Program-made: the position numbers and the translations under genes
Shown: positions 1-46,684 of the stretch, one piece after another
How positions within the stretch are numbered: the first letter of the stretch is position 1
Layout: every line of letters begins with the position of its first letter
Origin: Cycloclasticus sp.
Lineage (GTDB): Bacteria; Pseudomonadota; Gammaproteobacteria; Methylococcales; Cycloclasticaceae
Length of the DNA: 46,684 nucleotides
Direction of reading: 5' to 3'
Assembly (NCBI GenBank): GCA_012959695.1
Contig: DUCS01000029.1
Location: forward strand, 1 to 46,684
The notes under the pieces: model-generated
Database searches by the model: none
What the model was told of the DNA's origin: nothing
What the model saw: only the letters and a program-made list of their open reading frames with translations

Positions 1-61
1 TTCATCAGCTCTAATTGCTTATTTCTACTTAATTTACAATGCTTTACGTACATCTGACAAC

Positions 62-82
62 CCTAACATTTGGTATGTTAGG
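62..82. other. 8-bp stem-loop just past the PAS gene stop
   Basis: CCTAACAT at 62-69 and ATGTTAGG at 75-82 are perfect inverted repeats around a 5-base loop, starting 3 bases beyond the stop codon of the minus-strand PAS gene. There is no T-run on the minus-strand side, so it is not a classical intrinsic terminator. It may stabilise the 3' end of the message or mark a recombination scar. Bases 1-61 hold no open frame that I can support. Confidence 0.4.
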
Positions 83-84
83 TG

Positions 85-1173
85 TCAGCCCCTTGATTTA
101 ATACGGTAATCAGTCTGAAGAAGGTCTCCACCGTTTTTAATTTGGTTGCTAATGGTTACAGATGCACGTTGTTTATCTTCAGGGTGGAACAATTCAGACC
201 AAAAGCTGATATGTGGTTGCCATTTTGATGCGTCGTTAAGTAACCCCGATACAATATTATCGGGGACATAAAAATAACCGGTTTTAATGTTCCATTCCCA
301 GACGCCATGGAAAGTATCTGCAAGCGCCTGTGAATCTCTTTCTTGAGCCTGATTTGCGTGTAATTCAATCATATGTTCATTGTGAACATCTTGTCGAATA
401 CCCACGGCTCGTAAGGGCTTGCCGTTATCGTCAAAACTTACCACGCGGCCCTGAGCTTTTTGCCAGCGGTATTCATCGTTACGGTAATTAGAGCGCCACA
501 TGGCTTCTTTTAATTCGCCAGTGCCATCAGAAAAGCTATTAAAGAAATCCAAGTTTGCTTGGTTTTCATTGGGGTGAACAGTGGGTAAGCCCTCTGCTAA
601 GGCTATTTCACGTATGACGGTAGATATTCCTTGAGCCGTTTGCTCAAACGTTAATTGTTTGATGGTTTGCTTGGTAATGTCAAAATCAAATAAGCTGCTT
701 TTTGTGCTGAGCATAGCAAATGACAATTGTGAAATATGTTCATTTGCTTCATCTTCCAAGTGATTTTTGCGATGGATGATGCTGTTGTAGCCAACCAGTG
801 TTTTAACTTTTCCACCTGGGTGACGTTCGTATACCCCCGCGCTTGTGTTAAACCAAATCCAGGTGCCGTCCTTGTGTTTAAGTCTATATGAATGGTTGTA
901 GTGTGAAATTTCTCCCTTAATCAGCTGCCGGTATTTGTCGTTTGTTTCGGCTCTGTCATCTTCGTGTATGTTGGCAACCCAATGGTCCAAAGAAACTTGG
1001 TTGTTTGTAATGATGTCATTAAAAAACCGTTCAGTGTCACCGAAGGTGTTTATGGCGCCTGATGCTAAGTCGCAAACCCAAATGAAATTCCCCGAACACT
1101 TTAAAGCAAAGCGTTGAAGATCTAGTTCAGACTGTAAATCGCTGAAGGGTTGAGTTTTGGTTGATATGTCCAT
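85..1173 (-). CDS. PAS-domain signalling protein, three PAS units, C-terminally truncated
   Basis: This 362-residue soluble protein has a PAS/PAC unit at about residues 20-140 (sequence resembling SYRLKHKDGTWIWF near the end of its fold), a second, more diverged one at about 150-270 (EYRWQKAQGRVVSFDDNGKP) and a third beginning near 285 (GVWEWNIKTGYF). The third stops after DYRIKSRG, just where a PAS fold normally continues into its last beta strands (D-G-x-x-R-W). No output domain (GGDEF, EAL or histidine kinase) follows. All three minus-strand frames downstream meet stops within a few codons to tens of bases, so the missing part is not simply frameshifted nearby. The ATG has no Shine-Dalgarno; a TATACT hexamer lies 9 bases upstream. 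It may be a remnant of a PAS-GGDEF protein or a stand-alone sensor; ligand unknown. Confidence 0.75.
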   Translation of the reverse strand: MDISTKTQPFSDLQSELDLQRFALKCSGNFIWVCDLASGAINTFGDTERFFNDIITNNQVSLDHWVANIHEDDRAETNDKYRQLIKGEISHYNHSYRLKHKDGTWIWFNTSAGVYERHPGGKVKTLVGYNSIIHRKNHLEDEANEHISQLSFAMLSTKSSLFDFDITKQTIKQLTFEQTAQGISTVIREIALAEGLPTVHPNENQANLDFFNSFSDGTGELKEAMWRSNYRNDEYRWQKAQGRVVSFDDNGKPLRAVGIRQDVHNEHMIELHANQAQERDSQALADTFHGVWEWNIKTGYFYVPDNIVSGLLNDASKWQPHISFWSELFHPEDKQRASVTISNQIKNGGDLLQTDYRIKSRG

Positions 1174-1182
1174 TAGTAATGA

Positions 1183-1188
1183 AGTATA
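1183..1188 (-). promoter_or_regulatory. candidate -10 box of the PAS gene
   Basis: TATACT on the minus strand lies 9 bases before the ATG, with no convincing -35 and no ribosome binding site. If it is used, the transcript would start about 2-3 bases before the start codon. A chance match in AT-rich DNA is quite possible. Confidence 0.25.
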
Positions 1189-1218
1189 GACGCGATTTAA
1201 AAAATAAAAGCTGGAACG

Positions 1219-2487
1219 CTAAAATAATCCGCTGAATGTTTGTACCGAAACCCATTCGCCTTTTTTGACGCTTGCACGTTCGTGTTCAAGGATAATAAAG
1301 GCGTTTGCATTGCTCATGGAACGCAAGATGCCCGAGCCTTGTTTGCCCGTGGTGCTTACTTGCCATTTGCCGCTGTCTGATTGCGACAAAATGCCACGTT
1401 GAAATTCTGTACGCCCCGGAATTTTGCGGATAGGGGTGGTGCATTGTGCTTTGATGATAGGGTTAATTAACGGTTGGTTAAGCCCCATCATTTTTTGTAA
1501 GCAAGGCAGTGCAAACTGGTAAAACGTTACCATTACGGCAACGGGGTTGCCCGGCAAGCCAAAAAAGGTGGTGTTATTTATCTTGCCAAAAGCAACAGGT
1601 CGGCCAGGTTTCATGGCAACTTTCCAGAAGTTAATGGCGCCGGCTTGGGATAAAACTTGTTTGGTGTAGTCAGCCTCCCCAACGGATACGCCGCCAGAGG
1701 TGAAAATAACATCGGCATTGCTAGCAGCTAATTTAAATGCCTGCCGTAGTTTGTCGGGGTCATCAGCGATGATGCCCATATCCAATACCTTGCAGCCGAG
1801 CTTTTTTAGAGCAGATATCATACTGTAGCGGTTGCTGTCGTAAATGCAGCCTTCTCGGGGTGCATCACCAATACTAAGCACTTCATCACCGGTAGAAAAA
1901 ACAGCGGCAGTGAGCGGCGTTTTGACGCTGATTTCTGAAATGCCCAGTGAGGCGCACAGGCCGATTTGAGGTGGCGTTAACTTAATGCCCGGTTGTAAAA
2001 CAGTTTGACCCATTTGAATGTCTTCACCGGCTTGGCGAACATTTTGCCCCGCACTATGGCGAGCATCGATACGAATGCTGTCAGCATCCACTTCAACGTG
2101 TTCTTGCATAATAACGGTGTCAGCTAATTCGGGCATTTGTGCGCCGGTCATTATTTGAATGCACTCGCCTTGTTTTAATTCGCCTTTATAGGGGTGGCCT
2201 GCTACTACACGCCCTGCAATTTTAAATGTTCTTATGTCGTCATTTGTCGGTAAATCAGCCTGCATAACGGCATAACCATCAACGGCAGAATTTCTGTGTG
2301 ACGGCACATTAACAGGGGAGGTAATAGCTTGAGCCAATATTCTATCAACCGCATCGGTCAGGTGAACTTGCTCGACGCCGCTTTTTTCTTGTACGGCATT
2401 AAGCATGTTGTTCAAAGCCTGAGTAACGCTTAATGTGCCTTGTTCATTTTCATCGCCACAACTGCTTTGTACGTTTAATGTGCTCAT
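1219..2487 (-). CDS. moeA: molybdopterin molybdotransferase MoeA
   Basis: MoeA inserts molybdate (or tungstate) into adenylylated molybdopterin, the last step of molybdenum cofactor synthesis. The 422-residue length is normal for the family. Typical signatures are SHRNSAVDGYAV near residue 65, the ATP/MPT-fold segment AAVFSTGDEV around 210, TSGGVSVGEADYTK around 265 and the FGLPGNPVAVMV loop around 310, followed by the C-terminal beta-barrel domain IV. It is the last gene of a four-gene minus-strand operon with tupA, tupB and tupC, and its ATG lies one base after the tupC stop. That coupling to a tungstate importer suggests metal uptake and insertion are co-expressed. The N-terminal 15 residues look non-conserved. 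Family assignment is secure; whether the metal is Mo or W is inference. Confidence 0.95.
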   Translation of the reverse strand: MSTLNVQSSCGDENEQGTLSVTQALNNMLNAVQEKSGVEQVHLTDAVDRILAQAITSPVNVPSHRNSAVDGYAVMQADLPTNDDIRTFKIAGRVVAGHPYKGELKQGECIQIMTGAQMPELADTVIMQEHVEVDADSIRIDARHSAGQNVRQAGEDIQMGQTVLQPGIKLTPPQIGLCASLGISEISVKTPLTAAVFSTGDEVLSIGDAPREGCIYDSNRYSMISALKKLGCKVLDMGIIADDPDKLRQAFKLAASNADVIFTSGGVSVGEADYTKQVLSQAGAINFWKVAMKPGRPVAFGKINNTTFFGLPGNPVAVMVTFYQFALPCLQKMMGLNQPLINPIIKAQCTTPIRKIPGRTEFQRGILSQSDSGKWQVSTTGKQGSGILRSMSNANAFIILEHERASVKKGEWVSVQTFSGLF

Positions 2488-2488
2488 G

Positions 2489-3199
2489 TTAGGCGTTAAA
2501 TTTAGGGGTATTTAAAACGGTCACTTTGTTTGAGTGAACAGCGCGTTCAAGTGTGTTTATTTGTCCGTTTTCAATGTGTAAGTGACGATCAGCGATATGA
2601 TCGATGGTATGTGTTTCATGGCTGCTGATCATGATGCTGACGCCTTCAGATTTTAGCCGTTGTAACAGTAAACTGGTTTGCTGTTTGGCATCAGTGTCCA
2701 TGCTGGCGGTGGGCTCGTCGAGTAACAATAAGCGTGGCGATAAAATCCTAGCGCGGGTGAGGGCAACGCGTTGTTTTTCTCCGCCGGATAACTGTTTTGC
2801 CGAGCGATGGGCAAGGTGAGATAAATTAGCCCAATCTAAGGCCTGCATTACTTTTTTATGTGCAGCGGCTTTGTTTTCGCCTAAACGATGTAAGCCGTAG
2901 GCAATGTTGTCAGCCACGCTGGCGTCAAATAAATAAGGTTGTTGGTGTAGGTAAATAATGTCTTTTTGAATGTAGGGTTTGGCTTGTTTCCACGTCATTT
3001 CTAGCCCTTGGTAATGAACCTCAGCCGAGTTCGGTTTCAATAAGCCGGCCATAATTTTAAACAAGGTAGTTTTACCGGAGCCATTGCGACCGGTTAATAG
3101 TGTGCATTGATGCGCAGGTACGTCGAGCTGGTCGATATTCAGAATCGATTTTCCGGATAAGGAAATCGTTATGTTGCTGAAGTTGATTAAGCTGCTCAT
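2489..3199 (-). CDS. tupC: tungstate ABC transporter ATP-binding protein
   Basis: This 236-residue ATPase drives import through the TupB permease. Visible motifs are Walker A GRNGSGKTT near residue 37, the Q-loop region near 85, the ABC signature LSGGEKQR near 138, Walker B LLLLDEPT near 160 and the switch histidine in SSHETH near 193. It overlaps tupB by 4 bases (ATGA) and is followed by moeA after one base, so translation is probably coupled throughout. The protein lacks the C-terminal MOP regulatory domain of ModC, which fits the Tup/small phosphate-transporter-like class. Substrate is inferred from the TupA-type binding protein in the operon. Confidence 0.88.
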   Translation of the reverse strand: MSSLINFSNITISLSGKSILNIDQLDVPAHQCTLLTGRNGSGKTTLFKIMAGLLKPNSAEVHYQGLEMTWKQAKPYIQKDIIYLHQQPYLFDASVADNIAYGLHRLGENKAAAHKKVMQALDWANLSHLAHRSAKQLSGGEKQRVALTRARILSPRLLLLDEPTASMDTDAKQQTSLLLQRLKSEGVSIMISSHETHTIDHIADRHLHIENGQINTLERAVHSNKVTVLNTPKFNA

Positions 3200-3897
3200 G
3201 CTTGTAATTCACCTTTGCCTTGGAAGATGGAGACACCTGCGTTCAGGCTTAAGGATAGCACGAGTAATACCATGCCTAGCGCAATGCCTTGGGCGAATTC
3301 ACCTTTGCTGGTTTCTAGTGCAATGGCGGTGGGGATATTGCGCGTTGCGTGCAGAATATTGCCACCGACCATCATCGAGCAACCAATTTCGGCCACCACG
3401 CGACCAAAGCCAGCGACGATGGCTGCAATCAGCCCAAAACGAACTTCATACATCAGTGTAAAAAATGCCCGAGCGGGTGAAGCGCCCAGTGTGATGGCTG
3501 TTTCCCATGCGCGTCGGTCAGCGGCTTGAAACGATGCGTGAGCCATGGCGACCAGTAATGGAAAACTCAACATGATTTGCCCAATCACCATCGCTTTATC
3601 GGTAAACAGTAATCTCAAGTCGCCCAATGGGCCACTACGTGATAGTAATAGGTACAAAGTCAAACCGATGATAACGGCGGGTACTGACATAAAGGTGTTG
3701 AAAAGTGAAATAAGCGCGCGGCGCATTGGAAATTGGAAAAACGCGAGAAAAAAGGCAATCACTAGCGCGGGCGGTGTGGCGATTAAAATAGCCGAAAAGG
3801 ACACGCCAAACGACAACGAAATGATTTCCCAAATCTCACTATTGCCGCTGAGCAATAATTGAAACGCATGGGCGCTGGCTTGGCTTAGGTCATTCAC
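3196..3897 (-). CDS. tupB: tungstate ABC transporter permease
   Basis: A 233-residue inner-membrane protein with about five or six hydrophobic helices and the binding-protein-dependent permease (EAA) loop, seen around residues 125-150 as AWETAITLGASPARAFFTLM. It forms the transmembrane channel with TupC as ATPase and TupA as periplasmic receptor. It overlaps tupC and tupA by 4 bases on each side, typical of a translationally coupled operon. The length and the pattern GFGRVVAEIGCSMMVGGNI match TupB/WtpB-like permeases. Tungstate rather than molybdate specificity rests on TupA. Confidence 0.88.
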   Translation of the reverse strand: MNDLSQASAHAFQLLLSGNSEIWEIISLSFGVSFSAILIATPPALVIAFFLAFFQFPMRRALISLFNTFMSVPAVIIGLTLYLLLSRSGPLGDLRLLFTDKAMVIGQIMLSFPLLVAMAHASFQAADRRAWETAITLGASPARAFFTLMYEVRFGLIAAIVAGFGRVVAEIGCSMMVGGNILHATRNIPTAIALETSKGEFAQGIALGMVLLVLSLSLNAGVSIFQGKGELQA

Positions 3898-4742
3898 TGG
3901 TTAAGGACATCTTTGATGGCGGTTGGATAAAATAAACGTTGGCCATTTTTTTGGAATGAATCGATTAAACGTTGGCCAACCGGCGAGGTTATCCAGGCGA
4001 TCAGCGACATGGCTTTTAAATATTGAATATCGCTGTGCAACGCAGGATTAACCGCAATAATGCCGTAGGGGTTTTTTAATAACACGCCGCCGTCATTCAA
4101 AACACTTAAAGACAGTTTGTCTTGATACGCCAGCCAAGTGCCGCGATCGGTGAGGGTGTACGCCTCTAGCTCGCTAGCCATTAACAGTACTTTACCCATG
4201 CCTTGCCCCGCCTCTTTGTGCCATGCTTTGTCGGGCTCAATGCTGGCATGTTTCCAAATCGACAGTTCTTTTTTATGCGTGCCTGAATTGTCTCCGCGAG
4301 AGATGAAGCTGGAGTGTTTTGTGGCGATGTTCTGTAAGGCGCCCAAGGTATTGTTTATACCTTTGATGCCAGCGGGGTCAGTCGCTGGGCCAACGATGAC
4401 AAAATCATTTTCCATCACGTCGCGCCGATTAACGCCGAAGCCTTCGGCGATAAACACGTTTTCGGCTTGTCGTGCGTGCACCATGACTACGTCAGCATCG
4501 CCGTTACGCGCAATTTGTAATGCTTTGCCTGTGCCTACAGCAATCACGTTCACGTTAATGCCCGTTGCTTTTGTAAAGGCGGGTAATAGCTCAGCCAATA
4601 AGCCTGAATTTTCCGTGCTGGTGGTGGTTGCTAATCGCAGGGGCTCATTTGCTTGTACGCCAACGCTAAAAAGAAGGCCAATGATTGCTGCAACGTAGGG
4701 TGTTGGTTTCAATGGTGTCGCCGTTTGGATTGAAAAATTCAT
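3894..4742 (-). CDS. tupA: tungstate-binding periplasmic protein
   Basis: Periplasmic oxyanion receptor of the Tup importer. After a signal peptide ending near VQA-NEP, the mature protein opens with LATTTSTENSGLL, the TTTS anion-binding signature of TupA proteins, followed by VGTGKALQIARNGDADVVMVHA and SRGDNSGTHKKE, both family hallmarks. I place the start at the ATG at 4742; an in-frame TTG at 4769 would add nine non-conserved residues, and neither has an obvious Shine-Dalgarno. It is first in the tupA-tupB-tupC-moeA operon and lies divergent from acuI across about 100 bases, where the operon promoter must sit. The TTTS motif separates it from ModA; vanadate or other oxyanions remain possible. 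Confidence 0.9.
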   Translation of the reverse strand: MNFSIQTATPLKPTPYVAAIIGLLFSVGVQANEPLRLATTTSTENSGLLAELLPAFTKATGINVNVIAVGTGKALQIARNGDADVVMVHARQAENVFIAEGFGVNRRDVMENDFVIVGPATDPAGIKGINNTLGALQNIATKHSSFISRGDNSGTHKKELSIWKHASIEPDKAWHKEAGQGMGKVLLMASELEAYTLTDRGTWLAYQDKLSLSVLNDGGVLLKNPYGIIAVNPALHSDIQYLKAMSLIAWITSPVGQRLIDSFQKNGQRLFYPTAIKDVLNQ

Positions 4743-4842
4743 GGTAACGTTGGCAGGCGTTGTGGGCAAGTTAAATGCGTTGGTTTTGGTAGACTAAACT
4801 GATACTCTTTGGAATGATAAATATTTAATAGGAGAAAGCGCG

Positions 4843-5835
4843 GTGTCTGATACGTTTAATGCAATAGTAGCGACAGAAGTAGACGGTAAAACCAAGGGTC
4901 AATTACAACAATTAAGCTTGGCGGATTTGCCAGATGAAGATGTGTTAATTGATGTGTCGTATTCGTCTCTAAATTTCAAAGACGGTTTGGCGGTGTCTGG
5001 CAAAGGTAAAATTTGTAAGCGCTTGCCGATGGTGTGCGGCATTGATTTGGCAGGCACGGTGGTTGAATCATCGTCAGATAAATTTAAAGCCGGCGACGCG
5101 GTATTGGTTAACGGCTATGCGTTGGGTGAAAAACACTGGGGCGGCTACAGTCAAAAGCAACGCGTAAATTCTAATTTTTTGGTTAAGGTGCCCGATGCCT
5201 TCACGTTGCAAGATACGATGGCGATTGGCACAGCGGGTTATACCGCGATGTTATCGGTGTTGATGCTAGAAAGACAAGGTGTGAAACCGAGTGATGGTGA
5301 GGTGCTGGTGACCGGCGCTGCCGGCGGAGTGGGGTCCGTGGCCATCAGTTTATTATCAAAACTTGGCTATACCGTGGTGGCATCAACAGGCCGGCCAGAA
5401 ACACATGACTACCTAACGGCGTTAGGCGCCAGCAGCTTTATAGACCGCGCTGAGTTGTCAGGAAAAGGCGCGCCGTTAGCGGCAGAACGCTGGGCGGGCG
5501 TTGTTGATACCGTCGGTTCGTACACGTTGGCCAATGCCATTGCGCAAACAAAACGTGACGGTTGCGTAGCCGCTTGTGGTTTGGCTGGCGGCATCGATTT
5601 GCCTTCCAGCGTTTTCCCGTTTATTTTGCGTGGTGTTGTGTTGGCGGGGATTGACTCAGTGATGGCGCCCATGGAGCTTCGGCTTAAAGCTTGGAGCAGA
5701 TTGGCAAGCGATTTACCGAAAGAGAAAATAAACGCCATTAGCCGAGTAGAGCCGATGTCAAATCTACCGGAGCTGGCGGAACAAATTGTTGGTGGTAAGG
5801 TTCGTGGTCGCGTGATTATTGACGTTAATGCGTGA
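4843..5835 (+). CDS. acuI: acryloyl-CoA reductase AcuI/YhdH (NADPH, MDR family)
   Basis: A zinc-free medium-chain dehydrogenase/reductase of 330 residues. The N-terminal catalytic domain has SYSSLNFKDGLAVSGKG near residue 40 and GIDLAGTV near 68, and the Rossmann motif is VTGAAGGVGSVA near 150. Family members reduce toxic acryloyl-CoA to propionyl-CoA with NADPH, linked to DMSP or acrylate metabolism and to general detoxification of reactive acyl-CoAs. The GTG start at 4843 is preceded by GGAGAA at 4831-4836, a good ribosome binding site. The gene stands alone and is followed by a strong hairpin at 5835-5863. The physiological substrate here is inferred from family membership; no DMSP lyase or acrylate-CoA ligase lies in the window. 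Confidence 0.88.
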   Translation: MSDTFNAIVATEVDGKTKGQLQQLSLADLPDEDVLIDVSYSSLNFKDGLAVSGKGKICKRLPMVCGIDLAGTVVESSSDKFKAGDAVLVNGYALGEKHWGGYSQKQRVNSNFLVKVPDAFTLQDTMAIGTAGYTAMLSVLMLERQGVKPSDGEVLVTGAAGGVGSVAISLLSKLGYTVVASTGRPETHDYLTALGASSFIDRAELSGKGAPLAAERWAGVVDTVGSYTLANAIAQTKRDGCVAACGLAGGIDLPSSVFPFILRGVVLAGIDSVMAPMELRLKAWSRLASDLPKEKINAISRVEPMSNLPELAEQIVGGKVRGRVIIDVNA

Positions 5836-5863
5836 ACCACGTAACAACTAATTGTTTGTGGTT
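5835..5863 (+). other. two-part stem-loop after acuI
   Basis: AACCAC (5835-5840) pairs with GTGGTT (5858-5863) and, inside it, AACAA (5843-5847) pairs with TTGTT (5852-5856) around a CTAA loop. It starts at the acuI stop region and lacks a T-run, so it could protect the acuI 3' end or attenuate readthrough into the PilZ gene rather than terminate on its own. Confidence 0.45.
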
Positions 5864-5878
5864 GCCTAAAATACAGCG

Positions 5879-6238
5879 ATGCAAACGAATAAACGACGAT
5901 GTGAACGGATTCAGTATCAACAGGACGTCTGGTTAAAAACAGCTGCTGGTTTAGCATTATTGGCAAAAAGTAATAATTTATCGGCTGGTGGTATGGAAAT
6001 ACTGTGCGATCAAATTACAGCAATGTCGATTAAACCATTGGGCTATCAATTAGAGCCAGATAAACCCTTATTGTTGTCGATTAGTTTTTGTTTGGATAAG
6101 GGTGACGAGTCTTTTCATGCAAGCTGTTGCGTGCAAAATATGCACCGTCTTGCACAGGATTTATTCAGCTTCAATTTATCGTTTTTAGACTGTCAACATC
6201 ACGACAGGGCTAGGTTGGCACGTTTTATCAATGAATAA
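5879..6238 (+). CDS. PilZ-domain c-di-GMP-binding protein
   Basis: A single-domain protein of 119 residues. The c-di-GMP-binding signatures are both present: RxxxR as RRCER at residues 6-10 and the (D/N)xSxxG loop as NLSAGG near residue 33. The remainder predicts the six-strand PilZ barrel. Such stand-alone PilZ proteins act as cytoplasmic effectors that alter motility, pili or polysaccharide output through partner proteins; the partner is unknown here. The ATG has no Shine-Dalgarno, and a TAAAAT hexamer at 5867-5872 lies only 6 bases upstream, so the message may be leaderless unless it is read through from acuI. It precedes atl by 11 bases, probably co-transcribed. Confidence 0.82.
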   Translation: MQTNKRRCERIQYQQDVWLKTAAGLALLAKSNNLSAGGMEILCDQITAMSIKPLGYQLEPDKPLLLSISFCLDKGDESFHASCCVQNMHRLAQDLFSFNLSFLDCQHHDRARLARFINE

Positions 6239-6249
6239 ACAATCCATGC

Positions 6250-6588
6250 ATGAGTATTAACCCTCGATATAAAAAAATTTGGGCTGTTGTCAAAAGTATC
6301 CCTAAAGGGTCTGTATCGACATATGGGGATGTCGCTCGATTTTCTGGCTACCCAGGTTGTGCTCGGATGGTTGGAACGGCATTACGCGCCGCGCCAGATG
6401 AATTGAATGTGCCTTGGCACCGAGTTATTAATTCGCAGGGTAAAGTTTCGTTCCCGTCCGGCGGCGAAAAAGCGACGAGTCAACAAGACATCTTGGAACA
6501 TGAGGGCGTTGTTTTTTTGTCAGGCGTTGTTAATTTAAATGCCTATGCATGGCAAGGCAATTTGGATAGCGAGTTGTGGCGAATGTAA
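6250..6588 (+). CDS. atl: alkyltransferase-like DNA-binding protein (ATL, MGMT homologue without the catalytic Cys)
   Basis: A 112-residue protein matching the DNA-binding domain of O6-alkylguanine-DNA alkyltransferases: the recognition helix GYPGCARMVGTALR at about 34-46 includes the arginine finger. The active site motif PCHR-V reads PWHRVI here, with Trp56 replacing the alkyl-acceptor cysteine. ATL proteins bind and flip O6-alkylguanine but cannot repair it; they hand the lesion to nucleotide excision repair. Length equals other ATL proteins, so it is a complete gene rather than a truncated Ogt. It follows the PilZ gene by 11 bases with little functional link evident. Confidence 0.9.
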   Translation: MSINPRYKKIWAVVKSIPKGSVSTYGDVARFSGYPGCARMVGTALRAAPDELNVPWHRVINSQGKVSFPSGGEKATSQQDILEHEGVVFLSGVVNLNAYAWQGNLDSELWRM

Positions 6589-6730
6589 CGTTAATAAACC
6601 GCGGTTTAAAGAGGGTGCCTTGGGCGTTAACAGCTCAATTTTTTGTCATAAAAGTTTTTTTATAAAAAAAAGTAAAATCTAAAATATCTCCTATACTTTC
6701 TTTGCAAGCGCAAATATGGAGATTAAAAAA

Positions 6731-9700
6731 ATGGTTGTTGTACAGGAAGAAAAAAAGAAAATTTTCACGCAACTTAAGAAAATTATTGATGCCCGCTTTG
6801 ATGAAAAAGAGGCACCTGTTATCAATGGTTTTATCCAAAAATATTATAGGGATATTGCCTTAGAGGATTTAGTTGAAAGAGAACTAGAAGATTTATACGG
6901 CGCTGCCATTGCGCACTGGAATTTGGCGCAGTCTCGGCCTGATAACTTGCCAGAGATTAACGTTTATAACCCTGACTTTGAAACGCATGGCTGGCAGTCA
7001 CCGTATAGCGTAATAGAAATTGTCACGGAAGATAGACCGTTTTTACTTAACTCCCTCACCATGAATTTAAACCAAAGTGGCTTAACGTGCCACTTAGTTG
7101 TTCACCCTGTTTTAGAAATTTCCCGTGATAAAGCCGGTGTTTTAACAACCTTAAAAGAAAAAAAAGGATTGATTTTAGAATCGATGATCCGTCTTGAGAT
7201 AGATCGCCAACCATCAGATGGAAATACGCTTGAGTTATTAAACGACCAAGTATCAAAAATTATTACCTATAACAACGCAGTGACGGAAGATTGGGAGCCT
7301 TGCATTACCAAATTACATCAGTCTGTTGCGGCATTAAAAGCTAACCCACCGAAAGATAAGAGCCAAGACCTTGCAGAGGCTATGGCGTTTCTTAGTTGGG
7401 CGGCTGACGATAACTTTTTGTTTCTTGGTTGTAGAGAATACGAATTTGTTAAAGGAAAAAAATCGGACGGTTTTAAAATTGTTAAAGGCTCAGGCTACGG
7501 TATTTTAAGAGATGAATTGGCGAGCATTCCAGACATAGATGTGATGCCAATAACCGATAAGGCGTGTGACTTTATGAGTGAGTCCTCTCCACTTGTTGTC
7601 ACTAAGGCGACAACAAAATCAATTATTCATCGTCCTGCATACATGGATTACATTGGCGTTAAGAAATTTAATGCGAAAGGTGATGTGATCGGGGAGTTCC
7701 GTTTCTTAGGCTTGTATGCATCGTCTGCGTACCATACGCGTGTTGAAGATGTGCCGTTGATCCGCAAGAAAGTACAAACGGTTTTTGAAGGTTCGCAATT
7801 CAAAGAAAACAGCCACAGTGGTAAGTCTCTGATGAATGTATTAGAGGGCTTGCCACGTGATGAGTTGTTTCATTCGAGTGATGCCGAGCTGTTAAATTTG
7901 GCCTTAGGTATTTTGCAACTAAGGGTCCGTCAACGGGTTCGCTTGTTTGCGAGAAGTGATGCGCACGGCCAGTTCGTGTCGATATTGGTGTATGTGCCCA
8001 GAGATCGCTATAACACGAATGTTAGAAAGAAAATGGAAGGTGTTATTCGGGCTAAATTAGACACCAATAACATTGATTTTAGTGTTGAATTTTGCGAGTC
8101 TATTTTTGCGCGGATTCACTTTATGGCGCATACACCGCTTGGTTGGGTTGGCGAGTTCAATGCGGACGAAGTTGAAAATGACATCATAGAGATTTTACGT
8201 AACTGGAAAGATGACTTGTTGTCTGCGCTTGTGCACCAGCACGGTGAAGCGATTGGGATTGATTTATATAATAAATACAGCGATGGGTTTACGCCAGCGT
8301 ATACAGATAATTACCCTGCGAGATTTGCGGTTCCAGACATAGAAAAGGCGGAAATTTTAAATAACAGTTCGGATCAACAAATTCAAATGTCTTTGTATCA
8401 ACCGTTAGAGTCTCACGGCAAGGGCTTGCAGTTTAAGTTGATAAATAAAGGTGCGCCAGCGCCTCTTTCGCAAACGTTACCGGTGCTTGAAAACATGGGT
8501 GTTACGGTGTTTGATGAGCACCCTTTCGAAGTGACCGACACGTCTTCTGGCAGTTGTTACTGGGTTCATGATTTTGGTTTAGTTTATAACGAAGAACTGC
8601 CTGACGTTGAGCAAATTAAAGAAAAATTCCAAACTGTTTTTGAAAAAGTATGGATAGGTCACGTTGAGAATGATGGTTTTAACCGGCTGGTGATAAAGGC
8701 CGGTCTTGATTGGAAAAAAATCATGTTACTTCGTGCTTACTACTTGTATTTGCGCCAAGCGGGCGCGGCCTTTAGTCAAGCCTATGTGGAAAGCACCTTA
8801 GAAAATAACCCCATTATTGCGGGCCATTTGGTGCGTTTGTTTGAGTTAAAGTTTGACCCGAGCGTTAAAGATAAAGCTAAAAAAATCGCTGAACAAGAAG
8901 CGGTGGTTATTGCTGAAATTGAAAAAGTGGTGTCCTTGGATGAAGATAGGATTTTACGTCGATATTTAAACTTAATTCAGGCGACTAATCGCACGAGCTA
9001 CTATCAAACCAGTGTGGACTCAACGGGTGTGCCGTATGTCACGTTTAAATTAAACCCTGAAATTATTACTGACCTACCTTCGCCGCGACCAAAATTCGAA
9101 ATATTTGTTTATTCTCCTCGTGTTGAGGGCGTACATTTAAGGGGCGGCTCGGTTGCCCGTGGTGGTTTGCGTTGGTCCGATCGAAAAGAAGATTTTAGGA
9201 CGGAAATTTTGGGTTTAATGAAAGCTCAAATGTCTAAAAATGCTGTGATTGTTCCTATCGGCGCTAAAGGTGGTTTTATTGTAAAGCGTTCATTAGACGG
9301 GCTGTCTCGAGACGCAATGATGGAAGAAGTCATTGAATGTTATAGTATTTATATCGGTGCGTTACTCGATATAACCGATAATTTAAAGGACGAGAAAGTG
9401 GTGCCGCCAAAAAATGTTGTGCGATACGATGATGATGACCCGTATTTGGTTGTGGCGGCTGATAAGGGCACAGCCACATTCTCCGATATTGCTAATGGCA
9501 TCGCCATTAAACACGGCTTTTGGTTAGGTGATGCGTTTGCGTCTGGTGGTTCAGTGGGTTATGACCATAAGAAAATGGGCATTACTGCAAAAGGTGCTTG
9601 GGAGTCCGTTAAACGACACTTTAGAGAACTGGGTGTTGATACGCAAACCACGCCGTTTGATGTGATTGGAATAGGTGACATGGGTGGCGATGTGTTCGGC

Positions 9701-11563
9701 AACGGTATGTTGTTGTCCGAGAAAATCCGCTTAGTGGGTGCGTTTAATCATATGCACATCTTCCTTGATCCTACCCCCGATACAGCAAAAAGTTTTAAAG
9801 AGCGCCAACGCTTATTTGATATGCCACGTTCTACTTGGGACGATTATGAGAAGACGTTGATTTCGAAAGGCGGCGGTATTTTTTCAAGAGCGGATAAATC
9901 CATCACCCTAACACCACAGGTGCAAAAGGTGTTGGATGTTGCGGATAAGACGTTAACGCCTAATGAATTGATTCAGGCAATGCTGAAGGCGCCGGTTGAT
10001 TTATTGTGGAATGGCGGCATTGGAACGTATGTTAAAGCCAGCAGCGAGAGTGATGCGGAAGTGGGTGATCGCGCCAATGATTCGTTGAGAATTAATGGTT
10101 CTGAGTTGCGTTGTAAAGTGATGGGCGAAGGTGGCAACCTTGGTTTTACTCAGTTAGGCCGTATCGAGTATGCCGCGACAGGTCGAATTAACACGGACGC
10201 TATTGATAATGCGGCGGGTGTTGATTGTTCAGATCACGAAGTGAACATTAAGATATTGTTGAATAAAGCGGTTGAGCAAGGTGATATGACGGGTAAACAG
10301 CGTGATATTCTGCTCGCGACAATGACGGACGAAGTGGGTGAGTTAGTCCTTCGAAATAATTATTTGCAGACCCAAGCCATCAGCATGGTTGAAAGCCAAG
10401 CGCCTGCCATGCTTGAGGTTCATGCAAGGTTGATTGATCAGTTATGTAATGAAGGCCGGTTGGATAGAGAGGTTGAATACCTTCCTAATTATGAAGAGAT
10501 TGAAGAACGCAAAGTGCGCGGCGAAGGGTTGTTCCGTCCGGAACTGGCTGTTGTATTTGCCTACAGTAAATTGGTATTGAAGGACCTGATGAGTAGTTCC
10601 TCCATTATGAAAGACAGCGGGTTTAAGAAAGATTTACTGGATTACTTTCCGTCAAATTTGAGCAGTGACTTTGCTCAGCCGATTGATGATCACCGACTTC
10701 GAGATGAAATTATTGTTAACCAGTTGGTTAACAGTATGGTGAATCGTTTGGGCCCATCGTTTGCTTTTAGAATGAAAGATGAAGCGGGTGCAAGCATTGG
10801 CCAAGTTGTTAAAAATTATAAGATTGCTTGTGAAATTTTTAATGTTGAACTGGTGTGGGCCGATATTGAGGCGCTAGATAATAAGGTGCCGCCAGCTATT
10901 CAAATAGACATGTTGATGGAAGTGCGAAAACTCATTGAACGCACAATGTATTGGTTGCAGAGTAATAGGGCGCATATAGATTCAATTGAAACAATCGTCA
11001 GTGAGTTTGCAGACAGTGTGTCGGTTATTAGCGCAGATATCGTTAATTATGTGTCACAGGCGGATAAGGATCATGCGGCGCAACGAAGCGCTGTGCTTAA
11101 AGAGGCTGGCGTTAGCAGTTTGTTAGCGCAGAAAGTAGCGTGCTTGGAGTTAGAATTTATTGCTCTCGATATTATTGCCGTTCTTACAGCGGTTGAGCAA
11201 GGTAAGGACGATGTTTTACCGGTATATTCTGCTGTGAGTGACGAGCTGAAATTAAGTTGGTTACACGGCTGTATAAATAGTTTGCCGCGCAAAAACTACT
11301 GGCAGTCCTTAGCTAGGTCAGCGTTGCGGGATGATTTGCACGCAGAGAATCGAGCGTTGTTGATAACAATATTCCAGCATTCGAGTAAAAATTCCTCAGC
11401 GGACAAACGTGTCAGTACTTGGTGTGCAAACAACAGGGCTGAAATTGATCGTTACTTGCATTTGGTGTCGGTTATTCAAGCAGAAGGTGAGATTGAAATT
11501 GAACAACTATCGGTGATTTTAAAAGAGTTACATGCCATTGTTGAGAAAAGTAAGTTGAAATAG
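6731..11563 (+). CDS. gdhB: NAD-specific glutamate dehydrogenase, large (GDH-180 type)
   Basis: A cytoplasmic enzyme that deaminates glutamate to 2-oxoglutarate with NAD. At about 1610 residues it has the family's full length: a long N-terminal part with ACT-like regulatory segments (SVIEIVTEDRPFLLNSL near residue 90), a central catalytic domain (RGGLRWSDRKEDFRTE near 810, then MKAQMSKNAVIVPIGAKGGF with the substrate lysines) and a C-terminal Rossmann region (GIGDMGGDVFGNGM near 985; GEGGNLGFTQLGRIEYA). I choose ATG 6731 because GGAG at 6718-6721 is ideally spaced from it; the ATG at 6716 would overlap that site. Upstream, 6589-6730 is AT-rich with a TATACT at 6692-6697 and a small TTTGC-AAGC-GCAAA hairpin at 6701-6714. 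It is monocistronic, with a strong terminator after it. Confidence 0.95.
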   Translation: MVVVQEEKKKIFTQLKKIIDARFDEKEAPVINGFIQKYYRDIALEDLVERELEDLYGAAIAHWNLAQSRPDNLPEINVYNPDFETHGWQSPYSVIEIVTEDRPFLLNSLTMNLNQSGLTCHLVVHPVLEISRDKAGVLTTLKEKKGLILESMIRLEIDRQPSDGNTLELLNDQVSKIITYNNAVTEDWEPCITKLHQSVAALKANPPKDKSQDLAEAMAFLSWAADDNFLFLGCREYEFVKGKKSDGFKIVKGSGYGILRDELASIPDIDVMPITDKACDFMSESSPLVVTKATTKSIIHRPAYMDYIGVKKFNAKGDVIGEFRFLGLYASSAYHTRVEDVPLIRKKVQTVFEGSQFKENSHSGKSLMNVLEGLPRDELFHSSDAELLNLALGILQLRVRQRVRLFARSDAHGQFVSILVYVPRDRYNTNVRKKMEGVIRAKLDTNNIDFSVEFCESIFARIHFMAHTPLGWVGEFNADEVENDIIEILRNWKDDLLSALVHQHGEAIGIDLYNKYSDGFTPAYTDNYPARFAVPDIEKAEILNNSSDQQIQMSLYQPLESHGKGLQFKLINKGAPAPLSQTLPVLENMGVTVFDEHPFEVTDTSSGSCYWVHDFGLVYNEELPDVEQIKEKFQTVFEKVWIGHVENDGFNRLVIKAGLDWKKIMLLRAYYLYLRQAGAAFSQAYVESTLENNPIIAGHLVRLFELKFDPSVKDKAKKIAEQEAVVIAEIEKVVSLDEDRILRRYLNLIQATNRTSYYQTSVDSTGVPYVTFKLNPEIITDLPSPRPKFEIFVYSPRVEGVHLRGGSVARGGLRWSDRKEDFRTEILGLMKAQMSKNAVIVPIGAKGGFIVKRSLDGLSRDAMMEEVIECYSIYIGALLDITDNLKDEKVVPPKNVVRYDDDDPYLVVAADKGTATFSDIANGIAIKHGFWLGDAFASGGSVGYDHKKMGITAKGAWESVKRHFRELGVDTQTTPFDVIGIGDMGGDVFGNGMLLSEKIRLVGAFNHMHIFLDPTPDTAKSFKERQRLFDMPRSTWDDYEKTLISKGGGIFSRADKSITLTPQVQKVLDVADKTLTPNELIQAMLKAPVDLLWNGGIGTYVKASSESDAEVGDRANDSLRINGSELRCKVMGEGGNLGFTQLGRIEYAATGRINTDAIDNAAGVDCSDHEVNIKILLNKAVEQGDMTGKQRDILLATMTDEVGELVLRNNYLQTQAISMVESQAPAMLEVHARLIDQLCNEGRLDREVEYLPNYEEIEERKVRGEGLFRPELAVVFAYSKLVLKDLMSSSSIMKDSGFKKDLLDYFPSNLSSDFAQPIDDHRLRDEIIVNQLVNSMVNRLGPSFAFRMKDEAGASIGQVVKNYKIACEIFNVELVWADIEALDNKVPPAIQIDMLMEVRKLIERTMYWLQSNRAHIDSIETIVSEFADSVSVISADIVNYVSQADKDHAAQRSAVLKEAGVSSLLAQKVACLELEFIALDIIAVLTAVEQGKDDVLPVYSAVSDELKLSWLHGCINSLPRKNYWQSLARSALRDDLHAENRALLITIFQHSSKNSSADKRVSTWCANNRAEIDRYLHLVSVIQAEGEIEIEQLSVILKELHAIVEKSKLK

Positions 11564-11585
11564 TGATGAAAAATTAGAAGGCAAT

Positions 11586-11612
11586 AAAAGGCTGATTGAT
11601 TCAGCCTTTTTA
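11586..11612. terminator. bidirectional intrinsic terminator between gdhB and the hydrolase
   Basis: AAAAGGCTGA (11586-11595), loop TTGAT, TCAGCCTTTT (11601-11610) form a perfect 10-bp stem. It ends in T-rich sequence on the plus strand and, read from the other side, in the complement of AAAA, so it can serve both the gdhB transcript and the convergent minus-strand hydrolase transcript. Confidence 0.9.
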
Positions 11613-11639
11613 TTGTCTCGCATAGAATTCAGTTCAGTG

Positions 11640-12452
11640 TTATAGCGACTTTTTTTCTAACCAGGTGTTAATAGCATCAGCACTTTCTTGCCAGTGCGAG
11701 TCTAGCATCATGGCATGGCTGGTGTTTTTCATATTGATATAGTCGGCGTTATATGCTTCAGCCGTTTTCCTAATTTGTGCGGGTCTAAAAAAAGTATCTT
11801 CGTCAGCACCTAGCGACAGCATGGGTATTTTGAAAGGGTTCTTTTTAGTGGGTAGGCCGAGCCACAGTGTATCCATCAATGCTTTAGGGGAGCTGGGTTG
11901 CATTTCTGTGCAATAGCGGATGACCACATCGTCTTCAACATCGCCCGAAAAGATAGATTTACGCGTTACGTCAACAGGTGAAAACAGGGTGCCAAACAGT
12001 TGGCTTAGGTTGTTTTGCATGAAGAAGTTTGGGTTTAAGAATAAATCCATAATGGAAGGTACAAGCCCATCAGAAGGCACTGAAGCCAGCAATATGCAGG
12101 CTGGTACAGTATTGAACTCAATGTATTTTTGTACGATTAAGCCGCCGAGCGAATGACCGATAAGAATCGGTGGTTCACCAATCTCAGCGATAACGCGTTC
12201 AATATCATTGACGTAATCAGCAATACTGTTGGATGACAGTTGTTCCTGTCCGCTACTTTTGCCGTGTCCGCGTAAGTCCACTGCATACGTAGGGTGGCCA
12301 AGCTCGGAGAAGTAGGGCATAAATTTTTCGTTCCAACACCATGCTGCCATGTTGGCGCCGTGGATGAATAGGATGGGTGTTTTAGAGGCTTTTTTTGGGT
12401 GGCTCTCTACAATATATAAGCTGGGGTGTTCCGCGATTTTTTTAATTTCCAT
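11640..12452 (-). CDS. alpha/beta-hydrolase, esterase-like
   Basis: A 270-residue cytoplasmic hydrolase of the alpha/beta fold with a complete triad: oxyanion region HGANMAAWCWN near residue 32, nucleophile elbow GHSLGGL near 99 (Ser about 101), acid in LGADEDTFF near 218 and His in NTSHAMML near 247. VDLRGHGKS near 60 is typical of the lipase/esterase/haloperoxidase-like group. No signal peptide. It stands alone, convergent with gdhB and divergent from the small-RNA locus. The substrate cannot be told from sequence; lipase-, esterase- or meta-cleavage-hydrolase-like activities are all possible. Confidence 0.8.
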   Translation of the reverse strand: MEIKKIAEHPSLYIVESHPKKASKTPILFIHGANMAAWCWNEKFMPYFSELGHPTYAVDLRGHGKSSGQEQLSSNSIADYVNDIERVIAEIGEPPILIGHSLGGLIVQKYIEFNTVPACILLASVPSDGLVPSIMDLFLNPNFFMQNNLSQLFGTLFSPVDVTRKSIFSGDVEDDVVIRYCTEMQPSSPKALMDTLWLGLPTKKNPFKIPMLSLGADEDTFFRPAQIRKTAEAYNADYINMKNTSHAMMLDSHWQESADAINTWLEKKSL

Positions 12453-12537
12453 AGGGATTTTTTAAAAATAAGTTTTTTGTAAGGTGTTGTTTTTAAGTGT
12501 ATTTGCAAGAGTTATTCATCATATAATAAAATAAGCA

Positions 12538-12566
12538 TTGACGAATGTTTCATGGTAATATATAAC
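12538..12566 (+). promoter_or_regulatory. strong sigma70-type promoter in a gene-free gap
   Basis: TTGACG at 12538-12543 and TATAAC at 12561-12566 are separated by exactly 17 bases, each matching consensus in five of six positions. It is the best-looking promoter I found in the window, and it does not point at a nearby coding start: the next plus-strand gene begins 244 bases on, after an intrinsic terminator. Confidence 0.75.
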
Positions 12567-12572
12567 CTTTAT

Positions 12573-12662
12573 TACATTGTTACAGTAGCTTTGCTAAGCA
12601 ACCCTACTGGTTCTAATAATGTTCCCCTTCTCTTGGCGACTCTTTATGGGTCGCCTTTTTTT
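12573..12662 (+). ncRNA. putative trans-acting small RNA, about 90 nt
   Basis: Starting about seven bases after the -10 box, the transcript would fold as one nested hairpin. ACATTGTTA (12574-12582) pairs with TAATAATGT (12614-12622) with one G-U pair. CAGTAG (12583-12588) pairs with CTACTG (12604-12609). TTGC (12591-12594) pairs with GCAA (12598-12601). A C/U-rich single strand, TCCCCTTCTCTT at 12623-12634, follows, and then the terminator stem and T7 run. That is the classic layout of an Hfq-dependent base-pairing sRNA whose C/U-rich stretch could pair with ribosome binding sites. No convincing open frame is present. I do not recognise it as a known family. It lies in the 357-base gap between the hydrolase and the PQQ-associated genes. 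Confidence 0.6.
12635..12662 (+). terminator. intrinsic terminator of the small RNA
   Basis: GGCGAC (12635-12640) pairs with GTCGCC (12650-12655) around a 9-base loop and is followed at once by seven Ts (12656-12662). It can only belong to a transcript that begins inside the preceding gap, because the upstream gene is on the other strand. Confidence 0.88.
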
Positions 12663-12767
12663 GCTTGCTAGTTTTAACACAAGTGTTGGGTGTGCGGGTG
12701 ATTATATACTGCTCCTAAAAATCAATTTGGCTACTGATATTCAGCAGGTGTGTGATTATTAGTCAGT

Positions 12768-12795
12768 TTGTTCATCATGTATTAACGCTTATAAG
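12768..12795 (+). promoter_or_regulatory. candidate promoter of the PQQ-associated ABC operon
   Basis: TTGTTC (12768-12773) and TATAAG (12790-12795) are 16 bases apart; the start would fall about 8 bases before the ATG at 12810, which has no clear Shine-Dalgarno. An imperfect dyad AACAC-AA-GTGTT at 12676-12687 lies upstream and could be an operator. The rest of 12663-12767 shows nothing else that I can support. Confidence 0.35.
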
Positions 12796-12809
12796 GTATT
12801 ATTTGGCGC

Positions 12810-13979
12810 ATGATTAAAAGACTAAGAAAACATGTGCTTGTGTCCCTGCTTGTCAGCTTCTCGGTAATGGCTCAAGCTGGGAACGTTAATATTAAACTGG
12901 CTTTTTTAACCGAAAAATTAGCAACGCCGCCGGCGCTTTCTAACCTTGACCCTGTGTTAACGGATGAAGGCATTCAAGGGGTTGTATTGGGCATTAAAGA
13001 CAACAACACAACAGGCAAATTTACCGGCCATACATTTCACTTGAAGCATATGGACGTGCCTGTGGGTGGTAACGTGCTCCAATCATTCCAAAAGTTAGTG
13101 GCTGATGGTTACGAATACATCATCACAGATGTCCAATCTGCCACATTAAAGACGCTTTCAACCTCACCTAGCGCGAAGGCAGCCTTGTTATTTAATGTGT
13201 CTGCAAGCCATAACGTTTTAAGAAATAAAAACTGCAGTGCTAATACATTTCACCTGATTCCCAGTGATGCAATGAAGGCCGATGCCTTGGCCCAGTTTAT
13301 GTTAAAAAAACGTTGGAATAAGTGGTTTCTCGTTAAAGGTACCGATGTTGATGACATGCGCTTTGCTAAAGCCCTAAAGCGTTCAGCTAAGCGTTTTGGC
13401 GTTAAAATTGTGGAAGAAAAAGAATGGAAGTTTGACCACGATGCGCGCAGAACGGCGCAGGCAGATATTCCGGTGTTTACTCAAGGGTCCGATTACGATG
13501 TGTTAGTGGTGGCGGATGTTAAAGGCTTGTTTGGTGAATATTTAGCCATGAACACGTGGTTACCTCGCCCCATTATCGGCACGCAAGGCCTTGTTCCAAG
13601 GGCGTGGCATAGAACGCATGAACGTTGGGGTGCGGTGCAAATGCAAAACCGTTTTTATGAACAGGCGGGGCGTTGGATGAACGATGTGGATTATGCCTCG
13701 TGGTTAGCTGTTCGTGCGGTGGGTGAAGCAGTAACGCGCGCAAACAGCGTGGAGGTGGCCGACATTAAAAGCTTTATGCTCAGTGATGAGTTTAGCCTCG
13801 CGGGTTTTAAAGGCGTTAAGTTGACATTTAGGCATTGGAATCAACAATTAAGGCAACCCGTTTTGCTGGCAACGGCGCGTTCAATCGTCTCGGTTATGCC
13901 GCATAAAGAATTCTTACATCCGCGCACTTACCTCGATACGCTGGGGTATGATAGCCCGGAATCTACTTGCGAATTTTAA
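12810..13979 (+). CDS. ABC transporter periplasmic binding protein of the PQQ-alcohol-dehydrogenase-associated system
   Basis: A 389-residue exported protein: a signal peptide ends near MAQA-GN, and the mature part has the type I periplasmic-binding (LivJ-like) fold, with VNIKLAFLTE at the start, a central hinge and AVGEAVTRANSV near residue 310. It fits the family found beside PQQ-dependent alcohol dehydrogenases (the PQQ_ABC_bind type). It heads a four-gene operon, with the YVTN-propeller gene only 3 bases downstream. The ligand is unknown; despite the name, the cognate ATPase and permease resemble exporters, so this protein may act as a periplasmic sensor or partner rather than an uptake receptor. 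The family call rests largely on the full gene context. Confidence 0.82.
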   Translation: MIKRLRKHVLVSLLVSFSVMAQAGNVNIKLAFLTEKLATPPALSNLDPVLTDEGIQGVVLGIKDNNTTGKFTGHTFHLKHMDVPVGGNVLQSFQKLVADGYEYIITDVQSATLKTLSTSPSAKAALLFNVSASHNVLRNKNCSANTFHLIPSDAMKADALAQFMLKKRWNKWFLVKGTDVDDMRFAKALKRSAKRFGVKIVEEKEWKFDHDARRTAQADIPVFTQGSDYDVLVVADVKGLFGEYLAMNTWLPRPIIGTQGLVPRAWHRTHERWGAVQMQNRFYEQAGRWMNDVDYASWLAVRAVGEAVTRANSVEVADIKSFMLSDEFSLAGFKGVKLTFRHWNQQLRQPVLLATARSIVSVMPHKEFLHPRTYLDTLGYDSPESTCEF

Positions 13980-13982
13980 GTT

Positions 13983-14939
13983 ATGAATAAATTATATTTA
14001 ACCCTGTTTTTGTTTGTTTGCTCACCGTTTGTTGTGGCTGACACCTTGTACATTACTTTGGAAAAAGACAATGCCTTGGCTGTTGTGGATGGTGAAACCG
14101 GTAAGTTATTGAAAACAGTACCGTTGGGTCAGCGTCCCCGTGGCGTTGCTTTAAGTAAAGATCAAACGTTGTTGTATGTTGCTGCGAGTGATGACGACAC
14201 GATACAAATTTTAGATATTAAGACGCTGAAGGTCATCGGGGAATTACCGTCTGGTGAGGATCCGGAGTTATTCAAAATTCACCCGAATGGTCGCTTGCTG
14301 TACGTGTCGAATGAAGATGACAATATTGTGACGGTGATTGATTTACAGAAAAAAACCGCGTTAGCAGAAATAGCAGTAGGCGTTGAACCGGAAGGTATTG
14401 CCATCAGTCGTGATGGAAAGTGGGTGGTGAATACCTCAGAAACGACCAATATGGTGCATTGGATAGACCCAATGGATCAACAAATTAAAGAAAACACCTT
14501 AGTTGATCCACGCCCAAGAGCGGCTGAATTTTCGGTCAATAACGAATGGCTGTTTGTAACGTCGGAAATCGCCGGTTCTTTGTCACGCCTCGATGTGGCA
14601 ACTAAGAAAATCACGGGTAAGTTGCACTTTAAAATCCCCGGTGTGGATAAAGAGCTAATCCAGCCTGTTGGCGTATTAGCGCACCCGAATAATACACTGT
14701 TGTTTGTGGCGTTGGGCCCAGCGAACAGAGTTGCCGTGGTGGATATACAATCCATGGAAGTAACAAAATATTTATTGGTTGGCCAGCGCGTTTGGAACTT
14801 GGCTTTTTCACCCGATTTAAAGCGCCTTTACACCACCAATGGAGTGAGTAACGACATTTCAATAATTGATGTGGATGATTTAAAAGTCACCAAATCGATT
14901 CGGGTGGGCCATTATCCTTGGGGTATTGCGGTTAAATAA
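13983..14939 (+). CDS. YVTN beta-propeller protein, PQQ-associated
   Basis: A 318-residue periplasmic protein: signal peptide to about residue 19 (FVVA-DTLY), then about seven repeats of roughly 42 residues carrying the YVTN pattern (LLYVAASDDDTIQILD, LLYVSNEDDNIVTVID, LLFVALGPANRVAVVD, RLYTTNGVSNDISIID). These form a seven-bladed propeller. Homologues travel with PQQ-dependent alcohol dehydrogenase ABC systems, where their role is not established; substrate or cofactor delivery has been suggested. It overlaps the ATPase gene by one base (TAATG). No cytochrome c motif is present. Confidence 0.88.
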   Translation: MNKLYLTLFLFVCSPFVVADTLYITLEKDNALAVVDGETGKLLKTVPLGQRPRGVALSKDQTLLYVAASDDDTIQILDIKTLKVIGELPSGEDPELFKIHPNGRLLYVSNEDDNIVTVIDLQKKTALAEIAVGVEPEGIAISRDGKWVVNTSETTNMVHWIDPMDQQIKENTLVDPRPRAAEFSVNNEWLFVTSEIAGSLSRLDVATKKITGKLHFKIPGVDKELIQPVGVLAHPNNTLLFVALGPANRVAVVDIQSMEVTKYLLVGQRVWNLAFSPDLKRLYTTNGVSNDISIIDVDDLKVTKSIRVGHYPWGIAVK

Positions 14940-15685
14940 TGAGTGATTCTTCAAGCGGCTCACTGGTAGTCAAAACGCTCAGTTATGCCTATGGTAATAA
15001 GGCGGCGTTACAACATATTGATTTTTTCATTGCGCCGGGTGAATGCACTATTTTACTGGGGCCAAATGGCGCGGGTAAATCAACGCTGTTTTCATTGATT
15101 ACCAATTTATATAACAGCCGGGATGGGCAGATTCTCATTAATGGCTTGGACATTAAAAAAAAATCCTGTGCGGCGTTGGCGCATTTAGGCGTGGTGTTTC
15201 AGCAAACAACCTTAGACATGGATTTAAGTGTATTGCAAAATTTGCATTATCACGCCGCCTTACACGGTATGACACGCAAACAAGCAACGCTTCGCATTGA
15301 TGAAGAATTAGAACGTCAAGGTATGCGCGAGCGCCAGCAAGAGAAGGTTCGTCAGCTAAATGGTGGGCATCGCCGCCGTGTGGAAATTGCGCGTGCGTTA
15401 TTGCATAAACCGTCTTTATTGCTGCTAGATGAGCCAACGGTTGGCTTAGATGTTCCAAGCCGTAAAGGTATTGTCGAACACGTTCATGCCTTATGTGAAA
15501 ACGATAACTTGTCGGTTTTATGGGCAACGCATTTGATTGATGAAATTTACCCGTCCGATAAGCTAATTGTGTTGCACCAAGGTGAAATTAAAGCGCAAGG
15601 TGCAGTGAATGATGTGTGTAATGGGCAATCAGCAGATGATATTTCACAAGCGTTTCAGCAGTTAACGCAGGCTAAAGCATCATGA
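14939..15685 (+). CDS. ABC transporter ATP-binding protein, PQQ-associated system
   Basis: A 248-residue ATPase of the NodI/CcmA-like exporter class. Walker A is GPNGAGKST near residue 40, the signature is a variant LNGGHRRR near 139 in place of LSGGQ, Walker B is LLLLDEPTVGLD near 160, and the switch His is in WATHLIDE near 193. It overlaps the permease gene by 4 bases. Proteins of this type pair with ABC-2 permeases, normally for export. In pseudomonads the corresponding genes lie by the ped/exa alcohol oxidation cluster. Confidence 0.88.
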   Translation: MSDSSSGSLVVKTLSYAYGNKAALQHIDFFIAPGECTILLGPNGAGKSTLFSLITNLYNSRDGQILINGLDIKKKSCAALAHLGVVFQQTTLDMDLSVLQNLHYHAALHGMTRKQATLRIDEELERQGMRERQQEKVRQLNGGHRRRVEIARALLHKPSLLLLDEPTVGLDVPSRKGIVEHVHALCENDNLSVLWATHLIDEIYPSDKLIVLHQGEIKAQGAVNDVCNGQSADDISQAFQQLTQAKAS

Positions 15686-16491
15686 GATTAGGTCATGCGG
15701 TTATTGCTTTAAAAGGCATCATTAAACGCGAGCTATGGCGTTTCTTGCGTCAGCGTGAACGCTTTGTTGCAGCACTGGTTCGCCCGCTGGTTTGGTTGTT
15801 TGTATTTGCGGCGGGGTTCCGTTCCACCTTGGGCATTGCGATTATTCCACCGTATGAAACGTATATTTTGTATGAAGTGTACATTGCAGCGGGCCTTATC
15901 GGCATGATTCAACTCTTTAATGGCATGCAAAGTTCTTTGTCGATGGTGTATGACCGTGAAATGGGCAGCATGAAAACCTTATTGGTGAGTCCTTTGCCAC
16001 GTTGGTTTTTGTTGACCGGTAAGCTGTTGGCGGGAACTTCGGTGTCTATTCTTCAAGCTTACGTGTTTCTTTTAATTGCTTGGTTTTACGATATTCAAGC
16101 GCCGTTGCTAGGTTACGTCACCTTATTTCCTGCGCTGGTACTTGCGGGGTTGATGTTGGGTGCGCTGGGTATGTTGTTGTCATCCTTTATTAAACAGTTA
16201 GAAAACTTTGCGGGGGTGATGAATTTTGTTATTTTCCCGATGTTTTTTATGTCTACTGCGTTATACCCGCTGTGGAAAATTAAAGAGTCCAGTGAATTGC
16301 TACACACTTTGGCCAGCTATAACCCTTTTTCTCAAGCCGTTGAGCTGATTCGTTTTGCTTTGTATGGGCAATTTAATTTGTATGCGTTTGCCTATACGTT
16401 AGCGGCCTTTGTTGTTTTTATGGCAGTGGCTGTTTGGGGCTATAACCCATCAAAAGGCATGATGGTTAAAAAAGGCGGCGGCCCTAGGTGA
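15682..16491 (+). CDS. ABC-2 type permease, PQQ-associated (PedC-like)
   Basis: A 269-residue inner-membrane protein with six hydrophobic helices and the ABC-2 hallmark stretch [19 protein letters not shown] near residue 92. A second helical cluster has [18 protein letters not shown] near residue 195, typical of drug/polysaccharide exporter permeases. It is the last gene of the four-gene operon. Homologues are named PedC in phenylethanol degradation clusters. Direction (efflux) is inferred from the ABC-2 class; the substrate is unknown. No PQQ dehydrogenase, cytochrome or pqq biosynthesis gene is present within the window. Confidence 0.87.
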
Positions 16492-16503
16492 AACGTGTGC
16501 TTG

Positions 16504-16512
16504 TGGTAAAAT
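16504..16512 (+). promoter_or_regulatory. candidate extended -10 promoter of miaB
   Basis: TGG followed by TAAAAT (16507-16512) is an extended -10 pattern, 10 bases before the miaB ATG. No good -35 and no Shine-Dalgarno are visible, so the leader would be about four bases. Confidence 0.35.
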
Positions 16513-16522
16513 TCACCTCAAT

Positions 16523-17896
16523 ATGAAGAAAAAACTATTTATACGGACCCACGGCTGTCAGATGAATGAATATGATTCTGAAAAAATGGTTGCTGTGCTT
16601 GAAGAATCGCACAACGTGGTGCTCACCGAAAACGAAAAAGAAGCGGATATTTTGCTGCTGAATACTTGCTCGATTCGTGAAAAAGCACAAGAAAGAGTGT
16701 TTCATCAATTAGGCCGTTGGCGCCCACTAAAAGAAAAGAACCCGGACTTGTTGATTGGCGTAGGCGGCTGCGTTGCCAGCCAAGAAGGCAAAGTGATACG
16801 ACGTAGAGCGCCGTATGTTGACGTGGTGTTTGGCCCGCAAACATTACACCGTCTGCCGGCGATGTTAAAACAAGCGCAAACGAAAAAGAAATTGGTCATG
16901 GATATCTCATTCCCCGAAATTGAGAAATTTGATAACTTACCCGAACCACGCGCCGAAGGTCCAAAGGCGTTTGTATCGGTGATGGAAGGTTGCAGTAAAT
17001 ATTGCACCTTCTGTGTCGTGCCTTATACGCGTGGTGAAGAAGTGAGTCGCCCATTGAATGATGTCATTACCGAAATTTCCAGCTTAGCATCGCAAGGTGT
17101 ACGAGAAGTTAACCTGCTGGGGCAAAATGTAAATGCTTATCGCGGTGAAATGGCAGATGGAGATATCGCTGATTTTGCCTTATTGCTGCATTATGTAGCG
17201 GCGGTTGATGGTATAGACCGTATTCGTTATACCACTTCACACCCAAAAGAATTTACCGACAGCTTAATTCAAGCATACGAAGAAATCCCTGAATTGGTTA
17301 GTCATCTTCATTTGCCGGTACAAAGCGGTAGTAATACGGTGCTGGCGAGAATGAAGCGTGGGCATGAAATTGAAACGTATATTGAGAAGCTCGCGCGATT
17401 GAAGGAGATTCGCCCAAACATCAGCTTTTCATCGGATTTCATTGTTGGTTTTCCGCAAGAAACAGATGAGGAATTTGAAGATACAATTAAACTGATTGAG
17501 CAGATTGGTTTTGATTTTTCATTTAGCTTTATTTTCAGTGCGCGTCCCGGTACACCAGCGGCGGACATGCCTGACGATATTGATATGAACATTAAAAAGC
17601 AGCGACTAGAAAGGCTGCAACAGATTAATAAAGAAAGAACGGCGCAGATATCAAAGGATATGATAGGTACGACACAGTCAATTTTGGTCGAAGGTGAATC
17701 AAAGAAAAATTCGTTGCAAATGTCAGGGCGTACAGAAAATAATCGCGTTGTTAATTTTGCAGGTCATCGGCGTTTGGCAGGCCAATTTGTGGATGTTTAT
17801 ATCACAGAAGCATTGCCATATTCATTAAGAGGGCGCTTGGTTAAGGCGAGCTCACAGCCAATGGCTGAAATAGATGAGAGGCAGTCGGTTTTTTAA
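16523..17896 (+). CDS. miaB: tRNA-2-methylthio-N6-dimethylallyladenosine synthase MiaB
   Basis: A radical-SAM methylthiotransferase that adds the 2-methylthio group to i6A37 of tRNAs reading U-starting codons. Of 457 residues, the N-terminal MTTase domain has the auxiliary-cluster cysteines at 12, 49 and 83 ([25 protein letters not shown]). The radical-SAM triplet lies in [17 protein letters not shown] near 155-165, and a TRAM domain closes the protein (about 375-440). The start matches the usual MiaB N-terminus. It leads the conserved miaB-phoH-ybeY-corC-lnt group, with phoH starting at the very next base. Confidence 0.97.
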
Positions 17897-18859
17897 TTGA
17901 GTATCCCAATAACAAATAAAGACGTTAGCATAGAGCCTGTTGACAATAAGCGCTTGGCGAACTTATGTGGCCAATTTAATGAGCACTTAAAGCAGTTAGA
18001 AAAGCGCTTGAATGTCGACATTAAAAATCGCGGCAATCATTTTAATATTAGTGGTTCTGGTGCCGATGTTTCAGCCGCAATTAAAGCGATAGAAGATATG
18101 TATGCAAGTACAGAAATTGATCAATTAACACCTGAAAAGGTGCATTTACTGATGCAGGAAAATCAAATGGATGTAACTCAACCTGCGGATATCGATGACT
18201 CGGTTGTTATTCGCACGCGTAAAAAAGTGATTAAGCCTCGCGGTGGAAATCAGCTAGCCTATGTTAAAAGCATTCCTAAAAATGACATTGTTTTTGGTAT
18301 TGGCCCAGCGGGAACAGGTAAAACCTATCTTGCTGTTGCTTGTGCGGTAGAGGCGTTAGAATCGGAAAAAGTAGCCCGTATTATTTTAACAAGACCGGCG
18401 GTTGAAGCCGGTGAACGATTGGGTTTTTTACCGGGTGATTTGAGTGAAAAGATTAATCCTTATTTGCGGCCTTTGTATGACGCCTTATATGAAATGTTGG
18501 GCGTTGAGCGTGTAGAAAAACTGATTGAAAAAAAGATCATTGAAATAGCGCCATTAGCCTTTATGCGGGGCAGAACACTAAGTGACGCGTTTATTATTTT
18601 GGATGAGGCGCAAAACACGACACCTGAACAAATCAAAATGTTTTTAACGCGAATTGGTTATGGTTCAACGGTCGTTGTAACAGGGGATATTACTCAGATT
18701 GATCTACCTGGGCATACAGAGTCTGGTTTGAAGCAAGTGATGAAAATACTAACAAACATCCCCAGCATTAGTTTTACTCAATTTAAAGCATCAGATGTCG
18801 TTCGCCACCCAATAGTGCAAAAAATTGTTTCTGCCTATGAGACGTATAGCGAAAAATGA
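17897..18859 (+). CDS. ybeZ: PhoH-like ATPase (YbeZ)
   Basis: A P-loop ATPase of 320 residues: an N-terminal KH-like segment (DIKNRGNHFNISGSG near 40), Walker A GPAGTGKTYLA near 139 and Walker B AFIILDEAQNTTPEQ near 230. It works with the endoribonuclease YbeY in rRNA processing and RNA quality control. The start must be TTG at 17897, directly after the miaB stop, because the conserved N-terminus (SIEPVDNKRLANLCG) begins within a dozen codons. The stop overlaps ybeY by 4 bases, consistent with coupled translation. Helicase-like activity is known for relatives but not shown here. Confidence 0.95.
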   Translation: MSIPITNKDVSIEPVDNKRLANLCGQFNEHLKQLEKRLNVDIKNRGNHFNISGSGADVSAAIKAIEDMYASTEIDQLTPEKVHLLMQENQMDVTQPADIDDSVVIRTRKKVIKPRGGNQLAYVKSIPKNDIVFGIGPAGTGKTYLAVACAVEALESEKVARIILTRPAVEAGERLGFLPGDLSEKINPYLRPLYDALYEMLGVERVEKLIEKKIIEIAPLAFMRGRTLSDAFIILDEAQNTTPEQIKMFLTRIGYGSTVVVTGDITQIDLPGHTESGLKQVMKILTNIPSISFTQFKASDVVRHPIVQKIVSAYETYSEK

Positions 18860-19314
18860 CGGTAAATATTCAAATAGTAAGTGAATGTTTAAACTTACCA
18901 AACGAAGAAGCGTTAACGCAGTGGGTTCAGTTAGCAATAAAGCAAAGACACAAAGCCGAAGTTGTTGTTCGAATTGTTGATGATGCAGAGTCTGCTGAAT
19001 TAAATGAAACTTATCGCCAAAAGAAAGGCCCAACCAATGTGTTAAGTTTTCCTTTTGAAGCGCCTGAGGGCTTGCCTATGGAGGCTTTAACGGAAGATGT
19101 TCTAGGTGACCTTGTGATATGCGCCCCTGTTGTTTTAAGAGAAGCAAGCGAACAGAGGAAGCCTGTGTTGTCACATTGGGCGCACATGGTGGTGCATGGT
19201 TGTTTGCATCTACAAGGCTATGATCATATTAATGCTAAAGACGCTGATGTGATGGAAAGCTTAGAGATAGAACTGTTAAATAATATAGGTATTAAAAACC
19301 CGTATGAGGGTTAA
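18856..19314 (+). CDS. ybeY: endoribonuclease YbeY
   Basis: A 152-residue zinc-dependent single-strand endoribonuclease needed for 16S rRNA 3'-end maturation and 70S ribosome quality control. The metal site H-G-x-L-H-L-x-G-Y-D-H is present as HGCLHLQGYDH near residues 114-124, and the PTNVLSFPFE core motif lies near 59. It overlaps ybeZ by 4 bases and precedes corC by 5 bases. Length and start agree with the family. Confidence 0.96.
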   Translation: MTVNIQIVSECLNLPNEEALTQWVQLAIKQRHKAEVVVRIVDDAESAELNETYRQKKGPTNVLSFPFEAPEGLPMEALTEDVLGDLVICAPVVLREASEQRKPVLSHWAHMVVHGCLHLQGYDHINAKDADVMESLEIELLNNIGIKNPYEG

Positions 19315-19319
19315 GTAAA

Positions 19320-20174
19320 ATGAATCAAACTCAAAACGATAAAGAAGAAAGCCGCTCATTGATTGAAAGGATTGGGCAAGCTTTGATGGGCGAACCCAAA
19401 GATCGTGAAGATTTAGTGCAATTGATGCGTGATGCAGAAAAAAGAGGCTTGCTAGGGCAAGACGCATTGGCAATGATAGAAGGCGTGTTGCAGGTGTCAG
19501 AATTGCAAGTGCGTGACATTATGATTCCCCGTTCAAATATTGTCTTCATCCCAAGGGAAGCTGGTATCGATGATATTTACCCTTTAGTGATTGATTCTGC
19601 GCATTCACGTTTCCCTGTTCAAGATGAAGAAACATCGCAAGTGGCAGGTATTTTATTAGCGAAGGATTTGTTGAGTTATGCGGCATCAAGCAAAGCGCAA
19701 AAATTTGATGTTAGGGATGTCATGCGCCACGCCATTTTTGTGCCTGAGAGTAAACGCTTGAATGTCATGCTGCATGAGTTTAGAGCGAATCGAAATCATA
19801 TGGCGATTGTGATCGATGAATACGGCTCAGTGGCAGGGTTAGTCACTATTGAAGACGTGTTGGAACAAATAGTTGGTGAGATTGAAGACGAACACGATTT
19901 TGAAGAAGAAGCGTTTATTCTCCAACGCAATGAAACTGAATTTAACATCAAAGCATTAACCGAAATTGACGACTTTAATGACCGTTTCGACACGAATTAT
20001 TCAGACGATGAAGTTCATACAGTTGGTGGCATGGTGGTAAGAAGTTTTGGGCACGTACCCGAACACGGAGAAACAACTCAAATTGATGGTTTTCTATTTG
20101 AAGTACTAAGAGCTGATAAACGGCGTGTGCACTTGCTTCGCATGACGATGACTGATGCTTCTACTGAAGCTTAA
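19320..20174 (+). CDS. corC: CorC/YbeX family CBS-domain protein
   Basis: A soluble protein of 284 residues without the DUF21 membrane domain. A CBS pair starts at VRDIMIPRSNIVFIP near residue 63 and at VRDVMRHAIFVPES near 130, with AIVIDEYGSVAGLVTIEDVLEQIVGEI near 165-190. The C-terminal CorC_HlyC domain (VHTVGGMVVRSFGHVPE) is near 235. Historically linked to magnesium/cobalt efflux, this gene is more recently tied to ribosome metabolism by its linkage to ybeY. It is fourth in the conserved cluster and 11 bases before lnt. Confidence 0.93.
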   Translation: MNQTQNDKEESRSLIERIGQALMGEPKDREDLVQLMRDAEKRGLLGQDALAMIEGVLQVSELQVRDIMIPRSNIVFIPREAGIDDIYPLVIDSAHSRFPVQDEETSQVAGILLAKDLLSYAASSKAQKFDVRDVMRHAIFVPESKRLNVMLHEFRANRNHMAIVIDEYGSVAGLVTIEDVLEQIVGEIEDEHDFEEEAFILQRNETEFNIKALTEIDDFNDRFDTNYSDDEVHTVGGMVVRSFGHVPEHGETTQIDGFLFEVLRADKRRVHLLRMTMTDASTEA

Positions 20175-20185
20175 TTAGCCGAAGC

Positions 20186-21703
20186 TTGACGGGTACATTG
20201 GTGGAGCGATTTAAGCAGGCAAACCCTACCCTAATAGCGTTGTTATCTGGCGCACTGCTTCCTCTGGCCTTTGCGCCCTACGATTTTCCTGTGATGGCCA
20301 TTGTGTCATTGCTGTGTTTTTTATTCGTGCTCAAGTCATTAATCCCCTTGCAAGCTGCAAAAGCGGGCTACGCATTTGGTTGGGGTTATTTTGGCCACGG
20401 TGTGTACTGGGTTTATTTTAGTATTCATCACTTTGGCCATGCGCCGTTATGGTTGGCGGTGATTATTATGCTGGGCATGGTGGCGATTTTAGCGCTGTAC
20501 ATGTCGTTGTTTGCTTTCTTACTTAATCGTTATTTTCAAGAGCGCACAATGGTTCGCTATCTTGTGGCATTGCCGACGTTATGGCTGGCGTTAGAAGCAC
20601 TACGTGGCGTTTTGTTCACGGGGTTTCCTTGGCTGTCTCTTGGCTTTAGTCAAATGGATACCGGGTTATCTGGTTGGGCTCCTGTGTTGGGTGTTTTGGG
20701 CGTGTCGTGGTTTGTGGTGCTGACCGTTGGCGGGGTGATGTGCTTGCTGTTATGTACGGAGATGAAAAATAAAGTATTGGCCAGCGTGTTGGTACTCGCA
20801 TCATGGGTTGTGGGGTTGGGGCTTCAAGACGTGACATGGGTTGAACCTGCAGGTGAGCCTATTGAGGTAGCATTATTGCAAGGAAATATTCCGCAAGAAA
20901 TTAAGTGGTTACGCGCTTTTCGGCAAATAAATATTGATATATACATGCACATGACGCGGCAACAACGCGACGTGGATTTAATTGTTTGGCCAGAAACAGC
21001 CATTCCCGCTTTTTATCATGTCGTGCAAAACAGTTTAATGCCGACATTAAAACGAGAGGCGGAGGCCTTCCAGTCGGATATTGTGCTTGGTTTACCCGTG
21101 ATGCCGGAAGGTACGGGTGATTACTACAACGGTTTGTACAGCGTGCGTCAATCAAACGATTTTTACCTTAAACGCCATTTGGTACCGTTGGGTGAGTATT
21201 TGCCGCTAAAGCCATTGTCGACAATTATCTTAGATTTTATGCAGATTCCAATGTCTGATTTTACCGCAGGTAATGATAATCAACGGTTGTTACAGGGCGC
21301 AGGTTATCTCTTTGCATCCTCTATTTGTTACGAGGATGTGTTTCAGCAAACTTCGATTTATGGTTTGCCAGAAGCCGCATACTTGATTAATGTGAGTAAT
21401 GACACCTGGTTTGGTGACACCATTGCGCCGTATCAACATTTGCAAATGGCAAGGATGCGAGCACTAGAAAGTGGCCGGTTTTTACTACGTTCCACCAACA
21501 CAGGGCTGACAGCGATTGTTGACCAACAGGGAAAAATTGTTAAGCAAGCCCCCATGTTTAAGCGTTTTGCATTAACAGGGGAGATAACGCCGCTTCAAGG
21601 TTCGACACCCTTTGTTCGAGGGGGTTGGTGGCTGATATTTGTTTTAATTACCGGTATGCTAGTGGTGAGTTTGTTAAAACGAGACAGAAGGGTTGAACGA
21701 TGA
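20186..21703 (+). CDS. lnt: apolipoprotein N-acyltransferase Lnt
   Basis: An inner-membrane enzyme that adds the third acyl chain to lipoproteins. Of 505 residues, about 200 form N-terminal membrane helices, a carbon-nitrogen hydrolase domain follows, and a last helix lies near 485. The catalytic Glu is in VWPETAIPAF near 269, the Lys is in YLKRHLVPLGEYLP near 333, and the Cys is in SSICYEDVF near 383. Start is TTG 20186 or a slightly later TTG (20198) or GTG (20201); none has a clear ribosome binding site. It overlaps the next gene by 4 bases. Confidence 0.95.
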   Translation: MTGTLVERFKQANPTLIALLSGALLPLAFAPYDFPVMAIVSLLCFLFVLKSLIPLQAAKAGYAFGWGYFGHGVYWVYFSIHHFGHAPLWLAVIIMLGMVAILALYMSLFAFLLNRYFQERTMVRYLVALPTLWLALEALRGVLFTGFPWLSLGFSQMDTGLSGWAPVLGVLGVSWFVVLTVGGVMCLLLCTEMKNKVLASVLVLASWVVGLGLQDVTWVEPAGEPIEVALLQGNIPQEIKWLRAFRQINIDIYMHMTRQQRDVDLIVWPETAIPAFYHVVQNSLMPTLKREAEAFQSDIVLGLPVMPEGTGDYYNGLYSVRQSNDFYLKRHLVPLGEYLPLKPLSTIILDFMQIPMSDFTAGNDNQRLLQGAGYLFASSICYEDVFQQTSIYGLPEAAYLINVSNDTWFGDTIAPYQHLQMARMRALESGRFLLRSTNTGLTAIVDQQGKIVKQAPMFKRFALTGEITPLQGSTPFVRGGWWLIFVLITGMLVVSLLKRDRRVER

Positions 21704-23103
21704 AAAAGGTGGTAGGGGTATTAGCGGCGCTACTCAGTTGTGCTTTTCAGGTCAGCGCAGAAACGAACACGGCAATTGATAATTGGACAACGTTTGCGCA
21801 ACAAACGGGTAAGCCCGAACATCAAAAGTGGTTAGAGGCTATCTCCGACCCTAGAGCGATAACGCTAGCAAAACGTTGGAAAGAATTGCGAGGGTTTGAC
21901 GCATATGATGCCTTGGCTAAGTACCAAATCCCAACGGAGTTAAAGCCGGGTTTGGTGATTAATAAAAGCAATATAGGACAGTATCCTTGGTTAAAAGACT
22001 ATTTGCCTCGCGATTATATGAAGAGCTTAAATAGCGATACGGGCTTTGTACGAGAAATTAGCATTGTGCCGACCAATACGTACTACATGAACGCAGGTGT
22101 ATTGAAGGCAACCTTGGCAATACAAGGCAAAAATTTAACACCAACAACGGATGAATATAGCACCTTGGTAAATCCTGATGGTTCGGCGACTTTGTTGAAC
22201 GATGAAACAGCCAGTGCGATCCCGTATTTAAACCCTAAAGATGGTTTGGAGTTGAACTGGTCGTTTATAGCGCATGGCGTGGGAACAGAAACATTAATTT
22301 TTGACCCGATGATTTCAAATTCTTGTGACGATAAAGGTAGTTTAGATGTCCAGTACACAGGCCTAATTTGGTGGCAAAAATTTCATGGCCGCCAAACAAT
22401 TGAGCCGTTGGGAAGCATAGATGATAAAGACGACTTGATAGAAGGCGGGTCTTTATACGTGGTTTCACCGAATGATGTGAGCGGTATTGCGGCTGTCCGG
22501 CAGCGAGCTGCGCTAGGGGATAAAACAGATGACTTTAGAATATTCATCCCCAGCATGCGTAGAACACGAATTTTATCGGGCAACGATGCCCAAGATCCCA
22601 TGTATTACGGTTTAGAAGTAACGTGGGATGATTGGCGTGCTTACTGGGCTAAAACGGATTTAAACACGTTCGAGTATAAGATGCTGGGTGAACGGCTAAT
22701 ATTGTCATCACCCGAAACGGGCTATATTTACCGTTCAGCAGACATGAATGAAAGCCAGTGTGCCTGGAATAATATGGAAATGGAACTGCGTCCAGTGTGG
22801 GTGTTAGAGGTGACCGATAAAATTGGCAAATACCAGTATAAGACGCGGACTATTTATATTGACCAAGAAACGTATTATGCCCAATTCCAAGAAATGTCAG
22901 ATAAGCGTGGTGAGCCATATAGAACATGGGACGATAGTCGTTCTTGGCGTCCTTTTGATGGTGATGCACAATGGGATCGCATCACTATTCATAATGAATT
23001 TAATAACCGTTTAAATATTATTACGGTAACGCCGGATTGGGATGATCGTGGCGAAAAAGTAACTGAAGAGTATTTTGACGTTGATCAGCTTAGAGACATG
23101 TAG
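21700..23103 (+). CDS. DUF1329-type envelope protein
   Basis: A 467-residue exported protein. The signal peptide is ambiguous: LLSC at residues 11-14 resembles a lipobox, but a type I site after QVSA (about residue 21) is equally good. The C-terminal half matches the DUF1329 (LolB/LolA-like) pattern: PSMRRTRILSG near 287, WDDWRAYWAK near 315, YKMLGERLIL and YIDQETYYAQFQEMSDKRGE near 405. Relatives occur beside RND transporters and in ester, alkane and aromatic degradation clusters; function unknown. Coupling by ATGA to lnt is unusual and, with the possible lipobox, hints at a lipoprotein-related envelope role. It ends 10 bases from the convergent xylA. Confidence 0.7.
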   Translation: MKKVVGVLAALLSCAFQVSAETNTAIDNWTTFAQQTGKPEHQKWLEAISDPRAITLAKRWKELRGFDAYDALAKYQIPTELKPGLVINKSNIGQYPWLKDYLPRDYMKSLNSDTGFVREISIVPTNTYYMNAGVLKATLAIQGKNLTPTTDEYSTLVNPDGSATLLNDETASAIPYLNPKDGLELNWSFIAHGVGTETLIFDPMISNSCDDKGSLDVQYTGLIWWQKFHGRQTIEPLGSIDDKDDLIEGGSLYVVSPNDVSGIAAVRQRAALGDKTDDFRIFIPSMRRTRILSGNDAQDPMYYGLEVTWDDWRAYWAKTDLNTFEYKMLGERLILSSPETGYIYRSADMNESQCAWNNMEMELRPVWVLEVTDKIGKYQYKTRTIYIDQETYYAQFQEMSDKRGEPYRTWDDSRSWRPFDGDAQWDRITIHNEFNNRLNIITVTPDWDDRGEKVTEEYFDVDQLRDM

Positions 23104-23113
23104 CCCTAGCTTT

Positions 23114-24193
23114 TTAATTAGAGCTTTCTAACTGTCTAGAGTCCAAAAACTTATCGTAATGAATGTGGTCTAGGCTGATGTTTGCTTCTTCCAGTTTTAC
23201 TAGAGTAGCATCAATCATTCCCGGTGGGCCGCATAAATAGGCATGGCTATCAGACACAGCAAAGCCTGTTGTCTCATCGTTGATAAAATCGGTTACTAAG
23301 CCGCGCTTACCAGTCCAGTCAGAATCTTCTGGTTCATCTGACAAGATTGGGACGAATTTAAAGGTATTCGGCCATTGTTCAGTTAGGCTTTTCATTTCCT
23401 CTAGGCAGTACAAATCGCGTTGCGCTCTAGCACCAAATAAATAGGTGACAGGGCGATCGATTTTATTAGCGAGGGCCTCGTCTAAAATGGCTTTTAATGG
23501 CGCCATGCCACTGCCGCCAGCAACACCAAGAATCGGTTCTTCTGAAGTACGTAGCCAAAATGCGCCACTGGGACCGTGCAGTTCAAATGCTTCTCCCACG
23601 CGGTCTTTTTCAAACAACCATTCAGTGTAGCTGCCACCCGGTACGTTTCGAACATGGAACGTGAGTGATGTTTGCCCACCTTGTACAGGCGCTGAGGCAA
23701 ATGAGTAGCTACGATGGCGATCAAAGCCTTCAATGCCAATATCAGCGAATTGGCCGGCAGTGAAGGAGATGGCCCGATCAAGCTCGACGCTGACTTCTGC
23801 TATGTCGTGTGTCAACATATTAGTGGCAGTGATTTTACCTTTGTATGTTTCAAGAGGATGATTTGGGGTATGTGCATCAGCTTCTAATTCAATGGTGATA
23901 TCAGATTTTAATAAGGCCTGGCAGGCCAAAATATAACCCTCATCAATTTCGGCTTCAGATAAAGTATACGAGAAATCCATAATGGCTTTAACATCACCTT
24001 CAATCAGTTTGCATCGACAGTTGCCACAGGTGCCAACCGTACAGTGGTAAGGAAAGTTAACACCCTCGCTTAACGCAGTTTGTAATAGCGTATTGTTTTT
24101 AGGCACTTCAAACGTTTCGCCGGTTGGTTGAATAGTGGCGGATAAAGGCCCCTTTTTAGAACCGCCAAATAGGCTGCCGAATAGTTTTTTCAT
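23114..24193 (-). CDS. xylA: xylene monooxygenase electron-transfer component (2Fe-2S / FAD / NADH reductase)
   Basis: The reductase partner of the membrane hydroxylase, passing electrons from NADH to XylM. Of 359 residues, the N-terminal plant-type 2Fe-2S domain has Cys51, Cys56, Cys59 and Cys91 (CTVGTCGNC). The FAD domain has RSYSFASAP near 158, and the NAD domain has GVAGGSGMAPLKAIL near 215 and YLCGPPGM near 325. Colinear resemblance to the TOL-plasmid XylA is clear from memory (signatures, CLEEMKSL, WTGKRGLVT). It lies 17 bases after xylM on the minus strand, so the two form one operon. Electron-transfer role is firm; the in vivo substrate (xylenes, methylnaphthalenes or alkanes) is inference. 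Confidence 0.92.
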   Translation of the reverse strand: MKKLFGSLFGGSKKGPLSATIQPTGETFEVPKNNTLLQTALSEGVNFPYHCTVGTCGNCRCKLIEGDVKAIMDFSYTLSEAEIDEGYILACQALLKSDITIELEADAHTPNHPLETYKGKITATNMLTHDIAEVSVELDRAISFTAGQFADIGIEGFDRHRSYSFASAPVQGGQTSLTFHVRNVPGGSYTEWLFEKDRVGEAFELHGPSGAFWLRTSEEPILGVAGGSGMAPLKAILDEALANKIDRPVTYLFGARAQRDLYCLEEMKSLTEQWPNTFKFVPILSDEPEDSDWTGKRGLVTDFINDETTGFAVSDSHAYLCGPPGMIDATLVKLEEANISLDHIHYDKFLDSRQLESSN

Positions 24194-24210
24194 AAGTAGG
24201 TAAGGTGTGG

Positions 24211-25320
24211 TTAGGCTTTAGATTCAGATTCGCTAAGCCAGTCTGGCCAGCCAGCTTTTTTATTGGCTTCACGCGCCAGCTCTTTTTCTTCAGCGGTTGC
24301 GTGGTTAAAGTCCCAGTTTTTTAAACGGGGCTTGGCGATGTATTTAAACCAAAGGGGAGGGATTAACCCCGTGGCGAAACACAAGAATAGGCTCGGCATT
24401 TGTGGGCCGTCAGCTTTGGGTTTTAGTTTGTAATAGGGTGCGTAAGAATCCATATGGTGATCATTATGGTTGGTGATCTCAAATGATATGGTTCGACTGA
24501 TAGGTTTTAGGTGATTCCAGATATGTTGAGAATCATATTTTTTCCCTTCAACACGTACCAAGCCATAATGCTGATAATAGTTGAAGGCTTCAACCAACAT
24601 GCGGCCGATTAGCATGCCTGCTAGGGCAATAAGCATGGCAGTTAAGCCGGCAAACCAAAAAATAACGCCTACTAAAACAACAATTTGCATAATCGCATTC
24701 ATAATGCGGCCAGTAGGTGCGAGCAATGAACGTTTTGTTTTTTTGCAGCGCATGGCTTCCATTTCAAAAAAATCTTTTAGACTGCCATAGATAGCGACGG
24801 GAATAAACTTGTAAACCGAATAACCACGTGGGCAAGTGTCTGAATCCTTAGCCGTGCCTAAGTGAATATGGTGTGTGTGAACGTGAGCCACATCGCGCGT
24901 TGGGTCGAAATAGAAGGTGCCTAAAAGCGTCGCAAATAATCGGCCCATTGGGTTTCTGCGGTGCATTAGTTCGTGGTTAACGGGCAACGTAGGCACAGCG
25001 CTAAGCCAACCGAGCGAGAAGGCTGCGCCAAGTAATAATATTGCTGGAGTTGCTTGGCCAGATTGCTGTTCTAGCATCATCCAATAGGTGAATGTTCCAT
25101 ACAGCGCAATCATCAAGAACAAGTGGAGATACAAAGGCAGTTCTGCAAGCCATTCGATAGAGGCATCATGCTGTTTGTAATCAGTAGGAACGATGATATC
25201 AATAAGCAATAAAGGCACGAAGGTCAGCAAGCCTAACCAAACATAAGCGCCGCCTAGTATAAAGCCTACAATGCCAGTAATAACGATGACGGCGCCTAGG
25301 TAATATCTCAAATAATTCAT
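24211..25320 (-). CDS. xylM: XylM/AlkB-type membrane di-iron monooxygenase, hydroxylase subunit
   Basis: A 369-residue integral membrane hydroxylase that oxidises methyl groups to alcohols. All histidine boxes are present: HELMHRR at 116-122, HVHTHH at 146-151, NYYQHYG near 247 and NHNDHH near 283. Several hydrophobic helices precede and separate them. The C-terminal ANKKAGWPDWLSESES and the opening LRYYLGAVIV closely track TOL-plasmid XylM, so it belongs to the XylM rather than the AlkB branch. It is followed by xylA. Upstream, 75 bases separate it from the orphan parA gene on the same strand with no terminator visible, so transcription may continue from there or start within that gap. Confidence 0.92.
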   Translation of the reverse strand: MNYLRYYLGAVIVITGIVGFILGGAYVWLGLLTFVPLLLIDIIVPTDYKQHDASIEWLAELPLYLHLFLMIALYGTFTYWMMLEQQSGQATPAILLLGAAFSLGWLSAVPTLPVNHELMHRRNPMGRLFATLLGTFYFDPTRDVAHVHTHHIHLGTAKDSDTCPRGYSVYKFIPVAIYGSLKDFFEMEAMRCKKTKRSLLAPTGRIMNAIMQIVVLVGVIFWFAGLTAMLIALAGMLIGRMLVEAFNYYQHYGLVRVEGKKYDSQHIWNHLKPISRTISFEITNHNDHHMDSYAPYYKLKPKADGPQMPSLFLCFATGLIPPLWFKYIAKPRLKNWDFNHATAEEKELAREANKKAGWPDWLSESESKA

Positions 25321-25395
25321 ATGTTGTTTCGTAAGGTTTTGGGTTTAGTTAAGGATATCATGCTTCTTTAATAGGAAGGTGCCCCATGAGACATG

Positions 25396-26163
25396 TCATT
25401 TTTTCTTTAGCTCGGCATATAAGCTTTTAAATTCTTCGGTCACTTTGTGGGTGGGTGCGTATTGAATCATTGGCTGACAGGCGCTGTGTGATTCTCTTAT
25501 TTTTACCGACGGGGATATTTTCGTTTTAAATAGTTTTAATTTGTCTGCGATAAGTTCATTAACCAGTTGCGCTGGTAGATTTGCTCTTCGCTGAAATTGG
25601 TTAACCACAATGCCTTCAATTACTAAGTCTGGGTTGTGGTCTGCTTTAACTTCATCAACAGTATCAAGTAAAGAGTAGAGTGCTTGTTTTGAAAAAACAT
25701 CGCAATCAAACGGTATAATGCAGTTATTTACTGCGATTAGCGCCGATCTTGTATAAAAGTTTAAAGCGGGCGGTGTGTCGATAAAAATATTATCGAACTC
25801 ATCCATTGCTTCAAGCGCCTCTTTTAATTTGTAAATTTTGTAACGCGATTCCAGTTTTGCGTGAAGATTGTCCATGTCTGGGTGAGATGGCATCACGTAC
25901 AAATTTGGCATGTCAGTTTCGTAAATGAATTCACTAAAATCTTTGGGGAATAGGCTGACGCTCAGCGTTGACGCATAAAAATCGGCCAGTGTAGATTCTA
26001 GTTCTTCTGTTCTATAACCAAGCAAATAATGTGTTGAATTGCCTTGCGTGTCTAAATCAATAACCAGTGTTTTCTTTCCTTTAGATGCACTAATGGCGGC
26101 TAAATTACAGGTGATGGTAGATTTACCAACGCCGCCTTTTTTATTAAAAATAACTCGATTCAT
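25396..26163 (-). CDS. orphan ParA/Soj-family ATPase
   Basis: A 255-residue deviant-Walker ATPase: KKGGVGKST at residues 8-16 with the signature lysine, Walker A' DLDTQGNST near 37 and Walker B FIDTPPAL near 127. The protein is the short chromosomal type without an N-terminal helix-turn-helix. No parB, parS-like repeat or mobile-element gene is nearby, so a plasmid partition role is unlikely; such solo ParA proteins position other cellular cargo or have unknown roles. Its ATG overlaps the ybeL stop by 4 bases, and xylM follows 75 bases downstream. Family is clear; cargo is unknown. Confidence 0.82.
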   Translation of the reverse strand: MNRVIFNKKGGVGKSTITCNLAAISASKGKKTLVIDLDTQGNSTHYLLGYRTEELESTLADFYASTLSVSLFPKDFSEFIYETDMPNLYVMPSHPDMDNLHAKLESRYKIYKLKEALEAMDEFDNIFIDTPPALNFYTRSALIAVNNCIIPFDCDVFSKQALYSLLDTVDEVKADHNPDLVIEGIVVNQFQRRANLPAQLVNELIADKLKLFKTKISPSVKIRESHSACQPMIQYAPTHKVTEEFKSLYAELKKK

Positions 26164-26684
26164 GTGTTGCTTGCCTTTTTACTCTGACGTTTAAATTCTG
26201 TTTTATGACATTTAGGACACGGTGGTATATGCCCTGTTTTTTTGAAGTTTAGCGTTTGTTCGCAGGAGATACACTGCAAGGTGCCTGGGCCTGTTACTTC
26301 TCCAGAGTGATACAGCGTGCTCTTGATGGCATCTAAACTTAGTTTATCCCATTCTAGTTTGGTTTTATCGGCGACTGATTCAATCCAGTCACCAATCTTA
26401 CCTTCAACCAAGGCGGATTCAAATGATAACCACTGTGAAAACTCTTCTTTAGTTTCTTGCAAATACACAGAAACATCGTCTAGATCTCTTTTTAAATAGT
26501 CAGCGACTTTATTCGCCTCTTCTTTTGTGAGTTCACCTAGCTCAACGGCTTTTTCTTTAGCGTGCTCAAGGTTTTCATCAATGGTTGGAATGGCTAGTTT
26601 TTCAGCTTTTTCGACCGCATCATGAAGTCGTTTAACCATGGTGTCGTAGGCGTCAATCAATTTGTCTTGTATCGGATTGTTCAT
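26160..26684 (-). CDS. ybeL: YbeL-type zinc-ribbon protein (DUF1451)
   Basis: A 174-residue protein with a long N-terminal, charged, coiled-coil-like part (about residues 1-120, rich in E/K heptads) and a C-terminal zinc ribbon with CISC near 140 and CPKC near 158. The SGEVTGPGTLQC stretch before the ribbon is a family feature. In enterics ybeL is divergent from leuS; it is here too, 70-90 bases from it. Function is not established. It overlaps the ParA-family gene downstream. Confidence 0.85.
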   Translation of the reverse strand: MNNPIQDKLIDAYDTMVKRLHDAVEKAEKLAIPTIDENLEHAKEKAVELGELTKEEANKVADYLKRDLDDVSVYLQETKEEFSQWLSFESALVEGKIGDWIESVADKTKLEWDKLSLDAIKSTLYHSGEVTGPGTLQCISCEQTLNFKKTGHIPPCPKCHKTEFKRQSKKASNT

Positions 26685-26707
26685 AAAGCCTCCTAGCGTA
26701 ATATCGC

Positions 26708-29217
<2,510 letters not shown>

Positions 29218-29229
29218 CGGATATCACCT

Positions 29230-29745
29230 ATGAAAACTCAATCGAAATCTTTTGTTGTGCTGCGTGCAGTAATACTTCTTTGTTTATTAACGGCCGTGCT
29301 AACAGCTTGTGGCTTTAAATTACGCGGCTCATTCCAATTACCTGAGGCGTTACAAAAGATTTATGTAGTGGGCTCTCAAGGTGATTTAGTCAATGATTTG
29401 AACGACATGTTGGCCTTTTCTGCGGAAGTGGTGAGTAATCGAACAGATGCAGATGCGATTTTAACCATCAATAAAGAAGAGTCGGAGAACAGAACATTGA
29501 GCGTGGATTCGCGAGGTAAAGTGCGTGAGTCTGAGATGAGTTGCTCAGTGCTCTACAGCTTAGCCTTGGCTAATGGTGATGTGTTGCTGGATAAAGAAGC
29601 ATTGTTATTAGTACGTGATTTCATCAATGATGAAAATGACATCATTGGACGAACCAATGAGTCGGCTGTTATCGCTCGGGATTTAAAACGCGATGCGGCA
29701 CAACAAATTCTAAGACGGATTCAAGCCTTAAACGTCGACAATTAA
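29230..29745 (+). CDS. lptE: LPS-assembly lipoprotein LptE
   Basis: The outer-membrane lipoprotein plug of LptD for LPS insertion. Of 171 residues, the signal peptide ends in the lipobox LTAC near residue 27, followed at once by GFKLRGSF, the conserved opening of mature LptE. It lies 12 bases after leuS and ahead of holA, the standard order. The remaining sequence is variable, as expected. Between lptE and holA there are only weak GCTTAA/TTAAGC arms (29753-29780). Confidence 0.93.
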   Translation: MKTQSKSFVVLRAVILLCLLTAVLTACGFKLRGSFQLPEALQKIYVVGSQGDLVNDLNDMLAFSAEVVSNRTDADAILTINKEESENRTLSVDSRGKVRESEMSCSVLYSLALANGDVLLDKEALLLVRDFINDENDIIGRTNESAVIARDLKRDAAQQILRRIQALNVDN

Positions 29746-29787
29746 TATCACGCTTAAACGTTATATCGGTTTCTTAAGCAGACTGAC

Positions 29788-30822
29788 ATGCAGCTAGACG
29801 TTAATAAATTGTCTTTTTCAGTGGATAAAGGCTTGGCTGCCGTCTATTTGATTACGGGTGATGAGCCGCTTCAACAAGGTGAAGCCGTTGATTTAATTCG
29901 CAAAAAAGCCCGTTTAGACGGCTTTCTTAACCGTGAAGTGCTGCATGTGGACGGCCGCTTTGATTGGAATCAATTATTGGGTGTGTGCTTAACGCAGTCG
30001 TTATTTGCAGAAAAAAATCTGATTGAATTAAATTTGCCTACCGGAAAACCAGGCCGAGATGGGTCGCAAGCGATAGAAAAGGTTATTAGCGATTTATCAG
30101 CAGATAATGTTTTGATTATCATTGCGGGTAAATTGGACAAGGCATCCAAAAACACCAAGTGGTTCAAATCTGTCGATAAACACGGTGTTGTTGTTCAAGT
30201 GTGGCCGTTGTTTGAAAATCAATTATACGGCTGGTTGAAGCTGCGCCTAAATCGTAAAGGCATGACAACTGATCAGCAAAGCATAAAGTTGTTGGCGGAC
30301 AGTGTTGAAGGTAATTTGTTGGCGGCGGTTCAAGAAATTGAAAAGCTGCATGCCATTCATGGCGCAGCGCAGTTGTCTGCCAGTGATATTGTTAACGCTG
30401 TAGCAGACAATGCGCGTTACGACGTGTTTAAGCTGACCGACAGTTTGTTAGCCGGAAATTCAGTAAGAACGGTTCAAGTGTTAAAAGGCCTGCTGGGTGA
30501 AAAGTTAGCAGCGCCAGTGATTTTATGGGCGCTAATGCGTGAACTACGGATAATGGCTGGGCTAAGCTTTGAAAAGGCCAGCACGGGGCGAACAGCCGGA
30601 ACGTTTAAAAAGCACCGCGTGTGGGATTCGAAACAAAGCCAGTACATGCGGGCGCTTTCACGCGGGAGTGTGCGCCAGTGGCAAGGTTTAATCCAGGCAT
30701 GCGCAAAGGCGGAGCGAATGACAAAAGGTGTGGACCAAGGGAATGAGTGGTTGCTCATTGAACAAATTTGCTTAGCATTTTGTGAACCGAAACGGCTCAA
30801 GCAGTACGGTATAATCGAATAA
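29788..30822 (+). CDS. holA: DNA polymerase III delta subunit
   Basis: The clamp-loader subunit that opens the beta sliding clamp. Of 344 residues, the AAA+-like N-terminal region has YLITGDEPLQQGEAVDLIRK near 17 and QSLFAEKNLIEL near 71, then EGNLLAAVQEIEKL near 173 and the C-terminal collar helices. It sits in the usual leuS-lptE-holA order. The last codons contain a perfect TATAAT (30810-30815) that may serve proA. Confidence 0.94.
   Translation: MQLDVNKLSFSVDKGLAAVYLITGDEPLQQGEAVDLIRKKARLDGFLNREVLHVDGRFDWNQLLGVCLTQSLFAEKNLIELNLPTGKPGRDGSQAIEKVISDLSADNVLIIIAGKLDKASKNTKWFKSVDKHGVVVQVWPLFENQLYGWLKLRLNRKGMTTDQQSIKLLADSVEGNLLAAVQEIEKLHAIHGAAQLSASDIVNAVADNARYDVFKLTDSLLAGNSVRTVQVLKGLLGEKLAAPVILWALMRELRIMAGLSFEKASTGRTAGTFKKHRVWDSKQSQYMRALSRGSVRQWQGLIQACAKAERMTKGVDQGNEWLLIEQICLAFCEPKRLKQYGIIE
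30810..30815 (+). promoter_or_regulatory. candidate -10 box for proA inside the holA 3' end
   Basis: A perfect TATAAT preceded by CGG lies 35 bases before the proA ATG. The -35 region is poor, so strength is uncertain. Confidence 0.35.
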
Positions 30823-30849
30823 ACATTAAGACAGTAATTAGGTAATAAA

Positions 30850-32109
30850 ATGAGTGAATTAATTGAATACATGCAGACATTGGGCAAGCGCGCAAAAGCG
30901 GCTGCTCGTGTGATTGCAAATGCGGATACAGGCGTAAAAAACAACGCATTAACGGCCATTGCTAACGAAATTGAAGCGCAACAAATAGCTATATTGGACG
31001 CTAACGCCTTGGATATGGCAGCAGGGGCTAAAAACGGGCTTGATGATGCATTACTCGATCGTTTAGAGTTGAATGCTGAGCGTGTTGCTGGCATGGCGGA
31101 AGGCTTGCGACAAATTGTTGCGTTACCAGATCCTGCGGGCGAAATTAGCCAGATAAACTCACGTCCATCGGGTATTAAAGTGGGTCAAATGCGAGTGCCT
31201 TTGGGCGTGATTGGTATTATTTACGAGTCTCGGCCGAACGTTACCGCAGATGCTGCGGCGCTCTGTCTAAAATCCGGCAATGCCAGCATTTTACGTGGTG
31301 GATCAGAAGCCAAACATTCAAATTTAGCGATTGCCGCGTGTATCAGTAAAGGTTTGCAAGAGGCCGGTTTGCCATCGGATGTTGTACAAGTAATCGAGAC
31401 AACGGACCGCAATGCGGTGGGTGAGTTAATCCGTATGGAGGGCACGGTTGACGTAATTATTCCACGTGGTGGCAAAGGGCTTATTGAACGGATTACCAAA
31501 GAAGCTCGTGTCCCAGTGATTAAGCATTTACATGGCGTATGTCACGTTTATTTGGATGATAAAGCCGATAAAGAGATGGCTATATCTATTGCCCTTAATG
31601 CCAAAACGCAGCGTTATGGTACCTGTAACACCATGGAAACTTTATTGGTTTCGGAAGGTGTCGCGGCTGAGTTTCTACCTGAATTAGAGGCGTTATACCA
31701 AGCAGAAAATGTTGAATTACGTGGCTGTGTAAAAACTTGCGAGATCTTACCGTCTTGCGTTAAAGCCGTTGATGCAGATTGGGACGAAGAATACCTAGCG
31801 CCGATTTTGTCCATTCGAGTGGTGGCAGATATGGACGCAGCAATGGACCATATTCACCGGCATAGCTCTGGGCATACAGAAGCTATCGTGACGGATGATT
31901 ATTCAAAAGCTATGCGCTTCTTACGTGAGGTGGATTCAAGCTCGGTGATGGTGAATGCGTCGACACGATTTGCCGACGGTTTTGAATATGGACTAGGCGG
32001 TGAAATTGGTATCAGTACTAATAAATTGCATGCGCGTGGGCCGGTTGGTTTGGTGGGTTTAACAACGCAAAAGTACATCGTGCTGGGTGAAGGACATATT
32101 CGCCAATAA
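30850..32109 (+). CDS. proA: gamma-glutamyl phosphate reductase
   Basis: The second proline-biosynthesis step, NADPH reduction of glutamyl-5-phosphate to glutamate semialdehyde. The 419-residue protein has the aldehyde-dehydrogenase fold: [18 protein letters not shown] near 118, [15 protein letters not shown] near 140, and the catalytic cysteine in [12 protein letters not shown] near 258. [23 protein letters not shown] near 375 is the family's C-terminal signature. Lying between holA and nadD is a common gammaproteobacterial arrangement; proB is not in the window. Confidence 0.97.
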
Positions 32110-32127
32110 TTGTCATTGCTCACGGTC

Positions 32128-32778
32128 ATGAGTGCTGAATCTATTGGTTTGTATGGCGGCACATTTGACCCCGTGCATTTAGGTCACCTGACAGCGGCCA
32201 GTGATGTACAGCAAACATTAAGTTTAGACTATGTTCAGATGGTGTTGTCGGCTAATCCGCCGCATAAAAAACCACCTGTTTTAAATGCGGATGAACGGTT
32301 TTCTTTATTGTCTGCCTCGGTAAAAGCATTCCCGCACTTACAGGCAGATGACTGTGAAATAAAGCGTGATGGCCCAAGCTATATGGTTGATACGTTACGT
32401 TACTATCGGAAAATAAAGCCAGAAGCCTCATTGTTGCTTATCTTGGGTATGGAAGCGTTTAATGGCTTGATGTCTTGGCATCAGTGGCAACATATTATCG
32501 GCTTAGCGCATATTGTGGTGACGGACCGTGCAGGGTTCAATAACGAGTTGGTGCCTGAAATTGAAGCGTATGCGGCAACGTATATAACAAAAGATAAGTC
32601 AACGCTAAAACACTTAACACATGGTAAAATATATCATCAGCCTGTGTCTGCTCTGGATGTTTCTGCAACACAACTTAGGCAACGAATAATGGATAAAAAG
32701 TCGGTAGAGCAATGGCTTGTTGGGGATTGTTGGACAATGATTCAGCAACACGATTATTACACAGCGTTACATAGATAA
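32128..32778 (+). CDS. nadD: nicotinate-nucleotide adenylyltransferase
   Basis: Makes deamido-NAD from nicotinate mononucleotide and ATP. The N-terminal GLYGGTFDPVHLGHL carries the (H/T)xGH nucleotidyltransferase motif, ANPPHK follows near 40, and VSATQLRQRI near 190 is the ISSTxxR equivalent. I prefer ATG 32128 because it gives the usual short lead before GLYGG; a TTG at 32110, directly abutting the proA stop, is the alternative. It precedes rsfS by 17 bases. Confidence 0.95.
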   Translation: MSAESIGLYGGTFDPVHLGHLTAASDVQQTLSLDYVQMVLSANPPHKKPPVLNADERFSLLSASVKAFPHLQADDCEIKRDGPSYMVDTLRYYRKIKPEASLLLILGMEAFNGLMSWHQWQHIIGLAHIVVTDRAGFNNELVPEIEAYAATYITKDKSTLKHLTHGKIYHQPVSALDVSATQLRQRIMDKKSVEQWLVGDCWTMIQQHDYYTALHR

Positions 32779-32795
32779 AAATAAGGTATGAAAGA

Positions 32796-33125
32796 ATGAG
32801 TGAGCAGTTGTTAGCAAAAGTAACTGAGGTCCTTGATGAGAGAAAAGGTCAGCAGATAGAAGTGATTGATGTGAGGGGTAAATGCTCCTTTACCGATCAT
32901 ATAGTGATTGTGACGGGTACATCAAGCCGACATGTTAAATCACTGGGCAATGAAGTGGCAATGGAGGCTAAGAGAAATGGCTTAATACCGCTGGGTGTTG
33001 AAGGGATGAGTGCCGGCGAGTGGGTATTGGTCGATTTAGGTGATACGGTTGTACATGTTATGCAGCCGAAAATTAGAGAGTTCTATCAATTGGAAAAATT
33101 GTGGATGGTTGAGGCTGAAGCTTAG
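32796..33125 (+). CDS. rsfS: ribosome silencing factor RsfS
   Basis: A 109-residue protein that binds L14 and blocks subunit joining when nutrients are scarce. Conserved RsfS signatures are ATG-side DVRGKCSFTDHIVIVTGTSSRHVKSL near residue 25-50 and EGMSAGEWVLVDLGDTVVHVMQP near 70-92. It follows nadD, as usual; in many relatives rlmH follows directly, but here an OmpA-family lipoprotein gene sits between them. Confidence 0.96.
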   Translation: MSEQLLAKVTEVLDERKGQQIEVIDVRGKCSFTDHIVIVTGTSSRHVKSLGNEVAMEAKRNGLIPLGVEGMSAGEWVLVDLGDTVVHVMQPKIREFYQLEKLWMVEAEA

Positions 33126-33145
33126 TGTTTGAACCAGTTCATTGT

Positions 33146-33174
33146 TTGTTCATTTAAGTGGTTTAAGATATAAA
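33146..33174 (+). promoter_or_regulatory. candidate promoter of the OmpA-family lipoprotein gene
   Basis: TTGTTC (33146-33151) and TATAAA (33169-33174) are 17 bases apart, and the start codon has a good AGGGAG ribosome binding site about 6-7 bases upstream. The roughly 55-base leader shows no strong structure. Confidence 0.5.
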
Positions 33175-33237
33175 ACTACTAGGTGCGGTAGAACGTTCGC
33201 GTAACTAAAATTTCTAAGTAAACACAGGGAGAATGAA

Positions 33238-33897
33238 ATGAATAGAAAAAGTTTAGCAACAGGTATAGCAGCAGGGCTTATTTTTACCTTAGCAGGCTGT
33301 ACAACCATTAATCCATACACTGAAGAACAACAAACCAGTAATGCAGCGAAAGGTGCAGGTGCGGGTGCCATTGCGGGTGCCATTATTGGTGCTATGAGAG
33401 GCGATAGAAAAACAGCTTTAAAAGGCGCTTTGATAGGTGCCGCGGCTGGTGGCGGCGTTGGTTATTACATGGATGTTCAAGAGTCGAAATTGCGTCAACG
33501 ATTAAGAGGAACTGGTGTTAGTGTCAGCCGTGTTGGTAATAACTTGGTGCTTAATATGCCAGGTAATGTAACGTTTAGAACAGACAGTACGAGTATCAAT
33601 GCTGGTTTTTATCAAGTATTAGATTCTGTTGCCATTATATTGAAAGAGTACACCGATACAACAGTAACAGTTGTTGGCCATACGGACAGTGTTGGGAGTG
33701 AGTCGTACAACCAGCTATTATCTCAGCAGCGCGCACAAAGCGTGGCAAGTTACCTCGGTTCACAAGGCGTTCAAGGGCAACGCTTTAATGTTATTGGGCG
33801 GGGCGAACAAAGTCCGGTTGCTGGCAACTCAACAAGAGAAGGGCGTGCGCAAAATAGGCGCGTAGAAATCACATTGACACCGCTTAATGTTCGGTAG
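33238..33897 (+). CDS. OmpA-family peptidoglycan-binding lipoprotein (YiaD-like)
   Basis: A 219-residue lipoprotein: lipobox LAGC near residue 20, a glycine-zipper segment rich in GAGAGAIAGAIIGA near 40-75, and an OmpA C-terminal domain at about 100-215. The diaminopimelate-binding residues are in GHTDSVGSESYNQLLSQQRA near 142-161 and in NRRVEI near the end. It links the outer membrane to the cell wall. It has its own promoter and terminator and is inserted between rsfS and rlmH, which normally touch. Bears resemblance to YiaD and to Pal-like proteins; YiaD is the better match because of the glycine zipper. Confidence 0.9.
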   Translation: MNRKSLATGIAAGLIFTLAGCTTINPYTEEQQTSNAAKGAGAGAIAGAIIGAMRGDRKTALKGALIGAAAGGGVGYYMDVQESKLRQRLRGTGVSVSRVGNNLVLNMPGNVTFRTDSTSINAGFYQVLDSVAIILKEYTDTTVTVVGHTDSVGSESYNQLLSQQRAQSVASYLGSQGVQGQRFNVIGRGEQSPVAGNSTREGRAQNRRVEITLTPLNVR

Positions 33898-33920
33898 CAG
33901 TGCTATCAATTGATGCATTC

Positions 33921-33949
33921 AAAAACGGCTCATTTGAGCCGTTTTTTTA
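33921..33949 (+). terminator. intrinsic terminator after the OmpA-family gene
   Basis: AAAAACGGCTC (33921-33931), loop ATTT, GAGCCGTTTTT (33936-33946) form an 11-bp stem running into a run of seven Ts. The A-rich 5' arm makes it potentially bidirectional. Confidence 0.93.
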
Positions 33950-33999
33950 TTATGTTGAATCAGATTATTTAACGACAAGCATTAATACTATTAATCACT

Positions 34000-34470
34000 A
34001 TGAAACTTAAAATTTTAGCCGTCGGTCAAAAAATGCCTGCATGGGTAACAGCGGGTTACCAAGAATATGCCAAGCGTATGCCTCGTGAGTGTTCATTAGA
34101 CGTGGTGGAAATTGCACCGGCTAAAAGAACCAAGCAAAGTAACATGGCTAGAATTGTTGACAACGAGGGCGATCGAATCCTAGCGGCAATCAAGGACACG
34201 GATTACGTGGTGGCACTGGAGGTTAAAGGCAAGCAATGGTCAACCGAAGGGCTGGCGAATAAGCTTTCTGCGTGGCAAAGCATTCATACGCATATTATAT
34301 TTGTCATTGGCGGGCCAGATGGGCTGTCGGGCAAGTGTTTGAAGCGCGCTAACGAACAATGGTGTTTATCGCCGTTAACGTTTCCGCACCCGTTGGTAAG
34401 GGTGATTCTAGCTGAGCAACTATACCGAGGCTGGAGTTTAATGAACAACCACCCTTACCACAGAGAATAA
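34000..34470 (+). CDS. rlmH: 23S rRNA pseudouridine-1915 N3-methyltransferase RlmH
   Basis: A SPOUT-class methyltransferase of 156 residues acting on 70S ribosomes. The SAM-knot signatures are FVIGGPDGLSG near 105 and AEQLYRGWSLMNNHPYHRE at the C-terminus. The N-terminal MKLKILAVGQKMPAWV is typical. It starts 50 bases after the terminator and is followed by maf after 2 bases, so a separate promoter must lie in 33950-33999. Confidence 0.97.
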   Translation: MKLKILAVGQKMPAWVTAGYQEYAKRMPRECSLDVVEIAPAKRTKQSNMARIVDNEGDRILAAIKDTDYVVALEVKGKQWSTEGLANKLSAWQSIHTHIIFVIGGPDGLSGKCLKRANEQWCLSPLTFPHPLVRVILAEQLYRGWSLMNNHPYHRE

Positions 34471-34472
34471 AT

Positions 34473-35042
34473 ATGAAAATAATTTTAGCATCGGCATCAC
34501 CCCGGCGTGCTCAGTTGCTTAAGCAAATAGGCGTTGCGTTTGATGTTAAAGCCGTAGACATTGATGAAACACCTCTTAATGATGAATCAGCTGAAGATTA
34601 TGTGCTACGGCTTGCAATTGAAAAAGCTCAAGCAGCGAAATTTTTTTTTGCTAACAGTGATGTGCTGATTATTGGCTCAGATACTTCCGTCGTAGTGGAT
34701 GGTGAGATTCTAGGAAAGCCAGCGGATAAGCAACATGCGTTCGCTATGTTGCAAAAATTATCGGGGCGAACACATAAGGTGCTGACGTCAGTGGCAATGT
34801 TAGGGCAGACTACATCGAACTTTGTTAGTACTAATCAGGTGACGTTTGAAGCTTTAAGTAGCGACGATTTGGAGTGGTATTGGGCGACGGGCGAGCCAAA
34901 AGGTAAGGCAGGTTCTTATGCTATACAGGGTAAGGCGGCGATGTTTATATCGCACCTTGAAGGGAGCTTTTCTGGTGTCATGGGGCTGCCTTTGTACGAA
35001 ACAACCCAGCTGTTAAAACAGCATGGGCTAAAATTGAAATAA
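34473..35042 (+). CDS. maf: Maf-type dTTP/UTP pyrophosphatase (YhdE type)
   Basis: A house-cleaning nucleotide pyrophosphatase. The 189-residue protein has LASASPRRAQLL at the start, IGSDTSVVVDGEILGKP near 68, SGRTHKVLTSVA near 92 and AIQGKAAMFISHLEGSFSGVMGLPLYE near 150-177. The QGKAA segment with the SxxVxGLP loop matches the YhdE (dTTP/UTP) rather than YceF (m7GTP) subgroup. It follows rlmH and is two small genes before rng, a common linkage. Confidence 0.93.
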   Translation: MKIILASASPRRAQLLKQIGVAFDVKAVDIDETPLNDESAEDYVLRLAIEKAQAAKFFFANSDVLIIGSDTSVVVDGEILGKPADKQHAFAMLQKLSGRTHKVLTSVAMLGQTTSNFVSTNQVTFEALSSDDLEWYWATGEPKGKAGSYAIQGKAAMFISHLEGSFSGVMGLPLYETTQLLKQHGLKLK

Positions 35043-35045
35043 AGC

Positions 35046-35294
35046 TTATTTTTTTATCGCTAAATTATTGGCTTTATTTTTAATGGCTAAGTCTTTGCCA
35101 ATGGGTGTGAAGCTTTGTGTGATGCCGTCTTGACATTCAACAGCGGTGCTAACACCAGCGTAGATAGTAATGGATTTTACGCCGTTATTATTTTTGCATT
35201 TTTCATTGGCTAATTTAATATCGACATCGTCAACAGATTGGTAAAAGCAGCCTTGTAATAAGAGTAAAATCGCAGCAGTAAAAAGTGTTTTCAT
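35046..35294 (-). CDS. small putative lipoprotein, unknown function
   Basis: An 82-residue protein on the opposite strand of its neighbours. It has a signal peptide with the lipobox LQGC (Cys at about 16) and three further cysteines or polar residues; mature CFYQSVDDVDIKLANEKC contains Cys33 and a later Cys near 54 that could form a disulfide. Its stop lies 3 bases from the maf stop, and it is divergent from rng. I do not recognise a family. The intact signal peptide and lipobox argue for a real gene. Confidence 0.65.
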   Translation of the reverse strand: MKTLFTAAILLLLQGCFYQSVDDVDIKLANEKCKNNNGVKSITIYAGVSTAVECQDGITQSFTPIGKDLAIKNKANNLAIKK

Positions 35295-35352
35295 AGTAAG
35301 GTAGTGGACGTATTTAATAAGCGTTTATAGCCAAAGGGCATAAGTTTCATGG

Positions 35353-35373
35353 CGCTGAGAAAAACACTCAGCG
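35353..35373. promoter_or_regulatory. perfect 7-bp hairpin in the rng upstream region
   Basis: CGCTGAG (35353-35359), 7-base loop, CTCAGCG (35367-35373), 47 bases before the rng ATG. No T-run, so not a terminator; as RNA it could be a 5' leader element that feeds back on RNase G, or as DNA an operator for the divergent pair. Confidence 0.4.
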
Positions 35374-35419
35374 TAATTCAGCTTTATCATAACGAAATAA
35401 CAGGAAATTTGGAAATAGA

Positions 35420-36871
35420 ATGAGCGATGAAATTCTACTCAATATAACGCCACCTGAAACACGCGTCGCGGTTCTTGAAAACGGGGTGCTACAAGAATTG
35501 ATCGTGGAGCGACAACGTAAGCGCGATATTGTCGGGAATTTATACCGGGGTGAAGTTTCCCGTGTGATGCCGGGAATTCAAGCCGCCTTTATTGATATTG
35601 GGCTAGGCCGGGCTGGTTTTTTACATGCATCTGATGTGCTGATTGATGGCGAAACACCGTGTGATGAAAAAGGCATTGAACGGTTCTTACACCAAGGCCA
35701 AAAAATTGTTGTGCAAATTCTCAAAGCCCCTATTGGTACTAAAGGGCCGCGCTTGACGATGAGTTTATCTATTCCGTCACGTTACCAAGTTTTTTTGCCG
35801 TATTCTGAAAAACTAGCGCTGTCTCAACAGCTAGAAAATGAAGACGAACGTGAGCGTCTGATTGCTTGTATGGAGGTGTTTAAGGAGCAAGGCTACTCAG
35901 GTGGCTATATAGCGAGAACAGCAGCAGAAGGTGTCGATGATGACAATATTCGTGCTGACATGCTGTTTCTTAATAAACTTTGGGATGTTATTGAACGGCA
36001 AATCAAAGACGTTGAGTTAGGGTTGATATATGAAGATTTGCCACTAGCACTGCGTATTCTTCGTGACTGGTATCAGTCGTCGGTAACGAAAATAGTGATT
36101 GATTCTAAAAGTAACTTTGACCGAATGGCGGAATTTGCGGTTACATTTATGCCTGAAGTTGAATCAATACTAGAGCTGTATAAAGGTGAACGTCCGTTAT
36201 TTGATATTTACAATATTGAAAATGAAATTAAGGCCGCTTTAGAAAGGCAGGTGGCATTAAAGTCGGGTGGACATTTGGTGTTTGATCAAACGGAAGCGAT
36301 GACAACCGTGGATGTGAATACGGGCAGTTACCTTGGACGAAGTAATCAAGAGCAAACTATTTTTAAAACGAACATGGAAGCTGCTCAAGCAACGGCACGT
36401 CAATTACGTCTGCGAAATTTGGGCGGTATTATCATCGTTGATTTTATTGACATGCACAATGAAGCGCATAAAGCAGCGGTGTTGAATGCGCTTGAAAAAG
36501 CGATGAATAAGGACCATGCGAAGTACACCATCAGCAATGTATCTGAGCTGGGCTTAGTTGAAATGACGCGTAAACGCACGCGTGAAAGTTTAGAGCGGGT
36601 GATGTGTGAGCCGTGCGGAGCTTGCCAAGGTTCGGGCACAGTACGAACGCCTGAAACCACCTGTTATGAAATTTTCCGCGAAATCATGCGCGATGCGAGG
36701 CAATATGAAGCCAAAGAGTTATTGGTTTTAGCATCCAATGAAGTCGTCGAGATGTTGCTGGATGAAGAGTCTACGACGTTGGCAGATTTAGAGGCATTTG
36801 TGGGTGCGCACATTAAATTTAGGGCCGAAAACGAGTATAGCCAGGAACAGTATGATGTTATTTTGGTGTAG
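35420..36871 (+). CDS. rng: ribonuclease G
   Basis: A 483-residue RNase E/G family endoribonuclease that matures the 5' end of 16S rRNA and degrades some mRNAs. The N-terminal S1 domain spans about 35-120. The catalytic core has EAMTTVDVNTGSYLG near 292-306 (metal Asp) and IIVDFIDM near 335 (second metal Asp). The zinc-link cysteines are in CEPCGACQGSG near 395-405. It lacks the long C-terminal scaffold of RNase E, which identifies it as RNase G. It follows maf in the usual maf-rng order, here interrupted by the small lipoprotein gene. Confidence 0.96.
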   Translation: MSDEILLNITPPETRVAVLENGVLQELIVERQRKRDIVGNLYRGEVSRVMPGIQAAFIDIGLGRAGFLHASDVLIDGETPCDEKGIERFLHQGQKIVVQILKAPIGTKGPRLTMSLSIPSRYQVFLPYSEKLALSQQLENEDERERLIACMEVFKEQGYSGGYIARTAAEGVDDDNIRADMLFLNKLWDVIERQIKDVELGLIYEDLPLALRILRDWYQSSVTKIVIDSKSNFDRMAEFAVTFMPEVESILELYKGERPLFDIYNIENEIKAALERQVALKSGGHLVFDQTEAMTTVDVNTGSYLGRSNQEQTIFKTNMEAAQATARQLRLRNLGGIIIVDFIDMHNEAHKAAVLNALEKAMNKDHAKYTISNVSELGLVEMTRKRTRESLERVMCEPCGACQGSGTVRTPETTCYEIFREIMRDARQYEAKELLVLASNEVVEMLLDEESTTLADLEAFVGAHIKFRAENEYSQEQYDVILV

Positions 36872-36886
36872 GTCTCAAGGGCATTA

Positions 36887-39800
36887 ATGATGAGTAAGGT
36901 ACGACTATTTGGGCATTCTGTGCTGTGGATTTTCACCGTTAGCATGGTGGTGCTTGCTTTAGTACTGATGGCAGCAAGGTTGGTTGCCATGCAAGTGCCT
37001 AGTTACAAACATGATTTAGAAGTTTTTTTAAGTGAGGAAACTGGTACCGATATCAGCGTAGATGGTTTGTCTGCGTCAATGAATGGCTTTCAGCCACAAA
37101 TTAGCCTATTAGGGGTAACACTTGGGGAACGAAGCAACCCCGCGCAAGCTTTACAGGTGGGTGAAATACGATTGTCCTTCAATCCCCTAAGTTTTATTAA
37201 GGGGCGTATAAACCCGAACAAAATAACCATCCTAAAGACGGATATATCAATCAAGCGATTTGCAGATGGGCACCTGTCTATTTTAGGCTTATCGAATAAT
37301 AAGTCGGCGGAAAACTCCACCAGTGATTTCTCTTGGCTGTTAGAGGACGGCTACTTTGAGGTATTGGATAGTCAGATAACTTGGCAGGATGGTATGCGTG
37401 ACGTGCCAGATGTCACGTTAAAAGACGCACGCATTGTTTTTAAAAACAATGACCAGAAACACGTGTTTTCCCTTCGGGCAAAGTTGCCAGAGGGTGATGG
37501 TGAGAGCATTGCTTTTTCCGTTGATATAGATGGAGACCCTTTATCTGATAATGATTGGAACGCAAAGGGCTATTTAAAAGCCGAGAAACTTCACATTGAT
37601 AAATATTTGTCGAGGCTAAAGGTCGACGAGCTGTCTATCAACCACGGTGTGGGCGATCTAGAACTATGGAGCAGGTGGGATTCAGCGCAATTGACTCAGG
37701 TAAAAGGCTATGTTGTTGTGGAGGCCGCGAGCTTATTGCGAAATAAAAAAACACTGGCTATTTCCCAATTCAATAGTCAGTTCGATTGGCTTAAAACTGC
37801 CAATGGTTGGAGCTTGACGGCCAAAGATTTTTCGTTTGAAGCCGCTGGTTCACAACAAGAAAAAAGCCAATTTAGTGTTAAATTTCAGTCAATTAATGAA
37901 GGGCAGCTGCAAATAAACATTGAATTAACGGGGTTAAATTTAGCCGCAATTAGCAGCCTAGCTCAACACAGCGATTTATTGGATCAAAAAACAGCCAACC
38001 TGCTACAAGCCGTTAACCCGTCGGGCAGGTTAAATAATGTAACGGTGTCTTTGCTAACAGAAGGTGAACAACAAGCTTGGGCATTTTGTGGTCAGCTAAA
38101 AGATTTTTCCAGTCATGCCTACGAGCAGTCGCCGGGGGTTAAAAATGTGACTCTCAGCGCGTGCGCGACAACAGAGAAGGGATGGATAGAGGCTGATACT
38201 GCAGATGCTGCGGTGTACTTTAAAGGTTTGTTTAGGGACCCGATTGAGCTGGATGAGTTGACTGGGCAGTTGACGTGGTTTCGTGATGCTAATGGTTGGG
38301 CTGTTAGCAGTAACCGGCTGGTAGCAAACACACCTCATTTTGAGACAGCAACACGGTTTAAGCTTCAACTTCCTACCGATGGCAGCGATGCCGTGATTGA
38401 TTTACAAGCAGGCTTTGGTCATGCCGACGGACGGTTTACGTCGTTATATTTACCGGTTGGGATCATGGGGGAAGGCGTTGTCAATTGGTTAGATAGCGCT
38501 TTTACCGAAGGCCAGGTAACCGGTGGTGGCGTGTTGCTGAAGGGTGCTTTGCCGGATTTTCCCTATCGAGATAAGCAAGGCATCTTTCAGGTGTTGTTTG
38601 ATACCGAGTCAGTGTTGTTACATTATGCTGACGATTGGCCTGATGTTGTCGATGCGTCCGCGCAGGTGGAGTTTAAAAACGAAGGTATGCGCATTGTGGG
38701 GTCAAAGGGACGGATATCTGGCAATAATATTGCCAACGTTCTGGTTGATGTTGCTGACCTTAAAAATGACCATTATCTGAATGTATCAGGCAAGGTTAAT
38801 GATGATATTGGCGGCTTGTTTACTTTCTTTGAACAGTCACCGATAAAGCAAACAGTGGGTGCTTTATTACAGCAAAGCCGAGCGTCTGGGGAAGCGATGG
38901 TAGATTTAAACATTGCAATCCCTCTACGGGCTAAATTAAAAACACGTGTGAAAGCACAAGCGACGTTAAGCAATAATACGTTAATGTTTCCAAAGATAGA
39001 CGTGGCGCTTGAAAACATACAAGGCGTGATTAAATACTCGGAGCAAGGACTCAGTGGTGCCGCTTTACGTGGACGTTTTTTGGGTCAGCCATTAACGGTT
39101 GATATTTATTCGCAAGAAAATCGTACGCTTATTAAAGCAAACGGTCCGTTAAACACAGCTGTGTTGGCTAAAAAGTATCCGTCTAAAGCATGGCAGTACG
39201 TAAACGGCGACAGTGCAGCTGAATTACTCGTGACACTTCCGCATGCAGGCCTGTCGGGCGGTGGTTCATCGAGTATTTCACTTAGCTCTGATTTGGTGGG
39301 TATAGCTGTAGACTTACCTGCACCTGTTGGCAAAGTGTCGGCCGACGCCAAACGGTTTAATGTCGAGCTTAACTTAGGCCAAACTGGCTTGCCGATGGCG
39401 GCCAGTTACGGTGATAAGTTAAAAGGATATTTCCATTTTATTGAAGACGAAGGTGACGTGCTTTCGTTGTCCAAAGGCAGCTTACATTTTGGTGGGGGAG
39501 AAACTGAATTACCAGCTGAGAAAGGATTCAAATTGTCCGGTTTTGTTAAGGCGTTGGATGTAAAACAGTGGCGAGAGGCACTCCATATCGGTGGCGCAAA
39601 ATCGGATGCAACGCTAAGTGTCAATCAACTAGATATTACATTAGGTGAGCTAAACTGGTTGGATCGAACATTCAGTGATGTTCAGATAAAGGGTGTACAT
39701 ACGGTATCGCATTGGGCTGGAGACATTGTCAGTCCGTCTGTGTCGGGTCAATATGTACTGCCAGATAGTTTCGGTAATAATGAAATTATTCAATTGGACT

Positions 39801-40786
39801 TAATGACGTTAAAATTGCCTCCGTTAAACCCCGAAGGATTGCGCGAAACAAAGTCCCCCCTGAATCCAGATGAAATACCGAATATCAACTTGAAGAGTAA
39901 GGCCTTGTTTCTCGGGGATGCAGCATTGGGTGCGATGGAACTTAGGCTGCGACGAAAACACAACGGGATGATTATTGAAAAATTATCTCTGGAATCTAAA
40001 CGCGATCAACTTCAGGCATATGGGGCATGGGAGTTGGAAGGGGGCGTTAGCCGTACGGGATTGAAAGGCCAGTTAACGAGTAAATCACTGGGGAGCTTGT
40101 TAAATGACACAGGTGTTTTTGATGATTTAGAAGGCGCGCCGGCAGACGTGGTTTTTGACGTATATTGGCCAGGCGAGCCGCAAGAGTTCTCAAAGAACCA
40201 TTTAAATGGGTATGGCCAAATCAAAACCAGTAAAGGTAAATTGCTAGACGTAGAACCAGGGATAGGCCGTATTTTCGGTTTATTGAGTTTATATACCTTG
40301 AAAAGGCGCCTGCAGTTGGACTTTAGTGATTTGATTGAAAAAGGTCTAAGTTTTGACAAGATAAAAGGCCGGTTTACGATTAATGACGGCGACGCTATAA
40401 CCAAACGTTTTTATTTAGAAAGCCCGTCTGCACGTATCGACTTTGACGGCCGCGTCGGGCTTGGGAAAGAAGATTTTGATCAATTGATTACGGTGACGCC
40501 CAATAGCACAGAAAGCTTACCAATAGCGGGTGCACTTGCTGGTGGCCCACTGGTTGGGGCAGCTGTATTTATTGTGCAAAAAATAGCCGGCAAAACGCTG
40601 AATAAGTTTGTAGGCTATCAATACCGTGTCACCGGGCCGTGGAGTGACCCTAAGATTAAACAGATCAGTAAACCGGGCGGTAAAATATTTGGTATGGTGG
40701 ATAATGCGTTAACACCGGTATTTGATGCGTCGATAGGCCAGTTACCGTTCAAAAAATTGGTGTCTACATCACCAACGGTTGAATGA
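36887..40786 (+). CDS. yhdP: YhdP-family AsmA-like envelope protein
   Basis: A 1299-residue inner-membrane protein with one N-terminal helix (about residues 10-32) and a very long periplasmic beta-rich body with a DUF3971 central part and a C-terminal AsmA_2 region (GYGQIKTSKGKLLDVEPGIGRIFGLLSL near 1105). AsmA-like proteins of this size form a groove bridging the periplasm and are implicated in phospholipid transport to the outer membrane. The length is close to E. coli YhdP (about 1266). It starts 15 bases after rng and overlaps the nitrilase-family gene by 4 bases. Confidence 0.92.
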   Translation: MMSKVRLFGHSVLWIFTVSMVVLALVLMAARLVAMQVPSYKHDLEVFLSEETGTDISVDGLSASMNGFQPQISLLGVTLGERSNPAQALQVGEIRLSFNPLSFIKGRINPNKITILKTDISIKRFADGHLSILGLSNNKSAENSTSDFSWLLEDGYFEVLDSQITWQDGMRDVPDVTLKDARIVFKNNDQKHVFSLRAKLPEGDGESIAFSVDIDGDPLSDNDWNAKGYLKAEKLHIDKYLSRLKVDELSINHGVGDLELWSRWDSAQLTQVKGYVVVEAASLLRNKKTLAISQFNSQFDWLKTANGWSLTAKDFSFEAAGSQQEKSQFSVKFQSINEGQLQINIELTGLNLAAISSLAQHSDLLDQKTANLLQAVNPSGRLNNVTVSLLTEGEQQAWAFCGQLKDFSSHAYEQSPGVKNVTLSACATTEKGWIEADTADAAVYFKGLFRDPIELDELTGQLTWFRDANGWAVSSNRLVANTPHFETATRFKLQLPTDGSDAVIDLQAGFGHADGRFTSLYLPVGIMGEGVVNWLDSAFTEGQVTGGGVLLKGALPDFPYRDKQGIFQVLFDTESVLLHYADDWPDVVDASAQVEFKNEGMRIVGSKGRISGNNIANVLVDVADLKNDHYLNVSGKVNDDIGGLFTFFEQSPIKQTVGALLQQSRASGEAMVDLNIAIPLRAKLKTRVKAQATLSNNTLMFPKIDVALENIQGVIKYSEQGLSGAALRGRFLGQPLTVDIYSQENRTLIKANGPLNTAVLAKKYPSKAWQYVNGDSAAELLVTLPHAGLSGGGSSSISLSSDLVGIAVDLPAPVGKVSADAKRFNVELNLGQTGLPMAASYGDKLKGYFHFIEDEGDVLSLSKGSLHFGGGETELPAEKGFKLSGFVKALDVKQWREALHIGGAKSDATLSVNQLDITLGELNWLDRTFSDVQIKGVHTVSHWAGDIVSPSVSGQYVLPDSFGNNEIIQLDLMTLKLPPLNPEGLRETKSPLNPDEIPNINLKSKALFLGDAALGAMELRLRRKHNGMIIEKLSLESKRDQLQAYGAWELEGGVSRTGLKGQLTSKSLGSLLNDTGVFDDLEGAPADVVFDVYWPGEPQEFSKNHLNGYGQIKTSKGKLLDVEPGIGRIFGLLSLYTLKRRLQLDFSDLIEKGLSFDKIKGRFTINDGDAITKRFYLESPSARIDFDGRVGLGKEDFDQLITVTPNSTESLPIAGALAGGPLVGAAVFIVQKIAGKTLNKFVGYQYRVTGPWSDPKIKQISKPGGKIFGMVDNALTPVFDASIGQLPFKKLVSTSPTVE

Positions 40787-41607
40787 AGCGAATAAATCAG
40801 ATGTCGGTTGCCGCCATTCAGATGGTGTCATCAGATCAGCTGGCTGAGAACCTGGCTGTAGTTGAAAAACGGGTAGTAGATGCTGTAACACGAGGCGCCA
40901 AATTACTTGTATTACCAGAGAACTTCGCATTGATGGCATCAAAATACAAGCAACTGTTATCGATTGCTGAGCCATTGGGTGTGGGTCCTATTCAAGATTT
41001 CTTGAGCAAGTTATCAAGGCGTCATGCGTGTTGGATAGTGGCGGGTTCAATGCCTATTCGTACAGCCGATAAAAATAAAGTGTATGCCAGTTGCTTGGTG
41101 TATAACGAGTATGGAGAGCAAGTTGCGCATTACCATAAAGTCCATTTATTCGACGCGGATATAGCTGACGAGAAAGGTAGCTATCGTGAATCAGACAGGT
41201 TTTTAGCCGGTGATAAAACAGTTGTGGTGGAAACGCCCTTCGGTGTATTAGGCTTGTCTATTTGTTACGACCTGCGTTTTCCAGAACTGTACCGTGAGTT
41301 GTTAGATAAGGGCGCTGAGGTGGTTGTTGCCCCGTCTGCGTTTACGGCGCTAACCGGACGAGCGCATTGGTCGCTGTTATGCCGAGCTAGGGCGGTCGAA
41401 AACGCGTGTTATTTGATTGCGGCTAACCAAGGTGGTGTGCATGCAAATGGCCGCTCAACCTATGGACATAGTATGATTGTCGACCCTTGGGGCAATGTAC
41501 TGTCAGAACTTGAATTGGGTGAAGGTATTTGTACGGCTACGCTTAATCAATCTGAACTGAAAAAAGTACGAACAAGCCTGCCGGCTATTCAGCATCGGCA
41601 GCTTTAA
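40783..41607 (+). CDS. carbon-nitrogen hydrolase, Nit1/deaminated-glutathione amidase-like
   Basis: A 274-residue nitrilase-superfamily amidase with a complete triad: Glu in LPENFALM near 46, Lys in HYHKVHLFD near 120 and Cys in SICYDLRFPELYREL near 160. RAHWSLLCRARAVENACYLIAANQGG near 195-220 is the branch signature shared with Nit1 and YbeM enzymes, which repair deaminated glutathione. It sits between yhdP and tldD, a conserved arrangement. The exact substrate is inferred from the family. Confidence 0.9.
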   Translation: MKRINQMSVAAIQMVSSDQLAENLAVVEKRVVDAVTRGAKLLVLPENFALMASKYKQLLSIAEPLGVGPIQDFLSKLSRRHACWIVAGSMPIRTADKNKVYASCLVYNEYGEQVAHYHKVHLFDADIADEKGSYRESDRFLAGDKTVVVETPFGVLGLSICYDLRFPELYRELLDKGAEVVVAPSAFTALTGRAHWSLLCRARAVENACYLIAANQGGVHANGRSTYGHSMIVDPWGNVLSELELGEGICTATLNQSELKKVRTSLPAIQHRQL

Positions 41608-41620
41608 AAATGAGAGATAA

Positions 41621-43063
41621 ATGAACGATTTAATTCAACAAGCAGAAAGCGTTATTCTTAAACCTGTCGGTCTATCAATTAACGATATAGACCGGGTCAT
41701 GGGGGGCTTAATGTCGAGCTCTATTGACCAGGCGGATATTTATTTTCAATCGTCACGCAGTGAATCGTGGGTGCTTGAAGACGGCATTGTTAAAGACGGT
41801 AATTACAATATTGAACAAGGTGTTGGTATACGAGCGGTGAGTGGTGAAAAAACAGGCTTTGCGTACAGCGAAGAACTGGCGTTACCTAACTTATTAGACG
41901 CAGCTAGGAACGTTAAGGCGATTGCTCGCAGTGGACAGGCTGGAATCATTAAGCCAACATCTCGTCGCAGCGTTCCTGCATTATACGCTGCTATTGACCC
42001 GTTAGATTCAATGTCACGCGAAGACAAAGTTGCGTTGTTAAAGCGAATTGACCAGCAGACGCGCTTAATAGATTCGCGTATTGAGCAGGTCATCGTTAGC
42101 TTAATCGGTGTGCATGACGTTATTTTGGTTGCGGCAGAAAACGGTTCGTTGAACAGTGATATTCGTCCATTGGTGCGCATGAATGTGTCCGTTATTGTTG
42201 AAGATAATGGGCGGCGTGAACAGGGCGGGTCTGGCGGCGGTGCACGGCAAGGTTACGACTATTTCCTAGAAGATGATCGGGCCATGTCATACGCACGTGA
42301 AGCAGTGCGTTTAGCCCTGGTGAACCTAGAAGCGGTGGATGCTCCGGCTGGCAATATGACGGTGGTTTTAGGCCCTGGCTGGCCAGGTATATTATTGCAT
42401 GAGGCGATAGGACATGGGTTGGAAGGTGATTTTAATCGCAAAGGCAGTTCGGCTTTTAGCGGGCGTATAGGCGAAAAAGTGGCGTCACCGCTGTGTACGG
42501 TCGTGGATGATGGCACGCTTCAAAATAGACGAGGTTCCTTGTCTATAGATGATGAGGGGGCGCAAAGCCAATGCACAACACTGATAGAAAAAGGTGTGCT
42601 GAAAGGTTATATGCAAGACAAGATGAATGCGCGTTTAATGGGGCAGGCGCAGACGGGTAATGGTCGGCGAGAGTCGTATGCGCATTTACCGATGCCGAGA
42701 ATGACAAATACCTATATGTTGGCTGGCAAAAGTGATCCGGGCGAAATTTTAGCGTCGGTTGAAAATGGCTTGTACGCGGTGAACTTTGCGGGCGGTCAGG
42801 TTGATATCACCTCGGGGAAGTTTGTTTTCTCCGCCAGTGAAGCGTATTTGATTAAGAACGGCAAAATTACAACACCCGTTAAAGGCGCCACATTGATTGG
42901 CAATGGCCCCGATGTGTTGACGAAAGTAAGCATGGTGGGTAATGACCTTGAGTTTGATAGCGGGGTTGGTACTTGCGGTAAAGAAGGACAAAGTGTCCCC
43001 GTTGGCGTTGGTCAACCAACACTAAAAATTGATGGTTTAACGGTAGGTGGTACACATGCCTAA
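41621..43063 (+). CDS. tldD: metalloprotease TldD
   Basis: Subunit of the heterodimeric TldD/TldE protease, which cleaves unfolded peptides and matures modified peptides such as microcin B17 and the antitoxin CcdA. The 480-residue protein carries the zinc site [12 protein letters not shown] (HExxxH, near 260) that belongs only to TldD. Typical C-terminal signature is [40 protein letters not shown] near 425-465. A GAGAG-like ribosome binding site precedes the ATG. It overlaps pmbA, its partner, by 8 bases. Confidence 0.96.
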
Positions 43064-44411
43064 TTCAGTTACCAATACGCCAATTGGCGAGCAAGATATA
43101 GCGCGCTTAAAGAACATCGCGGAAGACATTTTATCCGAAGCAAAAAAGCAAGGCGCAGGCCAAGTTGAAGCAGCCATCAGTATTGGCCAGGGTTTGTCCG
43201 TAAATGCTCGATTAGGTGAGGTCGAAACCATCGAACACCACCGTGATCAAGGCGTGGGTGTTACGGTGTATAACGGTAAGAAAAAAGGTTCTGCCAGTTC
43301 AACTAAGTTGGATTTATCATCCATTAAAGAGATGGTGACAGCAGCGTGTGCAATTGCCCACTATGCAGAAGACGACCCGTATTCAGGCTTGCCCGAACAG
43401 GCTCTATTAGCAACCGACTTTCCCGATTTATCTTTGCACCATCCATGGGCGTTAAGCGCGGAAGCCGCCATAGAGATGGCGGTTACCTGTGAAGATGCTG
43501 CGCGTGGCTACGATGAAAAAATCACTAATTCAGAAGGCGCTAGCGTTCAAACGTTTGAAGGCACACGTGTTTTGGCAAATAGCCTTGGCTTTAATCATGG
43601 CTACCTTGCCAGCAGGCACAGCATGAGCTGTTCTGTGATTGGTGAAATAGACGGCAATATGCAACGGGATTATTGGTATACCGTGGCGCGTAAAGCGCAA
43701 GGTATGGACAGCGCTGTGAGTGTTGGAGAAAAAGCAGCTGAAAGAACGGTTAAGCGATTAGGTGCGCGTTCATTAAGCACGCGAAAGTGTCCAGTGATGT
43801 TTGCGGCGGATGTCAGTGGTGGTTTAATTGGTCACTTTATTTCAGCCATACGCGGCGGAAATTTATACCGTAAGTCGACTTTTTTGTTGGACAGCATAGG
43901 CCGTCAAGTTTTCCCTGATTTCATCGACATTTATGAGCAGCCGTTGTTATCGCAGGCGATGGGCAGTTCATCGTATGATGCTGAAGGCGTAGCCACTTCT
44001 GAACGACATATTGTTGAAGCAGGTGTTGTGAAAGGCTATGTATTGGGCAGTTATTCAGCGCGTAAATTGGGCATGACAACAACAGCCAATGCCGGCGGAG
44101 TACATAATTTAACGGTTAAACCGGGTGACTTGGATTTCGTTCAAATGCTGAAAGAAATGAACACCGGTTTGTTGGTGACGGAATTGATTGGGCAGGGCGT
44201 TAATACGTTAACCGGAGATTACTCTCGCGGTGCGGCAGGTTTCTGGGTTGAAAATGGCATCATACAATTCGCGGTAGAAGAAGTGACTATTGCGGGTAAT
44301 TTGAAAGATATTTTTCAAGCGGTAGTCGCTGTTGGTAACGATGTGGATTTACGGGGTAATACGCGGACCGGTTCAATTCTTATAAGTGAAATGACGTTGG
44401 CAGGTTCTTAG
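43056..44411 (+). CDS. pmbA: TldE/PmbA, non-catalytic partner of TldD
   Basis: The second subunit of the TldD/TldE metalloprotease. It lacks the HExxxH metal motif of TldD but shares the fold ([20 protein letters not shown] near 55, [22 protein letters not shown] near 330). I choose ATG 43056, inside the tldD stop region, because AGGTGG at 43045-43050 is a good ribosome binding site for it; a GTG at 43047 would add three codons. The 8-base overlap with tldD implies coupled translation of the two subunits. Confidence 0.94.
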
Positions 44412-44440
44412 AGGGCGCATCGGTTTTAGCTAGTCGCCCT
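44412..44440 (+). other. weak stem-loop after pmbA
   Basis: AGGGCG (44412-44417) and CGCCCT (44435-44440) start immediately after the pmbA stop but enclose 17 bases and lack a T-run. The remaining 190 bases to the convergent gene are AT-rich and show no other element that I can support. Confidence 0.3.
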
Positions 44441-44630
44441 GAAGAACGCTTAACTCATTAATAGCAAAGGAAAAAATGGACTGTAAGTTGTTGATATATA
44501 AAGCTACAACAAAGCCTCTCTCTCCGCCATATTCTTTTTAAAATCAACAGGTTGTAAAAAGATATTGAGTCGAACGCTTTTATACCCAATGCGCTAAATT
44601 TAAAAAATATAGAGCTTCGTTGTACTGCTG

Positions 44631-46684
44631 TTATGTGTTCAGTGTTTTTTTAGTTTCTAAAAGCGCTTCGAATTCGTCAATTGATAACGGTTTTGCATAT
44701 AAAAAGCCTTGATAATTGAAACAGCCGAATTTGATGAGCATCTGCTGCTGTTTTTTCTTTTCTACGCCTTTCGCAATGACATCAATTTTTAATTCTTTAG
44801 TCATAATGGTGATAGCCCGTACAAGCCTACTGTTTAGTGGGTCATCTTCGAGGGTAGATATAATGGACTGGTCGATTTTAAGTTCATTTAAGGGCAGTTT
44901 GCTGAGGTGATGCATGGATGAATGGCTTTTACCAAACCCATCCAATGAAAATTGGACGCCAAGGTTACTTAATGGAATAATTTTTTCGATAATCTCGTCA
45001 GATATATCCGTCAACATTGATTCAGTCAACTCTATTTTTAATCGTTCGTGTTTAATGTTATTCAGTTTTATGGTGTTTTGAATATGCTCAATAAAATTCT
45101 CTTCCAAAAACTCCACTGGGCTCACATTGATTGTTAGGGTTAGTTTGGATGTCGCTGGGGATTCTTGCCAGCGTTTTAGTTGCCGGCAAGCTGTTTCTAG
45201 CACCCATCTGCCAATAGGCGCTATCATGCCTGATTCTTCCGCGATAGGCAGGTATTCGTTGGGTGGTATATAGCCTTGTGTTGAATGCTTTAACCGCAGT
45301 AGTGCTTCTGCCCCTAATGGTTGCCCTTTCGCGTCAACTTGCAATTGGTAATGCAGTTCAAAAGCAGTCTCAACTAAAGCCTCTTGTAGATATGTAATAA
45401 TCTCGGATCTACCATCAATGGTTTTTTGAATGGCTGTGTCGAAGAACCTAACGCCATTTTGTTGTTTGTTGCGGGCTCGATGCATAGCCGTGTCAGATTG
45501 TTGAAACAGTTGTGCGGGCCGAGAGTCATGCGAAAACATGGCGATACCGATACTGGCGGAAATTGACAGTGGCTTCTCGTTTAGTTGGTATGGTTTCTCT
45601 AAATCTATCAGAATTTTACGACTGGCTGCTTCAACTTGTTGAGCCGCTTTGAATTCATCTGGGTTTAAATCCTCAAACATGATGACAAATTTATCTCCTC
45701 CAAAGCGAGAGACGGTGTCCCCTTTTCTAACACTGGTTTGTAATCGATTAGCGATGGTAATGAGGAGTTTATCTCCCGTTTTGTAGCCGTATCGGTTATT
45801 GATGGAATTGAAATTTTGTACGTCTAGAAACAGTAATGCGCCTCTATAATGGGTACGGTTATAGACGGCTAAAACATGTTGTAAACGTTGAGTTAGCGCA
45901 AGTCTATTAGGAAGTTGAGTTAATTCATCTTCATAAATGTGCTTTGCAATTTTTGCTTCAATGGCCTTTCGTTCGGTCATATCCCGGAAGGACAATTGAG
46001 TAATCTGGGTTTTGCCCAGTGTTAGCAATGTTTGAGTGACTTCAAGGAAAAATGTTTGGCCTGTATCAAGCCGCTTAGACAACCAATCAAAACAACAAGA
46101 ACCGTTCTCTAATGTCATCTTGTTATGTCTTTCAATTTCTTGTTTAGAGCGTTGCCCATTAAATTGTTTGTTTGGAGATAAATCTAAAAAACTCAATGAT
46201 ATGAGGGATGTTATATCTGCACAGCCGAAAAGCTCAAGCGCACCTTGGTTGCAGTCATCGATTAAATTGTCACTAATTAGCACCCATGCATCTTCGTTAG
46301 TTTGTATTAAAGAGCGTGTGTTGGTTTCAGAGGACTGCAGTAAAATTTTTCTGCTTGAATTCGTGCGCTTATATCAACGAATGTCTCGACGGCACCAATG
46401 GTTCGTCCTCTTCTGTTTTTAATCGGTGTAACTGCAAACTGTAACCATTGACCACTTCCCATGTCCGAGAAAAAATCTTCTGCTTGAATTGATAAACCGT
46501 TGGCTAGTAACAACTTGTTATTGGGCGGGTATAACTTTTCGATTTCCTCCAAGCTTGCGCCATCAACAACTAGATCAGCTAGGCAGGGCCTTGATGTTGC
46601 GTAAAAAGGCTTCCACTGATCTCGCGTACCTATCATTGCCTTACTGGCCAAACCAGACGCATCAACAAGGGCTTTGTTCCAATG
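44631..46684 (-). pseudogene. PAS-PAS-GGDEF-EAL protein, split by a frameshift and running off the window
   Basis: The reading frame enters from the window end (open to 46684) with a PAS domain: an IGTRDQWKPFYA segment near 46640, then AVTPIKNRRGRTIGAVETFVDIS and the linker ARIQAEK. At A5 in the minus-strand run near 46342-46350 the frame breaks: the upstream frame ends 46307, while the downstream one resumes as ILLQSSETNTRSLIQTNEDAW, a normal PAS linker. It continues through a second PAS, a GGDEF domain (RFGGDKF) and an EAL domain (EALLRL, ELTES, LDGFG, AKGVE) to the stop at 44631. One extra A would restore one protein. Several catalytic residues differ from consensus, so any surviving product is probably a sensor rather than an active cyclase/phosphodiesterase. 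Confidence 0.8.

Follow-up and report, generated by a model that had tools for sequence, protein, structure and literature searches.

A predicted small RNA gene of Cycloclasticus with an exposed anti-Shine-Dalgarno segment and relatives in methanotrophs of the Methylococcales

The sRNA locus, its promoter and its predicted fold

The window analysed here is a stretch of 46,684 nt from Cycloclasticus sp. (contig DUCS01000029.1); the genome to which it belongs amounts to 1.7 Mb and is estimated to be 80% complete. Between a gene for an alpha/beta hydrolase, located on the opposite strand, and a PQQ-dependent alcohol dehydrogenase ABC cassette (profiles TIGR03863, TIGR03866, TIGR03864 and TIGR03861), it carries the following features of a putative small RNA (sRNA) gene.

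12538..12543, + strand: -35 box TTGACG, read directly; TTGAC kept in 15 of 16 same-genus loci
12549..12557, + strand: spacer element, TTC-N3-GTA in the window against the palindrome TGC-N3-GCA of relatives (alignment of 16 same-genus promoters)
12561..12566, + strand: -10 box TATAAC (TATAAT in the closest relative), from direct reading and the promoter alignment
12574..12662, + strand: predicted sRNA transcript of about 89 nt, from promoter, fold and terminator, its start placed from the -10 box; conservation ends at the T run
12574..12622, + strand: 5' hairpin with nested 9-, 6- and 4-bp arms (fold z = -6.6; outer helix conserved)
12621..12634, + strand: seed GTTCCCCTTCTCTT (GTTCTCCTCCTCTT in relatives), the most constant part of the family; 12623-12634 unpaired in the predicted fold
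12635..12662, + strand: intrinsic terminator, an 8-bp stem and T7, from the fold; 98.6% of cells paired

An initial annotation had proposed a promoter TTGACG-N17-TATAAC at this site, and both boxes are present where it placed them, separated by a spacer of 17. This promoter was missing from the output of the automatic promoter scan, in which promoter-like sites were no commoner than expected by chance; the assignment is nevertheless supported, because TTGAC is conserved at the same place in 15 of the 16 same-genus loci, the remaining one having TGGAC. The palindrome TGC-N3-GCA, situated between the -35 and -10 boxes of the relatives, is possibly the site of a regulator, i.e. an operator, which would be broken in the window, where one base has been lost in each arm. 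A different inverted repeat, of the CATAAGA-N3-TCTTATG type, lies upstream of the -10 box in the sRNA promoters of three methanotroph loci (L056, L059 and L066), and might be an activator site.

The interval 12570-12662 was folded and compared with 200 dinucleotide-preserving shuffles, giving -30.8 kcal/mol against -13.9 +/- 2.6 kcal/mol for the shuffles, none of which equalled it (z = -6.6). The predicted fold consists of a 9-bp arm (12574-12582/12614-12622), a 6-bp arm (12583-12588/12604-12609) and a 4-bp arm (12591-12594/12598-12601), followed by an unpaired C/U-rich 12-mer (12623-12634) and the 8-bp terminator stem (12635-12642/12648-12655) with its T7. The nested hairpin, C/U-rich single strand and GGCGAC/GTCGCC-T7 terminator of the initial annotation were thus all recovered at their positions. 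The seed is complementary to purine runs of the Shine-Dalgarno (SD) type, and the anti-SD motif is left unpaired, as CCCCUUCUC in the window and CUCCUCCUC in relatives. In Methylocaldum the sequence of the 5' hairpin is quite different, but the layout is the same and CUCCUCCUCUU is again exposed in the fold.

Conservation of the family and divergence of the window's copy

Compared with the closest relative, the sRNA interval shows 90.3% identity. The figures are lower for the adjoining intergenic DNA (70.2% on one side, 65.6% on the other) and for third codon positions in the two genes next to it (63.1% and 58.7%). Because an identity of 90% stands out against 66-70% in the flanking intergenic DNA, the sRNA is, on comparative grounds, a real gene. 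In BLAST, 14 of the 17 other same-genus genomes gave a hit, as did members of other families within the order, and the same core and layout were recognised in methanotrophs of the Methylococcales by BLAST, an exact-pattern scan and folding. The exact-pattern scan of named genomes returned 18 records, which belong to Cycloclasticus, to organisms with names of the Methylococcales type (Methylocaldum sp. 14B, Methylotetracoccus, Methylohalobius, Methylothermaceae, as well as MAGs) and to a few further MAGs filed under broader or other names; in one record, which bears the label Methyloversatilis, the core does not differ from that of Methylocaldum. With a covariance model built on the 45-nt core, matches at E <= 0.01 were obtained in 96 of 251 genomes from the order. 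They are strong in families f1, f4, f6 and f7; in f8 they are weak, and many of them may be terminators matched by chance. Each Cycloclasticus genome in which the gene was found has one strong copy.

Among 19 aligned distinct cores, GUUCUCCUCCUC is near-invariant, and this unpaired segment and the terminator stem are the most constant parts. The terminator stem has 98.6% standard pairs, with four of its eight pairs changed on both sides, whereas controls slid along the alignment gave 24-55%. The outer 5' helix is likewise 98.6% paired in the 16 same-genus sequences, mostly with one-sided changes and one two-sided change. The initial annotation had made its case depend on conservation of the stem pairs and of the C/U segment in relatives, and both are conserved. 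The depth of conservation, the covarying stems and the changing genomic neighbours further support its view that this is an unannotated sRNA gene, about 90 nt long, that has a promoter and a terminator of its own.

No Rfam 15 family was matched at its curated (gathering) cut-off by the window's sRNA or its relatives in a covariance-model search, in agreement with the earlier remark that no family was recognised; the sole match among the relatives' loci is a neighbouring tRNA. Matches of the window's sRNA at a permissive threshold were all far below the cut-offs of the families concerned, e.g. RF00519 suhB with 14.6 bits against a cut-off of 41. The sRNA appears to represent a genuine regulatory RNA family that no library family describes.

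The copy in the window is an outlier of this family. Its seed reads GUUCCCCUUCUC in place of the consensus GUUCUCCUCCUC, i.e. with two changes in an otherwise constant seed, the -10 box is TATAAC for TATAAT, and the spacer has TTC-N3-GTA for TGC-N3-GCA. The importance that the initial annotation gave to the C/U segment was well placed as regards the family, of which it is the most constant and probably the SD-pairing part, but the window's own segment departs from the consensus. These changes might result from retargeting, drift or an assembly error. That the family is functional while this species' copy is drifting or has been retargeted is the most serious of the rival explanations, though the odds are clearly against it: the variant seed pairs worse with the dioxygenase start regions discussed below, but the hairpins are intact, the interval retains 90% identity with that of the closest relative, the altered seed is still C/U-rich and the altered letters may be assembly errors. 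In the window's own genome, no partner matching the variant seed was found beyond the gene itself, the best other site having two mismatches.

Genomic context and a predicted facing RNA in methanotrophs

Most Cycloclasticus have these neighbouring genes in common with the window, and in f7, too, the ABC binding protein is found beside the sRNA. Since the sRNA lies on the strand of the PQQ-dependent alcohol dehydrogenase ABC operon (12810-16491), upstream of it by about 150 nt as measured from the terminator, and is followed by the ABC binding protein in both f7 genomes and most of the Cycloclasticus, it could be a cis-acting leader or attenuator, the terminator of which stops transcription early unless a signal prevents this. 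This seems improbable, as the core is kept where the flanking genes differ: in G016 (L013) they are ThiF/MoeB-like and MurJ-like, and in methanotrophs TonB-dependent-receptor-like, citrate-synthase-like or other genes precede the sRNA (all names read from translations). The most constant part is, moreover, an exposed anti-SD stretch and not the partner of an anti-terminator. A leader of this operon was therefore rejected; the element persists independently of the operon, and a trans-acting RNA is the best reading of it.

In ten methanotroph loci (L055, L056, L059, L061-L066 and L030; Methylocaldum and related organisms, Methylohalobius, Methylothermaceae and Methylotetracoccus), a second predicted RNA gene of about 170-185 nt faces the sRNA downstream, on the opposite strand. 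It has a promoter-like sequence (TGGACA, about 17 nt, TAGACT in most of the ten) and CAAAGAGGAGGA, preceded by GUCGU- or GCGU-, and then AAN triplet repeats, a hairpin and a terminator rich in GC. Over 14-17 nt, the stretch complements almost perfectly the seed and linker of the sRNA and part of the 5' arm of its terminator. Duplexes with the adjacent sRNA were calculated at -28 to -39 kcal/mol, the mean for shuffled sites being -12 to -17 kcal/mol. The partner RNA is thus probably a sponge of the sRNA in methanotrophs. The AAN triplets are of the Hfq/Crc-binding kind, by which CrcZ-type RNAs of Pseudomonas sequester Hfq/Crc; unlike CrcZ, the partner RNA has no Rfam match and carries a long complement to one sRNA.

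The 14-mer GTCAAAGAGGAGGA occurs 31 times, in 25 of the 251 genomes of the order, against five occurrences of the reversed control. In 16 genomes it lies on the opposite strand within about 350 nt of the 3' end of the sRNA (coordinates compared by hand), and in G022, G036 and G062 it is unlinked to it. Sites away from the sRNA, sometimes two per genome, were noted in G022, G028, G033, G036, G039, G048 and G051 (f6), and possibly represent conserved mRNA targets or further sponges. Exact GTCAAAGAGGAGGA is absent from all 18 Cycloclasticus genomes, and no exact match was obtained for TCAAAGAGGAGGA; with no partner found in Cycloclasticus, it is not part of the window's gene. A site AAGAGGAGGAGAA in G005, present with one mismatch in G013, was considered as a second RNA and rejected, being antisense inside a coding region.

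Candidate targets and proposed mode of action

Cycloclasticus is a main marine degrader of polycyclic aromatics. The seed was compared with the start regions of 2272 crude gene calls in a complete relative (G014), and no genome-wide excess of pairing at start sites over shuffled seeds was seen. The top of the list is rich in subunits of aromatic ring-hydroxylating dioxygenases and also includes an extradiol dioxygenase. The 44 dioxygenase genes of this genome (21 alpha, 15 beta and 8 extradiol-like) pair on average 1.03 standard deviations better than other genes, an effect that was matched by none of 100 shuffled seeds and by one of 100 seeds keeping CCUCC; this one, GUUCUCCUCCUCUUG, is by accident the sRNA's own sequence. 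These figures are post hoc, the hypothesis having been formed on G014 itself, and the genes are paralogues. Part of the effect simply reflects strong ribosome binding sites, given that the dioxygenase genes also come out above the average with control seeds (-0.55 and -0.65). In a replication with 50 non-redundant start regions from other genomes the direction was the same but the effect weak, -0.58 compared with -0.39 +/- 0.11 for CCUCC-keeping controls, 3 of 100 of which reached -0.58. Four genomes (G008, G011, G015 and G016) keep the sRNA with no such dioxygenases at the threshold used, so these genes are not its sole targets. In the window's own genome, the start region of a dioxygenase beta-subunit gene (C14:21875) contains CCAAGCGGAGGAGAATTAAGATG, with CCAAGCGGAGGAGAA before the ATG; this site also encodes the end of the alpha subunit, and its conservation is therefore confounded. 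Taken together, this is weak evidence for the aromatic ring-hydroxylating dioxygenase genes of Cycloclasticus as candidate, non-exclusive targets.

The best-supported interpretation, held with good though not full confidence, is that of a conserved trans-acting, Hfq-type base-pairing sRNA, the seed of which pairs with SD regions and blocks translation, with a decoy in methanotrophs and dioxygenase genes among the candidate targets. A sigma-70-type promoter would give rise to an RNA of about 90 nt that, judging from sequence, fold and conservation, is predicted to fold into the 5' hairpin and a terminator hairpin with a U tail, exposing between them a seed of the UUCUCCUCCUCUU type. By analogy with known anti-SD sRNAs, this seed would pair with purine-rich SD regions (GAGGAGGA) of selected mRNAs and block their translation, in Cycloclasticus perhaps those of the ring-hydroxylating dioxygenases. 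In many methanotrophs the convergent neighbour RNA, the complementarity of which was observed directly, may serve as the decoy. The sRNA has the features of the Hfq-type, namely its own promoter, an intrinsic terminator with a U tail and a conserved single-stranded seed, and Hfq itself is encoded in the window's genome (PF17209, 6.2e-30).

A wider and rather speculative reading is that of an old sRNA/anti-sRNA module of the Methylococcales, composed of an anti-SD sRNA present as a single copy, joined in many methanotrophs by a convergent sponge with Hfq-type AAN repeats, which would act as a two-RNA switch of catabolism, and from which Cycloclasticus would have kept the sRNA without the sponge and aimed it at dioxygenases. 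It seems improbable that the RNA acts mainly by binding protein, as a decoy of Hfq or of another regulator, and not by pairing with mRNA. The exposed, single-stranded C/U stretch and U tail and the lack of a genome-wide target excess in G014 would fit such a role, but the facing RNA of methanotrophs, complementary to the seed and its surroundings over 14-17 nt, points to base pairing. A small protein-coding gene, with a frame from the ATG at 12619-12621 that passes the terminator and stays open beyond the T run, was rejected as hardly credible, since the ATG is not conserved (AAAGTTC, GAAGTTC and GCAGTTC in methanotroph copies), the stems covary and conservation ends at the T run.

An anti-SD sRNA of this base-pairing type is of a known kind, and its mechanism is not new. 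SisA-D of Alphaproteobacteria (alphaR8/MmgR, Rfam RF00519 suhB) are short sRNAs, some of them side by side, which repress many mRNAs by a conserved anti-SD motif, and in Caulobacter the sponge RNA CrfA pairs with the anti-SD motif of these siblings (PMC12559287). With an exposed anti-SD motif in the sRNA and a complementary candidate sponge, CrfA and SisA-D are the closest published parallel to the partner RNA. Differences are that SisA-D belong to another bacterial class and have other hairpins, and that the candidate sponge is convergent beside the sRNA in 16 methanotroph genomes. The siblings NmsRA and NmsRB of Neisseria are metabolic sRNAs that lower translation via anti-SD sequences (PMC5362039); compared by description, they are sibling copies, whereas a Cycloclasticus genome has a single strong copy. 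The literature searched contained no account of an sRNA of this type from methanotrophs or Cycloclasticus. With a conserved sRNA of defined seed, and a sponge-like neighbour in methanotrophs, the post-transcriptional control of methane and oil metabolism becomes directly open to experiment.

Additional cores were seen at several places (L021:2906-2950, minus strand; G040:C1:326275 and 326467; G107:C1:1031565 and 1031757), either as diverged second copies near the first (f7) or as weak tandem matches (f8), and their arrangement suggests local duplication. In a class-wide scan of 274 genomes, a few of which came from the Methylococcales itself, G451 was prominent outside the order with four core-like copies, including a tandem pair; G450 was less conspicuous. 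The copies in G451 (L069 and L097), which belongs to another order of the class, carry TCTCCTCCTCTTGGCCGACC and a matching GGTCGGC terminator, and may be either distant relatives or a product of convergence.
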